DNA of 41,032 nucleotides, taken from a virus. Below, one piece after another: positions 1-41,032 of this stretch (the first letter of the stretch is position 1; each line of letters opens with the position of its first letter). The position numbers and the translations under genes are program-made. Below the pieces are notes generated by a model. The model was not told the origin of the DNA. It searched no databases and worked only from the letters and a program-made list of their open reading frames with translations. The stretch spans positions 1 to 41,032 of IMG/VR virus record IMGVR_UViG_3300045257_000121. The stretch is one strand, 5' to 3'.

Positions 1-2
1 TT

Positions 3-623
3 CTGCAGAACTTCGATCGCGATGTCTACCTGCGCGATGCCGTCCTGCGCGATGCCGACCTGCGCGATGCCGACCTGCGCGATGCCGTCCTGCGCGGTGC
101 CGTCCTGAGCGGTGCCGACCTGAGCGATGCCGTCCTGTGCGATGCCGACCTGCGCGATGCCGTCCTGAGCGATGCCGACCTGCGCGATGCCGACCTGCGC
201 GATGCCGACCTGCGCGGTGCCGACCTGAGCGGTGCCGACCTGCGCGATGCCGACCTGCGCGGTGCCGACCTGCGCGGTGCCGACCTGCGCGGTGCCCCGG
301 TCGTTCCTCATATCGACGCCGCGATCCTCGCCGCCATGTCGGCTGCGACCGAGGCAGGCAACAAGACCCCACTCCACATGGCCGACTGGCATACCTGCAA
401 GACGACGCATTGCCGCGCCGGCTGGGCAATCGTGCTGGCGGGTGAGGCCGGCAAGAAGCTCGAGGATGAGGTCGGCCCAGCCGTCGCGGGCACGATGATC
501 TACCTCGCCAGCCGCCCCGGTGAGCGCATCCCGAATTTCTACACGAGCAACGAGAACGCACTGGCCGACATCCAGGCGTGCGCCGCGCGTGACCCACTGC
601 CGATCGCCACCCCGGAGTCCTAA
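3..623 (+). CDS. pentapeptide-repeat protein, C-terminal part (start missing)
   Basis: The frame is open from the left edge, so this is the end of a longer gene. Residues 10-99 are about 18 pentads of the form (D/G)A(D/V)L(R/S), the repeat that in known families folds as a right-handed quadrilateral beta-helix. A 107-residue non-repeat domain follows, with [14 protein letters not shown] and a closing [16 protein letters not shown], a C-terminus I recognise from other phage pentapeptide proteins. The matching N-terminal half lies at the right edge of the window (40679-41032). It is the first gene of the rightward operon. Some pentapeptide proteins (MfpA, Qnr) mimic DNA and bind gyrase; nothing here proves that role. 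Confidence 0.85.
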
Positions 624-625
624 CC

Positions 626-898
626 ATGCCGACCAACACTCCGACCCTCGATGCCGCCCGCGAGCGAGAGCTGACGACGGGCGAGGTCGAGAAGGCGATG
701 CGAGAGCTTGAGGCAATGAACCCAGGCGATGGGGCGATCCTAATGTTCGATCGCCGCTATGACGGGGTTCGGTTTCACGCTCGCATCGTATGGGGCTCCT
801 GCATGAACCGAAGCGTTTGGCACGACACCATAGAAGACGCCCTCTGCGCCGAGCGCGCCGAGATCGAGCGGTGCATCGCTGAGACGGTGGAGGGGTAG
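626..898 (+). CDS. small hypothetical protein (90 aa)
   Basis: Starts 2 nt after the pentapeptide stop, with GGAG at 614-617 as ribosome-binding site. The protein is acidic and mixed alpha/beta in appearance, with a central YDGVRFHARIVWGSC strand-like stretch and a helical acidic C-terminus. I do not recognise the family. Its position in a chain of overlapping small genes suggests an early phage accessory protein. Confidence 0.7.
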   Translation: MPTNTPTLDAARERELTTGEVEKAMRELEAMNPGDGAILMFDRRYDGVRFHARIVWGSCMNRSVWHDTIEDALCAERAEIERCIAETVEG

Positions 899-899
899 G

Positions 900-1187
900 A
901 TGCGCGCTACCCGCACCCTCGCCGCCCTGAACGAACTCCACCGCGAGCACGACGGCCCCGTTGACGTCTCTGTCGTGCTGTCCGGTGGCGCTCGCTCTCA
1001 TGTGCTGGCTCAAGCCGAGGCCGATCTCCGCTTCTGGCAAGGTCAGGTCGCGTTCTATGAGCGCTGCGTTGCGGGGCAAGAGCGGGCCGGCGTCACCAAT
1101 CTCAACACGCTGATCGATCTGCATCAGGCGCGGGGACGGGTTGCGGCGATCGAGGAAGACGACGGGATACAGGAGGCTGCGGAATGA
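900..1187 (+). CDS. small hypothetical protein (95 aa)
   Basis: Begins 1 nt after the previous stop and overlaps the next gene by 4 nt (ATGA), so translational coupling is likely. Residues 38-95 are largely helical, with charged heptad-like spacing (EADLRFWQGQVAFYERCVAGQE). No catalytic motif or known family is visible. Confidence 0.7.
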   Translation: MRATRTLAALNELHREHDGPVDVSVVLSGGARSHVLAQAEADLRFWQGQVAFYERCVAGQERAGVTNLNTLIDLHQARGRVAAIEEDDGIQEAAE

Positions 1188-1411
1188 GCGGCTACGAGAA
1201 GATCCACCTCCGCGGCGTCGATGACGACCTGCGCAAATTGTCCGAGGCGTTCCCGGAGTTTTACTGGGCGCTGCGGAACGTAACAGTTGTTGCCGAATGC
1301 TATGCGCCGGGTTCCGACGTATCTCCGGCCGCGCGCGTCGCTATTGGCGAGGCCCGCGCCATCCTCGCCCGCATGCGCGGCGATACGCCGATCGCTGGAA
1401 AGGGGAAGTGA
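1184..1411 (+). CDS. small hypothetical protein (75 aa)
   Basis: Overlaps the upstream gene by ATGA and the downstream one by TGATG. Unremarkable composition, with a probable C-terminal helix (AARVAIGEARAILARMRG). Family not recognised. Support is the tight operon context and intact reading frame. Confidence 0.65.
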   Translation: MSGYEKIHLRGVDDDLRKLSEAFPEFYWALRNVTVVAECYAPGSDVSPAARVAIGEARAILARMRGDTPIAGKGK

Positions 1412-1752
1412 TGAGCAGATTCTTCGAGTTCCCGCAGAACAATTCAGGTGGATCGTTCGCCATCGATGACGAAGCCGGCATCGGGCCGCGCGTGTGGATT
1501 GAGGCAGAGACGAAGGGGCTTGCCCTCTCGCGTGCACTGAGTATCGGCATCTACTTCGATGGCTGTGACTCCGGCATTGACTGTTCATGCTGCGGCGATC
1601 GTTGGTCAGAACCTTGGGACGATGGACAAGACGCTCCTGAGATCAATAACGAATACGATTTCAACTGGCACGATGCGGTTTACGTCCACCGGATAGACGG
1701 CACGATCGAGCGCATCACCAAGTCAGATGACGCCAAAGGAGACGCGCCATGA
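1411..1752 (+). CDS. DUF7296-like conserved phage protein
   Basis: A 113-residue protein whose N-terminus (FFEFPQNNSGGSF), middle (GIYFDGCDSGIDCSCCGDRW) and C-terminal YVHRIDGTIER match, from memory, a family common in phages of Proteobacteria that has no assigned function. The CSCC cluster followed by GDRW is its hallmark and might bind a metal. The start is the ATG overlapping the preceding TGA by 1 nt; longer readings begin inside the upstream gene without a ribosome-binding site. Confidence 0.75.
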   Translation: MSRFFEFPQNNSGGSFAIDDEAGIGPRVWIEAETKGLALSRALSIGIYFDGCDSGIDCSCCGDRWSEPWDDGQDAPEINNEYDFNWHDAVYVHRIDGTIERITKSDDAKGDAP

Positions 1753-1991
1753 CCCGCACCCACGTCGCCGAGCCCGTCACCCCGGAGCAGAGGGATTTCC
1801 TCTCGACACTAAAGCGCCTTGAGGATGCAGGGTTGCCGGCCAAACGAAGCGCGCTCGGGCTCGCTGATCGCAATGCCGATCGCGTTCGCCAGTCCTGCCG
1901 CGTTGCTGGGTGGGTTCGATGGGGAGGAGTTCCGGCCCGATGGAGGCTTAATCAATCCGGCCGCGATGTCCTGGAAGGAGCGCCGACATGA
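1749..1991 (+). CDS. small putative winged-helix-like protein (80 aa)
   Basis: ATGA-coupled on both sides. The order of helices and a final GGVPARWRLNQSGRDVL resembles the wing of a small winged-helix DNA-binding domain, but I cannot name a family. Its opening EPVTPEQ is echoed in the next gene (EPVTPERW), so the two N-termini may share origin. Confidence 0.6.
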   Translation: MTRTHVAEPVTPEQRDFLSTLKRLEDAGLPAKRSALGLADRNADRVRQSCRVAGWVRWGGVPARWRLNQSGRDVLEGAPT

Positions 1992-2155
1992 ACCAGAATC
2001 GCATTCCAGAGCCCGTCACCCCGGAGCGCTGGAATGCGTTGACGCGGCATCTTCGCATCCGAGGCCAGTTGATCGATTCGATGCTGCACAAGCTCGCTGG
2101 TGAGGGCCGCGGAGTGTCGTGGGATCGGCCGGATGAGAAGGAGCCTGCGTCGTGA
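1988..2155 (+). CDS. very small hypothetical protein (55 aa)
   Basis: Frame of 55 codons coupled by ATGA to the gene before and by GTGA to the gene after. The N-terminus (IPEPVTPERWNALTRHLRIR) is related in wording to the preceding protein, followed by one amphipathic helix and a charged tail. No function can be assigned. Confidence 0.6.
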   Translation: MNQNRIPEPVTPERWNALTRHLRIRGQLIDSMLHKLAGEGRGVSWDRPDEKEPAS

Positions 2156-2331
2156 AACAGATGCGCATGACGTGGCGGCGCGAGTTTCGCTGGCTTCTCG
2201 CATCGATATTCCTGCGTTGGTCCTTTGCTCTGATTGCCGAAGAAATCACGGTTGCTGGGTGTCAGACGTTCCACGAAGCCGCCTTGGTCAAACCAGACCC
2301 TGTGTTTCAAACGGTTGAGTGCAGATCGTGA
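2152..2331 (+). CDS. small hypothetical protein, possible N-terminal membrane anchor (59 aa)
   Basis: The GTG overlaps the upstream stop (GTGA). After a basic start (MKQMRMTWRREFR), residues 14-30 form a hydrophobic stretch (WLLASIFLRWSFALIA) that could be a signal anchor. An in-frame ATG at 2161 is an alternative start. Ends in GTGA coupling to the next tiny gene. Function unknown. Confidence 0.5.
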   Translation: MKQMRMTWRREFRWLLASIFLRWSFALIAEEITVAGCQTFHEAALVKPDPVFQTVECRS

Positions 2332-2396
2332 TCTGGCTCCCCGGAAACATCCTCGCGCTCATCGTCTTGGCGCTGATCATTGGAGGAAGGCTGTGA
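2328..2396 (+). CDS. tiny membrane peptide (22 aa)
   Basis: GTG start overlapping the previous stop, stop overlapping the next GTG. The whole product is one hydrophobic segment (ILALIVLALIIGG) with short polar ends, so it would be a single-span membrane peptide. Being coupled on both sides at the minimum spacing argues it is translated; it could also be only a coupling leader. Confidence 0.45.
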   Translation: MIWLPGNILALIVLALIIGGRL

Positions 2397-2824
2397 CCAC
2401 CGAACTCTCCCGCATGACGGGCTACCGCATCAGCTGTGACGATGGCGTGCCGATCATCGTGACGCGCGATTTTGACGCATCAGTCGAGATCAAGCTACTC
2501 GGCGAAGACACATCAATTCTGCTGTCGGTCCAGGCTGCCGCGCTGCTGGCGAAGGCGCTCGGCGAACTAACGGCGGACGCGCCAACGGCAGAGCCAGCCA
2601 AGCCCGCTCGCGCCGGTCGCGGCGCCGTGCAATCGGCGATCCTCGGCGTCATGGTCTATGGCGGCGAGCGGTATGCCGACGAGATCATCAAACTTGCCGG
2701 ATGTGACCGCTCGTCTGGCATGAGCGCTCTGGCGGCGCTATGCGGCAAGGGGCAAATGGAGCTGCTGCCGACCGGGCTTTATCGGCTCCCGCACGCCGAG
2801 CCGGCAGGCGAGAGGGCGGCGTGA
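2393..2824 (+). CDS. hypothetical protein with winged-helix-like C-terminus (143 aa)
   Basis: The GTG overlaps the preceding TGA. Residues 1-62 look like a beta-rich domain (YRISCDDGVPIIVTRDFD). An Ala/Pro linker follows, then residues 78-130 (AVQSAILGVMVYGGERYADE to GKGQMELLPTGLYRL) resemble a winged helix. Possibly a DNA-binding early regulator. Longer readings to the left lack a ribosome-binding site. Confidence 0.6.
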   Translation: MTTELSRMTGYRISCDDGVPIIVTRDFDASVEIKLLGEDTSILLSVQAAALLAKALGELTADAPTAEPAKPARAGRGAVQSAILGVMVYGGERYADEIIKLAGCDRSSGMSALAALCGKGQMELLPTGLYRLPHAEPAGERAA

Positions 2825-3003
2825 TGGATGGCGTGGTTGTGGTACAAGATCTTATCCCGGTGGCATCGGAGCCGAAAGGCCGCGTAGCCGTGATGAGCGC
2901 ACCTCCGGGGGAAACCTCGGGGGTGCGACATTATGTCGCATCGACAGCCAGCGAAATCTGCCCCCTCATACTCCCCAGTTCCTTAAGCGATAAGGAAGAA
3001 TGA
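2824..3003 (+). CDS. possible small protein (59 aa) over a hairpin-rich stretch
   Basis: ATG overlapping the upstream TGA by 1 nt; stop at 3001-3003. The product has no recognisable domain, and more than half of its DNA (2899-3003) consists of strong inverted repeats, which suggests the DNA or RNA structure is what is conserved. It may be a leader or no gene at all. Confidence 0.35.
   Translation: MDGVVVVQDLIPVASEPKGRVAVMSAPPGETSGVRHYVASTASEICPLILPSSLSDKEE
2899..2926 (+). promoter_or_regulatory. 12-bp hairpin with GAAA tetraloop
   Basis: Arms 2899-2910 and 2915-2926 pair over 12 bp with two G-T wobbles around a GAAA loop, a GNRA-type tetraloop. It is the first of four consecutive dyads leading to the exonuclease gene. 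There is no following T tract, so it is not a classical terminator. Confidence 0.6.
2924..2940 (+). promoter_or_regulatory. perfect 7-bp dyad (TGCGACA-TTA-TGTCGCA)
   Basis: A 17-bp perfect inverted repeat with a 3-nt centre. As DNA it has the form of an operator for a dimeric repressor. As RNA it shares three bases with the preceding hairpin, so the two could exclude each other. Confidence 0.55.
2979..2997 (+). promoter_or_regulatory. perfect 7-bp hairpin (TTCCTTA-N5-TAAGGAA)
   Basis: Third dyad of the series, 7 bp with loop AGCGA, ending just before the stop of the small frame at 3001. It carries no T run on either strand. Confidence 0.5.
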
Positions 3004-3023
3004 GAAAACTACCCCGTTTTCTC
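3002..3023 (+). promoter_or_regulatory. perfect 8-bp hairpin before the exonuclease gene
   Basis: GAGAAAAC, a 6-nt loop TACCCC, then GTTTTCTC: a perfect stem overlapping the preceding stop codon and 42 nt upstream of the TTG start at 3066. Pyrimidine-rich sequence follows, but no pure T tract. It could be a weak terminator, processing site or operator. Confidence 0.5.
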
Positions 3024-3065
3024 AAACTCTTTCCTCCCAAATTTTGCTGATCATTGGAGGACGAC

Positions 3066-3746
3066 TTGATCCGCTATCACCACGATCTCTATCAAGGATC
3101 TGACGAGTGGTTGGCATGCAGGACTGGGCTGCTAACCGCCTCCGAGATGCGTTTCATCATCACGCCCACGCTAAAGGCCGCGAGCAATGACAAGGAACGC
3201 TCGCACCTCTACGAGCTTCTCGCCCAGCGCATCACGCGATACGTCGAGCCGCACTATGTGTCGGATGACATGCTGCGCGGACGCGAGGACGAAATCGACG
3301 CCTGCGTGCTCTACAGCCAGCGGTATCACGCGGTCGAGCAGGTCGGCTTCATCACCAACGATAAGTTCGGCTTCACCATCGGCTATTCCCCGGACGGCCT
3401 GGTTGGCGCCGACGGGCTGGTCGAGTGCAAGAGCCGGAGAGCTAAGTTTCAAATCGAGACGATCATCAGCGGCGCCATGCCCGACGACTTCGTGATCCAG
3501 GCTCAAACCGGGCTGCTGGTATCGGAGCGCAAATGGCTTGATTTCGTGAGCTTCAGCGGAGGCCTGCCGATGGTGACGATCCGAGTGCTTCCAGATCTCG
3601 ACGTGCAGGATGCGATTGTCGCGGCGGCCACGGCATTCGAGGGGCGCTTAGCCAACAGGATGGCCGAATACTACATGGCCATGGAATCGAAGCGGCGGCT
3701 GATCCCGACCGAGCGGAAGATTGTGCAGGAGATGTTCGTTGGTTGA
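3066..3746 (+). CDS. YqaJ/lambda-exonuclease-like recombination nuclease
   Basis: A 226-residue protein of the PD-(D/E)XK viral recombinase (YqaJ) family, which degrades one strand from double-stranded ends to feed single-strand annealing. Visible signature: N-terminal YQGSDEWLACRTGLLTASE, the G72-x3-E76-x2-A79 element, and the catalytic core SPDG (D110) followed by E120-C-K122. The start is taken as TTG at 3066, because GGAGG (3056-3060) lies 5 nt before it; the TTG at 3054 would put that site inside the gene. Length fits the family. It is followed by an HNH gene and then a probable partner protein. It is the only non-overlapping start in this operon, after the hairpin cluster. Confidence 0.88.
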   Translation: MIRYHHDLYQGSDEWLACRTGLLTASEMRFIITPTLKAASNDKERSHLYELLAQRITRYVEPHYVSDDMLRGREDEIDACVLYSQRYHAVEQVGFITNDKFGFTIGYSPDGLVGADGLVECKSRRAKFQIETIISGAMPDDFVIQAQTGLLVSERKWLDFVSFSGGLPMVTIRVLPDLDVQDAIVAAATAFEGRLANRMAEYYMAMESKRRLIPTERKIVQEMFVG

Positions 3747-4314
3747 GGAGTGGCGCCCGATTGCCGGCTTTCCTGATTATGCGGTGAGCAGCCTCGGGAG
3801 AGTGAAGAGGATCAGACCCGATAGCTATGGCCGGTGGATGGGCAAAATCATTTCACCCACAATTTTGCTGGCAGGCTACCTCCATTGCAGTCTTAGCTCG
3901 GACGCAGGTCGTAAGAAGTTGCTTGTGCATCGGCTCGTCTGCACCGCTTTCAATGGCCCGGCGCCTACAGACCGGCATCACGCAGCGCACAGGGATGGGG
4001 TGCCGTCGAACAATTTCCCGGATAATCTCCGTTGGGCAACAGCGACCGAAAATAACTTGGACAAGCATCGCCACGGAACGATGCGCGTTGGTGACCGCCA
4101 TCATTCTCGCACAAATCCAGAGCATATGGCGCGAGGTAGCCGAGTCGGCACGGCGAAGCTGACCGAAGCCATGGTCTCCAGCATTCGCGTCGATTTGCGG
4201 CCGCGAGCGGAAATCGCAAAGGCATACGGTCTTTGCGAAACCCATGTCAGTGAAATTCGATCCGGCAAAGTGTGGAAACACGTGCCGATGCCCCAGAACT
4301 CTGGAGGGTTGTAA
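3739..4314 (+). CDS. NUMOD4-HNH homing endonuclease
   Basis: A free-standing HNH endonuclease of 191 residues. NUMOD4 motif at the N-terminus (EEWRPIAGFPDYAVSSLGRV, about residues 3-22). HNH core about residues 64-115: VHRLVCTAF, HRDGVPSNN, DNLRWATATENN. C-terminal helix-turn-helix about 138-181 ending SEIRSGKVWKHV, as in homing enzymes that use it for target recognition. Start is TTG at 3739, with AGGAGA at 3727-3732 six nt upstream, overlapping the exonuclease end by 8 nt. It splits two genes that normally act together, as expected of a selfish insertion tuned to leave translation intact. Confidence 0.88.
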   Translation: MVEEWRPIAGFPDYAVSSLGRVKRIRPDSYGRWMGKIISPTILLAGYLHCSLSSDAGRKKLLVHRLVCTAFNGPAPTDRHHAAHRDGVPSNNFPDNLRWATATENNLDKHRHGTMRVGDRHHSRTNPEHMARGSRVGTAKLTEAMVSSIRVDLRPRAEIAKAYGLCETHVSEIRSGKVWKHVPMPQNSGGL

Positions 4315-5246
4315 TGAACGACATGCGATCAGTGATCGAGCCGCGATCGGACCAGCTCAACGCGGATTCTCTTTTAGCGGGACCAATCAACATCACCATT
4401 ACGAAGGTCGAAATTCGTCCAGGAACCGAGCAACCTGTGTCAATTTTTTATGCTGGCGATGAAGGCAAGCCCTGGAAATGCTGCAAAAGCATGGCGAGAG
4501 TTTTGGTCAGTCTATGGGGGCCGGATGCGAACGCCTACATTGGCCGATCACTGCAACTCTACTGCGATCCCAAGGTGACGTGGGGCGGCATGGCGGTTGG
4601 TGGAATTCGTATCGCCGCGATGTCCGACATCGCCGAGGCGCACACGATGGCGCTGACCGCGACCAAGGGAAGCCGCAAGCCGTTCACGGTGCGGCCGATG
4701 GCGAAGGTGCAGCCAAAAACCGTTCCAGGTCTTCGCGCGGAAGCTGAGGCAGCAGCAGCGAATGGTGTTGCTGCCTACCGAGCGTTCTGGAACTTGATAA
4801 GCAGGGCGCAGCGGGAATTTCTTATGCCACACCATGAGGCCCTGAAGGCGGCGGCGAATGCCGCGATGCCACACAACCCCGACACCGGCGAAGTCCACGA
4901 CGATTTCGGACTTCCGCCGGTGAACGATGCTGCCGCTCCACCGGACTCGCCTTCGGGTGGCGCGTCAACCACGGGGTCGCCACAGGAGCGGCAGCAGCCG
5001 GCGCGCGATGAGGCGTTCTTTGCCAAGTTGAGCTACCGGATCACGGTGCCGATGAAGAACGGGCGCGAGGACTGGCAGAACTGGGCCGACATGATGAGGC
5101 GCGCGGTCGGGGACTGCGCCAATCTCGACGAGATCATCAAGCTTCAGGAGGACAACCAGGATCTTCGCAACGGCCTGCTGGAGGCGAATGCGAAGGCGCG
5201 GTCGAACCTCGACGCATCATTCGCGGCGGCGGAGAAGAGGCTATGA
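4314..5246 (+). CDS. conserved phage protein next to exonuclease, probable recombination partner
   Basis: 310 residues; ATG overlaps the HNH stop by 1 nt (TAATG), with GGAGGG at 4303-4308. The first 120 residues (VIEPRSDQLNADSLLAGPIN, KPWKCCKSMARVLVSLWG, YIGRSLQLYCDPKV, GIRIAAMSDI) are a conserved block I recall from phage genomes beside recombination genes but without assigned function. Then a Pro/Ser linker about 195-240 and a helical, charged C-terminus. An annealing or single-strand-binding role with the exonuclease is inferred only from position; it shows no RecT, Erf or Sak motif that I can name. Confidence 0.75.
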   Translation: MNDMRSVIEPRSDQLNADSLLAGPINITITKVEIRPGTEQPVSIFYAGDEGKPWKCCKSMARVLVSLWGPDANAYIGRSLQLYCDPKVTWGGMAVGGIRIAAMSDIAEAHTMALTATKGSRKPFTVRPMAKVQPKTVPGLRAEAEAAAANGVAAYRAFWNLISRAQREFLMPHHEALKAAANAAMPHNPDTGEVHDDFGLPPVNDAAAPPDSPSGGASTTGSPQERQQPARDEAFFAKLSYRITVPMKNGREDWQNWADMMRRAVGDCANLDEIIKLQEDNQDLRNGLLEANAKARSNLDASFAAAEKRL

Positions 5247-5500
5247 CGCGGCGCTCATACCCTCGGCTCGATCACATCGTCAAACGCGGGTCAGGAAACC
5301 CATGCGAGGCATGCGACGAAAAGGGAGCTGCGAGCGTGTGGGTCCAATTCACCTATATGCGCGGTGAGGACGAGCGCTACGACGCTTGCGAGGCGCACAT
5401 GAAAATGGCGCGAGACGGCAAACTAGACCAGTTCCTCGCTGCATGTGAGACGAAGCGTGTTGCTGGAATTTCGGCAGCGGAGAAGAGGAGGGGCGGGTGA
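5243..5500 (+). CDS. small zinc-binding-like protein (85 aa)
   Basis: ATGA-coupled to the gene before it. Contains C-x2-C (CEAC, residues 22-25) and a second pair C-x2-H (CEAH) about 25 residues later, a plausible single zinc site. Basic C-terminus. No family name; possibly a nucleic-acid or protein adaptor in the recombination cluster. Confidence 0.65.
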   Translation: MTRRSYPRLDHIVKRGSGNPCEACDEKGAASVWVQFTYMRGEDERYDACEAHMKMARDGKLDQFLAACETKRVAGISAAEKRRGG

Positions 5501-5694
5501 TGACGGACCATACCGATGCACCGACCGCTGTTGAGATAGAAGTCAGCGAAGCTATGGTCGAGGCAGTGCTTGCTGAATACGAGCGCGACAATCCCGGACA
5601 GACGGCCCAGGCGATGACATCAGAGGAGTTCGCCGATCGCATGATGGCGAAGATCATTGCTGGGGCCAAGATCGTTACCGGGGGACGCGCATGA
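5500..5694 (+). CDS. small acidic hypothetical protein (64 aa)
   Basis: The ATG at 5500 overlaps the preceding TGA (TGATG); a GTG at 5497 is an alternative. A long helix (SEAMVEAVLAEYERDNPG) precedes a second helix with MTSEEFADRMMAKI. Phage proteins of this plain helical type are common and uncharacterised. Confidence 0.6.
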   Translation: MTDHTDAPTAVEIEVSEAMVEAVLAEYERDNPGQTAQAMTSEEFADRMMAKIIAGAKIVTGGRA

Positions 5695-6044
5695 CCACCT
5701 CAACCCCCTCCCCCGCCCTCATAGAGCGCTACCTGCCGGCGGCGAGAGAGATCTACGCCAAAGCCCGCTGGTCTATGGTTATGACCGTCGCGGAGAAAGA
5801 GCAGCTAATCGCCACCCTCATCGCCACCGAGGTCTCTGCGGCCGTGGCTGCGGAGCGGGAGAGGTGCGCGGACGCACGGAGTACGGCGCGAGATGCGTTG
5901 CTGGAATTGGCTGCGTTGTTCGATCGCATGGGAGCAATACATCCATCGCGGCCGTGGTCCGACATTGTCAACGATCCGCGAAGTTTGGTCATTCGGATAA
6001 AGATGGTCGTGGCCGACCTTGCTGCGGAAGGGAAGGGCGAGTGA
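5691..6044 (+). CDS. hypothetical helical protein (117 aa)
   Basis: ATGA-coupled. Strongly helical, with a run of Ala/Glu/Arg (VSAAVAAERERCADARSTAR) that could form a coiled coil about residues 45-75. The form (I)AAERERCA is frequent in phage early proteins of unknown function. Confidence 0.6.
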   Translation: MTTSTPSPALIERYLPAAREIYAKARWSMVMTVAEKEQLIATLIATEVSAAVAAERERCADARSTARDALLELAALFDRMGAIHPSRPWSDIVNDPRSLVIRIKMVVADLAAEGKGE

Positions 6045-6217
6045 TGGCGACTCGCGAAGACACAGCGTGCCCATTCTGCGGCGAACCCGGCTACGACCTG
6101 ATTGGCCTGAAGCACCATTTAAATAGCGGCTGGTGTGGCGTGTTCAACAACACGAGGACGGTCGATTCTAGTCGCCGCACCCCCTCCCCCGCAACGCAGG
6201 AAGGGCCGGGGAAATGA
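6044..6217 (+). CDS. small zinc-finger-like protein (57 aa)
   Basis: TGATG overlap at the start. CPFC (residues 9-12) followed by KHHLNSGWC gives a C-x2-C...H...C arrangement, a possible CCHC finger. The Ser/Thr/Pro-rich tail lacks structure. The next gene begins with another CPFC protein. Confidence 0.6.
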   Translation: MATREDTACPFCGEPGYDLIGLKHHLNSGWCGVFNNTRTVDSSRRTPSPATQEGPGK

Positions 6218-6396
6218 CGGACGAGCTATTGCCGTGCCCGTTTTGCGGCGGGAAAGCTGAATTCGAACGACTGGGAACGCCGCGGCAATCCTGCATCGTT
6301 GCGTGCACGCTGTGCGGCTGTCGCCTTGAAACCGGGGAAACCTGGGATTGCGGCGCCCGTTGGAATCGCCGTCCAGCCCTGGAGGCCAGCAAATGA
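6214..6396 (+). CDS. Lar-like restriction-alleviation zinc ribbon
   Basis: 60 residues with the layout of the Lar family: LLPCPFCGGKAEF, then CTLCGC about 20 residues later and a terminal W-N-R-R (GARWNRR). In E. coli the prophage protein Lar (RalR) eases type I restriction by changing the modification/restriction balance; many phages carry short relatives whose function is untested. Two C-x2-C pairs at about 8/11 and 31/34 form the metal site. ATGA-coupled at both ends. Confidence 0.7.
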   Translation: MTDELLPCPFCGGKAEFERLGTPRQSCIVACTLCGCRLETGETWDCGARWNRRPALEASK

Positions 6397-6740
6397 CAAC
6401 CGAACTGATCGCGCGGCTCGAAGCGGCGACGAAGGGGAGCGAGGAGCTGGACGAGAAAATCGCGCTGATGCTGTACCCCGAAATAGTCTGCTCTGAACGC
6501 GAGAATAGCTGGAGACTGCACGGCATACACGTTCGTATCGAGGCGTATAGCCGCAGCGTGGATACAGCGCTCTCGCTCGTGCCGGAAGGGTGGCACGTCA
6601 AGCTTGAGCGTTTTAGCGACGGTTGGTACGCAACTCTCTGGGCCATATCTGGGCGACCAATAACCTGCAAGGGAGAGCAGAAGCCAGCGGCGCTCGCCCT
6701 CTGCATCGCCGCCCTCCGCGCAAGGACCGAGAAGCCATGA
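6393..6740 (+). CDS. conserved phage protein (115 aa)
   Basis: Start overlaps the previous stop (ATGA). The order LIARLEAATKGSEELDEKIA, a mid-region SVDTALSLVPEGW and a C-terminal AALALCIAALRAR matches a very widespread phage protein of unknown function, though the middle is shorter and more diverged than usual. No catalytic residues are evident. Confidence 0.75.
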   Translation: MTTELIARLEAATKGSEELDEKIALMLYPEIVCSERENSWRLHGIHVRIEAYSRSVDTALSLVPEGWHVKLERFSDGWYATLWAISGRPITCKGEQKPAALALCIAALRARTEKP

Positions 6741-6967
6741 TCGTTCGCAACATCGTCATAGGCGGCCGCCTATACCGCTCGACGCGCGGCCCGGAGACGC
6801 TGCGGTTTCTGATGCACGGCGGCACGAATGACGGCGCGCTCGGTCAGATCGTCTACTACCGCGAGGCGAGGCAGGGCGAGCGCTCCGTCGCCTGCACGCG
6901 CCGGCAGTTCAAGCAGTGGGTGACGCGGACGCATGCGCGGTGGATACGATCGTGGAGGAAGCCATGA
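6737..6967 (+). CDS. small basic hypothetical protein (76 aa)
   Basis: ATGA-coupled. Arg/Lys-rich, with beta-like N-terminus (MIVRNIVIGGRLYRSTRG) and a C-terminal basic helix (RRQFKQWVTRTHARWIRSW). Might bind nucleic acid on charge grounds. Not recognised. Confidence 0.6.
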   Translation: MIVRNIVIGGRLYRSTRGPETLRFLMHGGTNDGALGQIVYYREARQGERSVACTRRQFKQWVTRTHARWIRSWRKP

Positions 6968-7293
6968 CCACGAAATGGAAAAGCATTCAGATAACACGCT
7001 TGCCGGTCGGTGCAACGACGATCTGGCTGCGTAAAGGCAATCGACTGACTCGCTTTGCCAAGCGCATCGCATGGCGCGTTTGGTATCGCCGCCGCGAGCG
7101 GGAAAGGCTGAACGATGCCATCCGAGCGTACGCAAAGGATTGGGGCGACGTTGCTGACTGGTCCGTCACTGACGATGCCGACATTACGACGCACTACGAG
7201 ACAGGGCAAATTCATCGGCGCAAGTTATTGCCTCAGCTTCCGCGCCAGCAGATCTCGACAGAGGCAGAGACGCGGCCGGAGCGCAAGCCATGA
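6964..7293 (+). CDS. basic hypothetical protein (109 aa)
   Basis: ATGA-coupled to both neighbours. Residues 20-50 are very basic (RRRERERLNDAIRAYAKDWG), followed by an acidic stretch. Not recognised. The internal ATG at about 7114 lies in another frame and is ignored. Confidence 0.55.
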   Translation: MTTKWKSIQITRLPVGATTIWLRKGNRLTRFAKRIAWRVWYRRRERERLNDAIRAYAKDWGDVADWSVTDDADITTHYETGQIHRRKLLPQLPRQQISTEAETRPERKP

Positions 7294-7688
7294 CACCGAG
7301 GCAAGAACTGATCGATCTGGCGGCCCTTGCCAATATTTCAATGGATGGCATGTCGAGGGCGAACGCTGACGCATATCTCGCTGGAAAGTTCGCCCAGGTC
7401 GAGGACGCGGCGTTCGAGAAAGGGCGCGTTGCTGGTTATCAGGCGGAACGAGAACGAAATCGCCTTGTGTCGTCCCGCGCAAATCACACGCTTGTTGCCG
7501 TAACGCAGCTTCTTCCTACGCGGGCCTCGTGGACCGTCGCCGAAATCAAGGAAAAGCTCGCCGCCGAGGCCATCCCCACAAAGCAACTCTACAACGCGCT
7601 TGGGTATTTGGTCAAAACCGGGCGCATCGAACGAACCGGTTACGGGAGATATCTTGGCGCCATCCGCGCCCTCAAAGGAGCCCCATGA
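7290..7688 (+). CDS. hypothetical protein with winged-helix-like C-terminus (132 aa)
   Basis: Helical N-terminal half (EDAAFEKGRVAGYQAERERN). The C-terminal half reads as a compact winged helix: SWTVAEIKEKL, TKQLYNALGYLVKTGRIER, GRYL. This suggests DNA binding or a fold used in small phage regulators. ATGA-coupled. Confidence 0.65.
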   Translation: MTPRQELIDLAALANISMDGMSRANADAYLAGKFAQVEDAAFEKGRVAGYQAERERNRLVSSRANHTLVAVTQLLPTRASWTVAEIKEKLAAEAIPTKQLYNALGYLVKTGRIERTGYGRYLGAIRALKGAP

Positions 7689-7945
7689 TGCCGAAGTATC
7701 GCAAGAAACCAGTCGTCATCGATGCCTTCCAGCTTCGTGCCGGCGAGCAAGATAGCTCGATCGCCGGGGACGTCGTTGCCGGAATAGCACGTTACACCGA
7801 GGACGATTGCCTGCTGATCTCCACTCTTGAGGGGGAGATGCTTGCGCGCCCAGGCGATTGGATCATCCGTGGCGTCAAGGGCGAACTCTATCCCTGCAAG
7901 CCCGACATCTTCGCAGCAACCTACGAGCCTGTGGAGTCCCCATGA
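7685..7945 (+). CDS. conserved small phage protein (PGDWIIRGVKGE family)
   Basis: 86 residues. N-terminal KYRKKPVVIDAFQL and C-terminal PGDWIIRGVKGELYPCKPDI are hallmarks of a family found in very many phages and prophages, function unknown. Two ATGs (7685, 7688) are possible; the first overlaps the previous stop. Confidence 0.8.
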   Translation: MMPKYRKKPVVIDAFQLRAGEQDSSIAGDVVAGIARYTEDDCLLISTLEGEMLARPGDWIIRGVKGELYPCKPDIFAATYEPVESP

Positions 7946-8163
7946 TGCCGGACAGCAGCGAGCGGGGCGGATGGCGGACGATCGAGAGCGCGCCGAAGCA
8001 GGTAACACTCCTGCTCTATGCGGCCGATTCTAATTTTCCCGAAGACAGTTTTTTCTTCGGATCATTCTGGAGCGGAGAATGGCTAGATAACAGCAGCCAT
8101 TTGGTTATGCCGACACACTGGATGCCCCTCCCCGCACCACCCGAGGAACCGAGGAAGAGATGA
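7942..8163 (+). CDS. DUF551-like small phage protein
   Basis: 73 residues beginning WRTIESAPK and ending THWMPLPAPPEEPRK, the typical frame of the DUF551-type phage proteins, whose role is not known. Starts at one of two adjacent ATGs overlapping the upstream stop. Confidence 0.75.
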   Translation: MMPDSSERGGWRTIESAPKQVTLLLYAADSNFPEDSFFFGSFWSGEWLDNSSHLVMPTHWMPLPAPPEEPRKR

Positions 8164-8306
8164 TGACACCCACCAGCCCATGCGTATGCGGTCACGCGCC
8201 CGAAGAGCATGGCGGCGATCCCGAATATCCTGGATCGACAGCCTGTCAGGTCAACGATTGCGATTGCTGCTCTTACGAGAGCGACGGAAGCGAGGACGAA
8301 GAATGA
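8160..8306 (+). CDS. cysteine-rich micro-protein (48 aa)
   Basis: ATGATG start coupled to the upstream stop. CVCGHAPEEH and then CQVNDCDCC give six Cys and two His in 32 residues, a likely compact zinc knuckle, with an acidic tail. Similar small Cys proteins (CxCGHxxxxH...C...CxC) occur in many phages without known role. Confidence 0.65.
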   Translation: MMTPTSPCVCGHAPEEHGGDPEYPGSTACQVNDCDCCSYESDGSEDEE

Positions 8307-8494
8307 CCACCCCGACCGTCACCCCCGATCCCGCGGGTAAATGCCAGTGGTGCGGAATGATCCACGTTGCGCGCTGTCCGCTCGTCAGGGCGCTGGAATA
8401 TTTCGACAACGGGATGCTGAAGCGCGTCGAGTTTCACGATCCGTTGCCGATAAATTGGGATGCGTTGCGTCCCCTGACAGGAGCGTCGCGATGA
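8303..8494 (+). CDS. small zinc-finger-like phage protein (63 aa)
   Basis: ATGA-coupled. CQWCGMIHVARCP supplies C-x2-C...H...C; the following VRALEYFDNGMLKRVEFHDP is a wording I recall from a conserved phage family of unknown function. It follows directly on another Cys-rich micro-protein. Confidence 0.7.
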   Translation: MTTPTVTPDPAGKCQWCGMIHVARCPLVRALEYFDNGMLKRVEFHDPLPINWDALRPLTGASR

Positions 8495-8943
8495 CCGATC
8501 CCGCCGAGATGGAGCTGGATGTCGAGGAGTTGCGCGCATGGTGCGGCAGCGTTGCAAGCAACGTGAACCAAGACCCCATGTCGCATGACGAACAGCAGGT
8601 TGTAGCCGCGCGCATCCTCGCCCTCCTCGACTCCCACGCCCGGCTGGTGGCGGAACAACTCGCCATGTCGGTCAATCTCGGCGGGGAGATCGTAGCATTG
8701 CGCGGCGATTTAGATGCAAAGGACGTCGAGATCGCCCAGCTGGAAGGCGAGAAGGCGCGGTTGCAACGGGTCGTCGATGCCGCCGCTCAGGTCAACATGA
8801 CGCTGAAAGGCGGCTTCGTAGTCTGCGCCCATTGCGGCGAGCAGGAGGATACTACCGACATGGACTACGCTCCCGAACTGGATGCAGCGCTCGCCGCCCT
8901 CACCGAATCCTCGCCGAGCACCGAGACGGGAGAGAAGACGTGA
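8491..8943 (+). CDS. coiled-coil protein with CxxC (150 aa)
   Basis: Residues about 45-100 form a long helix with heptad-like spacing (LRGDLDAKDVEIAQLEGEKA) and residues 110-116 contain CAHCGE. The family is not recognised. Phage early proteins of this pattern are usually annotated hypothetical. Confidence 0.65.
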   Translation: MTDPAEMELDVEELRAWCGSVASNVNQDPMSHDEQQVVAARILALLDSHARLVAEQLAMSVNLGGEIVALRGDLDAKDVEIAQLEGEKARLQRVVDAAAQVNMTLKGGFVVCAHCGEQEDTTDMDYAPELDAALAALTESSPSTETGEKT

Positions 8944-9158
8944 TCACTACCGGAATTATTCACGGCTTGGAAAATCCGATGGCTGATCAGATCGAAGCCC
9001 TTACGCAAGAGAACGAGCGGTTGCGCGATGCTCTGGCTTGGCTGCTGCGACGCTATTGGGTTGTCGCCCAGGCACACGGCTTCTCGAAGGAGAAAATCGC
9101 GGCGGAAAGCTTCGTTGTCAACGCCCGCGCCGCCCTCGACAAAGGACCGACGCCATGA
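8940..9158 (+). CDS. small coiled-coil protein (72 aa)
   Basis: GTG at 8940 overlaps the upstream TGA; the ATG at 8979 (MADQIEALTQENERLRDALA) is an equally good start without overlap. Leucine-zipper-like QENERLRDALAWLLRRY, followed by a second helix. Unknown function. Confidence 0.55.
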   Translation: MITTGIIHGLENPMADQIEALTQENERLRDALAWLLRRYWVVAQAHGFSKEKIAAESFVVNARAALDKGPTP

Positions 9159-9352
9159 GCGAGAGTGACATCCAACGCGAGATCCGAGATCAGTACGGAA
9201 GCAACGGTGCCGAAATGATGGACGTGCTCGATCGCATGGCTCGCGCGTCGCGACTGCCGCTGCTCCGAAAGCTGATCGAACTCGAAACGATGTCGCTGCG
9301 CCGCCACATCGACGAACTGGCCGCCGTATTGCCCCTGGAGGATCGGCCATGA
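9155..9352 (+). CDS. small helical hypothetical protein (65 aa)
   Basis: ATGA-coupled at both ends. Almost entirely helical (EMMDVLDRMARASRLPLLRK), with alternating charge. Nothing more specific can be said. Confidence 0.6.
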   Translation: MSESDIQREIRDQYGSNGAEMMDVLDRMARASRLPLLRKLIELETMSLRRHIDELAAVLPLEDRP

Positions 9353-9672
9353 CCCCCGAGGAGATCGAGCGCGTGAAGGTTACGGTTCGCGACGAATGGG
9401 GAAGCCGTCTCTGCTCATGGATCGACGACGCTCGACGCTGCTGCTCCAATCTGCTCGACATGCCGTGCCGTTGCGAATCCGTTGGTGTCGCCGTTGCTGC
9501 CGCCGTCGAACAGATCCTCCGCGACCGCCCGCTCCCCGACGACCTCGGCGAGCTGACCCGCATGCGCGACCACATGGCGTTCGAGCGGCAGCGCGTGGAC
9601 GAGAAGATCGAGCATGTCGAGTTGGCGGCGAGGCTCGAACGCGATGCCGATGCGCGGCGGGAGAAGCAATGA
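9349..9672 (+). CDS. hypothetical protein with cysteine cluster (107 aa)
   Basis: ATGA-coupled. Residues 22-42 hold C, CC, C and C (ARRCCSNLLDMPCRC), and the C-terminus is a charged helix (HMAFERQRVDEKIEHVELAA). A metal site is possible. Family unknown. Confidence 0.6.
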   Translation: MTPEEIERVKVTVRDEWGSRLCSWIDDARRCCSNLLDMPCRCESVGVAVAAAVEQILRDRPLPDDLGELTRMRDHMAFERQRVDEKIEHVELAARLERDADARREKQ

Positions 9673-10076
9673 CGGACGATCCTGACGACAAGGTCATTTT
9701 GATCTCTGATGCGAAACCCTCGGTACGCATCAAGAAGCCCCCATCGAGGGTGCCATATTGCGCACACCGACGGCTATGGATAATCAAGGAACGGCGCATG
9801 CTGGAGTGTCGGGACTGCCAGCAGCATATCGATCCCTACGACTATCTCACCGGACTTGCTGACACGGAGCAAAACGCCTTCGCTACCGTTCATGCGCACC
9901 GGAAAGAGATCGAGGAACTCAATTCCGAGCGAGGGCGGCTGAAGTCAGAAATTCTCGGCCTGAAAGCGAAACTTGGGCGAGCGACGAAAGCTGTCCTCGA
10001 CGCAGCGGACGAGGATGTCTTGCGGCCGCGTGCCTTCGACGACGCGAGCGCAGCCAATGATGGGGGCGCCGCATGA
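9669..10076 (+). CDS. zinc-finger and coiled-coil protein, last gene of the operon
   Basis: 135 residues. Residues 31-52 hold YCAHRRLWI and LECRDCQQHI, a C/H/C/C set that could bind zinc, with a short basic stretch between. A coiled coil follows (EIEELNSERGRLKSEILGLK). I recall this head-plus-coil plan in small phage proteins of unknown function. It ends the rightward run; only a 13-codon frame follows. Confidence 0.65.
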   Translation: MTDDPDDKVILISDAKPSVRIKKPPSRVPYCAHRRLWIIKERRMLECRDCQQHIDPYDYLTGLADTEQNAFATVHAHRKEIEELNSERGRLKSEILGLKAKLGRATKAVLDAADEDVLRPRAFDDASAANDGGAA

Positions 10077-10156
10077 AGACCATCGCCGACGCGCGGCGGG
10101 AGATGATGGGGTGATGGTGGAGCGCCAACCCGAAGGCTGGCGCTCTGATGGTCAGG

Positions 10157-10168
10157 GTGGTAGGGTTT
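10157..10168 (+). repeat. direct repeat GTGGTAGGGTTT, copy 1
   Basis: Identical 12-mer to 10345-10356, 188 bp apart, within the convergent gene-free stretch. It could be a protein-binding or promoter element; copies elsewhere were not noticed. Confidence 0.5.
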
Positions 10169-10344
10169 CGACAATCCGAACTTGCGTCGGAGGGAGGCGT
10201 CGTTTGCGCCGCCCGGAGCTTCTCAGGTTCCGGATCGTTGGTAGACGGCCCGGACCTTGGAGCGCCGCCCTTCGGCTCTCACTTCTCCACCTTGGTCCGG
10301 TTTCAAGGGTTAGGGCGCCGCCGTCTTACCGCCCATTCCAAAAC

Positions 10345-10356
10345 GTGGTAGGGTTT
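10345..10356 (+). repeat. direct repeat GTGGTAGGGTTT, copy 2
   Basis: Second copy, ending 4 nt before the 7-nt arm GCTGCGG that pairs with CCGCAGC at 10470-10476. Confidence 0.5.
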
Positions 10357-10360
10357 ACAT

Positions 10361-10476
10361 GCTGCGGCCGGCTGGCGTCACCGGTCTCCGTCTGGCTGGG
10401 TTCGACTCCCAATGCAGGGGCTACTGCTACCGAAAGGGATGCTCCGGAGTAGGCCGATTCGAATCCGGCCCGCAGC
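10361..10476 (+). ncRNA. possible tRNA-like structured element
   Basis: Arms 10361-10367 (GCTGCGG) and 10470-10476 (CCGCAGC) pair perfectly like an acceptor stem. They are directly joined to a T-arm-like hairpin (10453-10469, loop TTCGAAT). The 116-nt length, a mismatch closing the T stem and the lack of a clean anticodon arm speak against a working tRNA. It may be a decayed or interrupted tRNA, or chance structure. Confidence 0.25.
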
Positions 10477-10583
10477 TACTTCCCCTCCACCGTCCGCTCG
10501 CTGCAACTCCCGCAGAACCAGCTCGCCTTGCACCCAGAGAGGGTGAGCGCCAGCAGGAGAGCGAGTGTGGCGAGGCGGATCAT
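10476..10583 (-). CDS. 35-aa lipoprotein, candidate outer-membrane spanin (Rz1-like)
   Basis: Very short gene: MIRLATLALLLALTLSGC is a signal peptide ending in a lipobox (L-S-G-C, Cys18), followed by a 17-residue mature part with two further Cys. Start overlaps the stop of the Cys-rich gene above it (ATGA). Small lipoproteins at the end of a lysis-like gene group are typical of o-spanins, which link to an inner-membrane partner during lysis. The mature part is not Pro-rich as in lambda Rz1, so the role is inference. Confidence 0.55.
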   Translation of the reverse strand: MIRLATLALLLALTLSGCKASWFCGSCSERTVEGK

Positions 10584-10795
10584 GGTCGCGCCTGTGCGTA
10601 TCCGCCTGTGGCCGTCATCGCGCGCCTCGGGCATAGCGGCGCTTCGCAATCCTTGTTCGCTCCTGGCGGGCAGATACAGCCCATCTGAGGCGAAACGGCC
10701 GTCTGGATCGGCCAGTTAATGAACTGCGGGTATGGCACGCCGCCGCCGCAAATGTAGGGCGGCGTCCAACACGCCCCGGTGCACGCGCAGTTCAT
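10580..10795 (-). CDS. cysteine- and proline-rich small protein (71 aa)
   Basis: Eight Cys, with CACTGAC at the N-terminus and GCICPPGANKDCEAPLCP in the middle, plus CGGGVPYP. No signal peptide. ATGA-coupled to the gene before and after. Cys/Pro motifs of this kind occur in small phage proteins near lysis genes, but I cannot assign a function. Confidence 0.55.
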   Translation of the reverse strand: MNCACTGACWTPPYICGGGVPYPQFINWPIQTAVSPQMGCICPPGANKDCEAPLCPRRAMTATGGYAQARP

Positions 10796-10977
10796 GCCTG
10801 CGCTGCCCGCAAAGCCGCCTCCGCCTTCCCCTGCGCGATGAGCGCCTGGATGGTCACCTGATGCTCGTCGGTGAGGTCGGGGGCATGCGGCGCCAGTGCG
10901 CTCGACACCGCCTCCACGGCGCCGGGGGCGTACTGCAAGACGATCTGCAGCAGCCCGAGCAGCAAGGGGATGGGCAT
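10792..10977 (-). CDS. small hydrophobic protein (61 aa)
   Basis: ATG at 10977 is preferred over the TTG at 10998, which would overlap the upstream gene. N-terminal hydrophobic segment (IPLLLGLLQIVLQYAPG), then a helical C-terminus. Might be a membrane-associated accessory of the lysis-like cluster. ATGA-coupled downstream. Confidence 0.6.
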   Translation of the reverse strand: MPIPLLLGLLQIVLQYAPGAVEAVSSALAPHAPDLTDEHQVTIQALIAQGKAEAALRAAQA

Positions 10978-10978
10978 C

Positions 10979-11287
10979 CTATTTCGCCGCGGCCGCAATC
11001 GCCTGCAGCGCGCCCGTCTGCTGGTTCAGCCACGCAACCGACGTCGGATCGGCGGCGAGCTTAGCAACGGCGTCGGCAGTGGCGCAGCCGGCGACGAGAT
11101 ACGCGTTGATCGACGCGACGGTGTTGGCCGCACCGCCCTTGGTCAGCCCGGCGGCCGTGTTGCTGGCCTGGATGGCGGTGATGCAGGCCGCCTGCACGTC
11201 GGCGACGGCCATGCTGACCTGGCTGGCGGTGCAGGCGACGAGCGTGCTCCCGACGAGCAGTGCGATGGCGACGGCGATGCGTTTCAT
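10979..11287 (-). CDS. secreted or lipoprotein-like small protein (102 aa)
   Basis: Signal peptide MKRIAVAIALLVGSTLVAC with a lipobox-like LVAC at residues 16-19. The mature part is Ala-rich and helical (VADVQAACITAIQASN), with two more Cys. Lies between a holin-like gene and a hydrophobic gene, so a lysis accessory or envelope role is possible. Overlaps the upstream gene by 4 nt. Confidence 0.65.
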   Translation of the reverse strand: MKRIAVAIALLVGSTLVACTASQVSMAVADVQAACITAIQASNTAAGLTKGGAANTVASINAYLVAGCATADAVAKLAADPTSVAWLNQQTGALQAIAAAAK

Positions 11288-11562
11288 GGGGTGAGTCCTT
11301 TCATGGCGGCGGTGTCGGCGGGAGCGGCTTTGACGGCAGACGCGACGGTGGCCTGGACCGGCAGACCGCTGGCCGCTGCGGTGATGACCGCTGCCTTCTG
11401 CTGCTGCTTCTGGTAGAGCGACCAGCCGAGCCCGATGAGCACCATTATGGCGCCGATCGCGTCCTGCGCCTGGCCGCTGGTGGCGTAGCCGTTTGCAACG
11501 AGCGCGCCGCCGGCCGTCGTCAGGACGTGGCGAACGATACCGAGAATTTCTGTTTGGTCCAT
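11284..11562 (-). CDS. Pam3-gp28-like putative holin
   Basis: 92 residues. The N-terminus (VRHVLTTAGGALVANGYATS) and the following hydrophobic IGAIMVLIGLGWSLYQK match the Pam3-gp28 holin-type family: one or two membrane segments and a short cytoplasmic tail. Holins form the inner-membrane lesion that times lysis. The C-terminus is extended by an Ala-rich tail. It is the best holin candidate in the window. Confidence 0.7.
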   Translation of the reverse strand: MDQTEILGIVRHVLTTAGGALVANGYATSGQAQDAIGAIMVLIGLGWSLYQKQQQKAAVITAAASGLPVQATVASAVKAAPADTAAMKGLTP

Positions 11563-11565
11563 TGA

Positions 11566-11748
11566 TCAGTACCTCAGGCCGTGGAGACCGAAGCCACCGC
11601 CGCCGAACAGGAGGAATAGCACGATGATGAGCGCAATGATTCCGATGCTGGGACCACCCCAGCCGCCGCCCCAGCCCTGCTGATGGCCGTAGTAGCCGCC
11701 AAACCCTCCGCCGCAGAGCAGCAGGATGACGATGATCACGAGCAGCAT
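11566..11748 (-). CDS. two-span glycine-rich membrane protein (60 aa)
   Basis: Two hydrophobic segments (residues 2-12 LLVIIVILLLC and 35-48 IGIIALIIVLFLLF) separated by a Gly/Trp-rich turn (GWGGGWGGPS). Resembles small DUF3309-type membrane proteins of Proteobacteria. Located directly before the holin-like gene, 3 nt apart; it could be a second holin or an antiholin. Confidence 0.65.
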   Translation of the reverse strand: MLLVIIVILLLCGGGFGGYYGHQQGWGGGWGGPSIGIIALIIVLFLLFGGGGFGLHGLRY

Positions 11749-11807
11749 GGCGAATCCTCCATCTCGGCGGGTTGGCGGCGAGCGCGATTGCCCGCCGCCG
11801 CGCCGTA

Positions 11808-12353
11808 CTATGCGACCGTGGCGCTGAGGCCGATCGAGCCGAGAGTCTGGACCGGAACCGGGTCCGCCTGAACGGAGACAGCGTCGGTCACCGAGAACGA
11901 GACGCCCGCAACAGTGAGCGTGAGCGATACAACATCGCTTGGCGTCGTCTGACCTGGGTCAGTCGGCGTGTAGACCGCCGAGAGGCCGTCTGCCGATGCG
12001 ACGAGCGCGCCGGTGGCGGGAGTGGACGTCGACCATGACGGGATCGAGTCCGGCGATGGTGCTGTGGCCATCGGCATGGGCGGCGTTGCGGTATCCATCC
12101 AAAGGATCTTGTAAGTGATGGTTTGGCCGAAACCTACGGTGGTCGTCATTTTGATCTCCTGATTTGGGAGAAGCCGGTGGACTTTCCCGTTCACGACAAG
12201 CCAGGGAACAGCGTTCTTCTGGTGAAGAAGCCCCGAAACATCCTCCAGGACTTCTAGGATATCGAGCAAAAGGTCAATCGTGATCTTCTGCTCGGCTACG
12301 ATCTGCTTTTGATACCAGGTCGTATCTTGGATTGGGTGATGTCTCCTGCTCAT
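11808..12353 (-). CDS. virion-type protein with Ig-like C-terminal domain (181 aa)
   Basis: Residues 1-68 are helical and charged (QKITIDLLLDILEVLEDVSG). Residues 69-181 are beta-rich and Ser/Thr/Pro-rich with a tandem Ig-like pattern (VSLTLTVAGVSFSVTDAV). Such domains decorate virion surfaces or tail parts and bind carbohydrate weakly. An in-frame ATG at 12149 has a strong AGGAG ribosome site before it and would give only the Ig-like domain (113 aa). ATGA-coupled to the upstream gene. Confidence 0.65.
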   Translation of the reverse strand: MSRRHHPIQDTTWYQKQIVAEQKITIDLLLDILEVLEDVSGLLHQKNAVPWLVVNGKVHRLLPNQEIKMTTTVGFGQTITYKILWMDTATPPMPMATAPSPDSIPSWSTSTPATGALVASADGLSAVYTPTDPGQTTPSDVVSLTLTVAGVSFSVTDAVSVQADPVPVQTLGSIGLSATVA

Positions 12354-12682
12354 TCGCCCTCCTTTTCTGACTTGGACGGCGGAATTGCCGCAAGGTGCGC
12401 CGCAAGACTGGCCCGCTCGGTGAGGGCGCCTTCTCGTTGCCCTTGGGCGAGCGAGGCCGCCTGGAGCTGCGCGGTGATCGAATCGGTATTCATCTTCAGT
12501 TCTGCGACGTTTGTTTTGACCGCGCCAAGCACCGCAGCGTTCGCTTGCGATGATTTTTTAGCATGATTTGCCGATCTCGTCGCGAGATATGCGAAGAGCG
12601 CCGTCAGGACGGTGATCCATGGCGTGAGAGCTTCGCCAGCCGCCCTGACGTGCGCCAGGATCGTCAGCAGGTCAGGGTTCAA
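12350..12682 (-). CDS. single-span membrane protein with coiled coil (110 aa)
   Basis: Start chosen as TTG at 12682, which overlaps the preceding stop (TTGA); longer readings run into the upstream gene. A hydrophobic segment about residues 17-37 (TPWITVLTALFAYLAT) is followed by a long helical, Gln/Ala-rich region. The layout (membrane anchor plus periplasmic helix) is that of inner-membrane spanins, but also of many phage membrane proteins. Confidence 0.55.
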   Translation of the reverse strand: MNPDLLTILAHVRAAGEALTPWITVLTALFAYLATRSANHAKKSSQANAAVLGAVKTNVAELKMNTDSITAQLQAASLAQGQREGALTERASLAAHLAAIPPSKSEKEGE

Positions 12683-12921
12683 AGGTGCACGCTGCGCAGG
12701 ATCAGCGTAACGATGATCCCCGCCATTCCCACAATCAATGTGCCGGCGCAACCGAGCATGATTGCCTTAATCTGGCCGATGCTGTCGAGGACCTGACCCC
12801 ATCGGAGGGCGCAGATTTCCTCGTGCTTATCGAGACGGGCTGCCAATTCAGCGACCGATTCGTCGCGTGGGCGCAGGTGATCGACGTGCCCTCTGCTTCG
12901 CCACGGTTCTTCACCTTTCAT
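12679..12921 (-). CDS. holin-like small membrane protein (80 aa)
   Basis: ATG at 12921 with GGAGG eight nt upstream; longer readings lack a site and enter the tail-fibre gap. Residues 20-45 are helical (SVAELAARLDKHEEICALRW) and residues 55-75 are one membrane helix (LGCAGTLIVGMAGIIVTLIL). The helix-then-membrane layout with a HEEIC motif resembles XhlA-type phage membrane proteins linked to lysis. Confidence 0.6.
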   Translation of the reverse strand: MKGEEPWRSRGHVDHLRPRDESVAELAARLDKHEEICALRWGQVLDSIGQIKAIMLGCAGTLIVGMAGIIVTLILRSVHL

Positions 12922-12968
12922 TGCGCGAGCCTCCAAGGGCAAACATGCGGGGAACGCTTTCGTTGCTA

Positions 12969-14192
12969 CTATCCGACTTTCACAAATTCGGCCGTGAGGT
13001 AGACCTCGGGCTCCGTATTTCCGGACCCGTTCAGCGCCGTCCCGCCCACCGTCGTTCCGGACGCCCACTCCTGGAACTTTAAGTTCTTTTGGGCAGCGAT
13101 TGTAAAGCGCGCCCTTATTGGCCCATTGGGCACGTTCGTTACAACAATAGCAGAAACACTGGCAGATGCTCCGTTAACGCCAACGATGCGATTGCTATTT
13201 ATATCAACCTGAACCACCGAATCTGTAGTATTAAATAGCCTAACCCTATTTCCGTTTACGCCACCTGGCGTTGATACTATAATGGCGGTGACATCGTATG
13301 TGCCAGCTGGCAGCGTGATATTCGGTGTTGATACGGCGGTTACACCGCCTATCGTATTTAGTACTATTGTGTTTAGATCACGATCCGTGAAAGTATTTGC
13401 GGTAATTGAACTACCAGCCGAACCGCTCGCCTTGCGATCTTGAACGACAACCGTTCCCCCAACAAAGCTCGGCTGGCCGCCGGAACGCATGTAGTTGGCG
13501 CATCGCCAGTTGCCCGAGCCCTCGGATACCATAATCGCGACGTCGCCAGCCGCGGTCGTGATGCTCGCGGCACCCGGCAGGATGAGCGTCGTGGCGTTGT
13601 GCGTCAGCGTCAGGATGCCGGCAAATTCGAGGAAGCGCTTGGTGCCGGCCGTGACCGTATCGAACGCGGTGATGGTCGTCGTGCCGGTGACCTGGAGATA
13701 GTTCGCTGATGCCGCGCCGATGTTGGTCGTGGTCGCGCTCGCGATCGTGCCTGACGTCTCGACGTATCCCGAGGACTGCGGATTGAGCAGTTCCCATGCC
13801 GTGTTCGCCAGCACATAGCAGAGGATCATCTCGTAGCCGGCGCCTACGATATCGCCGATCGCCAGGGCCTTGTTGCCGTTCTTCGTGATCGTGTGCGCGG
13901 TGAGGCCGTTCGGGGCAAAGGTCGGAGTCGTTGTCGCGTTCGCTGCGGTTGCGCGGACGCGAGCCATCATGCCGTCCGTCAAAGCATCTGGTGCAGGAGC
14001 AAGCGTTGCGGTCAAGGCATCGGCTGTTCCACCTGCTGTCACCGGCCGCAATGCACCGATAGATTGCGAGATCATGGCTCGCATTCCATCGTTGATGATC
14101 GAGGGCGGGCAGCCTTCACCTATGTTAAGAGACTGGACCGACGTATTGCTCGCCGCCGTCGTGCTCATGTCCCACAGGCTAGATCCAGTCAT
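12969..14192 (-). CDS. tail fibre / receptor-binding protein
   Basis: 407 residues. The N-terminus (STTAASNTSVQSLNIGEGCP, INDGMRAMISQSIGAL) is the typical opening of podo- and siphophage tail-fibre proteins, followed by beta-repeat-like Thr/Ala-rich shaft sequence. The last about 150 residues (from DRKASGSAGSS; LPAGTYDVTAIIVSTPGG; TAEFVKVG) look like a C1q/TNF-like jelly-roll head for receptor binding. DNA coding that head (about 12969-13430) is clearly less GC-rich than the shaft, suggesting exchange. It begins next to an oppositely oriented HNH gene. Confidence 0.8.
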   Translation of the reverse strand: MTGSSLWDMSTTAASNTSVQSLNIGEGCPPSIINDGMRAMISQSIGALRPVTAGGTADALTATLAPAPDALTDGMMARVRATAANATTTPTFAPNGLTAHTITKNGNKALAIGDIVGAGYEMILCYVLANTAWELLNPQSSGYVETSGTIASATTTNIGAASANYLQVTGTTTITAFDTVTAGTKRFLEFAGILTLTHNATTLILPGAASITTAAGDVAIMVSEGSGNWRCANYMRSGGQPSFVGGTVVVQDRKASGSAGSSITANTFTDRDLNTIVLNTIGGVTAVSTPNITLPAGTYDVTAIIVSTPGGVNGNRVRLFNTTDSVVQVDINSNRIVGVNGASASVSAIVVTNVPNGPIRARFTIAAQKNLKFQEWASGTTVGGTALNGSGNTEPEVYLTAEFVKVG

Positions 14193-14219
14193 TATTTACT
14201 CCACACGGTGACATTTGTC

Positions 14220-14228
14220 TGATACAAT
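14220..14228 (+). promoter_or_regulatory. extended -10 promoter for a leaderless HNH mRNA
   Basis: TG-A-TACAAT is a near-consensus extended -10 element six nt before the ATG at 14235, so transcription would begin at or next to the start codon. No convincing -35 at the right spacing and no ribosome site before the ATG; both fit a leaderless transcript. Confidence 0.5.
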
Positions 14229-14234
14229 GGCGCC

Positions 14235-14750
14235 ATGCCAGCATTCATCGACCTAACCGGAAAAACCTTCGCGCGCTGGACCGTCGTCAGCCGCGTTCCT
14301 CAGGGAAACTTCCATGGCCCTCGCTGGAATTGTCTCTGCGAGTGCGGCAATACCGGCGTTGTGAAGGGACAGGCCCTCCGCGAGGAGGTCTCTCGATCGT
14401 GCGGATGCTTCAATAAAGACGTTCACCGAGAACAGTGCATTGAGCGCAACACGACGCATGGACTGAGCCGCAGCGAGACATATACTAGCTGGGTTGGGAT
14501 GCGTCAGCGCTGCATGAACCCGCTCAACCCGAAATGGCACCGCTATGGCGCCCGCGGGATCAAGGTCTGTGAGCGCTGGGATCTCTACGAAAACTTCCTC
14601 GCCGACATGGGTGAGCGGCCACCGGGCTTGACCATCGACCGGATCGACAACGATGGAGACTACGAGCCCGGAAACTGCCGGTGGGCTGACCAAAAGACCC
14701 AGCAGAATAATCGCGGCAACAACGTGGCTCATCGCGCCGCCTCGCGATAG
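14235..14750 (+). CDS. HNH-type phage endonuclease on the opposite strand
   Basis: 171 residues. N-terminal LTGKTFARWTVV and a Cys-rich part (WNCLCECGN, SCGC) form a zinc ribbon. The C-terminal half shows WVGMRQRCMNP, YGARGIKVCERW, FLADMGERPPGLTIDRIDND and GNCRWADQKTQQNNR, the layout of a large phage endonuclease family related to HNH enzymes. It is transcribed against the surrounding late operon, fits exactly between two leftward genes (22-nt tail overlap with the gene at 14729), and seems to have its own promoter, as a mobile element would. Confidence 0.85.
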   Translation: MPAFIDLTGKTFARWTVVSRVPQGNFHGPRWNCLCECGNTGVVKGQALREEVSRSCGCFNKDVHREQCIERNTTHGLSRSETYTSWVGMRQRCMNPLNPKWHRYGARGIKVCERWDLYENFLADMGERPPGLTIDRIDNDGDYEPGNCRWADQKTQQNNRGNNVAHRAASR

Positions 14751-15523
14751 ACGACAGAGAAATCCTGCGGCTTGCGGACGAACAGCGTTCCGATGATGGC
14801 GCCCGCGATCGGTAGGCCATGTGTCACGATGGCGCCGAGGACGGTCTTGCGCGCGTCACGGCATCCCTTTCCGGCGGCGATGTGCTCGGCCCTGGCGCAG
14901 AACACAACGCGGAGAAGGCGCGACAGGTAGCTGTCGGGATGCCGGCGAAGATGGAAAACCGCAGGGATCGCGAAGAAATAATAGGCACGCTTCTGGACCT
15001 CGCTGTAGCCGACAAAGACCCGCGCGCCGTGAATCCAGTGATGCGTCGGCATCTTGCCTTGGCGGTGCAGCTCGGTACAGACGATCCAGCCGCTTGCGCC
15101 CGCGGCCCCGGCACCTCCTGCTGCATCGGCGCCCGCTCCGGAAGCTGCACCCGAGGCCGCTCCCGATGAAGCCGCGCCACTCGCTGCCGGTGCCATTGAA
15201 GAGGCCGCCCCGTTCGCCCCACCTGTTGCGGCAGAGTCCGGAGCGATGCCGAGAAGCTGAGCCAGCAGGCTAGAAAATCCGTTGGTCTGGCCGTTGGTCC
15301 CGGTCCCGGCCGGCAATCCTGCGCCGAAGCCACCGCCTTGTTGGGCGCCGCTTCCGCCCGCTCCCGGAACTGGCGGTGGCCCCGGAGGTGTCGGCTTGAC
15401 CACATAGGCCGGCTGCATCGGGAACGGCGATGTCTGCCCTGACAGGCCCCAATTATCCTGCAAGGCCTGCTGTTGCGGCGTCATGCCGACGCTGTATCCT
15501 CCGGTTCCGTCGAGCAGGCCCAT
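14729..15523 (-). CDS. phage structural protein (264 aa)
   Basis: ATG at 15523 with GAGGAA eight nt upstream; longer readings are Arg-rich and have no site. Pro/Gly-rich and Ala/Gly-rich low complexity to about residue 145, then a conserved-looking domain (WIVCTELHRQGKMPTHHW, then an aromatic, basic stretch AYYFFAIPAVFHLRRHPDSY). CTELHRQG proteins of this form are found next to internal virion genes in many podophages and are usually called structural. Exact role unknown. Confidence 0.7.
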   Translation of the reverse strand: MGLLDGTGGYSVGMTPQQQALQDNWGLSGQTSPFPMQPAYVVKPTPPGPPPVPGAGGSGAQQGGGFGAGLPAGTGTNGQTNGFSSLLAQLLGIAPDSAATGGANGAASSMAPAASGAASSGAASGAASGAGADAAGGAGAAGASGWIVCTELHRQGKMPTHHWIHGARVFVGYSEVQKRAYYFFAIPAVFHLRRHPDSYLSRLLRVVFCARAEHIAAGKGCRDARKTVLGAIVTHGLPIAGAIIGTLFVRKPQDFSVVYREAAR

Positions 15524-15545
15524 CAGACAAATTCCTCGGCAGGGG

Positions 15546-15574
15546 TTGACGCATGGCATCGTGCGGCGCGATTG
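15546..15574 (+). promoter_or_regulatory. weak candidate promoter for the rightward membrane gene
   Basis: TTGACG at 15546-15551 is a good -35; the hexamer 17 nt later (CGATTG) is a poor -10. Listed because the gene at 15595 lies alone on this strand and must have some promoter unless it is silent. Confidence 0.25.
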
Positions 15575-15594
15575 TTCCGCTCGGAGGACGATCC

Positions 15595-15882
15595 ATGAAG
15601 CTGTGCTGGTGCGACCGGGTTGGCGTGGGCTGGGCGATGCTGGTGCTCGGTCTCTACTTCTGGATCTGGGGATCGAGCCCCGGCGGAATCCTCTCGATGC
15701 CCGATGGCGCCGCAACCCACGTCCTGCTCGTCGTCGTGCTGCCGCTGTGGATCGCGCTGCGGCTGATCGATATGATGTCGGGAGGCCCCTGGAATCGGAT
15801 GGCTCAGCGCCGCGGTGAGTTTAAGATCAGCGTCCATAGGAACCTTGCAACAGCCCTGGGGCGATACCGGCGCCCGCGGTGA
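15595..15882 (+). CDS. two-span membrane protein on the opposite strand (95 aa)
   Basis: GGAGGA lies six nt before the ATG at 15595. Short Cys-containing start (KLCWCDRVG), then membrane segments at about residues 11-25 (VGWAMLVLGLYFWIW) and 42-60 (HVLLVVVLPLWIALRLIDMM), then a basic tail. It occupies the gap between two leftward virion genes and its tail overlaps the end of the 655-aa gene by 56 nt. Placement resembles a moron gene; superinfection exclusion or host-envelope effects are possible but unproven. Confidence 0.65.
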   Translation: MKLCWCDRVGVGWAMLVLGLYFWIWGSSPGGILSMPDGAATHVLLVVVLPLWIALRLIDMMSGGPWNRMAQRRGEFKISVHRNLATALGRYRRPR

Positions 15883-17794
15883 GCAACCCGAGGCCCGGCG
15901 GCGGCCGGTAGGTCGGCGTCGCCATCAGCCGCGTCAGTCTCGGCGAGGCGGTCAACATGCCGCCGAGATAGCCTGGGGCGAAGGGGGCGGCAACGTTCAA
16001 TACCGCGCCAGCCGCTGCTCCCGGCAGTCCCGCCATTGACCCGCCAGCCGCAGCGCCGATGCCCGCATTTTTGAAGAGATCGATCGCCTCTTTCGTCGCG
16101 AGATAGCTTCCGGTTTTTGACGTGTTCGCCATCGCCTCCGTCGATTTCATGTTCCCCGCGACGGTGCGGAGATCGGCGAGGTTGCTCGCAACATTGGGCG
16201 GGAAGAGGGCGCGTGCGGCCTCGGGCGACATCTTATTGGCTTCGGTCAGGAACGTGCTCGGCGAGATGGTGGCGCCGGCTGGACCTTGGCGCCCTGGATT
16301 TGCTAGAGCCATGTCGCGCAGTTTCCACGCCGCGATATTGTCGACGCCTTGCCCGAGACCCCCAGCGCGGAGAGCGTCAAGGCGCGTTCCACCGCTCGGA
16401 GCGCCTGAGAGCGCGAAGGCTGCGGCATCCTCGGGCCGGATTGGGCTCTTCGGGCTGCCAATGATATTTGAAACGTAGTTCTCGACGAAATTGTGACCGC
16501 CGCGCGTGATATCGCGCGCCGTGTTGAATGCGTCGGTCGCCGCGCCTTTCGGCATCGCGCCTTGGATGTCCGAAAGAATGCCGCCGTAGAGCGCCTTGAG
16601 CTTTCCTGTCGGGATGTCTGACGCGATGCCGGGATCGCCGATGCGCTGGCCGATGTCGGATAGAAAACTGCTCATCGTGCGATAGGACAGCGTTCCACCG
16701 GATCCGGTGCCGCTGGCGTCGAGCGCATCCTTGATCTGGTTGAACTTCGTGTTGTTGAGGACCGAAGCCAACTCCGGCGCGTCGCCCATCTCGGATGCGA
16801 GTTTCGTGACGATGGCCTGCGTATTGCTCGTTCCGACCGGCGCTGTCGGAGGCATGTACATGCCGACTTTGTTCCACGCGATCTGTGAGGCTTTGTTCCA
16901 ATCGTTCAGCCAGCCTGTCGCATCCCGCTGAAGCGCCGTTCCGGCCTCCTGCTGCGTCGTCGAGGGGCCAAGCATCTGCGCCGTGCGCTGGACCGCCTGC
17001 CCAAAGTCGCTGATGGTCCCTTCCGCCGCCGCCGCGACCTTGCCGCCGGCCGGCGCCTGCCCGGCCATTGCCTGGATGCCCTGGAGCGTCTTGTTGCCGG
17101 TCACATCGCCCGCGAGATCGGTGCGGATTCCGAGATTATCGTAAGCCTGCGTCATTGGCGTCGTCTGGCCAGCAAGCGAGCGCACGCCGCGCTCCGCCAT
17201 GCTCGTCAGACCGCCGGCTGCCGCGCCGCCCGCGAGACCACCGATGATGCGCGCGATCACGGGATGTTTCGGGAAGAACTCGGACGCAAGCTCTCCCAAC
17301 GCACCCGCGCCCGCGCCTTGAATGGCGCCGCGCGCAAGCATTGCTGGACCACCAATGACGGAAAGAGGAAGTGCAGCGCCGGCACCTTCCCCGCCCGCCG
17401 ACAAAACGCGCTCGCCCATACCCTGCGGCTGAAGATCCGGCCGCGAGGTGATTCCAGCGTCTTGCGGGATTGCCTTATACGCATCTGTCGTCGGCTGCAA
17501 ATATTGCATCGGATCAGGCAAGCCGCCCTCTGCCGCGCCCGAGGCCGCTGCGCCCCCCAGCAACGGAGCGACAACGTCGGCCAATCCCTTGACGACACCG
17601 CTCCCCGCCATCGCCAGCGGGCGATACCACGCATTATTCTGCGGTGCCGCTGACGCCGCTTTCATCAGGTCGTCGTTGGAAACCCCCGATAGGTCCATCG
17701 GAGGAGCAGCCGCTTGCGGTGCCGCTGCTTGTGGCGATGAGATCCCCGCCGCTGCCATCAGATCCTCGTTCGACATCTGCGAAAGATCGGTCAC
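15827..17794 (-). CDS. large internal virion protein (655 aa)
   Basis: GTG start overlaps the upstream stop (GTGA). N-terminal repeats of the form LSxxSNxDLM (residues 4-13 and 35-44), then Gly/Ala-rich hydrophobic segments (AGAGALGELA; RIIGGLAGGAAAGGLTS) that could insert in membranes, a helical middle (TISDFGQAVQRTAQMLG) and a second Gly/Ala-rich region near the end. This is the usual look of ejection proteins that leave the head with the DNA and help it cross the envelope. No lytic-transglycosylase signature was seen. Confidence 0.7.
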   Translation of the reverse strand: MTDLSQMSNEDLMAAAGISSPQAAAPQAAAPPMDLSGVSNDDLMKAASAAPQNNAWYRPLAMAGSGVVKGLADVVAPLLGGAAASGAAEGGLPDPMQYLQPTTDAYKAIPQDAGITSRPDLQPQGMGERVLSAGGEGAGAALPLSVIGGPAMLARGAIQGAGAGALGELASEFFPKHPVIARIIGGLAGGAAAGGLTSMAERGVRSLAGQTTPMTQAYDNLGIRTDLAGDVTGNKTLQGIQAMAGQAPAGGKVAAAAEGTISDFGQAVQRTAQMLGPSTTQQEAGTALQRDATGWLNDWNKASQIAWNKVGMYMPPTAPVGTSNTQAIVTKLASEMGDAPELASVLNNTKFNQIKDALDASGTGSGGTLSYRTMSSFLSDIGQRIGDPGIASDIPTGKLKALYGGILSDIQGAMPKGAATDAFNTARDITRGGHNFVENYVSNIIGSPKSPIRPEDAAAFALSGAPSGGTRLDALRAGGLGQGVDNIAAWKLRDMALANPGRQGPAGATISPSTFLTEANKMSPEAARALFPPNVASNLADLRTVAGNMKSTEAMANTSKTGSYLATKEAIDLFKNAGIGAAAGGSMAGLPGAAAGAVLNVAAPFAPGYLGGMLTASPRLTRLMATPTYRPPPGLGLLTAGAGIAPGLLQGSYGR

Positions 17795-19818
17795 GGCATC
17801 GTCACTCCGCGGCGCTGAAGCTCGGCCCGCGCCGCAGCAGGGTCAATGGTCGGCGGAACGTCAGTCGGGCCGCCCGGCATCCCCTTGAGCGGCCCGATCT
17901 TGTCCTTCGCCGCGGCAACGAACTGCGGCAACGGGTTGTGCTGGCTCCAGGCGGCCTCGTAGGCCATTGGGTTGCGCCATCCGGTCATTTTGCCAACTGT
18001 GTTCCAATCCTTCCCGAGCGCGGCTTGCTGCTGGAGCGTGCCGACATCCTCAGCGAGCTGCTGAAGGTTTGCGCCGGGCTGAAGATCAGGGTGCTCGGTG
18101 TTGCCGGCGAGTGTCTTGAATTCGAGCTGTGTGAAGCGCGAGGTCGTGGCCTTGAGCGTCTGAAGCGTCTTGACCGAGTTTTCATGCAGGGCGGTCTGCA
18201 CGGCCGTGACATCGCCGGTCCAGCCCTCGGGCAAGCTGATGCCCGCTGCTTTCGCCATCGCTCCGAGTTGCGCCTTGCCCGTCGCCCATTGCCCGGTTTC
18301 CGTCAGCTTGAACATGTCGGCGATCGTCTGAAGCCGCTGCATGGGCTCCTGGACGATCATCGGCATAGACGTCATCTCGGCATCTTTCTTCTGCCAATCC
18401 GGGATCGCGGCCTTGAGAGAGGCTGCATCCTGCGGAATTGGCGGCTGCTCGGCAAGCGACGGGCTCGCGGTGCCCTGCGGCGTCTTGATCGGGCCGGGAC
18501 CCGCTGGCATGGCCCCTCCGGGCGTTCCCGCGGCCTGAGGCATTGCGCCGGCCGGCCCTGGCGCCGCAACCGGGATTGGCCCGCGCCCACTGCCGATGCC
18601 GCCAGCAGGAGCGCCCCCATATCCGAGATTGCCGAACTCCAGCCGGTTCGCGTTGCCCTGCGTGAAGCCGGTGATATCCTTGTCGGCGGCGGCGCGGGCG
18701 CTGTTTTGGACAACGGCCTTCTGTGAATCGATGAGGCGCTGCATTTGGAGCCAGCGCGGATCGTTCGGCTGAAATGGGTTGCCCGGCTCGGTCGGCGCGA
18801 AGAGTGAGCGATTACCGCTTGCATCGGCCGGCCCATAGCTGCCGCCGCGGATCGGCGCCGCCTGGCCATCGACGATCGCCTTGTAACGCACAGGGTCCGT
18901 CATTCGCATGATCATCGCCGATAGAGGCGTCATTCCGGGTGGCGCCGAGAGGAGGCCCGCAACGCCATTGCCAGGAGCCTGCGTTGCAGCAGCGGGTTGC
19001 GGGGGCACCCCGCCGGCCGGGAATGGGGTGGCTGGCGGCGCAAGCGGTCCAGTCTGCCCAGGAGCGCCCTGCGGCATCCCCTGAGGGGGCGCCATTGCTC
19101 CGAGAGGCATCTGCGGTGCAGCACCCTGGATCGGCATGCCCTGCGGCATCTGCTGCGGCATTCCACCAGGAGATTGCTGCGTCTGAGGCTGCAAGAGATT
19201 GAAATTCGCGTCCCGTTTCCCAGTCCTAACGTCGTCGATGAGCCCACCGATGAGGGACGGCATCGCCAGCCCGAGCCGGCCGCTCTCGGTCTGCTGCGCC
19301 CCACGCTGCAATTCGGCATAGGCCGCTGGTGCGCCAGCATCAACGCCACCGAAGATCGCGCCAAGCGCCTGTCCTGGCCCCTTGCCGATCGCATTCCAAA
19401 GCGCCTGCGAATGGTATTGCTTCAGAAAGTCTTCGTAGGACGGCACCGGTGGTGGCGTCGCCATGTTGCGCTGCGAGGCGGATTGACCGGTATCGGGATT
19501 GACCCAATTCAGTTGCGATGGGTCGAGGTGGTTCGATCCGATGTCGGGAGGCATCGAAAGAAATGACTGATTTGCGCGAATTGCTGCCAATGTCGGTTGG
19601 CCCTGGGGATAGGAGCCATCGGTATCGACCGGCATCCCTGGCCCGATTCCTGTGGCAGGAAGAGGCCCCTCCTGAGGGCGAAGCTGAGCGTTCAAGTTCT
19701 GCATGAACGGCGATGGCTTGTTCGGCGCGAGCGATGGATCGCCACCGTCGAGGCCAAGCAGGCTGCCAATGTAGGGCGCCGCTGCGCTGAGAAGTCCGAC
19801 GAATGCGGGAAGTGGCAT
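17791..19818 (-). CDS. large internal virion / structural protein (675 aa)
   Basis: Begins LPAFVGLLSAAAPYIGSLLG, then a Pro/Gln/Gly/Met-rich low-complexity middle (residues about 215-300 and 400-460) and a more ordered C-terminal domain (from IPDWQKKDAEMTSMPM to the end, with QWATGKAQLGAMAKAAG and TVGKMTGWRNPMAYEAAW). Coupled to the 655-aa gene by GTGA and probably acts with it as ejection protein. Confidence 0.65.
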   Translation of the reverse strand: MPLPAFVGLLSAAAPYIGSLLGLDGGDPSLAPNKPSPFMQNLNAQLRPQEGPLPATGIGPGMPVDTDGSYPQGQPTLAAIRANQSFLSMPPDIGSNHLDPSQLNWVNPDTGQSASQRNMATPPPVPSYEDFLKQYHSQALWNAIGKGPGQALGAIFGGVDAGAPAAYAELQRGAQQTESGRLGLAMPSLIGGLIDDVRTGKRDANFNLLQPQTQQSPGGMPQQMPQGMPIQGAAPQMPLGAMAPPQGMPQGAPGQTGPLAPPATPFPAGGVPPQPAAATQAPGNGVAGLLSAPPGMTPLSAMIMRMTDPVRYKAIVDGQAAPIRGGSYGPADASGNRSLFAPTEPGNPFQPNDPRWLQMQRLIDSQKAVVQNSARAAADKDITGFTQGNANRLEFGNLGYGGAPAGGIGSGRGPIPVAAPGPAGAMPQAAGTPGGAMPAGPGPIKTPQGTASPSLAEQPPIPQDAASLKAAIPDWQKKDAEMTSMPMIVQEPMQRLQTIADMFKLTETGQWATGKAQLGAMAKAAGISLPEGWTGDVTAVQTALHENSVKTLQTLKATTSRFTQLEFKTLAGNTEHPDLQPGANLQQLAEDVGTLQQQAALGKDWNTVGKMTGWRNPMAYEAAWSQHNPLPQFVAAAKDKIGPLKGMPGGPTDVPPTIDPAAARAELQRRGVTMP

Positions 19819-19827
19819 GATCTCGCC

Positions 19828-20513
19828 TCAAGTGCCGTATTTCGCCGAGACGTTCCAGCCCGACGAACTGCCGCTCTGATCGCCCGCGCTCGTGCCGGTG
19901 CTCGTGCTGGTGCTCGTCCCCGTCTGGCCGGGCGAGATTGCCCCGAGAGCCTGAATGTACTGCTGAAGCGGCATGTAGCCGGCGTTGAGCTGCGCCGCGC
20001 CGGGTGCCAGCGAGCCTGCCGTGTAGGCCGGAAGCTGACCCGCCGCCGTCGACATCAGCCCAAGGCCCTGGCCGTAGTTCTGATAGGCGAGGTTGCCGGC
20101 CTCCTGCGACAGATTGCTGGACAGCGCATTGGCGAAAGCGCCCGATCCATAGCGCCCGTTGCCCTCGAACGATCCCGCCACGGCCGGCGTCACGGAATTC
20201 GCAACTCCCTGAAACATATTCTGGAAATACGGATTGTTCGCGTTGGCATACGAGCCGTTGAGCATGCTGGTCATGGCCTGATTGCCGGTGCCGTAGAGGC
20301 TACTCGCGTCGCCGGCCGCCGTGTTGATTCCCGTCAAGCCCGCCTGCGTCGTCGGATCGCCGTTCTGATACATCTGCTGCGCACCGGTCAGCGCGCTGGT
20401 GATCTGCGGCGAGTTGATCGCCTGCTTCGTGAAGTCGGTGTTCGTCGTGCTCTGCTGATTCTGATTGTAGCTCGACTGATTATCCGACTGCCGTAGCTGC
20501 CGCCGATGCTCAT
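19828..20513 (-). CDS. virion structural protein, apparent frameshift near its start
   Basis: The long frame (to 19828) reads YNQNQQSTTNTDFTKQ, GRYGSGAFANALSSNLSQEA, NAGYMPLQQYIQALGAI and ends in a Ser/Thr/Gly tail, typical of a podophage structural protein. Its natural start is the ATG at 20513, which overlaps the upstream stop by ATGA and opens MSIGGSYG, but that frame stops after about 41 codons. A one-base back-step at about 20490 (Gly codon, then CAG) joins the two into MSIGGSYG-QSDNQSSYN. Either one base is missing here or the gene uses -1 frameshifting. Confidence 0.65.
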
Positions 20514-20941
20514 GGCAAAACCCTTTCGTGCCAATATCCGATCGGCTCAAAACCGAAATGTGCCCAGCCCTTCCGGCCGCCGCCGTGCATCCTTGAGCAA
20601 CCGATCTCGCGCGCAAACTTCTCCGTCTCGTCGATCGCCAGCGCGACATATCGCCTGAAACCCACACCCCCTGCGAAAGGTATAGCCAAAACCTTGGCTC
20701 TTGGGAACATGATCACGTGCGTCGTCCAGGCCGCAAGCATTTCGGTTTGCTCAGCAAGTATCCAGAGAGACCATGCATGCTCTGTCCCGCTATATGGCCG
20801 TGTGACGAGATCGCGCACGTCCTCAATCGTGTAGAGCCCGGGCCCGCGGTCGACGGCCGGCGCAAGCAGCGGCGCCGCGCGCTCCCAAACGGAGATAGCC
20901 TGTTCGGCGTTGAGTCGGGCGGACCAGTATTCATCGCTCAT
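20510..20941 (-). CDS. GNAT-like structural-module protein (143 aa)
   Basis: The sequence PRAKVLAIPFAGG, then EKFAREIGCSRMHGGGRKGW and a closing FGFEPIGYWHERVLP has the pattern of the small acetyltransferase-fold proteins found between head-completion and internal virion genes of podophages. Whether it still acetylates anything is unknown; the acetyl-CoA loop (R/Q-x2-G-x-G/A) is not clear. ATGA-coupled both sides. Confidence 0.7.
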   Translation of the reverse strand: MSDEYWSARLNAEQAISVWERAAPLLAPAVDRGPGLYTIEDVRDLVTRPYSGTEHAWSLWILAEQTEMLAAWTTHVIMFPRAKVLAIPFAGGVGFRRYVALAIDETEKFAREIGCSRMHGGGRKGWAHFGFEPIGYWHERVLP

Positions 20942-21276
20942 CCGACGACCAGGTATGTGAAGCTCTGATCGGTGTTCGCCGACGATGCATGGTTGATGGT
21001 GATGACGCCTTTGGCCGCCGCCGAGAACCAGATGGCGGAGAGCGCTGCGGCCGCGTGCGCCGTCAGCGGCATCAGGTCGATATAGCTCGTCGAGAAGATC
21101 CGCGCATCGGTCAACGTCGTCGTCGTCTGGCTGGCACGCAGCGTCACGGCGCCCGTCGCGTTGACTTTTCCGCCGTTGATGCGGTTGATCGCCCGCGCCA
21201 TCTTGCGGCGGTGCTCTTTCTCGTCAGGTTCCATCTCGGGGACGGGCGGGAAGCCCTTCTGAACAGTGCTGCTCAT
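20938..21276 (-). CDS. conserved small virion protein (112 aa)
   Basis: Helical, charged N-terminus (EKEHRRKMARAINRINGGKV), then a beta-rich part of the type VNATGAVTLRASQTTTTLTD and a last strand-rich segment. From memory this matches a conserved head/tail gene in podophages, sometimes placed near the head-completion proteins. Role unknown. Confidence 0.65.
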   Translation of the reverse strand: MSSTVQKGFPPVPEMEPDEKEHRRKMARAINRINGGKVNATGAVTLRASQTTTTLTDARIFSTSYIDLMPLTAHAAAALSAIWFSAAAKGVITINHASSANTDQSFTYLVVG

Positions 21277-21479
21277 GAGAAATCGTAACCGTATTTCTGG
21301 GCAGCAAACTCAAGCGTCCGATGCTGGCGAGCGTAGTTGCCGGCCTTGTCCGCGTGCGATATGTCCTCGTGATCGCCGGTCTCTTTGTATTTTGCCATGA
21401 TGTCGGCTTTCGTCGACGGCGGCTGGATATTGAACCAATTCACAAACTTTGGATTGAGGCGGTCGAAAAAATCTCTCAT
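21273..21479 (-). CDS. small hypothetical virion-module protein (68 aa)
   Basis: ATGA-coupled. PPSTKADIMAKYKETGDHED and a final QKYGYDF suggest a compact helical protein. It has no recognised motif but lies in an unbroken chain of structural genes. Confidence 0.6.
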   Translation of the reverse strand: MRDFFDRLNPKFVNWFNIQPPSTKADIMAKYKETGDHEDISHADKAGNYARQHRTLEFAAQKYGYDFS

Positions 21480-23008
21480 CGCGTTGCCCCAGTGTTCGTA
21501 ATCTCGTCGTCAGGGACCTCGATTCCCTGGAGATGCGTGAAGCTCGATCCGGCCGGCAATGTCACCTGTCCTCGGAAATATCGCCCCTCGGCGCGCTGGT
21601 AGCAGTTGCCGTTCACGTCCATCGCAACCGGCGTTGTGTAGGTCACAGCATCGCCGACGCGGTTCCTGGTGCCGACTGAGACCGATGGCGTCCCGCCGTC
21701 GACCAGCGGGCGCGCATTGATGATCTGCGCGCGCCCCTTCGGATTGATCTGTTGCTCGGAGGTCTGTGCGGTCGGTGCAAGGTTCGGCCCGGTGAAATAG
21801 TTCAGTTGGTGGCTGGTATCGAAGCACGCGAGGACCGATCGGCCGCCGGTCCAAACGCGGCTATCGAGCGACGGCATCAGCGTGTCGAGGTTGCTGTCGA
21901 CGTTGTCCAGCTGCTCGAGCGTGTAGCCGAAGCTCAGAGCCCGCAGCATCACCTCAAGCTGGATGGCATTCGCCGCGGTGATCGTCCAGCGATCGAGCGC
22001 CCAATGGTAGGCAAGGATGCGGTTCGGATCGCCCATGCTGTGGCCAGCGCCGGGATATGCCCAATAGACGATTTTGTTGATCGGGTCGACGGTCGACGTG
22101 ATGCGGTAGAAGTAGCTCTGATCGAGGTCAGCGAAGAACGTTTTGTCGATCTTCTGGAAGCCGATCGGGCGCGATGTACTGCCATCGAACGCGTAGAACC
22201 CGTCCTCGCCGAGATAGTAGCCGATGTTGGAGAGCTGGGTGATCGAGCCTGGTGCCGGGGTGCCGCGCACGCCCTCCGCAGTCGAGAACGAGAAGATGGC
22301 CGGCGGCCCAACGTAGACGCCACGGACGACGGCGCGCTCTTGGAAGACTGCGCAATCGGCGGTGCCGAGGTTGCCGAGGATGCCTTGCACCCATCCGGCA
22401 TCGCCGACGAGGTCCTGATAATCGGACTGCGCTGCGGCAGCAGTCGGCGTGCCAGGGGTCGGGAAGTTGGTCGGATCGTCGATCGCGCACCACCACACGC
22501 GCTGCGGCTGCGTCCCGGAGGTGCCATCCGTCGTGTTTCCGAGGAAGATCCAATCGCGCACGACGGCGATATGGCGGGCTCGCAGCGTCGTAATTCCGGA
22601 CGTGATCATGTCGGCGAAGATGGAGCTGGAGCCCTCGATATAGCTCTGCGGCGGGTCGGCGAAGTTGGTCGAGATGATCCGTTGTCCGAACAGCGTCATT
22701 TCGATGCGCTCGGTCGATCCGGTCGAGTAGCCGCCGACCTTGGACACGTTGGCCGGCGTCGTCGAGGCCGGGTCCATGCGGTAGAGCTTCGTCGAATCCC
22801 CGGCGAAGAGTCGCACGTTGCCGGCGTTGTCCTGCATCGCATAGGCGCCCTGGCAGCGAGCGGTCAGCGCTGACGAGGCCGGCGAGATGCTGGGGAACGG
22901 AGCATAGCTTTGGGCGGTACGTGGTAGAAGATTTTGGACTAAGTTGCTGCCAGCATTCATAAAATCCGGCTGGTCAGGCATTAACTCTCCAATGGGTACG
23001 AAGACCAT
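21476..23008 (-). CDS. gp10-like head-completion / DNA-stabilisation protein (510 aa)
   Basis: Reads as a beta-propeller-like protein with repeated strand/turn units (NVRLFAGDSTKLYRMD; EDGFYAFDGSTSRPIGFQK; NRILAYHWALDRWTI), as in the P22 gp10 type of packaged-DNA stabilisation or tail-hub protein. The N-terminal LMPDQPDFMNAGSNLVQNLL is the usual opening of such genes in this phage type. Directly follows the adaptor gene (4-nt overlap), as expected of the tail-machine order portal-adaptor-gp10. Confidence 0.65.
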   Translation of the reverse strand: MVFVPIGELMPDQPDFMNAGSNLVQNLLPRTAQSYAPFPSISPASSALTARCQGAYAMQDNAGNVRLFAGDSTKLYRMDPASTTPANVSKVGGYSTGSTERIEMTLFGQRIISTNFADPPQSYIEGSSSIFADMITSGITTLRARHIAVVRDWIFLGNTTDGTSGTQPQRVWWCAIDDPTNFPTPGTPTAAAAQSDYQDLVGDAGWVQGILGNLGTADCAVFQERAVVRGVYVGPPAIFSFSTAEGVRGTPAPGSITQLSNIGYYLGEDGFYAFDGSTSRPIGFQKIDKTFFADLDQSYFYRITSTVDPINKIVYWAYPGAGHSMGDPNRILAYHWALDRWTITAANAIQLEVMLRALSFGYTLEQLDNVDSNLDTLMPSLDSRVWTGGRSVLACFDTSHQLNYFTGPNLAPTAQTSEQQINPKGRAQIINARPLVDGGTPSVSVGTRNRVGDAVTYTTPVAMDVNGNCYQRAEGRYFRGQVTLPAGSSFTHLQGIEVPDDEITNTGATR

Positions 23009-23673
23009 CAGAACCTCGTCGACACAATGCGACCGGTCGAGATCTTCCCCGTATTGGTTCGCAGCAGCGATTTATATGCAATCTCCTCCTGCCATCCGTA
23101 GTATTTCTTGCCAGAGCTTGCCATCTGCAAAAGCTCTGCTTTCGCCACCGAATCATTCCGGTAGTTGACGCGAACGGCCTGACGCGCGCGGTTGCGGATC
23201 AATTCCTCGCCCTCCGTCATCCACGAATTTGTGTCGGCATCGGCGGACAGGACGGCGAGCTTTTTCTTGTACGAAAGCTGCAACGCGTAAATGGCATCAG
23301 GCACCGGGTAGAGATACAAAAGGTTCTGATAAAACACATAGTTGCCGGGAGGGGCCTTGCCGACCGTGGTATCCCGCGCGCCGACATCGACGTACCAATT
23401 CCAGCCCTTGCGCTTCAGCGGATAAGGGTGGCCGCCATAGGTCAGGTCAATGCTGTCGATCTCGATTAGGTCGGCCGGTGGGGTGACGGTCGCTGTTGCC
23501 GCGGCCGTGTTGATCGCCGCTTGGCCCTCGTCGAACCAGAACAGTTCGCGCTCGTAAAGGAGGATGGCGCTCTGGATCTCAAGCTTGATCTGCGGCACGA
23601 GAGACGTATCGCCGACCGGAAGCGTCAGCTCATCGACGATGCGTGTGACCATCGAGCCATAGTCACCCGCCAT
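23008..23673 (-). CDS. head-tail adaptor protein (P22 gp4-like / phage adaptor)
   Basis: 221 residues from ATG 23673 (an in-frame ATG at 23652 is also possible). Pattern of the adaptor family: VTRIVDELTL, LVPQIKLEIQSAILLYERE, a beta stretch with DLIEIDSIDLTYGGHPYPL, YVFYQNLLYLYPVPDAIYAL, WMTEGEELIRNRARQAV. Adaptors bind under the portal after packaging and seal the head. It overlaps the previous gene by 11 nt. Confidence 0.75.
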   Translation of the reverse strand: MAGDYGSMVTRIVDELTLPVGDTSLVPQIKLEIQSAILLYERELFWFDEGQAAINTAAATATVTPPADLIEIDSIDLTYGGHPYPLKRKGWNWYVDVGARDTTVGKAPPGNYVFYQNLLYLYPVPDAIYALQLSYKKKLAVLSADADTNSWMTEGEELIRNRARQAVRVNYRNDSVAKAELLQMASSGKKYYGWQEEIAYKSLLRTNTGKISTGRIVSTRF

Positions 23674-23902
23674 CGGGGGCGCCCTTGCATGCCGGAGCGT
23701 GAAAGTGCAGGCCGCGGGCGAAGAACTTGCCGCATTTCGGACAATCACCTTTGCCGGGAAAGCGCGGCGGGTCGACCTCGATCATGACAGGCTCGTTCGG
23801 CCGGATGAAGTCGGCGAATGGGGTCGGCACGGCGATGAGAGGGGCAATCGCATCGTCAAGCGTTTTGGTCCGCTCTGCCTGATAGATCTGACGGCGTCTC
23901 AT
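23663..23902 (-). CDS. small zinc-finger-like protein (79 aa)
   Basis: CPKCGKFF, then HFHAPAC about ten residues later, gives a C-x2-C...H-x-H...C cluster at the C-terminus. The N-terminus (DDAIAPLIAVPTPFADFI) is hydrophobic. Placed between unknown small genes and the adaptor. Function unknown. Confidence 0.6.
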   Translation of the reverse strand: MRRRQIYQAERTKTLDDAIAPLIAVPTPFADFIRPNEPVMIEVDPPRFPGKGDCPKCGKFFARGLHFHAPACKGAPDGG

Positions 23903-24132
23903 TTCACAATCCTCTCGATCGACGCAAGCGAAACAACGGCCTCTTCGACCGCCCTTTCGTCATGGATTCGAGCAGTTTCAGGCCCTCCGTCGAGAAGATA
24001 GCGCTCTATCACGGTGCATGCGCAGCCAAAGCGCCGAGCATCAATCTCTTCTTCGCCAAGCCAAAGAATTGCCAGTTCGGCGACCTTGAGACGATGTCGG
24101 CGCGCTAACCAATCTCGCTTGAACCACCTCAT
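23899..24132 (-). CDS. small hypothetical protein (77 aa)
   Basis: ATG at 24132 overlaps the preceding stop (ATGA); an upstream start would lie inside the previous gene. Basic, helical N-terminus (WFKRDWLARRHRLKVAELAI), acidic C-terminal helix. Not recognised. Confidence 0.55.
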   Translation of the reverse strand: MRWFKRDWLARRHRLKVAELAILWLGEEEIDARRFGCACTVIERYLLDGGPETARIHDERAVEEAVVSLASIERIVK

Positions 24133-24326
24133 GCGACCCTCTCCCATCGGACCACAACCCCGGCCTGAGCAACCATTGTGCCAGATGCGACAGGACCGAT
24201 GTCCTCTCGATGCTGTTTTTCGATATAGTCCGCGTGCCTGCGCAGCGCCTCAGCTACAGACGGCGTGAAATCGAGATCGTCGCTTGGCAGAGTCACTGTA
24301 AGATTGAGATTCAGCACCTTGTCCAT
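24129..24326 (-). CDS. small hypothetical protein (65 aa)
   Basis: Beta-like start (KVLNLNLTVTLPSDDLDF), then a helix with RRHADYIEKQ. ATGA-coupled downstream; shares one base with the glycosyltransferase stop upstream. No family known. Confidence 0.55.
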   Translation of the reverse strand: MDKVLNLNLTVTLPSDDLDFTPSVAEALRRHADYIEKQHREDIGPVASGTMVAQAGVVVRWERVA

Positions 24327-25036
24327 TATGCGACCTCACTCGGTAGCGGCTTGCGCAAGATCATGGCCTCGTTCAGCCACTCCGGCGCAGTCAACTCAGG
24401 CGTGCCAATCGTATAATGCAGGATCTTCGGCCGCACGACCGGCATCGCCTCGCCGACGAGGTAATTCCACTCGATCGGCAGCGATCCGATCTCGTGATCC
24501 TCCAGCCAGCAGAAGCGGTGAAGATCGCGGCCCGGCAGCGTGTTCACCATGTCGAGCGTCAGCCGCTTGTTGGCCGGGTGCGAGGCGTTCACCAGCATCA
24601 GCGACGACCAGTTCTTCCGCGGATAGGGCACCTGCATCTTGCCGCCCATCTTCGATGTTTCACGTGAAACATAATCGTGATGGACGCACATGACGGCGTA
24701 GCGGTCGTCAGCCAAGGCGAACAGCTCGGCGATGTCGGCGAGGCAAACCATGTCGGGCTCACCGAACAGACACCAGCCCTCGCGTTGGATATGCGGCACG
24801 AGAAACCGCGTGATGGCAAACTCCGTGCTCATCGGCGCACCGGAGATCACGTCCCAGGCTTGGCCCTTCTTGATGACCTGCGGGCGCGTATAGATGCCCT
24901 CGTGCCGAAGCGCCTGCTGCATCAACTTGCGGATGTGGAGCGGCTTGGACGTGCGGCGTTCGAGCGAGGAGCGGAAGACCTCGAACGAGTGCGATTCGCG
25001 CGGGTCCCACCCGATATATAAATCTAAAATGGTCAT
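24326..25036 (-). CDS. GT-A-type glycosyltransferase-like protein
   Basis: 236 residues from the ATG overlapping the HNH stop (TAATG). Opening LYIGWDPRESHSFEVFRSSL, SGAPMSTEFAITRFLVP, GEPDMVCLADI (in the place of the DxD metal/nucleotide motif, here E-P-D), NWSSLMLVNASHP and the HYTIGTPE end correspond to a GT8-like / capsular-type sugar transferase seen in phages. Probably transfers a sugar from a nucleotide sugar in the cytoplasm. Target unknown; with the TPR-glycosyltransferase and methyltransferase upstream it forms a modification cassette inside the virion operon. Confidence 0.7.
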   Translation of the reverse strand: MTILDLYIGWDPRESHSFEVFRSSLERRTSKPLHIRKLMQQALRHEGIYTRPQVIKKGQAWDVISGAPMSTEFAITRFLVPHIQREGWCLFGEPDMVCLADIAELFALADDRYAVMCVHHDYVSRETSKMGGKMQVPYPRKNWSSLMLVNASHPANKRLTLDMVNTLPGRDLHRFCWLEDHEIGSLPIEWNYLVGEAMPVVRPKILHYTIGTPELTAPEWLNEAMILRKPLPSEVA

Positions 25037-25512
25037 TATAGAACGTGGCTCCAACTTCTCCGACGAATAGCAGCATCAGCTCCATTTACAGATATAGAGA
25101 ATAAATCTGATATTTTCTTGAGACTCATTCCTGCTTTTCGAAGCAGCCTCATCTCGATTACAGATTTCTCGGTTAGGATCGCCCTGGGACTTTTTTCTCC
25201 CCTGAACTTTCCCTTACGACTGCCACTGACCCTCACATCTCTCATATTGTCCGCATGATTTCCAAGATAGAGATGATCAGGATTTATGCATGACGCATTA
25301 TTGCATTTATGAAGAACCCAGAGGCCATTGGTGATCGGTCCGCGATGCGTTTCCCAGGAAACTCGGTGCGCATAGAGTTTTCCCCTGGCTCTTTCTCTTC
25401 GTAATTCGCCATGCCCCTTGCGAGTCCGCGAACCTATCCATATCCAGCATCCTGAATTTGGCTCTGGCATTACCAAATGGTGGAAAACGTCCAATGGAGC
25501 GTTTTTTTTCAC
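25036..25512 (-). CDS. HNH homing endonuclease within the late operon
   Basis: 158 residues from the GTG overlapping the upstream stop (GTGA). N-terminal PNSGCWIWIGSRTRKGHGEL, then HRVSWETHRGPITNGLWVLH, KCNNASCINPDHLYLGNHAD: a complete HNH core with zinc Cys, of the W-G-x-H-R-x-x-x-E family. C-terminal helix-turn-helix (ILTEKSVIEMRLLRKAGMS, then KKISDLFSISVNGADAAI). DNA is markedly less GC-rich than neighbours, so recently acquired. It separates the sugar-transferase gene from the rest of the cassette. Confidence 0.88.
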   Translation of the reverse strand: MKKNAPLDVFHHLVMPEPNSGCWIWIGSRTRKGHGELRRERARGKLYAHRVSWETHRGPITNGLWVLHKCNNASCINPDHLYLGNHADNMRDVRVSGSRKGKFRGEKSPRAILTEKSVIEMRLLRKAGMSLKKISDLFSISVNGADAAIRRRSWSHVL

Positions 25513-25916
25513 TGGACACTCCGATGCAGGCTCGGCTTCTTGATCACGCCCATGACCGCCATGTCGGCACCGATCAGCGCGGCAATGGCTCGCACGACGA
25601 CGGGCTCGGGCGGCCATTCGTGATCGAAGTTGAACCAGAGCGAGCCGAATGTCTTGTGCTCGGCCTCGCCGTTTTTCAGATGGTCGGACCAGTGCTTGTA
25701 GAATCCCCTCCAATGCAGCATCTCGCCGTCGCCGAGCGCTGCGATGGCCGCTTGGTTCCACGCCAACGAGGCCCACTCCAGGTCTTCGTGGTCGAAATGG
25801 TAAGTGCTGCGATCGGGCTGGCGCGAGATGTCGAACAGCGTCGCGATGAAGCGAGCCGGGTTGTCCTCGGTCAGCACCATGTGCTCGCGCGATGTGCTGG
25901 GCGTGCGCTGTTTCAT
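25509..25916 (-). CDS. hypothetical protein of the modification cassette (135 aa)
   Basis: Tryptophan- and His-rich (HFDHEDLEWASLAWNQAA; GEMLHWRGFYKHWSDHL; FDHEWPPEPVVVRAIAALI). It might be a small enzyme or sugar-binding accessory, but I do not know it. ATGA/GTGA-coupled to both sides. Confidence 0.6.
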   Translation of the reverse strand: MKQRTPSTSREHMVLTEDNPARFIATLFDISRQPDRSTYHFDHEDLEWASLAWNQAAIAALGDGEMLHWRGFYKHWSDHLKNGEAEHKTFGSLWFNFDHEWPPEPVVVRAIAALIGADMAVMGVIKKPSLHRSVQ

Positions 25917-26107
25917 GCTTCCACGCCCCTTAGAAGACGAAACTCTTTGCGTGCACCTGATAAAATTTCCTCTCCATGGCGCATCATATACATTGACATA
26001 AACTGGTTCGTAACGATGCCCCTCTTCCGGTAGCTCTGGAGCACTGCGAGGAGACTGGGGCCTAATGCGCGACGCGTAGCCTCATCGATCATCTGATCCC
26101 GCCTCAT
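25913..26107 (-). CDS. small hypothetical protein (64 aa)
   Basis: Helical (MIDEATRRALGPSLLAVLQS), with Met-rich middle (FMSMYMMRHGEEIL). ATGA-coupled to the methyltransferase and to the next gene. Family unknown. Confidence 0.55.
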   Translation of the reverse strand: MRRDQMIDEATRRALGPSLLAVLQSYRKRGIVTNQFMSMYMMRHGEEILSGARKEFRLLRGVEA

Positions 26108-26628
26108 GCCTCCACCGTCATGCTGGCGATAAAGCCGACGCGGCTATTGTCGAAGCGCTGGAGATTCCACCGGGACAGCAGCCTTTCGAGCCACCATGAT
26201 GCAGGCTTCACGATCAGATGCGCGTTGCGGCCATCGGCGAGTGTCTTCTTCGCCGGCACCGTCGACACGATGAGAAACACGGCCTCTATCGCGAGCGACT
26301 GGATATGGTCTAGCACGGCATCGAGCAGTTCTGGCTCGATATGCTCGAGGACATCGCCACAGGTCACCAGATCGGCAGTGACGGGCTTGTGATCCTTGCC
26401 GGGGATCGCGGGGTCGTACTCAGAGATGCGGAACGGCGGATCGCTGACCATGATGGCCGATTTCAGCGAGCCACTGCCGCAGCCGTAGTCGAGCATGGAG
26501 CGATAGCGGCCCTGGTGCATGATCGTCTCGACGGTCGGCGCCCAGCGGTGGCCTGAGACGCCGTAGGACACGTTGCGCTCGTGCAGTTCGCGGTTGAGGG
26601 CGCGGTATTCCTCCGAGATCAACATCAT
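26104..26628 (-). CDS. SAM-dependent methyltransferase
   Basis: 174 residues. Motif I MLDYGCGSGSL (about residues 44-54) is the glycine-rich SAM-binding loop of class I methyltransferases; LVTCGDVLEHIEPELLDAVL is the usual motif around strand 4 (D-V-L-E-H-I). The 4-nt ATGA overlap fixes the start at 26628. Lies between a TPR-glycosyltransferase and small genes, so it probably modifies a sugar or protein made by the neighbours; a DNA methyltransferase signature (NPPY/DPPY) is absent. Confidence 0.8.
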   Translation of the reverse strand: MMLISEEYRALNRELHERNVSYGVSGHRWAPTVETIMHQGRYRSMLDYGCGSGSLKSAIMVSDPPFRISEYDPAIPGKDHKPVTADLVTCGDVLEHIEPELLDAVLDHIQSLAIEAVFLIVSTVPAKKTLADGRNAHLIVKPASWWLERLLSRWNLQRFDNSRVGFIASMTVEA

Positions 26629-28025
26629 GCGGCCCTCCGCGCGAACTTCTCCGCAAGCGCATCCTGCACGCGGGCGAGGACGGCTGACCATTCCTCATCC
26701 GGTGCCTGACGGAAGAATCTCGCCGAGCCATACCAAAGTTGTCCCTTGTCGGCGTAGCGCCATGCGGGCTTGCTGGGCACGAGACACCACACCGGGACGC
26801 CGAGCGCGCCGGCCGCGTGATAGGCAGTCGTGCAAACCGTGATGACGAGATCCAGCGAGGCGATGAAGGACATCGTCTTGTCGTAGTCGCGGCATTGCAC
26901 GCGGCCTGGGTAGTGCCGGAGGTGCAGGCCCGTCGTCTCCTCAAGCTCGCAGACCTCGCGCGCCGCAGTATCGGTGTATTGCAGCGAGTACCGGTCGGCA
27001 TCGATCGATCCGATGAGCCCCGCAAACTCCGGCAGCGGGATCGACCGGAGATCGCTGCGGGTTTTCTTCGTGCCGCCGGCCCATGAGATGCCGATACGTA
27101 TGGGGCGCCCCGGCAATGGCATCCGATTGAACGAGGCTGGTGACAACTCGGTGCCAGCGTTCAGATACGCCGTCCCCGGAAAGCTCGCATCGCTATTCCG
27201 AAAGAACATCGGCAACGACGAGATGCATATCGATGCGTCGGCGTCGCAATTGTCCATCCATCGGAGATCGTTTAACTGCTTGCGCGTGCCATGGACCTCG
27301 ACGCCTGGGAACGATCGTTTGAACGTCGCTTCCAGCCGCGGATGGCAGTCGAGGATGACGCGCTTGCAGGTGCGGATCATGTCGGGCAGACATGAGGCGA
27401 ACAGGATCTCATCGCCGACGCCCTGCTCACCCCAGACAATGACGGTTTGGCCTGGAGTGCCATCCCACTCGGGAACGCCAACATAGCGCCGCGCAGGCCG
27501 GTGCTGCGTCTTGAAGCCGGCATGGTAGCCTTGCCAGCCCTCGCGCCAGCGCCCCTGCTCCAGATAGGCCAGCGAGCGGTTGTAGGCCGCCTCCGGCATG
27601 TCCGATGACAGCCGCATCGCCTCGTCATAGTATTTGACGGCCTGCGCTGGCTTGCCCTCGTGCACGAAGCAGGAGCCGAGGTTGCAGAGGATCTTGGCGC
27701 GCTCGCTCGGCACGTCCTCGCATTCCAACGCCATCGACCAGATCTCAGCCGCAGCCTCGTTCCGGTTCTCCATCTTGAACGCGGTTCCGAGGTTCGTCAG
27801 TGCCTCGGGGAATGTGCGGCCACGCTTGCCGCGAATCTCGATCGCCTGCCGCGTCAAGGCAATGGCGATACCGGTCTGTCCCTTGGAGATGAATGCCGCC
27901 CCAAGCATCATCAACGCCGCCTCGTCCAGCGGATCGCCGTTCAGATGCTCCAGCAGATTTGAAATCGCCGCGTCCATCTCGCCGCGATCGAGATTGACCT
28001 TGGCCGCCTCTAGTTTTTCGCTCAC
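26625..28025 (-). CDS. TPR-glycosyltransferase fusion (GT9-like)
   Basis: 466 residues from GTG 28025. Residues about 1-190 contain tetratricopeptide-type repeats (AALMMLGAAFISKGQTGIA; AKILCNLGSCFVHEGKPAQ; PEAAYNRSLAYLEQGRWREG). Residues 200-460 are a GT-B-type transferase: WGEQGVGDEILFASCLPDM, IRIGISWAGG, and SLDLVITVCTTAYHAAGALG with VPVWCLVPSKPAWRY, where the usual D of vDTavaH is Cys. TPR plus GT-B recalls protein O-glycosyltransferases in plan. It directly follows the head genes and a terminator, with a methyltransferase after it. Confidence 0.8.
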   Translation of the reverse strand: MSEKLEAAKVNLDRGEMDAAISNLLEHLNGDPLDEAALMMLGAAFISKGQTGIAIALTRQAIEIRGKRGRTFPEALTNLGTAFKMENRNEAAAEIWSMALECEDVPSERAKILCNLGSCFVHEGKPAQAVKYYDEAMRLSSDMPEAAYNRSLAYLEQGRWREGWQGYHAGFKTQHRPARRYVGVPEWDGTPGQTVIVWGEQGVGDEILFASCLPDMIRTCKRVILDCHPRLEATFKRSFPGVEVHGTRKQLNDLRWMDNCDADASICISSLPMFFRNSDASFPGTAYLNAGTELSPASFNRMPLPGRPIRIGISWAGGTKKTRSDLRSIPLPEFAGLIGSIDADRYSLQYTDTAAREVCELEETTGLHLRHYPGRVQCRDYDKTMSFIASLDLVITVCTTAYHAAGALGVPVWCLVPSKPAWRYADKGQLWYGSARFFRQAPDEEWSAVLARVQDALAEKFARRAA

Positions 28026-28036
28026 GTAGTCACCGT

Positions 28037-28069
28037 GAAAAGCGAGGCGCCCATGGACAAGCGCCCCGC
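28037..28069 (-). terminator. intrinsic terminator after the capsid/decoration genes
   Basis: On the leftward strand a 9-bp GC-rich stem (28061-28069 with 28042-28050, one G-T pair, 10-nt loop) is followed by TTTTC (28037-28041). Its place, 8 nt after the decoration gene stop and before the glycosyltransferase start, would let the capsid genes be transcribed more than the genes beyond. Confidence 0.7.
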
Positions 28070-28077
28070 GGTTGCGA

Positions 28078-28518
28078 TCAGTTGTCCATGCGGTAGATTA
28101 CCGTGAAGTTCACGATCAAGGAAGTCGTCGCGGTGCCCGACGCCATCTTGGCCGTGAAGATCCCGTAGCGATTGGGATCAAGATCCGACACGGAGACCTG
28201 GACCGGCAGGCCCAGGACCGAGCGCCGATTGACGGTCGCCTGCGCACCCGCTGCAATGAAACAGGAGTACGATGCGCCGCCGCCGGCATTGGGATGCCCG
28301 GTCGCGAGCCCGAACTTGAGGGCCGTGGCCGTTGCGCCAGTCGTGTGGTCCTCGATGACGTCGACGATGGTTGCCCCGTGCGGGATCTTGCACAGGAACG
28401 CCACGTCGCCGATCGACGAGGCCGCAGTCCAGGCGATTTGTCCAGAGACCGACTGGTTGCCGGCATGGACCGCCTTGGGCTGGTTGATCGCGAAGAGAGT
28501 GCTGGTGTAAGTCGCCAT
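28078..28518 (-). CDS. head decoration-like structural protein (146 aa)
   Basis: ATG at 28518 with GGAGGAG upstream. Beta-rich: TYTSTLFAINQPKAVHAGNQ, GATIVDVIEDHTTGATATAL, KFGLATGHPN, MASGTATTSLIVNFTVIYRM. A small protein with these features right after an N4-gp56-type capsid gene is typical of a decoration or head-fibre base protein. Family name uncertain. Confidence 0.7.
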   Translation of the reverse strand: MATYTSTLFAINQPKAVHAGNQSVSGQIAWTAASSIGDVAFLCKIPHGATIVDVIEDHTTGATATALKFGLATGHPNAGGGASYSCFIAAGAQATVNRRSVLGLPVQVSVSDLDPNRYGIFTAKMASGTATTSLIVNFTVIYRMDN

Positions 28519-28532
28519 TTTTGCTCTCCTCC

Positions 28533-29639
28533 TTACAGGGCTGGTGCATAGCCGCTCAGGACGAGCGTCCCGAAATCGGCAGAGTTGAACACCATCTTCT
28601 TCAGCCCCCAGATCATCCCGGCCTCGACGCCGAGTTGGTTGCCGTAGTCGAACAGTTCCTCGGTCCATTGCATCGTCTGCGAGGAGTTGTTCTGCCCGAA
28701 GCCGATCGCCGCGGCCTGGGCGCCGCAGAAGACCGAGCGGCGATAGTTGGTCGATGACGTGACCGAGGACGCGACGCAGGGAACGCGGGCATCCTCGACG
28801 AGGATCGTGTTGTTGTAGACGCCCAGCATGCCGGTGATGATCGGATTATCGCCGATCTGGCCACCGGTCAGCTTGGCCTTCTGGATATCGCCCCACTGGC
28901 CGGCGTTGTAGTTCTTGCGAAGCTGATACGTCTGGTTCGGGTGGACGAACTGGACGAACATCTTCTCGCCCTTGACGTTCAGCGGGCGAATTGCCGGCGT
29001 CGGACTGAGCGTCTTGGCCTTCGCCACCGCGCGGTCGATGTCGGCGAGCGCGAGGATGAAGGTTGCCGACAGAGACGCCTCGGTCGTGTTGCCGCCGTTC
29101 TGATCGCAGATGATCAGATGCGCGGAGTCTGGAGCGATGGCGGCCTGGAGACCCGAGAACCGGATATCCACCGCCGTGCTCTGGACTGTGTTCGCCTGCG
29201 TCTGCTGCGTCGATGCGCCGGCCAGCTGGTTGAACAGGCTGGCATCGATGCGATCGGCCCACCAGTCCTGCAACCCGGCTTTCGCCTCGTCGCGGACCTC
29301 GAACGGGACGCGCTGCTCGGACATCTTGCCGCTCGACCGCACCGCATGGCGCAGCTGGTCGATGAACAGATTGTCCGAGTAGGTCTGAAGCGCCTCTTCC
29401 TGGCCTTCCAGGGTATTGTCGCCCTGGACACCGGCGCCGAGGAGCTGCATACGCAGTCCGATCGTGACGCGGTCGCCTGCGGACTTGGACATCTCCGTCT
29501 TGAGCGTCACCAGGGAATCGGTCCCAGTCGCGCCCTTGAATTGCTCATAGCGGGTCTGCTTGAGCGCCTCGACGAAAAGCTTCTTTGCCCAGGCTTTGAC
29601 CGCCAAGGCGTTGTTCACGCCGTAGCTCGTACCTGCCAT
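28533..29639 (-). CDS. N4-gp56 family major capsid protein
   Basis: 368 residues with the characteristic order of this family: an N-terminal helix with VKAWAKKLFVEALKQTRYEQF, LKTEMSKSAGDRVTIGLRMQ, EEALQTYSDNLFIDQLRHAV, RVPFEVRDEAKAGLQDWWAD, KMFVQFVHPNQTYQLRKN, ITGMLGVYNNTILVEDARV and an EELFDYGNQLGVEAGMIWGL end. Forms the HK97-fold icosahedral shell. AGGAG precedes the ATG by 11 nt. A 178-bp gap separates it from the scaffold gene and another strong ribosome site follows in the decoration gene, all consistent with high expression. Confidence 0.9.
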   Translation of the reverse strand: MAGTSYGVNNALAVKAWAKKLFVEALKQTRYEQFKGATGTDSLVTLKTEMSKSAGDRVTIGLRMQLLGAGVQGDNTLEGQEEALQTYSDNLFIDQLRHAVRSSGKMSEQRVPFEVRDEAKAGLQDWWADRIDASLFNQLAGASTQQTQANTVQSTAVDIRFSGLQAAIAPDSAHLIICDQNGGNTTEASLSATFILALADIDRAVAKAKTLSPTPAIRPLNVKGEKMFVQFVHPNQTYQLRKNYNAGQWGDIQKAKLTGGQIGDNPIITGMLGVYNNTILVEDARVPCVASSVTSSTNYRRSVFCGAQAAAIGFGQNNSSQTMQWTEELFDYGNQLGVEAGMIWGLKKMVFNSADFGTLVLSGYAPAL

Positions 29640-29817
29640 AACGCTGTGTGCTCCTGTGAAAAGGGTTGAGTGCGGATTGGCGCAAACCGATGTCGCTGGT
29701 TCGCTGGCGATCCGCCCCTTGTCGCAGGAGCGCGGCGAGTAGCCCGATTGCGCGCCCCGGCTGCGGGCGGCTGACTATCGCGTCAGCGGGCGAGGCGTGC
29801 TTTAGTGAAGGTGCTTG
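29640..29817 (-). other. spacer between scaffold and capsid genes
   Basis: 178 bp without a gene. It contains a perfect 6-bp hairpin (29770-29775 with 29782-29787, loop TATCGC) without T tract, and near the capsid gene the AGGAG site. An internal promoter or RNA-processing site for the capsid gene would be expected here; no clear -35/-10 pair was found. Confidence 0.45.
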
Positions 29818-30684
29818 TCAGGCCCCCATCGCCTTGCGCCAGTCGCGCTCGGAGAGGTTGGCGAAATCGTGGTCGTCCATTTCGAGAAGCTTGTTCAGCG
29901 TCAGCCCGGAGGCCGGCGCATTGCCGGCGCCAGCCATCGACTGCGAGGCCGCTGCGCCGCGGGCCAGGGTGGCCACTTGCTGCGTCGCGGTCGGCGCTGG
30001 AGCATCGGCAGACTTCGGCGCATAGCCGAGCGCCTTGGCTGCGGCATAGATCCGCTCCGCCGGGTTCACCCCGTCCTGGAACGCCTTGGCCGCGATGTTG
30101 GCCTCCATCGTCGCGAGCTGCTGGGCAGCATTGTTCCAGCCGGCGGCCGTGATCTGCGCCGTCGCGGCTCGCGCGAAGTGCTGGTAGGCATCACCGTAAT
30201 CCGGCTGCTTGGCGATGAACTCGCTCGCCGCGGCCCCGCAGGCATCTTTGAACAGGCTCGCGCGGCGCTGCTCGATGGATTGCTGCTGAAGGTCCTGCAC
30301 CTGCCCCGCGAGCACCTTCCCGGCCTCCAGCGGGTTCGTGTCCCAGTCCGGCGCCTTCTGCTGTTCGGGCGGCGCGATCGTGCGCTGGAGGGCGTTCAAC
30401 CGCTCCTCAAGCTTGCCCATGTCGCGGGCATAGCGCTGCTCGACCTCACGGCGCCGATCGGCCTCCTCACGAAGCCGTGAACTCGGCACCATCGCATCGG
30501 GCTTCTCGGCGACAGGGGCGGCCGGCGCAGAGGACGAGTCCACGCCGGCCGCAGGCGGGTTATCCTCCGTTGCCTCGACGACCTGTTCCGGCGCATCCGC
30601 CATGGCGACGGTGGGTTCCGGTGCGGTCGGAGAGAGGGCCGCCGTCTCTTCAGCTGAAAACGTAGTATCGCTCTCGTCCATCAT
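29818..30684 (-). CDS. scaffolding protein
   Basis: 288 residues between portal and capsid genes. Acidic, disordered N-terminal 60 residues, then coiled coil (SSRLREEADRRREVEQRYAR; EERLNALQRTIAPPEQ), an Ala-rich helical middle and a C-terminal LTLNKLLEMDDHDFANLSERD, which resembles the capsid-binding end of scaffolds. Directs procapsid assembly. Starts by 4-nt overlap with the portal stop. Confidence 0.75.
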   Translation of the reverse strand: MMDESDTTFSAEETAALSPTAPEPTVAMADAPEQVVEATEDNPPAAGVDSSSAPAAPVAEKPDAMVPSSRLREEADRRREVEQRYARDMGKLEERLNALQRTIAPPEQQKAPDWDTNPLEAGKVLAGQVQDLQQQSIEQRRASLFKDACGAAASEFIAKQPDYGDAYQHFARAATAQITAAGWNNAAQQLATMEANIAAKAFQDGVNPAERIYAAAKALGYAPKSADAPAPTATQQVATLARGAAASQSMAGAGNAPASGLTLNKLLEMDDHDFANLSERDWRKAMGA

Positions 30685-32819
30685 TTCGCCTCGTCCGCTG
30701 TCGTCTTGGCCCTATCTTTCGCCGATTGGCGGTCGATTTCAAGCCTCTGTTGGTCGATGCTCATGTCAACCGCGGCCTGGGCGCGCTTGATGTCGATCTC
30801 GGAAGCAGCGCGAGCCTGTTGAATTTCCAACTCTTTCTGCGCTATCTGGACCTTCAAGTCCATCTCGCTTTGCGCCATCATGGCTTCGTGGCTGGCGCGC
30901 GCCTGATCCATCTGGACGCCGAACTGGAATTCCTGCGCCTTGAGATCGGCGCCAGACTTGAGCGTCTGCTTGTCGATCTCGGCCTGCTGAAGCTGCTTTT
31001 GGAGCTGCTGGAGTTGGTCCGTGAGCTGCTCGATGTGCTGCTGGACCTGCGGCGGAACCTGGGCTTGACCCTGCTGCGTCAGCATCTGGCCGATCTTCTG
31101 CGCTGAGCTTTCCGGCAGCGGCGAATATTTCAGGATCTCCGCCCACATGGCCGGCTGAATCTGCGCCTTCATGAGCATCGGCATCATCGCCATGATCATC
31201 GACCAGACCGATTCCTTCTGGTTCGGCGAGGTCGGCGACTCGTCCACGATGACGTCGTATTTGAGGACGTTCGGGTCCTTCAGCAGCGGCACGTACTGCT
31301 TGCCATCGTCGCCGTCGATGCGGATCAGCCGCCCCTCGGGGATGTAGTGGACCATGATGTAGAGCATGGCCCGGCCCTGCTGCTTGCGATAGCGGCGGAG
31401 GCTATCGAACAGCGTCGCCAGCACCGTCATGCCGGATTGCTTACGCTGGTATTCCAGCACGCCGGCCTGCTCGCGATCGGCAAGACCCAGGATCTCGAGG
31501 TTGACGCCGGTGACGTCAGGGATCGAACCCGCGGCGTATTCCATCAGCTTGTCGAGGCCCACCGGGAAGGTGACCGCGGCGCGCGGCTGGATCTTGCCGC
31601 CCGAGATCGCGCCCGGCCGGACCCAGATCATCGCATCGGAGCGCGCCCAGTCTGCTTCGGCCTTGCGCACATCCTCGAACGCATCGCGCTCGGCCAGCAC
31701 GCCGCCCTTGGCGTTGCTGTTGATGATGTGGAGGATTTGCGAGAAGAACTTGTTGGCCCAGCGCTGCGGGTCGAGCATGGCACGGACGATGCCGTACCAC
31801 GTGTTCGTGTTGCGGTCGCGCTTGCCCGTCATGAACACCAGCGTGAAGTCCTGCGGACACCGCCCCTCGCCGGTCTTCAGCACCTTGCCGCCGACGAAGG
31901 CGTTGTAGAACTTCTTGCGGGTCAGCTCGGCGGTATCGAACGGGATGCCGAACAATGCGAGCCGTTTCTTCGCCTTGGCCGCCTGGGCAAGCGTGAACTC
32001 CGCCTTCTGCCCGGTGAATGGATCGACGCCGACGCAGTACTTCTCGCGCTCGAACCATTCGCAATAGACGATCATGACGGTACGGCGGGTCAGCCCTTCC
32101 TTGCCCGTCTGATCCCCCTGGTTGTACGCCAGTTGCGGCGTCGCATCATGCGGCTCGCGCTCATCGGGGCGTTCGGGTCGCGCCCAGGATGCATCGAGGT
32201 CCTCATCCTCGGCATCGGGAAACATCGCCCGCGCTTCCTCTATCGAGATCTCCTTGTCATAGCCGCAGTATCGACGATCGGTCAGGTTCCGCTTGTGAGA
32301 CGTCGGGTCATACCACGCCGACAATGGATCGATGCGGTCCACCGGGATAAGGCCCTCAGGGTCCTCCTCGAAATCGGGCCGTGTTTCCGTGACACCGATG
32401 CCGCATACGCATAGATCGTAAAAGGCGTCGCTCTCCTCGTCCTCGGCTTCACCCTCCTCTCGGAAAAACTTCGCCGCATTCGTGAGGAGATCATTAACGC
32501 CTTGCTGGCCGACTTGCCTCGGGATGTATACCGTATCGTTCCGATGATTGACCTCCATGCCCGTCACGCTGTCGATGACCGGCGCCAGGCGGTTGAACAC
32601 CACCGGTGGCCGGCCCTGGTCGATCAACATGCGCTTGTCTTCGTCGGACCACTGGTTGCCCGCAACGAAGGCGTAGCACTCCGCGGATTCCATGCGCCAG
32701 TCGGCGAGGTGCTTGCGGCTCTCACGATGCCACGTCTTGATCATGACGCACAGATCGTCCTCGCCGCGCCGGCTGGGCTCTGTGCGGTCCTCGTTGTCGT
32801 AGGTCTCGGAATCAGCCAT
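30681..32819 (-). CDS. portal protein (P22-like)
   Basis: 712 residues from ATG 32819 (GTG at 32831 also possible). Family features: DWRMESAECYAFVAGNQWSD, PVVFNRLAPVIDSVTGME, RNDTVYIPRQ, DLCVCGIGVTE, WYDPTSHKRNLTDRRYCGYD, VFMTGKRDRNTNTWYGIV, MLDPQRWANKFFSQILHIIN, GLADREQAGVLEYQRKQSGM. The last 150 residues are a Gln-rich coiled coil (LTDQLQQLQKQLQQAEIDKQ), comparable to the barrel region of P22 portals. It forms the dodecameric DNA gate and nucleates assembly. Confidence 0.88.
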   Translation of the reverse strand: MADSETYDNEDRTEPSRRGEDDLCVMIKTWHRESRKHLADWRMESAECYAFVAGNQWSDEDKRMLIDQGRPPVVFNRLAPVIDSVTGMEVNHRNDTVYIPRQVGQQGVNDLLTNAAKFFREEGEAEDEESDAFYDLCVCGIGVTETRPDFEEDPEGLIPVDRIDPLSAWYDPTSHKRNLTDRRYCGYDKEISIEEARAMFPDAEDEDLDASWARPERPDEREPHDATPQLAYNQGDQTGKEGLTRRTVMIVYCEWFEREKYCVGVDPFTGQKAEFTLAQAAKAKKRLALFGIPFDTAELTRKKFYNAFVGGKVLKTGEGRCPQDFTLVFMTGKRDRNTNTWYGIVRAMLDPQRWANKFFSQILHIINSNAKGGVLAERDAFEDVRKAEADWARSDAMIWVRPGAISGGKIQPRAAVTFPVGLDKLMEYAAGSIPDVTGVNLEILGLADREQAGVLEYQRKQSGMTVLATLFDSLRRYRKQQGRAMLYIMVHYIPEGRLIRIDGDDGKQYVPLLKDPNVLKYDVIVDESPTSPNQKESVWSMIMAMMPMLMKAQIQPAMWAEILKYSPLPESSAQKIGQMLTQQGQAQVPPQVQQHIEQLTDQLQQLQKQLQQAEIDKQTLKSGADLKAQEFQFGVQMDQARASHEAMMAQSEMDLKVQIAQKELEIQQARAASEIDIKRAQAAVDMSIDQQRLEIDRQSAKDRAKTTADEAK

Positions 32820-33168
32820 CGATGATGCCACCGCAATGCGGGCACGTTGCCGGGCCAGACGACGCCGTCACGCGACCCTCGTGCGCCTGCTTGGTCTCGC
32901 CCTGCCACGCGCGCGATAGGCCAAGGGTCAGGTCACTGCCGTCGATCAGTTCGTCGATCGTGTTGGCGCAGTTGTTGGAGTAGTCGATCGCGGCGCGCGA
33001 TCCCCAGCGATAGACCTGGCCGTCAGGGAGCGTCTTGCAGATTTCGACGCCGATCTGGTTCTTGTAATCGAAGAACTCGGCATGCGTCGCGGTGTAGCCG
33101 GCCGGCAAGCGTTTCTGCACGGCTTCGAGCCACTCCGCCGCGGTCGGGATGCTGTTCTCGTCCATCAT
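32812..33168 (-). CDS. hypothetical protein between portal and virion enzyme (118 aa)
   Basis: Beta-alpha pattern (PAGYTATHAEFFDYKNQIGV; YRWGSRAAIDYSNNCANTID) ending in CPHCGGIIDG, half of a zinc ribbon. Overlaps the portal start. Not recognised. Confidence 0.6.
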   Translation of the reverse strand: MMDENSIPTAAEWLEAVQKRLPAGYTATHAEFFDYKNQIGVEICKTLPDGQVYRWGSRAAIDYSNNCANTIDELIDGSDLTLGLSRAWQGETKQAHEGRVTASSGPATCPHCGGIIDG

Positions 33169-34580
33169 ACCATCGCCGCATTGAACATCGGCGCCATTAT
33201 CGACGCCAAATATGCATACCCATTGTCGTTCGGATGCACTTGATCTGCCTGATAATATGTCAAATTAGTACACTGTCCAGCCTGCCCCATATTGGGGTCC
33301 GACGCAATGTCGAAGACAAAATCCCAATTTCCCAAAGCGTTCGCTACGAGTCCCTGATTATAGGTGATTCGATCACTTTCCTTGGTGGTTCTCGGCAGCA
33401 TCGTAACAACGGCGATTCTACTTCCGCCGGTTCCCCACCCCGCGGATCTGCGTGCCGCACAGTATGTATTTGCGAAACCAAGAGTGGCGACCCCGGTTGA
33501 TCCATTCGCCACTATATCGTTTGTGCCGCCAAACAGCACAGTTAGGTTATTGCGCAATGCTGGATCATACCAACCATCAACCTGTGATGGGCCGGCCGTG
33601 ATCATTGCCGTATTAATTGTCTGCCCGACAACGGCATTTGTCGCGAAACGACTATTCCTATTTAGCTTCGGCTGGATGAGGGTTGACCAGCCAGTGAGAT
33701 CGGTTGCGGTATACCCGTAGGTGATGCTATCGCCCATCAAGACGACTTGGTCATTGACCGTCGTCGGGATGTTGAGGATGGCCATCAACCGCGAATGCAG
33801 AAGCGCCGCGTTGGCATCAGACAGCTGCGAAGACCACATGCCCATGCACACGGCATCCACATGGGACGCTTGCGTGACGGCAGCGTAGTAGCCGAGCGTC
33901 ACGCCGGCAGGGAGCGCCAGATTCAGCGTCACTTGCGACATGTTTTGGAAGACGCCATTGACGCCCACCTTCAGGATTGACCCCGAGGCGAAGGTCTGAA
34001 CAATCGGGCTCGTCTGCGTTCTGAAATTCGTGGTCTGTGCGCCCGACGTGCCGTTGAGTAGGAGCTTCAGATTCTCATTCGCCATCACGACGCTATTGCC
34101 GGCGTCGATGAGGCCATGATTGAAGTTTGAAAGTTGGATACGGCCAGCCAGCAGCATGGAGAACGATCGCGTCGACCCGGATGCCAGGGCCGACGCCACC
34201 ATGAATTCCGTCCCCGCTGCGCCAAAAGCGAGCGTAGGAATGCCGTTTATCGATATGTTGTACCATTGCGGCTGGCTTGCCGTGGTTGCCTGGACAGCGT
34301 GGTTCCCGCCCCCTGTCTGGTCCCACCATTGCGTTACGGCGACGGTGGTCCCCGCCCCCCACGCCGCTAGCGTCGCTATGTCGAGCTTGTTGTTTCGACT
34401 ATAGCCGATATCGATTGTTGCGCTGTCGCTGGCCCGGACGAACGATGCGAGCGGCCCTGTGTAGGTCGTCAGAAGCCGAATGGCGCCCCACGCGGCGCTG
34501 GGTGCCGTCAGACCATCCAATATCGGCGCAAGCGCCCCTGAGAACTGGCTGCCGAGCAGATATCCCGGCCGCAGGAGCAT
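33165..34580 (-). CDS. virion-type SGNH/GDSL hydrolase with N-terminal ConA-like domain
   Basis: 471 residues. Residues about 27-250 resemble the concanavalin-like domain of arabinofuranosidase-B type phage proteins (LLTTYTGPLASFVRASDSAT; VTQWWDQTGGGNHAVQATTA). Residues 280-471 are an SGNH hydrolase: block I GDSIT (Ser285), GGTND (N354), and D446-QV-H449 completing the triad. Such enzymes cut ester groups, usually acetyl, from polysaccharides; as part of a virion this helps pass capsule or LPS. The gene is between terminase and portal. DNA for the hydrolase part (33165-33740) is less GC-rich than the N-terminal part. Confidence 0.82.
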   Translation of the reverse strand: MLLRPGYLLGSQFSGALAPILDGLTAPSAAWGAIRLLTTYTGPLASFVRASDSATIDIGYSRNNKLDIATLAAWGAGTTVAVTQWWDQTGGGNHAVQATTASQPQWYNISINGIPTLAFGAAGTEFMVASALASGSTRSFSMLLAGRIQLSNFNHGLIDAGNSVVMANENLKLLLNGTSGAQTTNFRTQTSPIVQTFASGSILKVGVNGVFQNMSQVTLNLALPAGVTLGYYAAVTQASHVDAVCMGMWSSQLSDANAALLHSRLMAILNIPTTVNDQVVLMGDSITYGYTATDLTGWSTLIQPKLNRNSRFATNAVVGQTINTAMITAGPSQVDGWYDPALRNNLTVLFGGTNDIVANGSTGVATLGFANTYCAARRSAGWGTGGSRIAVVTMLPRTTKESDRITYNQGLVANALGNWDFVFDIASDPNMGQAGQCTNLTYYQADQVHPNDNGYAYLASIMAPMFNAAMV

Positions 34581-34897
34581 CAGGCGTCCTCGACGACGTT
34601 CAGCGTGCCAGAGGCCGAGACCTGGATCGCACTGACCTTACTCGTGCCGCGGTTCGTGCGTCGGCACCATTTGACGCCGGCCGGTAGAAGCTCGGCGTTC
34701 GCGGTCGTCGCTGCGGTTCCGGCATCCGAGATCAGGAACCAGCAATCCGCGGTCGCCGTGAGCGTGACAGACGAGGATGTTGCGCTCACCGGGTTGCTCA
34801 TCGTCGCCGCGGTGCCGGTAAATGACAGGTTCGTCACCGTTCCCTGCCCGAGCGCGGGATAGGGATATTCTCGGGCATCTCGTGCGACAAGCGTCAT
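34580..34897 (-). CDS. small virion-type beta protein (105 aa)
   Basis: GGAGAG precedes the ATG. Ser/Thr/Ala-rich beta pattern (TLTATADCWFLISDAGTAAT; GTSKVSAIQVSASGTLNVVE). It reads like the small trimmer domains in front of tail or decoration proteins. Shares a base-level overlap with the hydrolase gene, so a joint structure is plausible. Confidence 0.65.
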   Translation of the reverse strand: MTLVARDAREYPYPALGQGTVTNLSFTGTAATMSNPVSATSSSVTLTATADCWFLISDAGTAATTANAELLPAGVKWCRRTNRGTSKVSAIQVSASGTLNVVEDA

Positions 34898-34907
34898 GCG
34901 TTCTCTC

Positions 34908-36437
34908 CTAAGCGGCCCATGGCGAGCGCTGGCCGCTGCGCATGCGCTCCCGGCGAGCGTAGCGATCGATGGCGGGCTCCTCGATCGGCATCGGCCACGA
35001 TGTCATCAGATCCTCATCCAGGATGCGGGAGAGGCTGTCAAGCATGTCGTCGTGCGCACCCACTGGAAACGCTCGATATTCCTCGGACAGGAACGCCTCG
35101 ACCAACTCGCGCTGGCGTCCCTCATAGTCCGACTTGTAGCAGCTCGGCAGCATCCACATGCGCCCTTGCTCGAACACTGGGATCAACCGCTTGATGCGAT
35201 CGGGCTTCGGCATCTGCCCAGCAAGCTCCGTGATCGAGAAATGGTAGTTCTCGCGGTCCATGCGATCCTTGATGTGCTCGATATCCGCCATCATGCCGTA
35301 GCGCTCATAGCCGACGCCGAACGGCTTCCAGCGGCGATGCAGGGCGAACACCATGTCGGCGCGCTCGGTGAGCCTCAGGCGGTCGCGCACCATGTCGAGG
35401 ACGTAGTAGTTCTTGTCGCTCGATAGGCCGATGACCCAGGCCGCCGTGTAGTCCGAATCCTTCTTCTTCGCCGAGGCCGGATCGACGAGGAGATATGTGT
35501 TCATGCCGCCGGCGCCGACGTCTGGCGCGGAGTACCGCAGCCATTCGTCGCGGAAGCCCTGCGCGGTGTCGGCGCGCGGATTTTGTAACATTTGGCAGGC
35601 AAAAGTATAGGGGCCTTGGTCGCGACGCTTCTTGGCAAGCTCCTCACGGGTCAACAGGACCGGTTCACCATCCACCTCGCCGTCAGCGGTCGCGGCATGG
35701 ATGCGAGGCTCAGCAGCTCCTCGCGCCATGATCTCGCGATATGTATCGTTGAAATGGTAGCGCGTCCCGATGAAGCGCACGCGTCCTCCGCGGCTGCCAA
35801 GGTTCGTCGAGACCTCCCACGATTCCGTCACCTTGCGGATCATCTCGGGACTGGTGACGCTCTCCTTGGTCACGACGTCATCGTAGACGAGCAAGCCGAA
35901 ATGCTTGGACGTCGGCTGCCCGTCCACGATGCCCCAGGCCTCGACGGTGCTCTCTTTCGGATTGCTGGCCCGTCTGACCACGATTCCGTCGTCCTCAGAC
36001 CACTTCGGCGCTTCCTTGCGTGGATTGGCCCACAGGATGTCATCGAAGTTCTCCTGGAGCAACGCGTTGCTCTCCAGCTCGCGCATGATCTGGCGCAGGA
36101 AGCCCTTCGCGATCGGCCGCGTGTGCGAGAAGATGCCGACCGTCAATTCCGGGTCTACTAGGATGTTCTGGATCGTCAGAGCGAATGTGATGATGGTCGA
36201 TTTGTAGTGCTCGCGAGCCCAGAGGTCGATATGGCCGTCCGGACTGGCCTGGACCTCACGGCATCGATCAAAGAGCCACTGGCGGTCCGCGTCGCGCCGT
36301 TTCAGCGCGTAGACGAGCAGGAAAAAAAGGTCAGTTCGGCAGAGGTAGCGGAAGTGCTGGCGTCGCTCTGGAGGTTGACACTTCCTCAATCCATCGAGCA
36401 GTTTCGGATACATCATCGGACTTGTGAGTAACGACAC
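34908..36437 (-). CDS. terminase large subunit
   Basis: 509 residues from GTG 36437 (ATG 36416 also possible). ATPase: DLWAREHYKST (Walker-A-like, residues 75-81) and LLVYDDV (Walker B, 182-188), with RFIGTRYHFND after it. Nuclease: YLLVDPAS (D319), a central GYERYGMMADIE, and GAHDDMLDSLSRIL near the end. It pumps DNA into the head through the portal and cuts it. The start lies 107 nt inside the end of the small-subunit gene, in another frame. No integrated intron is visible. Confidence 0.9.
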   Translation of the reverse strand: MSLLTSPMMYPKLLDGLRKCQPPERRQHFRYLCRTDLFFLLVYALKRRDADRQWLFDRCREVQASPDGHIDLWAREHYKSTIITFALTIQNILVDPELTVGIFSHTRPIAKGFLRQIMRELESNALLQENFDDILWANPRKEAPKWSEDDGIVVRRASNPKESTVEAWGIVDGQPTSKHFGLLVYDDVVTKESVTSPEMIRKVTESWEVSTNLGSRGGRVRFIGTRYHFNDTYREIMARGAAEPRIHAATADGEVDGEPVLLTREELAKKRRDQGPYTFACQMLQNPRADTAQGFRDEWLRYSAPDVGAGGMNTYLLVDPASAKKKDSDYTAAWVIGLSSDKNYYVLDMVRDRLRLTERADMVFALHRRWKPFGVGYERYGMMADIEHIKDRMDRENYHFSITELAGQMPKPDRIKRLIPVFEQGRMWMLPSCYKSDYEGRQRELVEAFLSEEYRAFPVGAHDDMLDSLSRILDEDLMTSWPMPIEEPAIDRYARRERMRSGQRSPWAA

Positions 36438-36807
36438 TTTCGCTTCTCACTTTGACGTTGTCGATGAACATTCCGAGTTCCTTGCCGACCAACTCAACCG
36501 CCCTGTTGGCCGGCACGAAGTCGCCAGCTTCACGAGCCAGGCGGGCGTTCTCAAGGAGCTGCTGGATGATCCATTCTTTCGTGACGGCCATGGCACCGAT
36601 GGCGCGTTCCGTGGCTTGCATGATGCCCGCCGCGCGCTCTGCGAGGACTTCAGACACTCGTGCAGAAATGTTCGGGTCGTGTGCAAGTTGGCTCGCTGTG
36701 CTTCGGTGCGGCTTGTAACCAGCAACCTCGTGAGCCTCGACCTGCGTCTTCCCGTCAGCAATTGCCTGCGCGAATAGCTCATGCCTGCTGTTCGGGAGGA
36801 CGGGCAT
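36331..36807 (-). CDS. terminase small subunit
   Basis: 158 residues. N-terminal SRHELFAQAIADGKTQVEAH then GYKPHRSTASQLAHDPNISA is the DNA-binding helix-turn-helix layout of small terminases, followed by a long helical region (VTKEWIIQQLLENARLAREA) that gives oligomer rings and a flexible C-terminus with VVTHKSDDVSET. It recognises the packaging site and hands DNA to the large subunit, whose gene begins inside this one. Confidence 0.8.
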   Translation of the reverse strand: MPVLPNSRHELFAQAIADGKTQVEAHEVAGYKPHRSTASQLAHDPNISARVSEVLAERAAGIMQATERAIGAMAVTKEWIIQQLLENARLAREAGDFVPANRAVELVGKELGMFIDNVKVRSESVVTHKSDDVSETARWIEEVSTSRATPALPLPLPN

Positions 36808-36813
36808 GCACGC

Positions 36814-36948
36814 TCACTGCGGCAGCGATGCGATCCATTCGACGGCCGCCCCGATGAGCACGATTGCGATCGTGACCGGAAAAAGCATGAAGCCGATGAA
36901 TGCGACCGTCTGATCGGTTTTGGTGTTGTTTCCGCTCTGGGTGATCAT
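36814..36948 (-). CDS. small membrane protein (44 aa)
   Basis: ATG at 36948 overlaps the preceding stop (ATGA). Single membrane segment (TVAFIGFMLFPVTIAIVLIG), polar N-terminus. Lies directly upstream of the terminase genes together with a second membrane protein. Role unknown. Confidence 0.55.
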   Translation of the reverse strand: MITQSGNNTKTDQTVAFIGFMLFPVTIAIVLIGAAVEWIASLPQ

Positions 36949-37139
36949 GCAAGCGCCGCCGCAACGAGCCATCCAACGATCGCGAAAATGATCGCCGCAG
37001 AAACCTGCACCGCCTGGATTACCGCGTCGCGGCGCTGCAACTCCCGCTCGATCCGCTTGAGCTTGACCAGCGCACGAAGCCGCTGGATCTTGGACGCCGA
37101 CCAAATTCCGGTTGGCTCGTAGCCCGCGGGGAACATCAT
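36945..37139 (-). CDS. small tail-anchored membrane protein (64 aa)
   Basis: Starts at one of two ATGs (37139, 37136). Basic helical region (KIQRLRALVKLKRIERELQR), then a C-terminal membrane helix (VSAAIIFAIVGWLVAAALA). Could be an inner-membrane protein with a cytoplasmic coiled coil. Function unknown. Confidence 0.6.
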   Translation of the reverse strand: MMFPAGYEPTGIWSASKIQRLRALVKLKRIERELQRRDAVIQAVQVSAAIIFAIVGWLVAAALA

Positions 37140-37140
37140 C

Positions 37141-37323
37141 TCAGCGCCCCTCGTCCGCAGCAGGGCCTGCCGCGTCGGTGTCGGTCTGCGCAAGAACCTC
37201 GCGGTGCTTGGGCGCCTCGGACGATCGGCGATTGCGGAGTACTGCGGCTGCGGCGTCGGCCGCGGTATTCCAGAACTCGTCGGGCTCCCGGGCCAAGTTG
37301 GACGGCATCGAAGCGGCCATCAT
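37141..37323 (-). CDS. small hypothetical protein (60 aa)
   Basis: ATGATG start at 37323 overlaps the stop of the gene before it. SNLAREPDEFWNTAADAAAA then a polar tail. Longer readings in this frame are Arg/Gln-rich and carry no site, so they are shadows of the next gene. Confidence 0.5.
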   Translation of the reverse strand: MMAASMPSNLAREPDEFWNTAADAAAAVLRNRRSSEAPKHREVLAQTDTDAAGPAADEGR

Positions 37324-37499
37324 GCGGTCCCTCCGCCCGTCGAATCGTACATTTTGACCGGGCTGGCCTTGCTGCCGGTGCCCTTGCCGATCTTGTTTTG
37401 CGGCGCGGAAACCGTCGCGATCTTGCCGGCGCGCGGCTGATGCGGGCTCGCCATGGTGCCCTTGGTGCCGCGACTGTGACCGTTCGGGTGGGATTTCAT
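37320..37499 (-). CDS. small basic protein (59 aa)
   Basis: Short gene from ATG 37499. Gly/Lys/Ser-rich and strongly basic (MKSHPNGHSRGTKGTMASPH; KIGKGTGSKASPVKMYD), looks unfolded and may bind DNA or RNA. The 4-nt overlap with the next gene supports it. Confidence 0.5.
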   Translation of the reverse strand: MKSHPNGHSRGTKGTMASPHQPRAGKIATVSAPQNKIGKGTGSKASPVKMYDSTGGGTA

Positions 37500-37559
37500 T
37501 CGGGCTCTCCGACGTCGGGGTTTCTAGGTTTGCCGAATTCGTTGCGGATGTCAACGGGA

Positions 37560-37757
37560 TTAGGTTTGCCGCGCTTTTGGCATTTCGTAGGTTTTCACGT
37601 CCGACGTTACGTCGTCGATTTCCCATTGGGCCGGATACATGCCCCATTCGCGATCCCAGCGGCGGAATGCGAGCATCATCTGGATTCGGCGATGGCGCAA
37701 TGGTTGGATCGCAGACGGTGCTAGCGGGATTGGTTCGTCGAGATGGTCGAACATCAT
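37560..37757 (-). CDS. small hypothetical protein (65 aa)
   Basis: ATG at 37757 overlaps the end of the replication-partner gene. Arg/Met/Trp-rich (FRRWDREWGMYPAQWEIDDV). Not recognised. Confidence 0.5.
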   Translation of the reverse strand: MMFDHLDEPIPLAPSAIQPLRHRRIQMMLAFRRWDREWGMYPAQWEIDDVTSDVKTYEMPKARQT

Positions 37758-38464
37758 GCGATCCTTTCGGCCGCTCGCCGCAATCCAGCTTGGATCGCCC
37801 GGCGCTTTTTTACACGCCAGTCCAGCGATTCCTTCAATTCCGACCATGCCGGCCAGAACTTCTCGTTTCGAGCCCATGCGCGCATCGCATCGACCACCAC
37901 GTCAGACGGGTATTCCGATAGGTATTCGGCATATGCGGCGAGCATCAGCGTCAGATCCTCACCAGCCTCTGCGCGTGACTTGGTCGTGACCTTGAGACGC
38001 GCTAGTTCGTTGACGATGGTGACGCTTGGAGCGGGACGCAGCGTCTGCTCGACCATCCACAGAGCGCGCTTGATGTCCTCTAGCGGCGCTTCGCCTACGT
38101 TGTAGGAAACCAATTCCACGTCGTAACCCCAGCGTTCCGTGGTTCGGTCAACCGTTACCGGAACGAGCGCCGAGGTTACGGAGGGCGGCAACGACGCCCA
38201 CAGGCTCTTGTCGACCAGCGTAGGATTGTTGGCCGCGAACGCCTCGCGGACGCTTGGCAATCTCTCGGCAGCGGTTGCGCCACGTTGCGCACCAATCGAC
38301 TTTGACGCCGCGGGCTCCTGGCTGGGCGATCCAATAATCTCGGAATTCAAGTTTTGTCTCGTCGGGATCGAGGCCGAGACCGTGCGCAAATTCTCGGCAG
38401 TCGGGATCAGGCTCCCAATCTGCTGGAAGCCTCGATCCCCTCGTTCCTGTCGATCGTCGCTCAT
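37754..38464 (-). CDS. replication-region protein, possible helicase-loader role (236 aa)
   Basis: AGGAG nine nt before ATG 38464. Residues 1-105 are polar and overlap the DUF1376 gene in another frame for 317 nt; residues 106-236 are helical with TERWGYDVELVSYNVG, WMVEQTLRPAPSVTIVNELA, MLAAYAEYLSEYPSDVVVDA and a Trp/Lys-rich end (NEKFWPAWSELKESLDWRV), a pattern I link with phage replication accessory proteins. Its order after the initiator copies lambda O-P, so helicase loading is a guess. The true start might lie further in if the overlap is not coding twice. Confidence 0.6.
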   Translation of the reverse strand: MSDDRQERGDRGFQQIGSLIPTAENLRTVSASIPTRQNLNSEIIGSPSQEPAASKSIGAQRGATAAERLPSVREAFAANNPTLVDKSLWASLPPSVTSALVPVTVDRTTERWGYDVELVSYNVGEAPLEDIKRALWMVEQTLRPAPSVTIVNELARLKVTTKSRAEAGEDLTLMLAAYAEYLSEYPSDVVVDAMRAWARNEKFWPAWSELKESLDWRVKKRRAIQAGLRRAAERIA

Positions 38465-38966
38465 CGGTTTTCGCTCCTGTCGGTTCGTCCGTCTTTGGTG
38501 ATGCGTTAGCATCACTTTCTTTCTTACTTTCTTCTATTAGTTCTGTAGTTAAGTAGTTGGTTCTGTCGTCCGTTCTGTCGTCCGTTCTAACGGCCGTTCT
38601 GAACGGTTTTAGGTTTTTCAACGACTTACCGGTTGCAGATGATGCAAGACCGGCCCCCCTCTGCTGATCGATTTTTCTCGCAGATTTTTCGAGTTCCTTG
38701 CGGCATCTGGCGTTGGTTATGCGCCCGTCCAAAACCTCTATTTTCCCTGATTCTACGAGTTTCGATTTGATCGTTTTCCAGCGCGATCCGACCTTAGTCA
38801 TCCAGGCAAGTTTTCGGTCATCGTCAGCCAAACGATCGTTGGTCGCGTAAATCATATCGATGACCCGGCGATATGCGATCTCCTCCCAAACGTCGAGCAT
38901 TTGGGTTCCATCAAGAAAATCCTTGGCGCAGTACTCGACAAAGAGGCCGTTGCGAGGATTTGACAC
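38148..38966 (-). CDS. DUF1376-type phage replication protein
   Basis: 272 residues, GTG start directly after the XRE gene. N-terminal LFVEYCAKDFLDGTQMLDVW, RRVIDMIYATNDRLADDD and KLVESGKIEVLDGRITNARC match DUF1376 (YdaU-like) winged-helix proteins found at phage replication loci. A charged linker (AVRTDDRTDDRTNYL) is coded by the iteron repeat region. The C-terminus (WEPDPDCREFAHGLGLDPDE, then KVDWCATWRNRC) is the second conserved block common in such replication proteins. Probably initiates replication at the repeats inside its own gene. Confidence 0.78.
   Translation of the reverse strand: MSNPRNGLFVEYCAKDFLDGTQMLDVWEEIAYRRVIDMIYATNDRLADDDRKLAWMTKVGSRWKTIKSKLVESGKIEVLDGRITNARCRKELEKSARKIDQQRGAGLASSATGKSLKNLKPFRTAVRTDDRTDDRTNYLTTELIEESKKESDANASPKTDEPTGAKTDERRSTGTRGSRLPADWEPDPDCREFAHGLGLDPDETKLEFRDYWIAQPGARGVKVDWCATWRNRCREIAKRPRGVRGQQSYAGRQEPVGVVAALRNLGARSGNG
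38512..38606 (-). other. candidate replication origin: iterons plus AT-rich tract
   Basis: On the leftward strand four copies of an AGAAC(GG)-centred 12-bp unit lie at exact 12-bp spacing (plus-strand GTTCT at 38560, 38572, 38584, 38596). A fifth lone copy is at 38540. Next to them is a tract about 48 bp long (38512-38559) that is about 70% A+T in a genome of roughly 60% GC. This is the plan of the lambda origin inside gene O, and it lies inside the probable initiator gene. Type given as other because no class for origins exists. Confidence 0.6.
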
Positions 38967-39173
38967 TTAGGCGCCAATCATCTCAATCTCAGCCCCGAGC
39001 GCCCTCGCCCATGCGACGGCATGCTTGAGCGTCGGGGATCTCTCACCACGCTCCCAACTCCCAAGCGCTCGGATCGTCACCCCAACCTCATGCGCAATCT
39101 GCTTGCGGCACAGTTTCGATGTCTTGCGCCGCGTCGTGAGACGGGCCGCGATGCCAGTTTGTGGATTGGTCAT
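38967..39173 (-). CDS. XRE-family DNA-binding regulator (68 aa)
   Basis: A single helix-turn-helix: SKLCRKQIAHEVGVTIRALG followed by SWERGERSPTLKHAVAWARA, the standard XRE shape. Short size suits a phage Cro/antirepressor-type control protein or a regulator for replication genes. ATG at 39173 with GAGG upstream. It lies directly before the replication gene, after a 107-bp gap. Confidence 0.78.
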   Translation of the reverse strand: MTNPQTGIAARLTTRRKTSKLCRKQIAHEVGVTIRALGSWERGERSPTLKHAVAWARALGAEIEMIGA

Positions 39174-39280
39174 TCGTCTTCGCCTCACTTCGCCAAGGGA
39201 AACCGTGAGCGCGGCGCCATAGTGCCTATCCGGCGAAGGAAGATGGCGTAGCGGCTCGTCGTCGGTTCATGACTCCCGAC
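39174..39280 (-). other. intergenic stretch before the XRE gene
   Basis: 107 bp without a gene. It contains inverted pairs CGCCAT...ATGGCG and TTCGCC...GGCGAA, which can form alternative structures. Likely regulatory because it precedes a regulator and the replication genes; no convincing promoter was read. Confidence 0.4.
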
Positions 39281-39475
39281 CTAGCCGCGCTCGATGGGAA
39301 TGCTAGCGTATTCGATGATAGTCGTCCAGAAACGATGGTGGTCTAGGATCTCCACATCCTCACGATGCTGGGCGCCCTCTGGAAGCGGCTCTCCATGCGG
39401 CCATATCTGCACCATGACCGCAGCGCCGCAGCAGTCGGATGGGGTGTGGCAGCGTTTCCTCAGGCATGTCCTCAC
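39281..39475 (-). CDS. small hypothetical protein with Cys pairs (64 aa)
   Basis: GTG at 39475 overlaps the DUF1064 stop (GTGA). C4, C9 and C15-C16 near the start, then VMVQIWPHGEPLPEGAQHRE and EILDHHRFWTTIIEYASIPI. A fold is likely, family unknown. Confidence 0.5.
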   Translation of the reverse strand: MRTCLRKRCHTPSDCCGAAVMVQIWPHGEPLPEGAQHREDVEILDHHRFWTTIIEYASIPIERG

Positions 39476-39891
39476 GCCGCGATCCTCCGCACAATCTCGA
39501 CCTCTAGGCCGAAGCACGCGAGCACCTGCTTGCGCTTATTGATCGACGACTGCGTGTCGCTTCCCTTGGTGTCGACGACCCGCAGGCCGTCAATATGGGC
39601 GACAAGGAAGTCTGCGACGTAGACGACGCCGCCGGGCAGCGGAAAGCGCGGCTGCGGCGTCCACCATTTCACCATACCGATGCGGATATCCTGGTCTAGG
39701 ACTTCAGCATATCCGGCCTCCAGCTTGCTGTCATAGATCCGCTCGAAACCCTGGATGCTCTTGTGAGCAGTCCGCCTGTTCCCGAACTTCGACCGCTTCG
39801 GCGCGGCGACCTCAAGCGCAGCCTGCGCGGTGATCTGTGCCACGGCCTGACGGCGCGCATCAGGTCCAAGGGATGCGAGGCTCGCGCCCAT
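39472..39891 (-). CDS. DUF1064 phage nuclease (Holliday-junction-resolvase-like)
   Basis: 139 residues. KFGNRRTAHKSIQGFERIYDS then KLEAGYAEVL, WTPQPRFPLPGGVVYVADFL and GLRVVDTKGSDTQSSINKRK give the PD-(D/E)XK layout (E of KLEA, D of VADF, D-x-K of VVDTKG). The family is frequent beside phage recombination or replication genes and is thought to resolve branched DNA before packaging. It lies near the replication genes rather than the exonuclease. Confidence 0.82.
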   Translation of the reverse strand: MGASLASLGPDARRQAVAQITAQAALEVAAPKRSKFGNRRTAHKSIQGFERIYDSKLEAGYAEVLDQDIRIGMVKWWTPQPRFPLPGGVVYVADFLVAHIDGLRVVDTKGSDTQSSINKRKQVLACFGLEVEIVRRIAA

Positions 39892-40038
39892 TTATTCGCC
39901 CGCTTGGTGATCGGGAAAACCGCCGGCGGCCAAATCGGGCGATCCGCCGCCGGCGTCAGTCTGCCGCTCACTCGGACGGGGGTCGCCATGAGCGGTATCA
40001 GCGCGAGAGCCGATCTGGGGAAGCTCCGGGCGCGGCAT
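39892..40038 (-). CDS. very small polar protein (48 aa)
   Basis: ATG at 40038 directly after the preceding TAG. Pro/Gly/Arg/Asp-rich (PQIGSRADTAHGDPRPSERQ), no structure predicted by eye. Supported only by tight spacing. Confidence 0.35.
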   Translation of the reverse strand: MPRPELPQIGSRADTAHGDPRPSERQTDAGGGSPDLAAGGFPDHQAGE

Positions 40039-40224
40039 CTACGGCCTCACGCCGACGTGGATCGTGGTGGCGTTGTCTCGCTGACCGCACCAGAAAGCGC
40101 GGCCACAGTCAGAGCACGTGAGTCGCTGCGCACTGACGCCCGGCTCTCCGATATCGAAGGCCATCCGGCAGGTGCGGCAGGTAGTGGTAGCGGGCGCCCC
40201 CTTGATGCCCGCAATTTCGTCCAT
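40039..40224 (-). CDS. zinc-ribbon protein (61 aa)
   Basis: ATG at 40224 overlaps the stop of the membrane gene (TGATG). CRTC at residues 16-19 and CSDC at 37-40, with CG at the end of the second knuckle, form a two-knuckle zinc ribbon. Starts further upstream would run through the membrane gene. Unknown role; many phage early genes carry such ribbons. Confidence 0.65.
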
Positions 40225-40337
40225 CACGATCTCGCCAGCACGATCACGGCGACCGCGAGGATCAGCCACAGCGCGGCATATCCGAAGGCAGAGCGGTGCA
40301 GGTTCAGGATCCGCGGGCGGTCGGTGTGCGAGAACAT
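40224..40337 (-). CDS. small single-span membrane protein (37 aa)
   Basis: GGAGG six nt before ATG 40337. Polar, basic N-terminus ([16 protein letters not shown]), then one membrane helix ([16 protein letters not shown]). The strong site and TGATG coupling to the next gene make it likely real. Confidence 0.65.
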
Positions 40338-40351
40338 GGTTTTCCTCCGAA

Positions 40352-40546
40352 TTATTCGACTTCTTCTGTGAAGTCGTGCGCGGTAACCTCACCGTTCGTA
40401 AACTCGGCGATGCGTATTGCGAGGGAGCGCCCAATCCACGTCTTGCCGTTGATCAGCTCACTGATCGTAGCGGTCGATGCGCCGACCGAGGCGGCGAAAT
40501 CCTTCTGCTTGATATTCTCTCGGGAGAGCCATTGATCGAGTTTCAT
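40352..40546 (-). CDS. Cro/CI-type helix-turn-helix regulator (64 aa)
   Basis: [20 protein letters not shown] with [20 protein letters not shown] is a full Cro/CI-like helix-turn-helix, usual size for Cro-type phage regulators. It is transcribed leftward, back-to-back with the pentapeptide operon. A palindrome (40599-40612) lies between the divergent starts as a natural operator. A -10-like hexamer only six nt before the ATG suggests a leaderless transcript, as lambda cI has from its maintenance promoter. Confidence 0.82.
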
Positions 40547-40552
40547 GAGGCG

Positions 40553-40581
40553 ACGGTAAGCCGCAAAAATAATTCGGTCAA
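40553..40581 (-). promoter_or_regulatory. candidate promoter for the regulator gene (leaderless)
   Basis: Read leftward: TTGACC (40576-40581), 17-nt spacer, TACCGT (40553-40558), then six nt to ATG 40546. The -35 and spacing are good, the -10 is moderate. Transcription would begin at the start codon. Confidence 0.45.
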
Positions 40582-40594
40582 CACAATTTATTCG

Positions 40595-40623
40595 TTGACG
40601 TCGAATTCGACGATGTCTAATAT
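40595..40623 (+). promoter_or_regulatory. sigma70-like promoter of the rightward operon
   Basis: TTGACG at 40595-40600, exactly 17 nt, then TAATAT at 40618-40623: close to consensus on all three criteria. It lies 56 nt before the pentapeptide ATG. It would drive the whole early chain across the window ends. Confidence 0.75.
40599..40612. promoter_or_regulatory. 14-bp palindromic operator in the promoter spacer
   Basis: CGTCGAATTCGACG is a perfect palindrome overlapping the -35 end and spacer of the rightward promoter. A repressor dimer bound here would block RNA polymerase; the divergent Cro/CI-like protein is the obvious candidate. Confidence 0.6.
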
Positions 40624-40678
40624 TGGTTCATCAGATCGCCCCGGCCCCGCGCCGGCTGGATCGAAGATGGAGAACGAG

Positions 40679-41032
40679 ATGAAATACGAAATCAAACGCG
40701 CCTCGTGGTCCTCGCTTCCCTCGATCAAGGTCGAGATCGGTGCGGAGTTCGATAGCGCCAGCGGCGCGGTGAGGCTCGGCGCAGCGGTCAAGGTCGCTTT
40801 CGGCAGCGATGCCGACCTGCGCGATGCCGACCTGCGCGATGCCGACCTGCGCGATGCCGACCTGCGCGATGCCGTCCTGCGCGGTGCCGTCCTGAGCGGT
40901 GCCGACCTGCGCGATGCCGACCTGAGCGATGCCGACCTGCGCGATGCCGACCTGCGCGATGCCGACCTGCGCGATGCCGTCCTGCGCGGTGCCGTCCTGA
41001 GCGGTGCCGACCTGCGCGATGCCGACCTGAGC
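40679..41032 (+). CDS. pentapeptide-repeat protein, N-terminal part (runs off the window)
   Basis: ATG 40679 with GGAG at 40669-40672, six nt before it. An ATG at 40613 is in frame but lies before the likely transcription start. Residues 1-44 are a non-repeat beta-like cap ([20 protein letters not shown]), then about 15 pentads (D/G)A(D/V)L(R/S) continue to the edge. Fits the C-terminal part at 3-623 as one gene, though direct joining of the window ends leaves two extra bases and breaks the frame, so some repeat sequence is missing. Confidence 0.85.

Follow-up and report, generated by a model that had tools for sequence, protein, structure and literature searches.

Replication origins lying within a gene are established for the O genes of lambdoid phages (PMC7466680, PMC5043065), and in lambda the loader gene P adjoins O. 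The Rac prophage of E. coli is reported to carry an active origin, oriJ (PMC3945230), and work with oriJ plasmids is cited in PMC11014345. Here, we describe a DUF1376 gene whose organization recalls that of lambda O, and in which the segment 38498-38600 is very probably a phage replication origin embedded in the gene of its initiator, as judged from sequence and comparison with relatives.

The stretch of DNA analysed (hereafter "the window") spans the 41,032 bases of an IMG/VR virus record. It carries P22-like genes for portal and terminase, and between these a GDSL lipase/arabinofuranosidase-like protein is encoded (33165-34580, minus strand). A 15-bp tandem array of CGCGATGCCGACCTG, which can read ADLRD (a pentapeptide-repeat pattern), is common to both window ends (18-296 and 40806-41029), and this suggests a circular or permuted genome whose ends divide a single array, though the record is classed as linear. 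Near 39.9 kb the cumulative GC skew passes through a shallow minimum, to which we gave no weight because gene orientation changes near there. Two short ORFs upstream of the DUF1376 gene (38967-39188 and 40352-40546, minus strand) look like HTH/Cro-type regulators, in an order that recalls the ydaS-ydaT-ydaU-ydaV region of Rac.

The DUF1376 gene product matches PF07120 over residues 15-93 (Pfam profiles, 1.1e-11; 45.4 bits, above the gathering cut-off of 30.1), and its best PHROG is 3992 "primosomal protein" (7.6e-21), followed by 1408 "replication initiation protein" (1.8e-15). AlphaFold2 models the N-domain as a helix-turn-helix with a beta wing (pLDDT about 95-98 over most of the domain); Foldseek returned only weak generic winged-helix matches (MarR winged helices and the DnaD N-domain 2vn2 among them), and a protein-profile search against solved structures gave no credible match. 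The C-domain is helical and folded in the model, is recognised by a family HMM built in the present analysis, and matches PF17948 (DnaT) at 0.003 and 17.7 bits, below the curated cut-off of 25. Between the two domains, pLDDT is about 46-60 across most of the linker, and GC3 is 0.44 vs. 0.61 and 0.58 in the domains. It is within this disordered linker that the repeats lie, as the sequence-only reading of this DNA had held.

Table 1. Features of the DUF1376 locus in the window.
Feature	Position	Strand	Basis or detail
DUF1376 gene, candidate replication initiator	38148..38966	-	272 aa
DUF1376 domain at the N-terminus, with a predicted winged helix; proposed to bind the iterons	38688..38924	-	AlphaFold2, Foldseek
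Interdomain linker, disordered, hosting candidate origin	38433..38687	-	pLDDT, GC3
Four 12-bp iteron-like units, AGAACGGCCGTT / AGAACGGACGAC / AGAACGGACGAC / AGAACCAACTAC	38553..38600	-	AGAAC starts exactly 12 bp apart
Unit 1, AGAACGGCCGTT	38600-38589	-	AGAAC start
Unit 2, AGAACGGACGAC	38588-38577	-	AGAAC start
Unit 3, AGAACGGACGAC	38576-38565	-	AGAAC start
Unit 4, AGAACCAACTAC	38564-38553	-	AGAAC start
A+T-rich, purine-rich tract, candidate DNA unwinding element	38511..38558	-	27% GC
Fifth AGAAC, not in frame with the four units, 20 bp past unit 4	38540..38544	-	
Hairpin GTGATGC-TAAC-GCATCAC, directly after the AT tract	38498..38515	-	perfect 7-bp stem, 4-nt loop
Extra ACGGACGA copy beyond the hairpin	38485..38492	-	
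C-terminal DnaT-like domain, proposed loader/helicase/ssDNA-interacting module	38256..38432 (about residues 179-237)	-	weak PF17948, own family HMM, AlphaFold2
Next gene, candidate helicase-loader position, start uncertain (ORF open from 38515)	37754..38146	-	place next to DUF1376 gene

Four AGAAC(GG) units 12 bp apart had been proposed for this linker; position and period were borne out, and the GG was not in the last copy, AGAACGG occurring in units 1-3 only and unit 4 reading AGAACCA. TRF scores the array at 63 (38560-38601, period 12, 3.5 copies), the top tandem array of the window if the two terminal 15-bp arrays are excepted. The units are direct repeats, partly palindromic only in the first two (CCGTTCAGAACGG, CCGTTAGAACGG), and are not 18-19-bp inverted repeats of the lambda iteron type. 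Neither AGAACGG (7 vs. 4.7 expected) nor GAACGGACG is significantly over-represented as a word in the whole window, an exact search of viral contigs with the two-unit array found no match, and a genome-contig scan with the window protein alone as query gave no confirmed match. The linker as a whole holds 16 repeated 8-mer pairs vs. 3.3 expected (synonymous codon permutation, p-value 0.005), an excess surpassed among the 47 other window ORFs only in the terminal-array ORF. Within the 72-nt array, the synonymous shuffle gives p = 0.34, as the RTDD protein repeat alone yields period 12, so that the case at the DNA level depends on relatives.

Taken by itself, the window array would agree with a low-complexity protein linker in which replication slippage multiplied RTDD units, its DNA period being a by-product of the protein: RTAVRTDDRTDDRT is visible in the protein, synonymous shuffling of the array brings no rejection, and the two identical 12-mers look recently duplicated, the relative L119 being without the duplication. 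The wider family makes this account very unlikely. From 112 loci and annotated phages we retained 80 genes with both domains in one frame, and 43 non-redundant genes once similar linkers were removed. Taking within-linker synonymous permutation as the expectation, the linkers of these genes, whose loci are not fully independent, contain 432 repeated 8-mer pairs vs. 131 expected (27 of 43 genes at p < 0.05), compared with 30 vs. 29 in the N-domains and 32 vs. 24 in the C-domains. A held-out set of 36 genes, mostly fetched later, gave 316 vs. 86 pairs in the linker and also reproduced the GC3 dip and the hairpins described below, and the ori region of lambda O, used as a positive control, gave 20 vs. 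2.25 with the same statistic. Repeats are thus in excess three- to fourfold in the linker only, and the pattern is absent from other ORFs of the same loci, an excess of at least five being found in 29 of 43 DUF1376 genes (67%) vs. 11 of 260 other ORFs (4%, p-value 4e-21). In addition, the spacing of 74 of the 138 maximal repeats is not divisible by three; with over half of them out of frame, these are not simple peptide repeats. Inverted copies in the E. coli gene ydaU, and a 12-bp register kept in L121 with a different peptide (both detailed below), likewise speak against slippage.

Across the 43 genes, GC3 averages 0.58 in the N-domain, 0.43 in the linker and 0.57 in the C-domain, and the AT minimum falls inside the linker in 31 of them, the linker making up 31% of the length. 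Common repeat spacings are 11/12/22/33 bp and 6/7/14/21 bp, usually in a set order along the gene: a clade-specific motif (GTTCAAC, GCGAACGC/GCAATGC, AACCCA...) recurs at steps of 11/22/33 or 12 bp and is succeeded by an A-rich tract of 6-7-bp tandem repeats (AACCAGA, AACCATA, AGAAGAG), after which part of the family has a hairpin. The repeat core varies between clades, and there is therefore no universal motif. About a third of relatives (e.g., L033, L023, L103, L089) have no significant repeat excess on this statistic, and the array of L002/L122 is weak.

The class of repeat follows the N-domain. On the N-domain tree we count 6 changes of repeat class, vs. a mean of 12.6 and a minimum of 8 in 300 shuffles, and on the C-domain tree 13, with classes named by eye from the same data and trees built on few columns. 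C-domains are swapped in L119, L121, L122 and L124, the first three of which are related to the window through the N-domain and differ from it in C-domain and linker protein. In L119 the repeats stand in 12-bp register (CGAACGGACGTT/CCATCCGCCGTT/GGAACGGACGCC/CGAACCAACTAC) and in L121 CGG(A/T)CG cores recur at four successive 12-bp steps; this CGGACG-type register is clearest in these two loci and weaker in L120 and L122. With up to one mismatch, AACGGACGTTC occurs once per whole contig in L119 and in L120, each time in the linker. The sequence-only reading had named a linker protein kept while the DNA period and the AT tract were lost as one outcome that would count against an origin, and the opposite was found: the linker proteins of L119 and L121 differ, and the register stays.

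Directly along the gene, the units are followed by the AT tract, the hairpin and the C-domain. An AT-rich tract of ~48 bp abutting the units had been claimed beforehand, and 38511-38558 indeed has the second lowest GC of all 48-mers in the 41 kb (38512-38559, at 29% GC, is within the lowest 0.06% of window 48-mers). The hairpin, overlooked in that earlier reading, is one of two 7-bp inverted repeats with a 4-nt loop in the window; a 141-nt segment folded as single-stranded DNA does far better than its shuffles (z = -7.1), and on the plus strand of the window the hairpin resembles an intrinsic terminator with a T-rich tail. Similar hairpins stand at the linker end in L018, L003, L012, L107 and other relatives, with loops that are mostly TAAA, TAAC, TATC or TAGC and, on the coding strand, a run of A preceding the stem; the opposite strand again resembles an intrinsic terminator. 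Linkers with a stem of at least 7 bp and a 4-nt loop number 12 of 43 vs. 1.65 expected (held-out, 11 of 36 vs. 1.43), with no excess of such hairpins in the N- or C-domains. Two-sided changes affect 9 of 10 pairs in 12 aligned hairpins, but these rows were selected for having hairpins, and the unbiased support is thus given by the hairpin counts.

The next gene had been placed at the position of a helicase loader. This was upheld by the relatives, among whose neighbouring genes are DnaB, loaders of the DnaC-like and P-like types, and a primase zinc ribbon, but not by the gene itself, which has no Pfam or PHROG family and no recognised loader signature; its identification as a recognised loader (lambda P or DnaC) was accordingly dropped. 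It shares 39% identity with the gene at the equivalent place in L089. Its open frame (37754-38515, minus strand) has 368 bp in common with the DUF1376 gene, at the 3' part of the latter and in another frame, and the true start is probably near 38150.

Natural alleles in E. coli separate the two halves of the system. YdaU of the K-12 Rac prophage matches DUF1376 (2.7e-26), ydaU is followed by the DnaC-like ydaV, and its linker has 9 direct repeats vs. 3.0 expected, 8 inverted vs. 1.35 and a GC3 of 0.24, with direct and inverted copies of TGTTCAAA after which comes the gene's lowest-GC 40-mer. Strain UC4316 has an N-domain and repeats like those of ydaU (94.8% over nt 52-506 of ydaU) in a protein matching PF07120 (5e-26) and PF17948 (2.8e-17, above cut-off), next to a replication protein P (PF06992, 3e-15). 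In strain M18 the C-domain and ydaV are those of K-12 (87% over nt 485-855), and the N-domain and repeats are different ones. The switch between alleles lies at nt 485-506, directly 3' of the repeats (386-468). These swaps imply that iterons go with the N-domain and the loader, from YdaV to lambda P, with the C-domain. We predict that oriJ lies in ydaU.

These data also bear on two further readings. The repeats might be operator sites through which the DUF1376 protein or a nearby Cro-like regulator controls transcription, as the predicted winged helix and the HTH-like short ORFs upstream would allow; we consider this very unlikely, as a place inside the gene, 3' of its first domain, is unusual for operators, and the AT dip beside the repeats, the replication-gene neighbours, the lambda O parallel and the E. 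coli swaps, in which helicase loaders take part, all favour replication. That the linker is a recombination joint, its repeats and hairpin serving as boundaries that promote swaps of N- and C-domain modules, would fit the E. coli switch just 3' of the repeats and the C-domain swaps in L119, L121, L122 and L124, but is extremely improbable given that the repeats travel with the N-domain rather than forming a shared joint and that a clade-specific core offers little homology for recombination, and such a joint could in any case exist alongside an origin, as a secondary effect.

The supported reading is thus an in-gene origin of the lambda O kind whose (predicted) DNA-binding domain is a different one. 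In such an origin, the winged-helix N-domain of DUF1376 would bind the 12-bp units, and the resulting nucleoprotein complex would, by analogy with lambda, melt the adjoining A+T-rich tract. The DnaT-like C-domain would then handle the exposed strand and recruit the helicase through a loader encoded by the adjacent gene, a step supported by E. coli, where C-domain and loader change together. The hairpin that follows the tract on its 3' side may be an accessory element that perhaps helps in priming or in the entry of a primosome, or it may block antisense transcription.

More generally, DUF1376 appears to be a replication starter with its binding sites and melting region in its own gene, a pattern seen in dozens of unrelated phages. 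The initiator role suggested earlier is in this sense strengthened by the family-wide linker repeats, AT dip and hairpins; it is not wholly new, since PHROG annotations exist and DUF1376 genes are already annotated sporadically as "primosomal protein", "replication initiation protein" or "protein O". Among open-licence papers, none that connects DUF1376 with an origin came to light, which is weak evidence of absence. It is tempting to go further and propose, tentatively and as a single joint claim, that DUF1376 proteins form a widespread unrecognised modular class of initiators, in which a winged helix is inherited with in-gene iterons and combined with exchangeable helicase-recruiting domains, that oriJ is the ydaU linker, and that, in some members, a hairpin of conserved structure (loop often TAAA/TAAC/TATC/TAGC) beside the unwinding tract is an additional part of the origin. 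If true, this would give a function to a Pfam family of "unknown function" that is present in phages and in prophages (E. coli K-12 has one such case), make origins locatable by sequence in many uncultured phages, and provide a set of initiator and origin modules that are exchanged in nature; should oriJ prove to be the ydaU linker, the Rac origin of K-12 would gain both a place and an initiator.

Among known systems, lambda O and ori-lambda share with the window an N-terminal DNA-binding domain (predicted in the window), mid-gene repeats and then an A+T-rich tract (PMC7466680, PMC5043065), and the lambda-like order anticipated from the window sequence, with repeats between the domains and the AT tract on the C-terminal side, is present. 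Past the A+T tract, on its 3' side, the lambda record also has an inverted repeat (GTCAGAG...CTCTGAC). However, in lambda O dimers bind iterons that are inverted repeats of 18-19 bp, whereas DUF1376 units are 11-12 bp apart, and the window protein, with its PF07120 N-domain and DnaT-like C-domain, is not recognisably homologous to O; no sequence match to lambda O was obtained with DUF1376 proteins, that of UC4316 included. Iteron plasmids (P1, F, RK2 type) similarly have phased direct repeats adjoining an A+T-rich region (PMC5043065), but with other initiator families, and their iterons are not described in PMC5043065 as lying within an initiator-gene linker. Closer to the window, Rac ydaU-ydaV has DUF1376 with TGTTCAAA repeats and an AT dip in the linker and a DnaC-like gene next to it, but differs in C-domain and repeat core, and the UC4316 DUF1376-DnaT protein has the two-domain architecture of the window with a loader alongside, but a different host and repeat core, the window's next gene not being recognisably P. 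Finally, Burkholderia phage Bcep176 gp11, a "primosomal protein", combines a C-domain of the window type with an HTH_36 N-domain, and its linker carries many GGAACAGTCCCAAA-type repeats (L005, 2350-2530), so that in-gene repeats reach beyond DUF1376.
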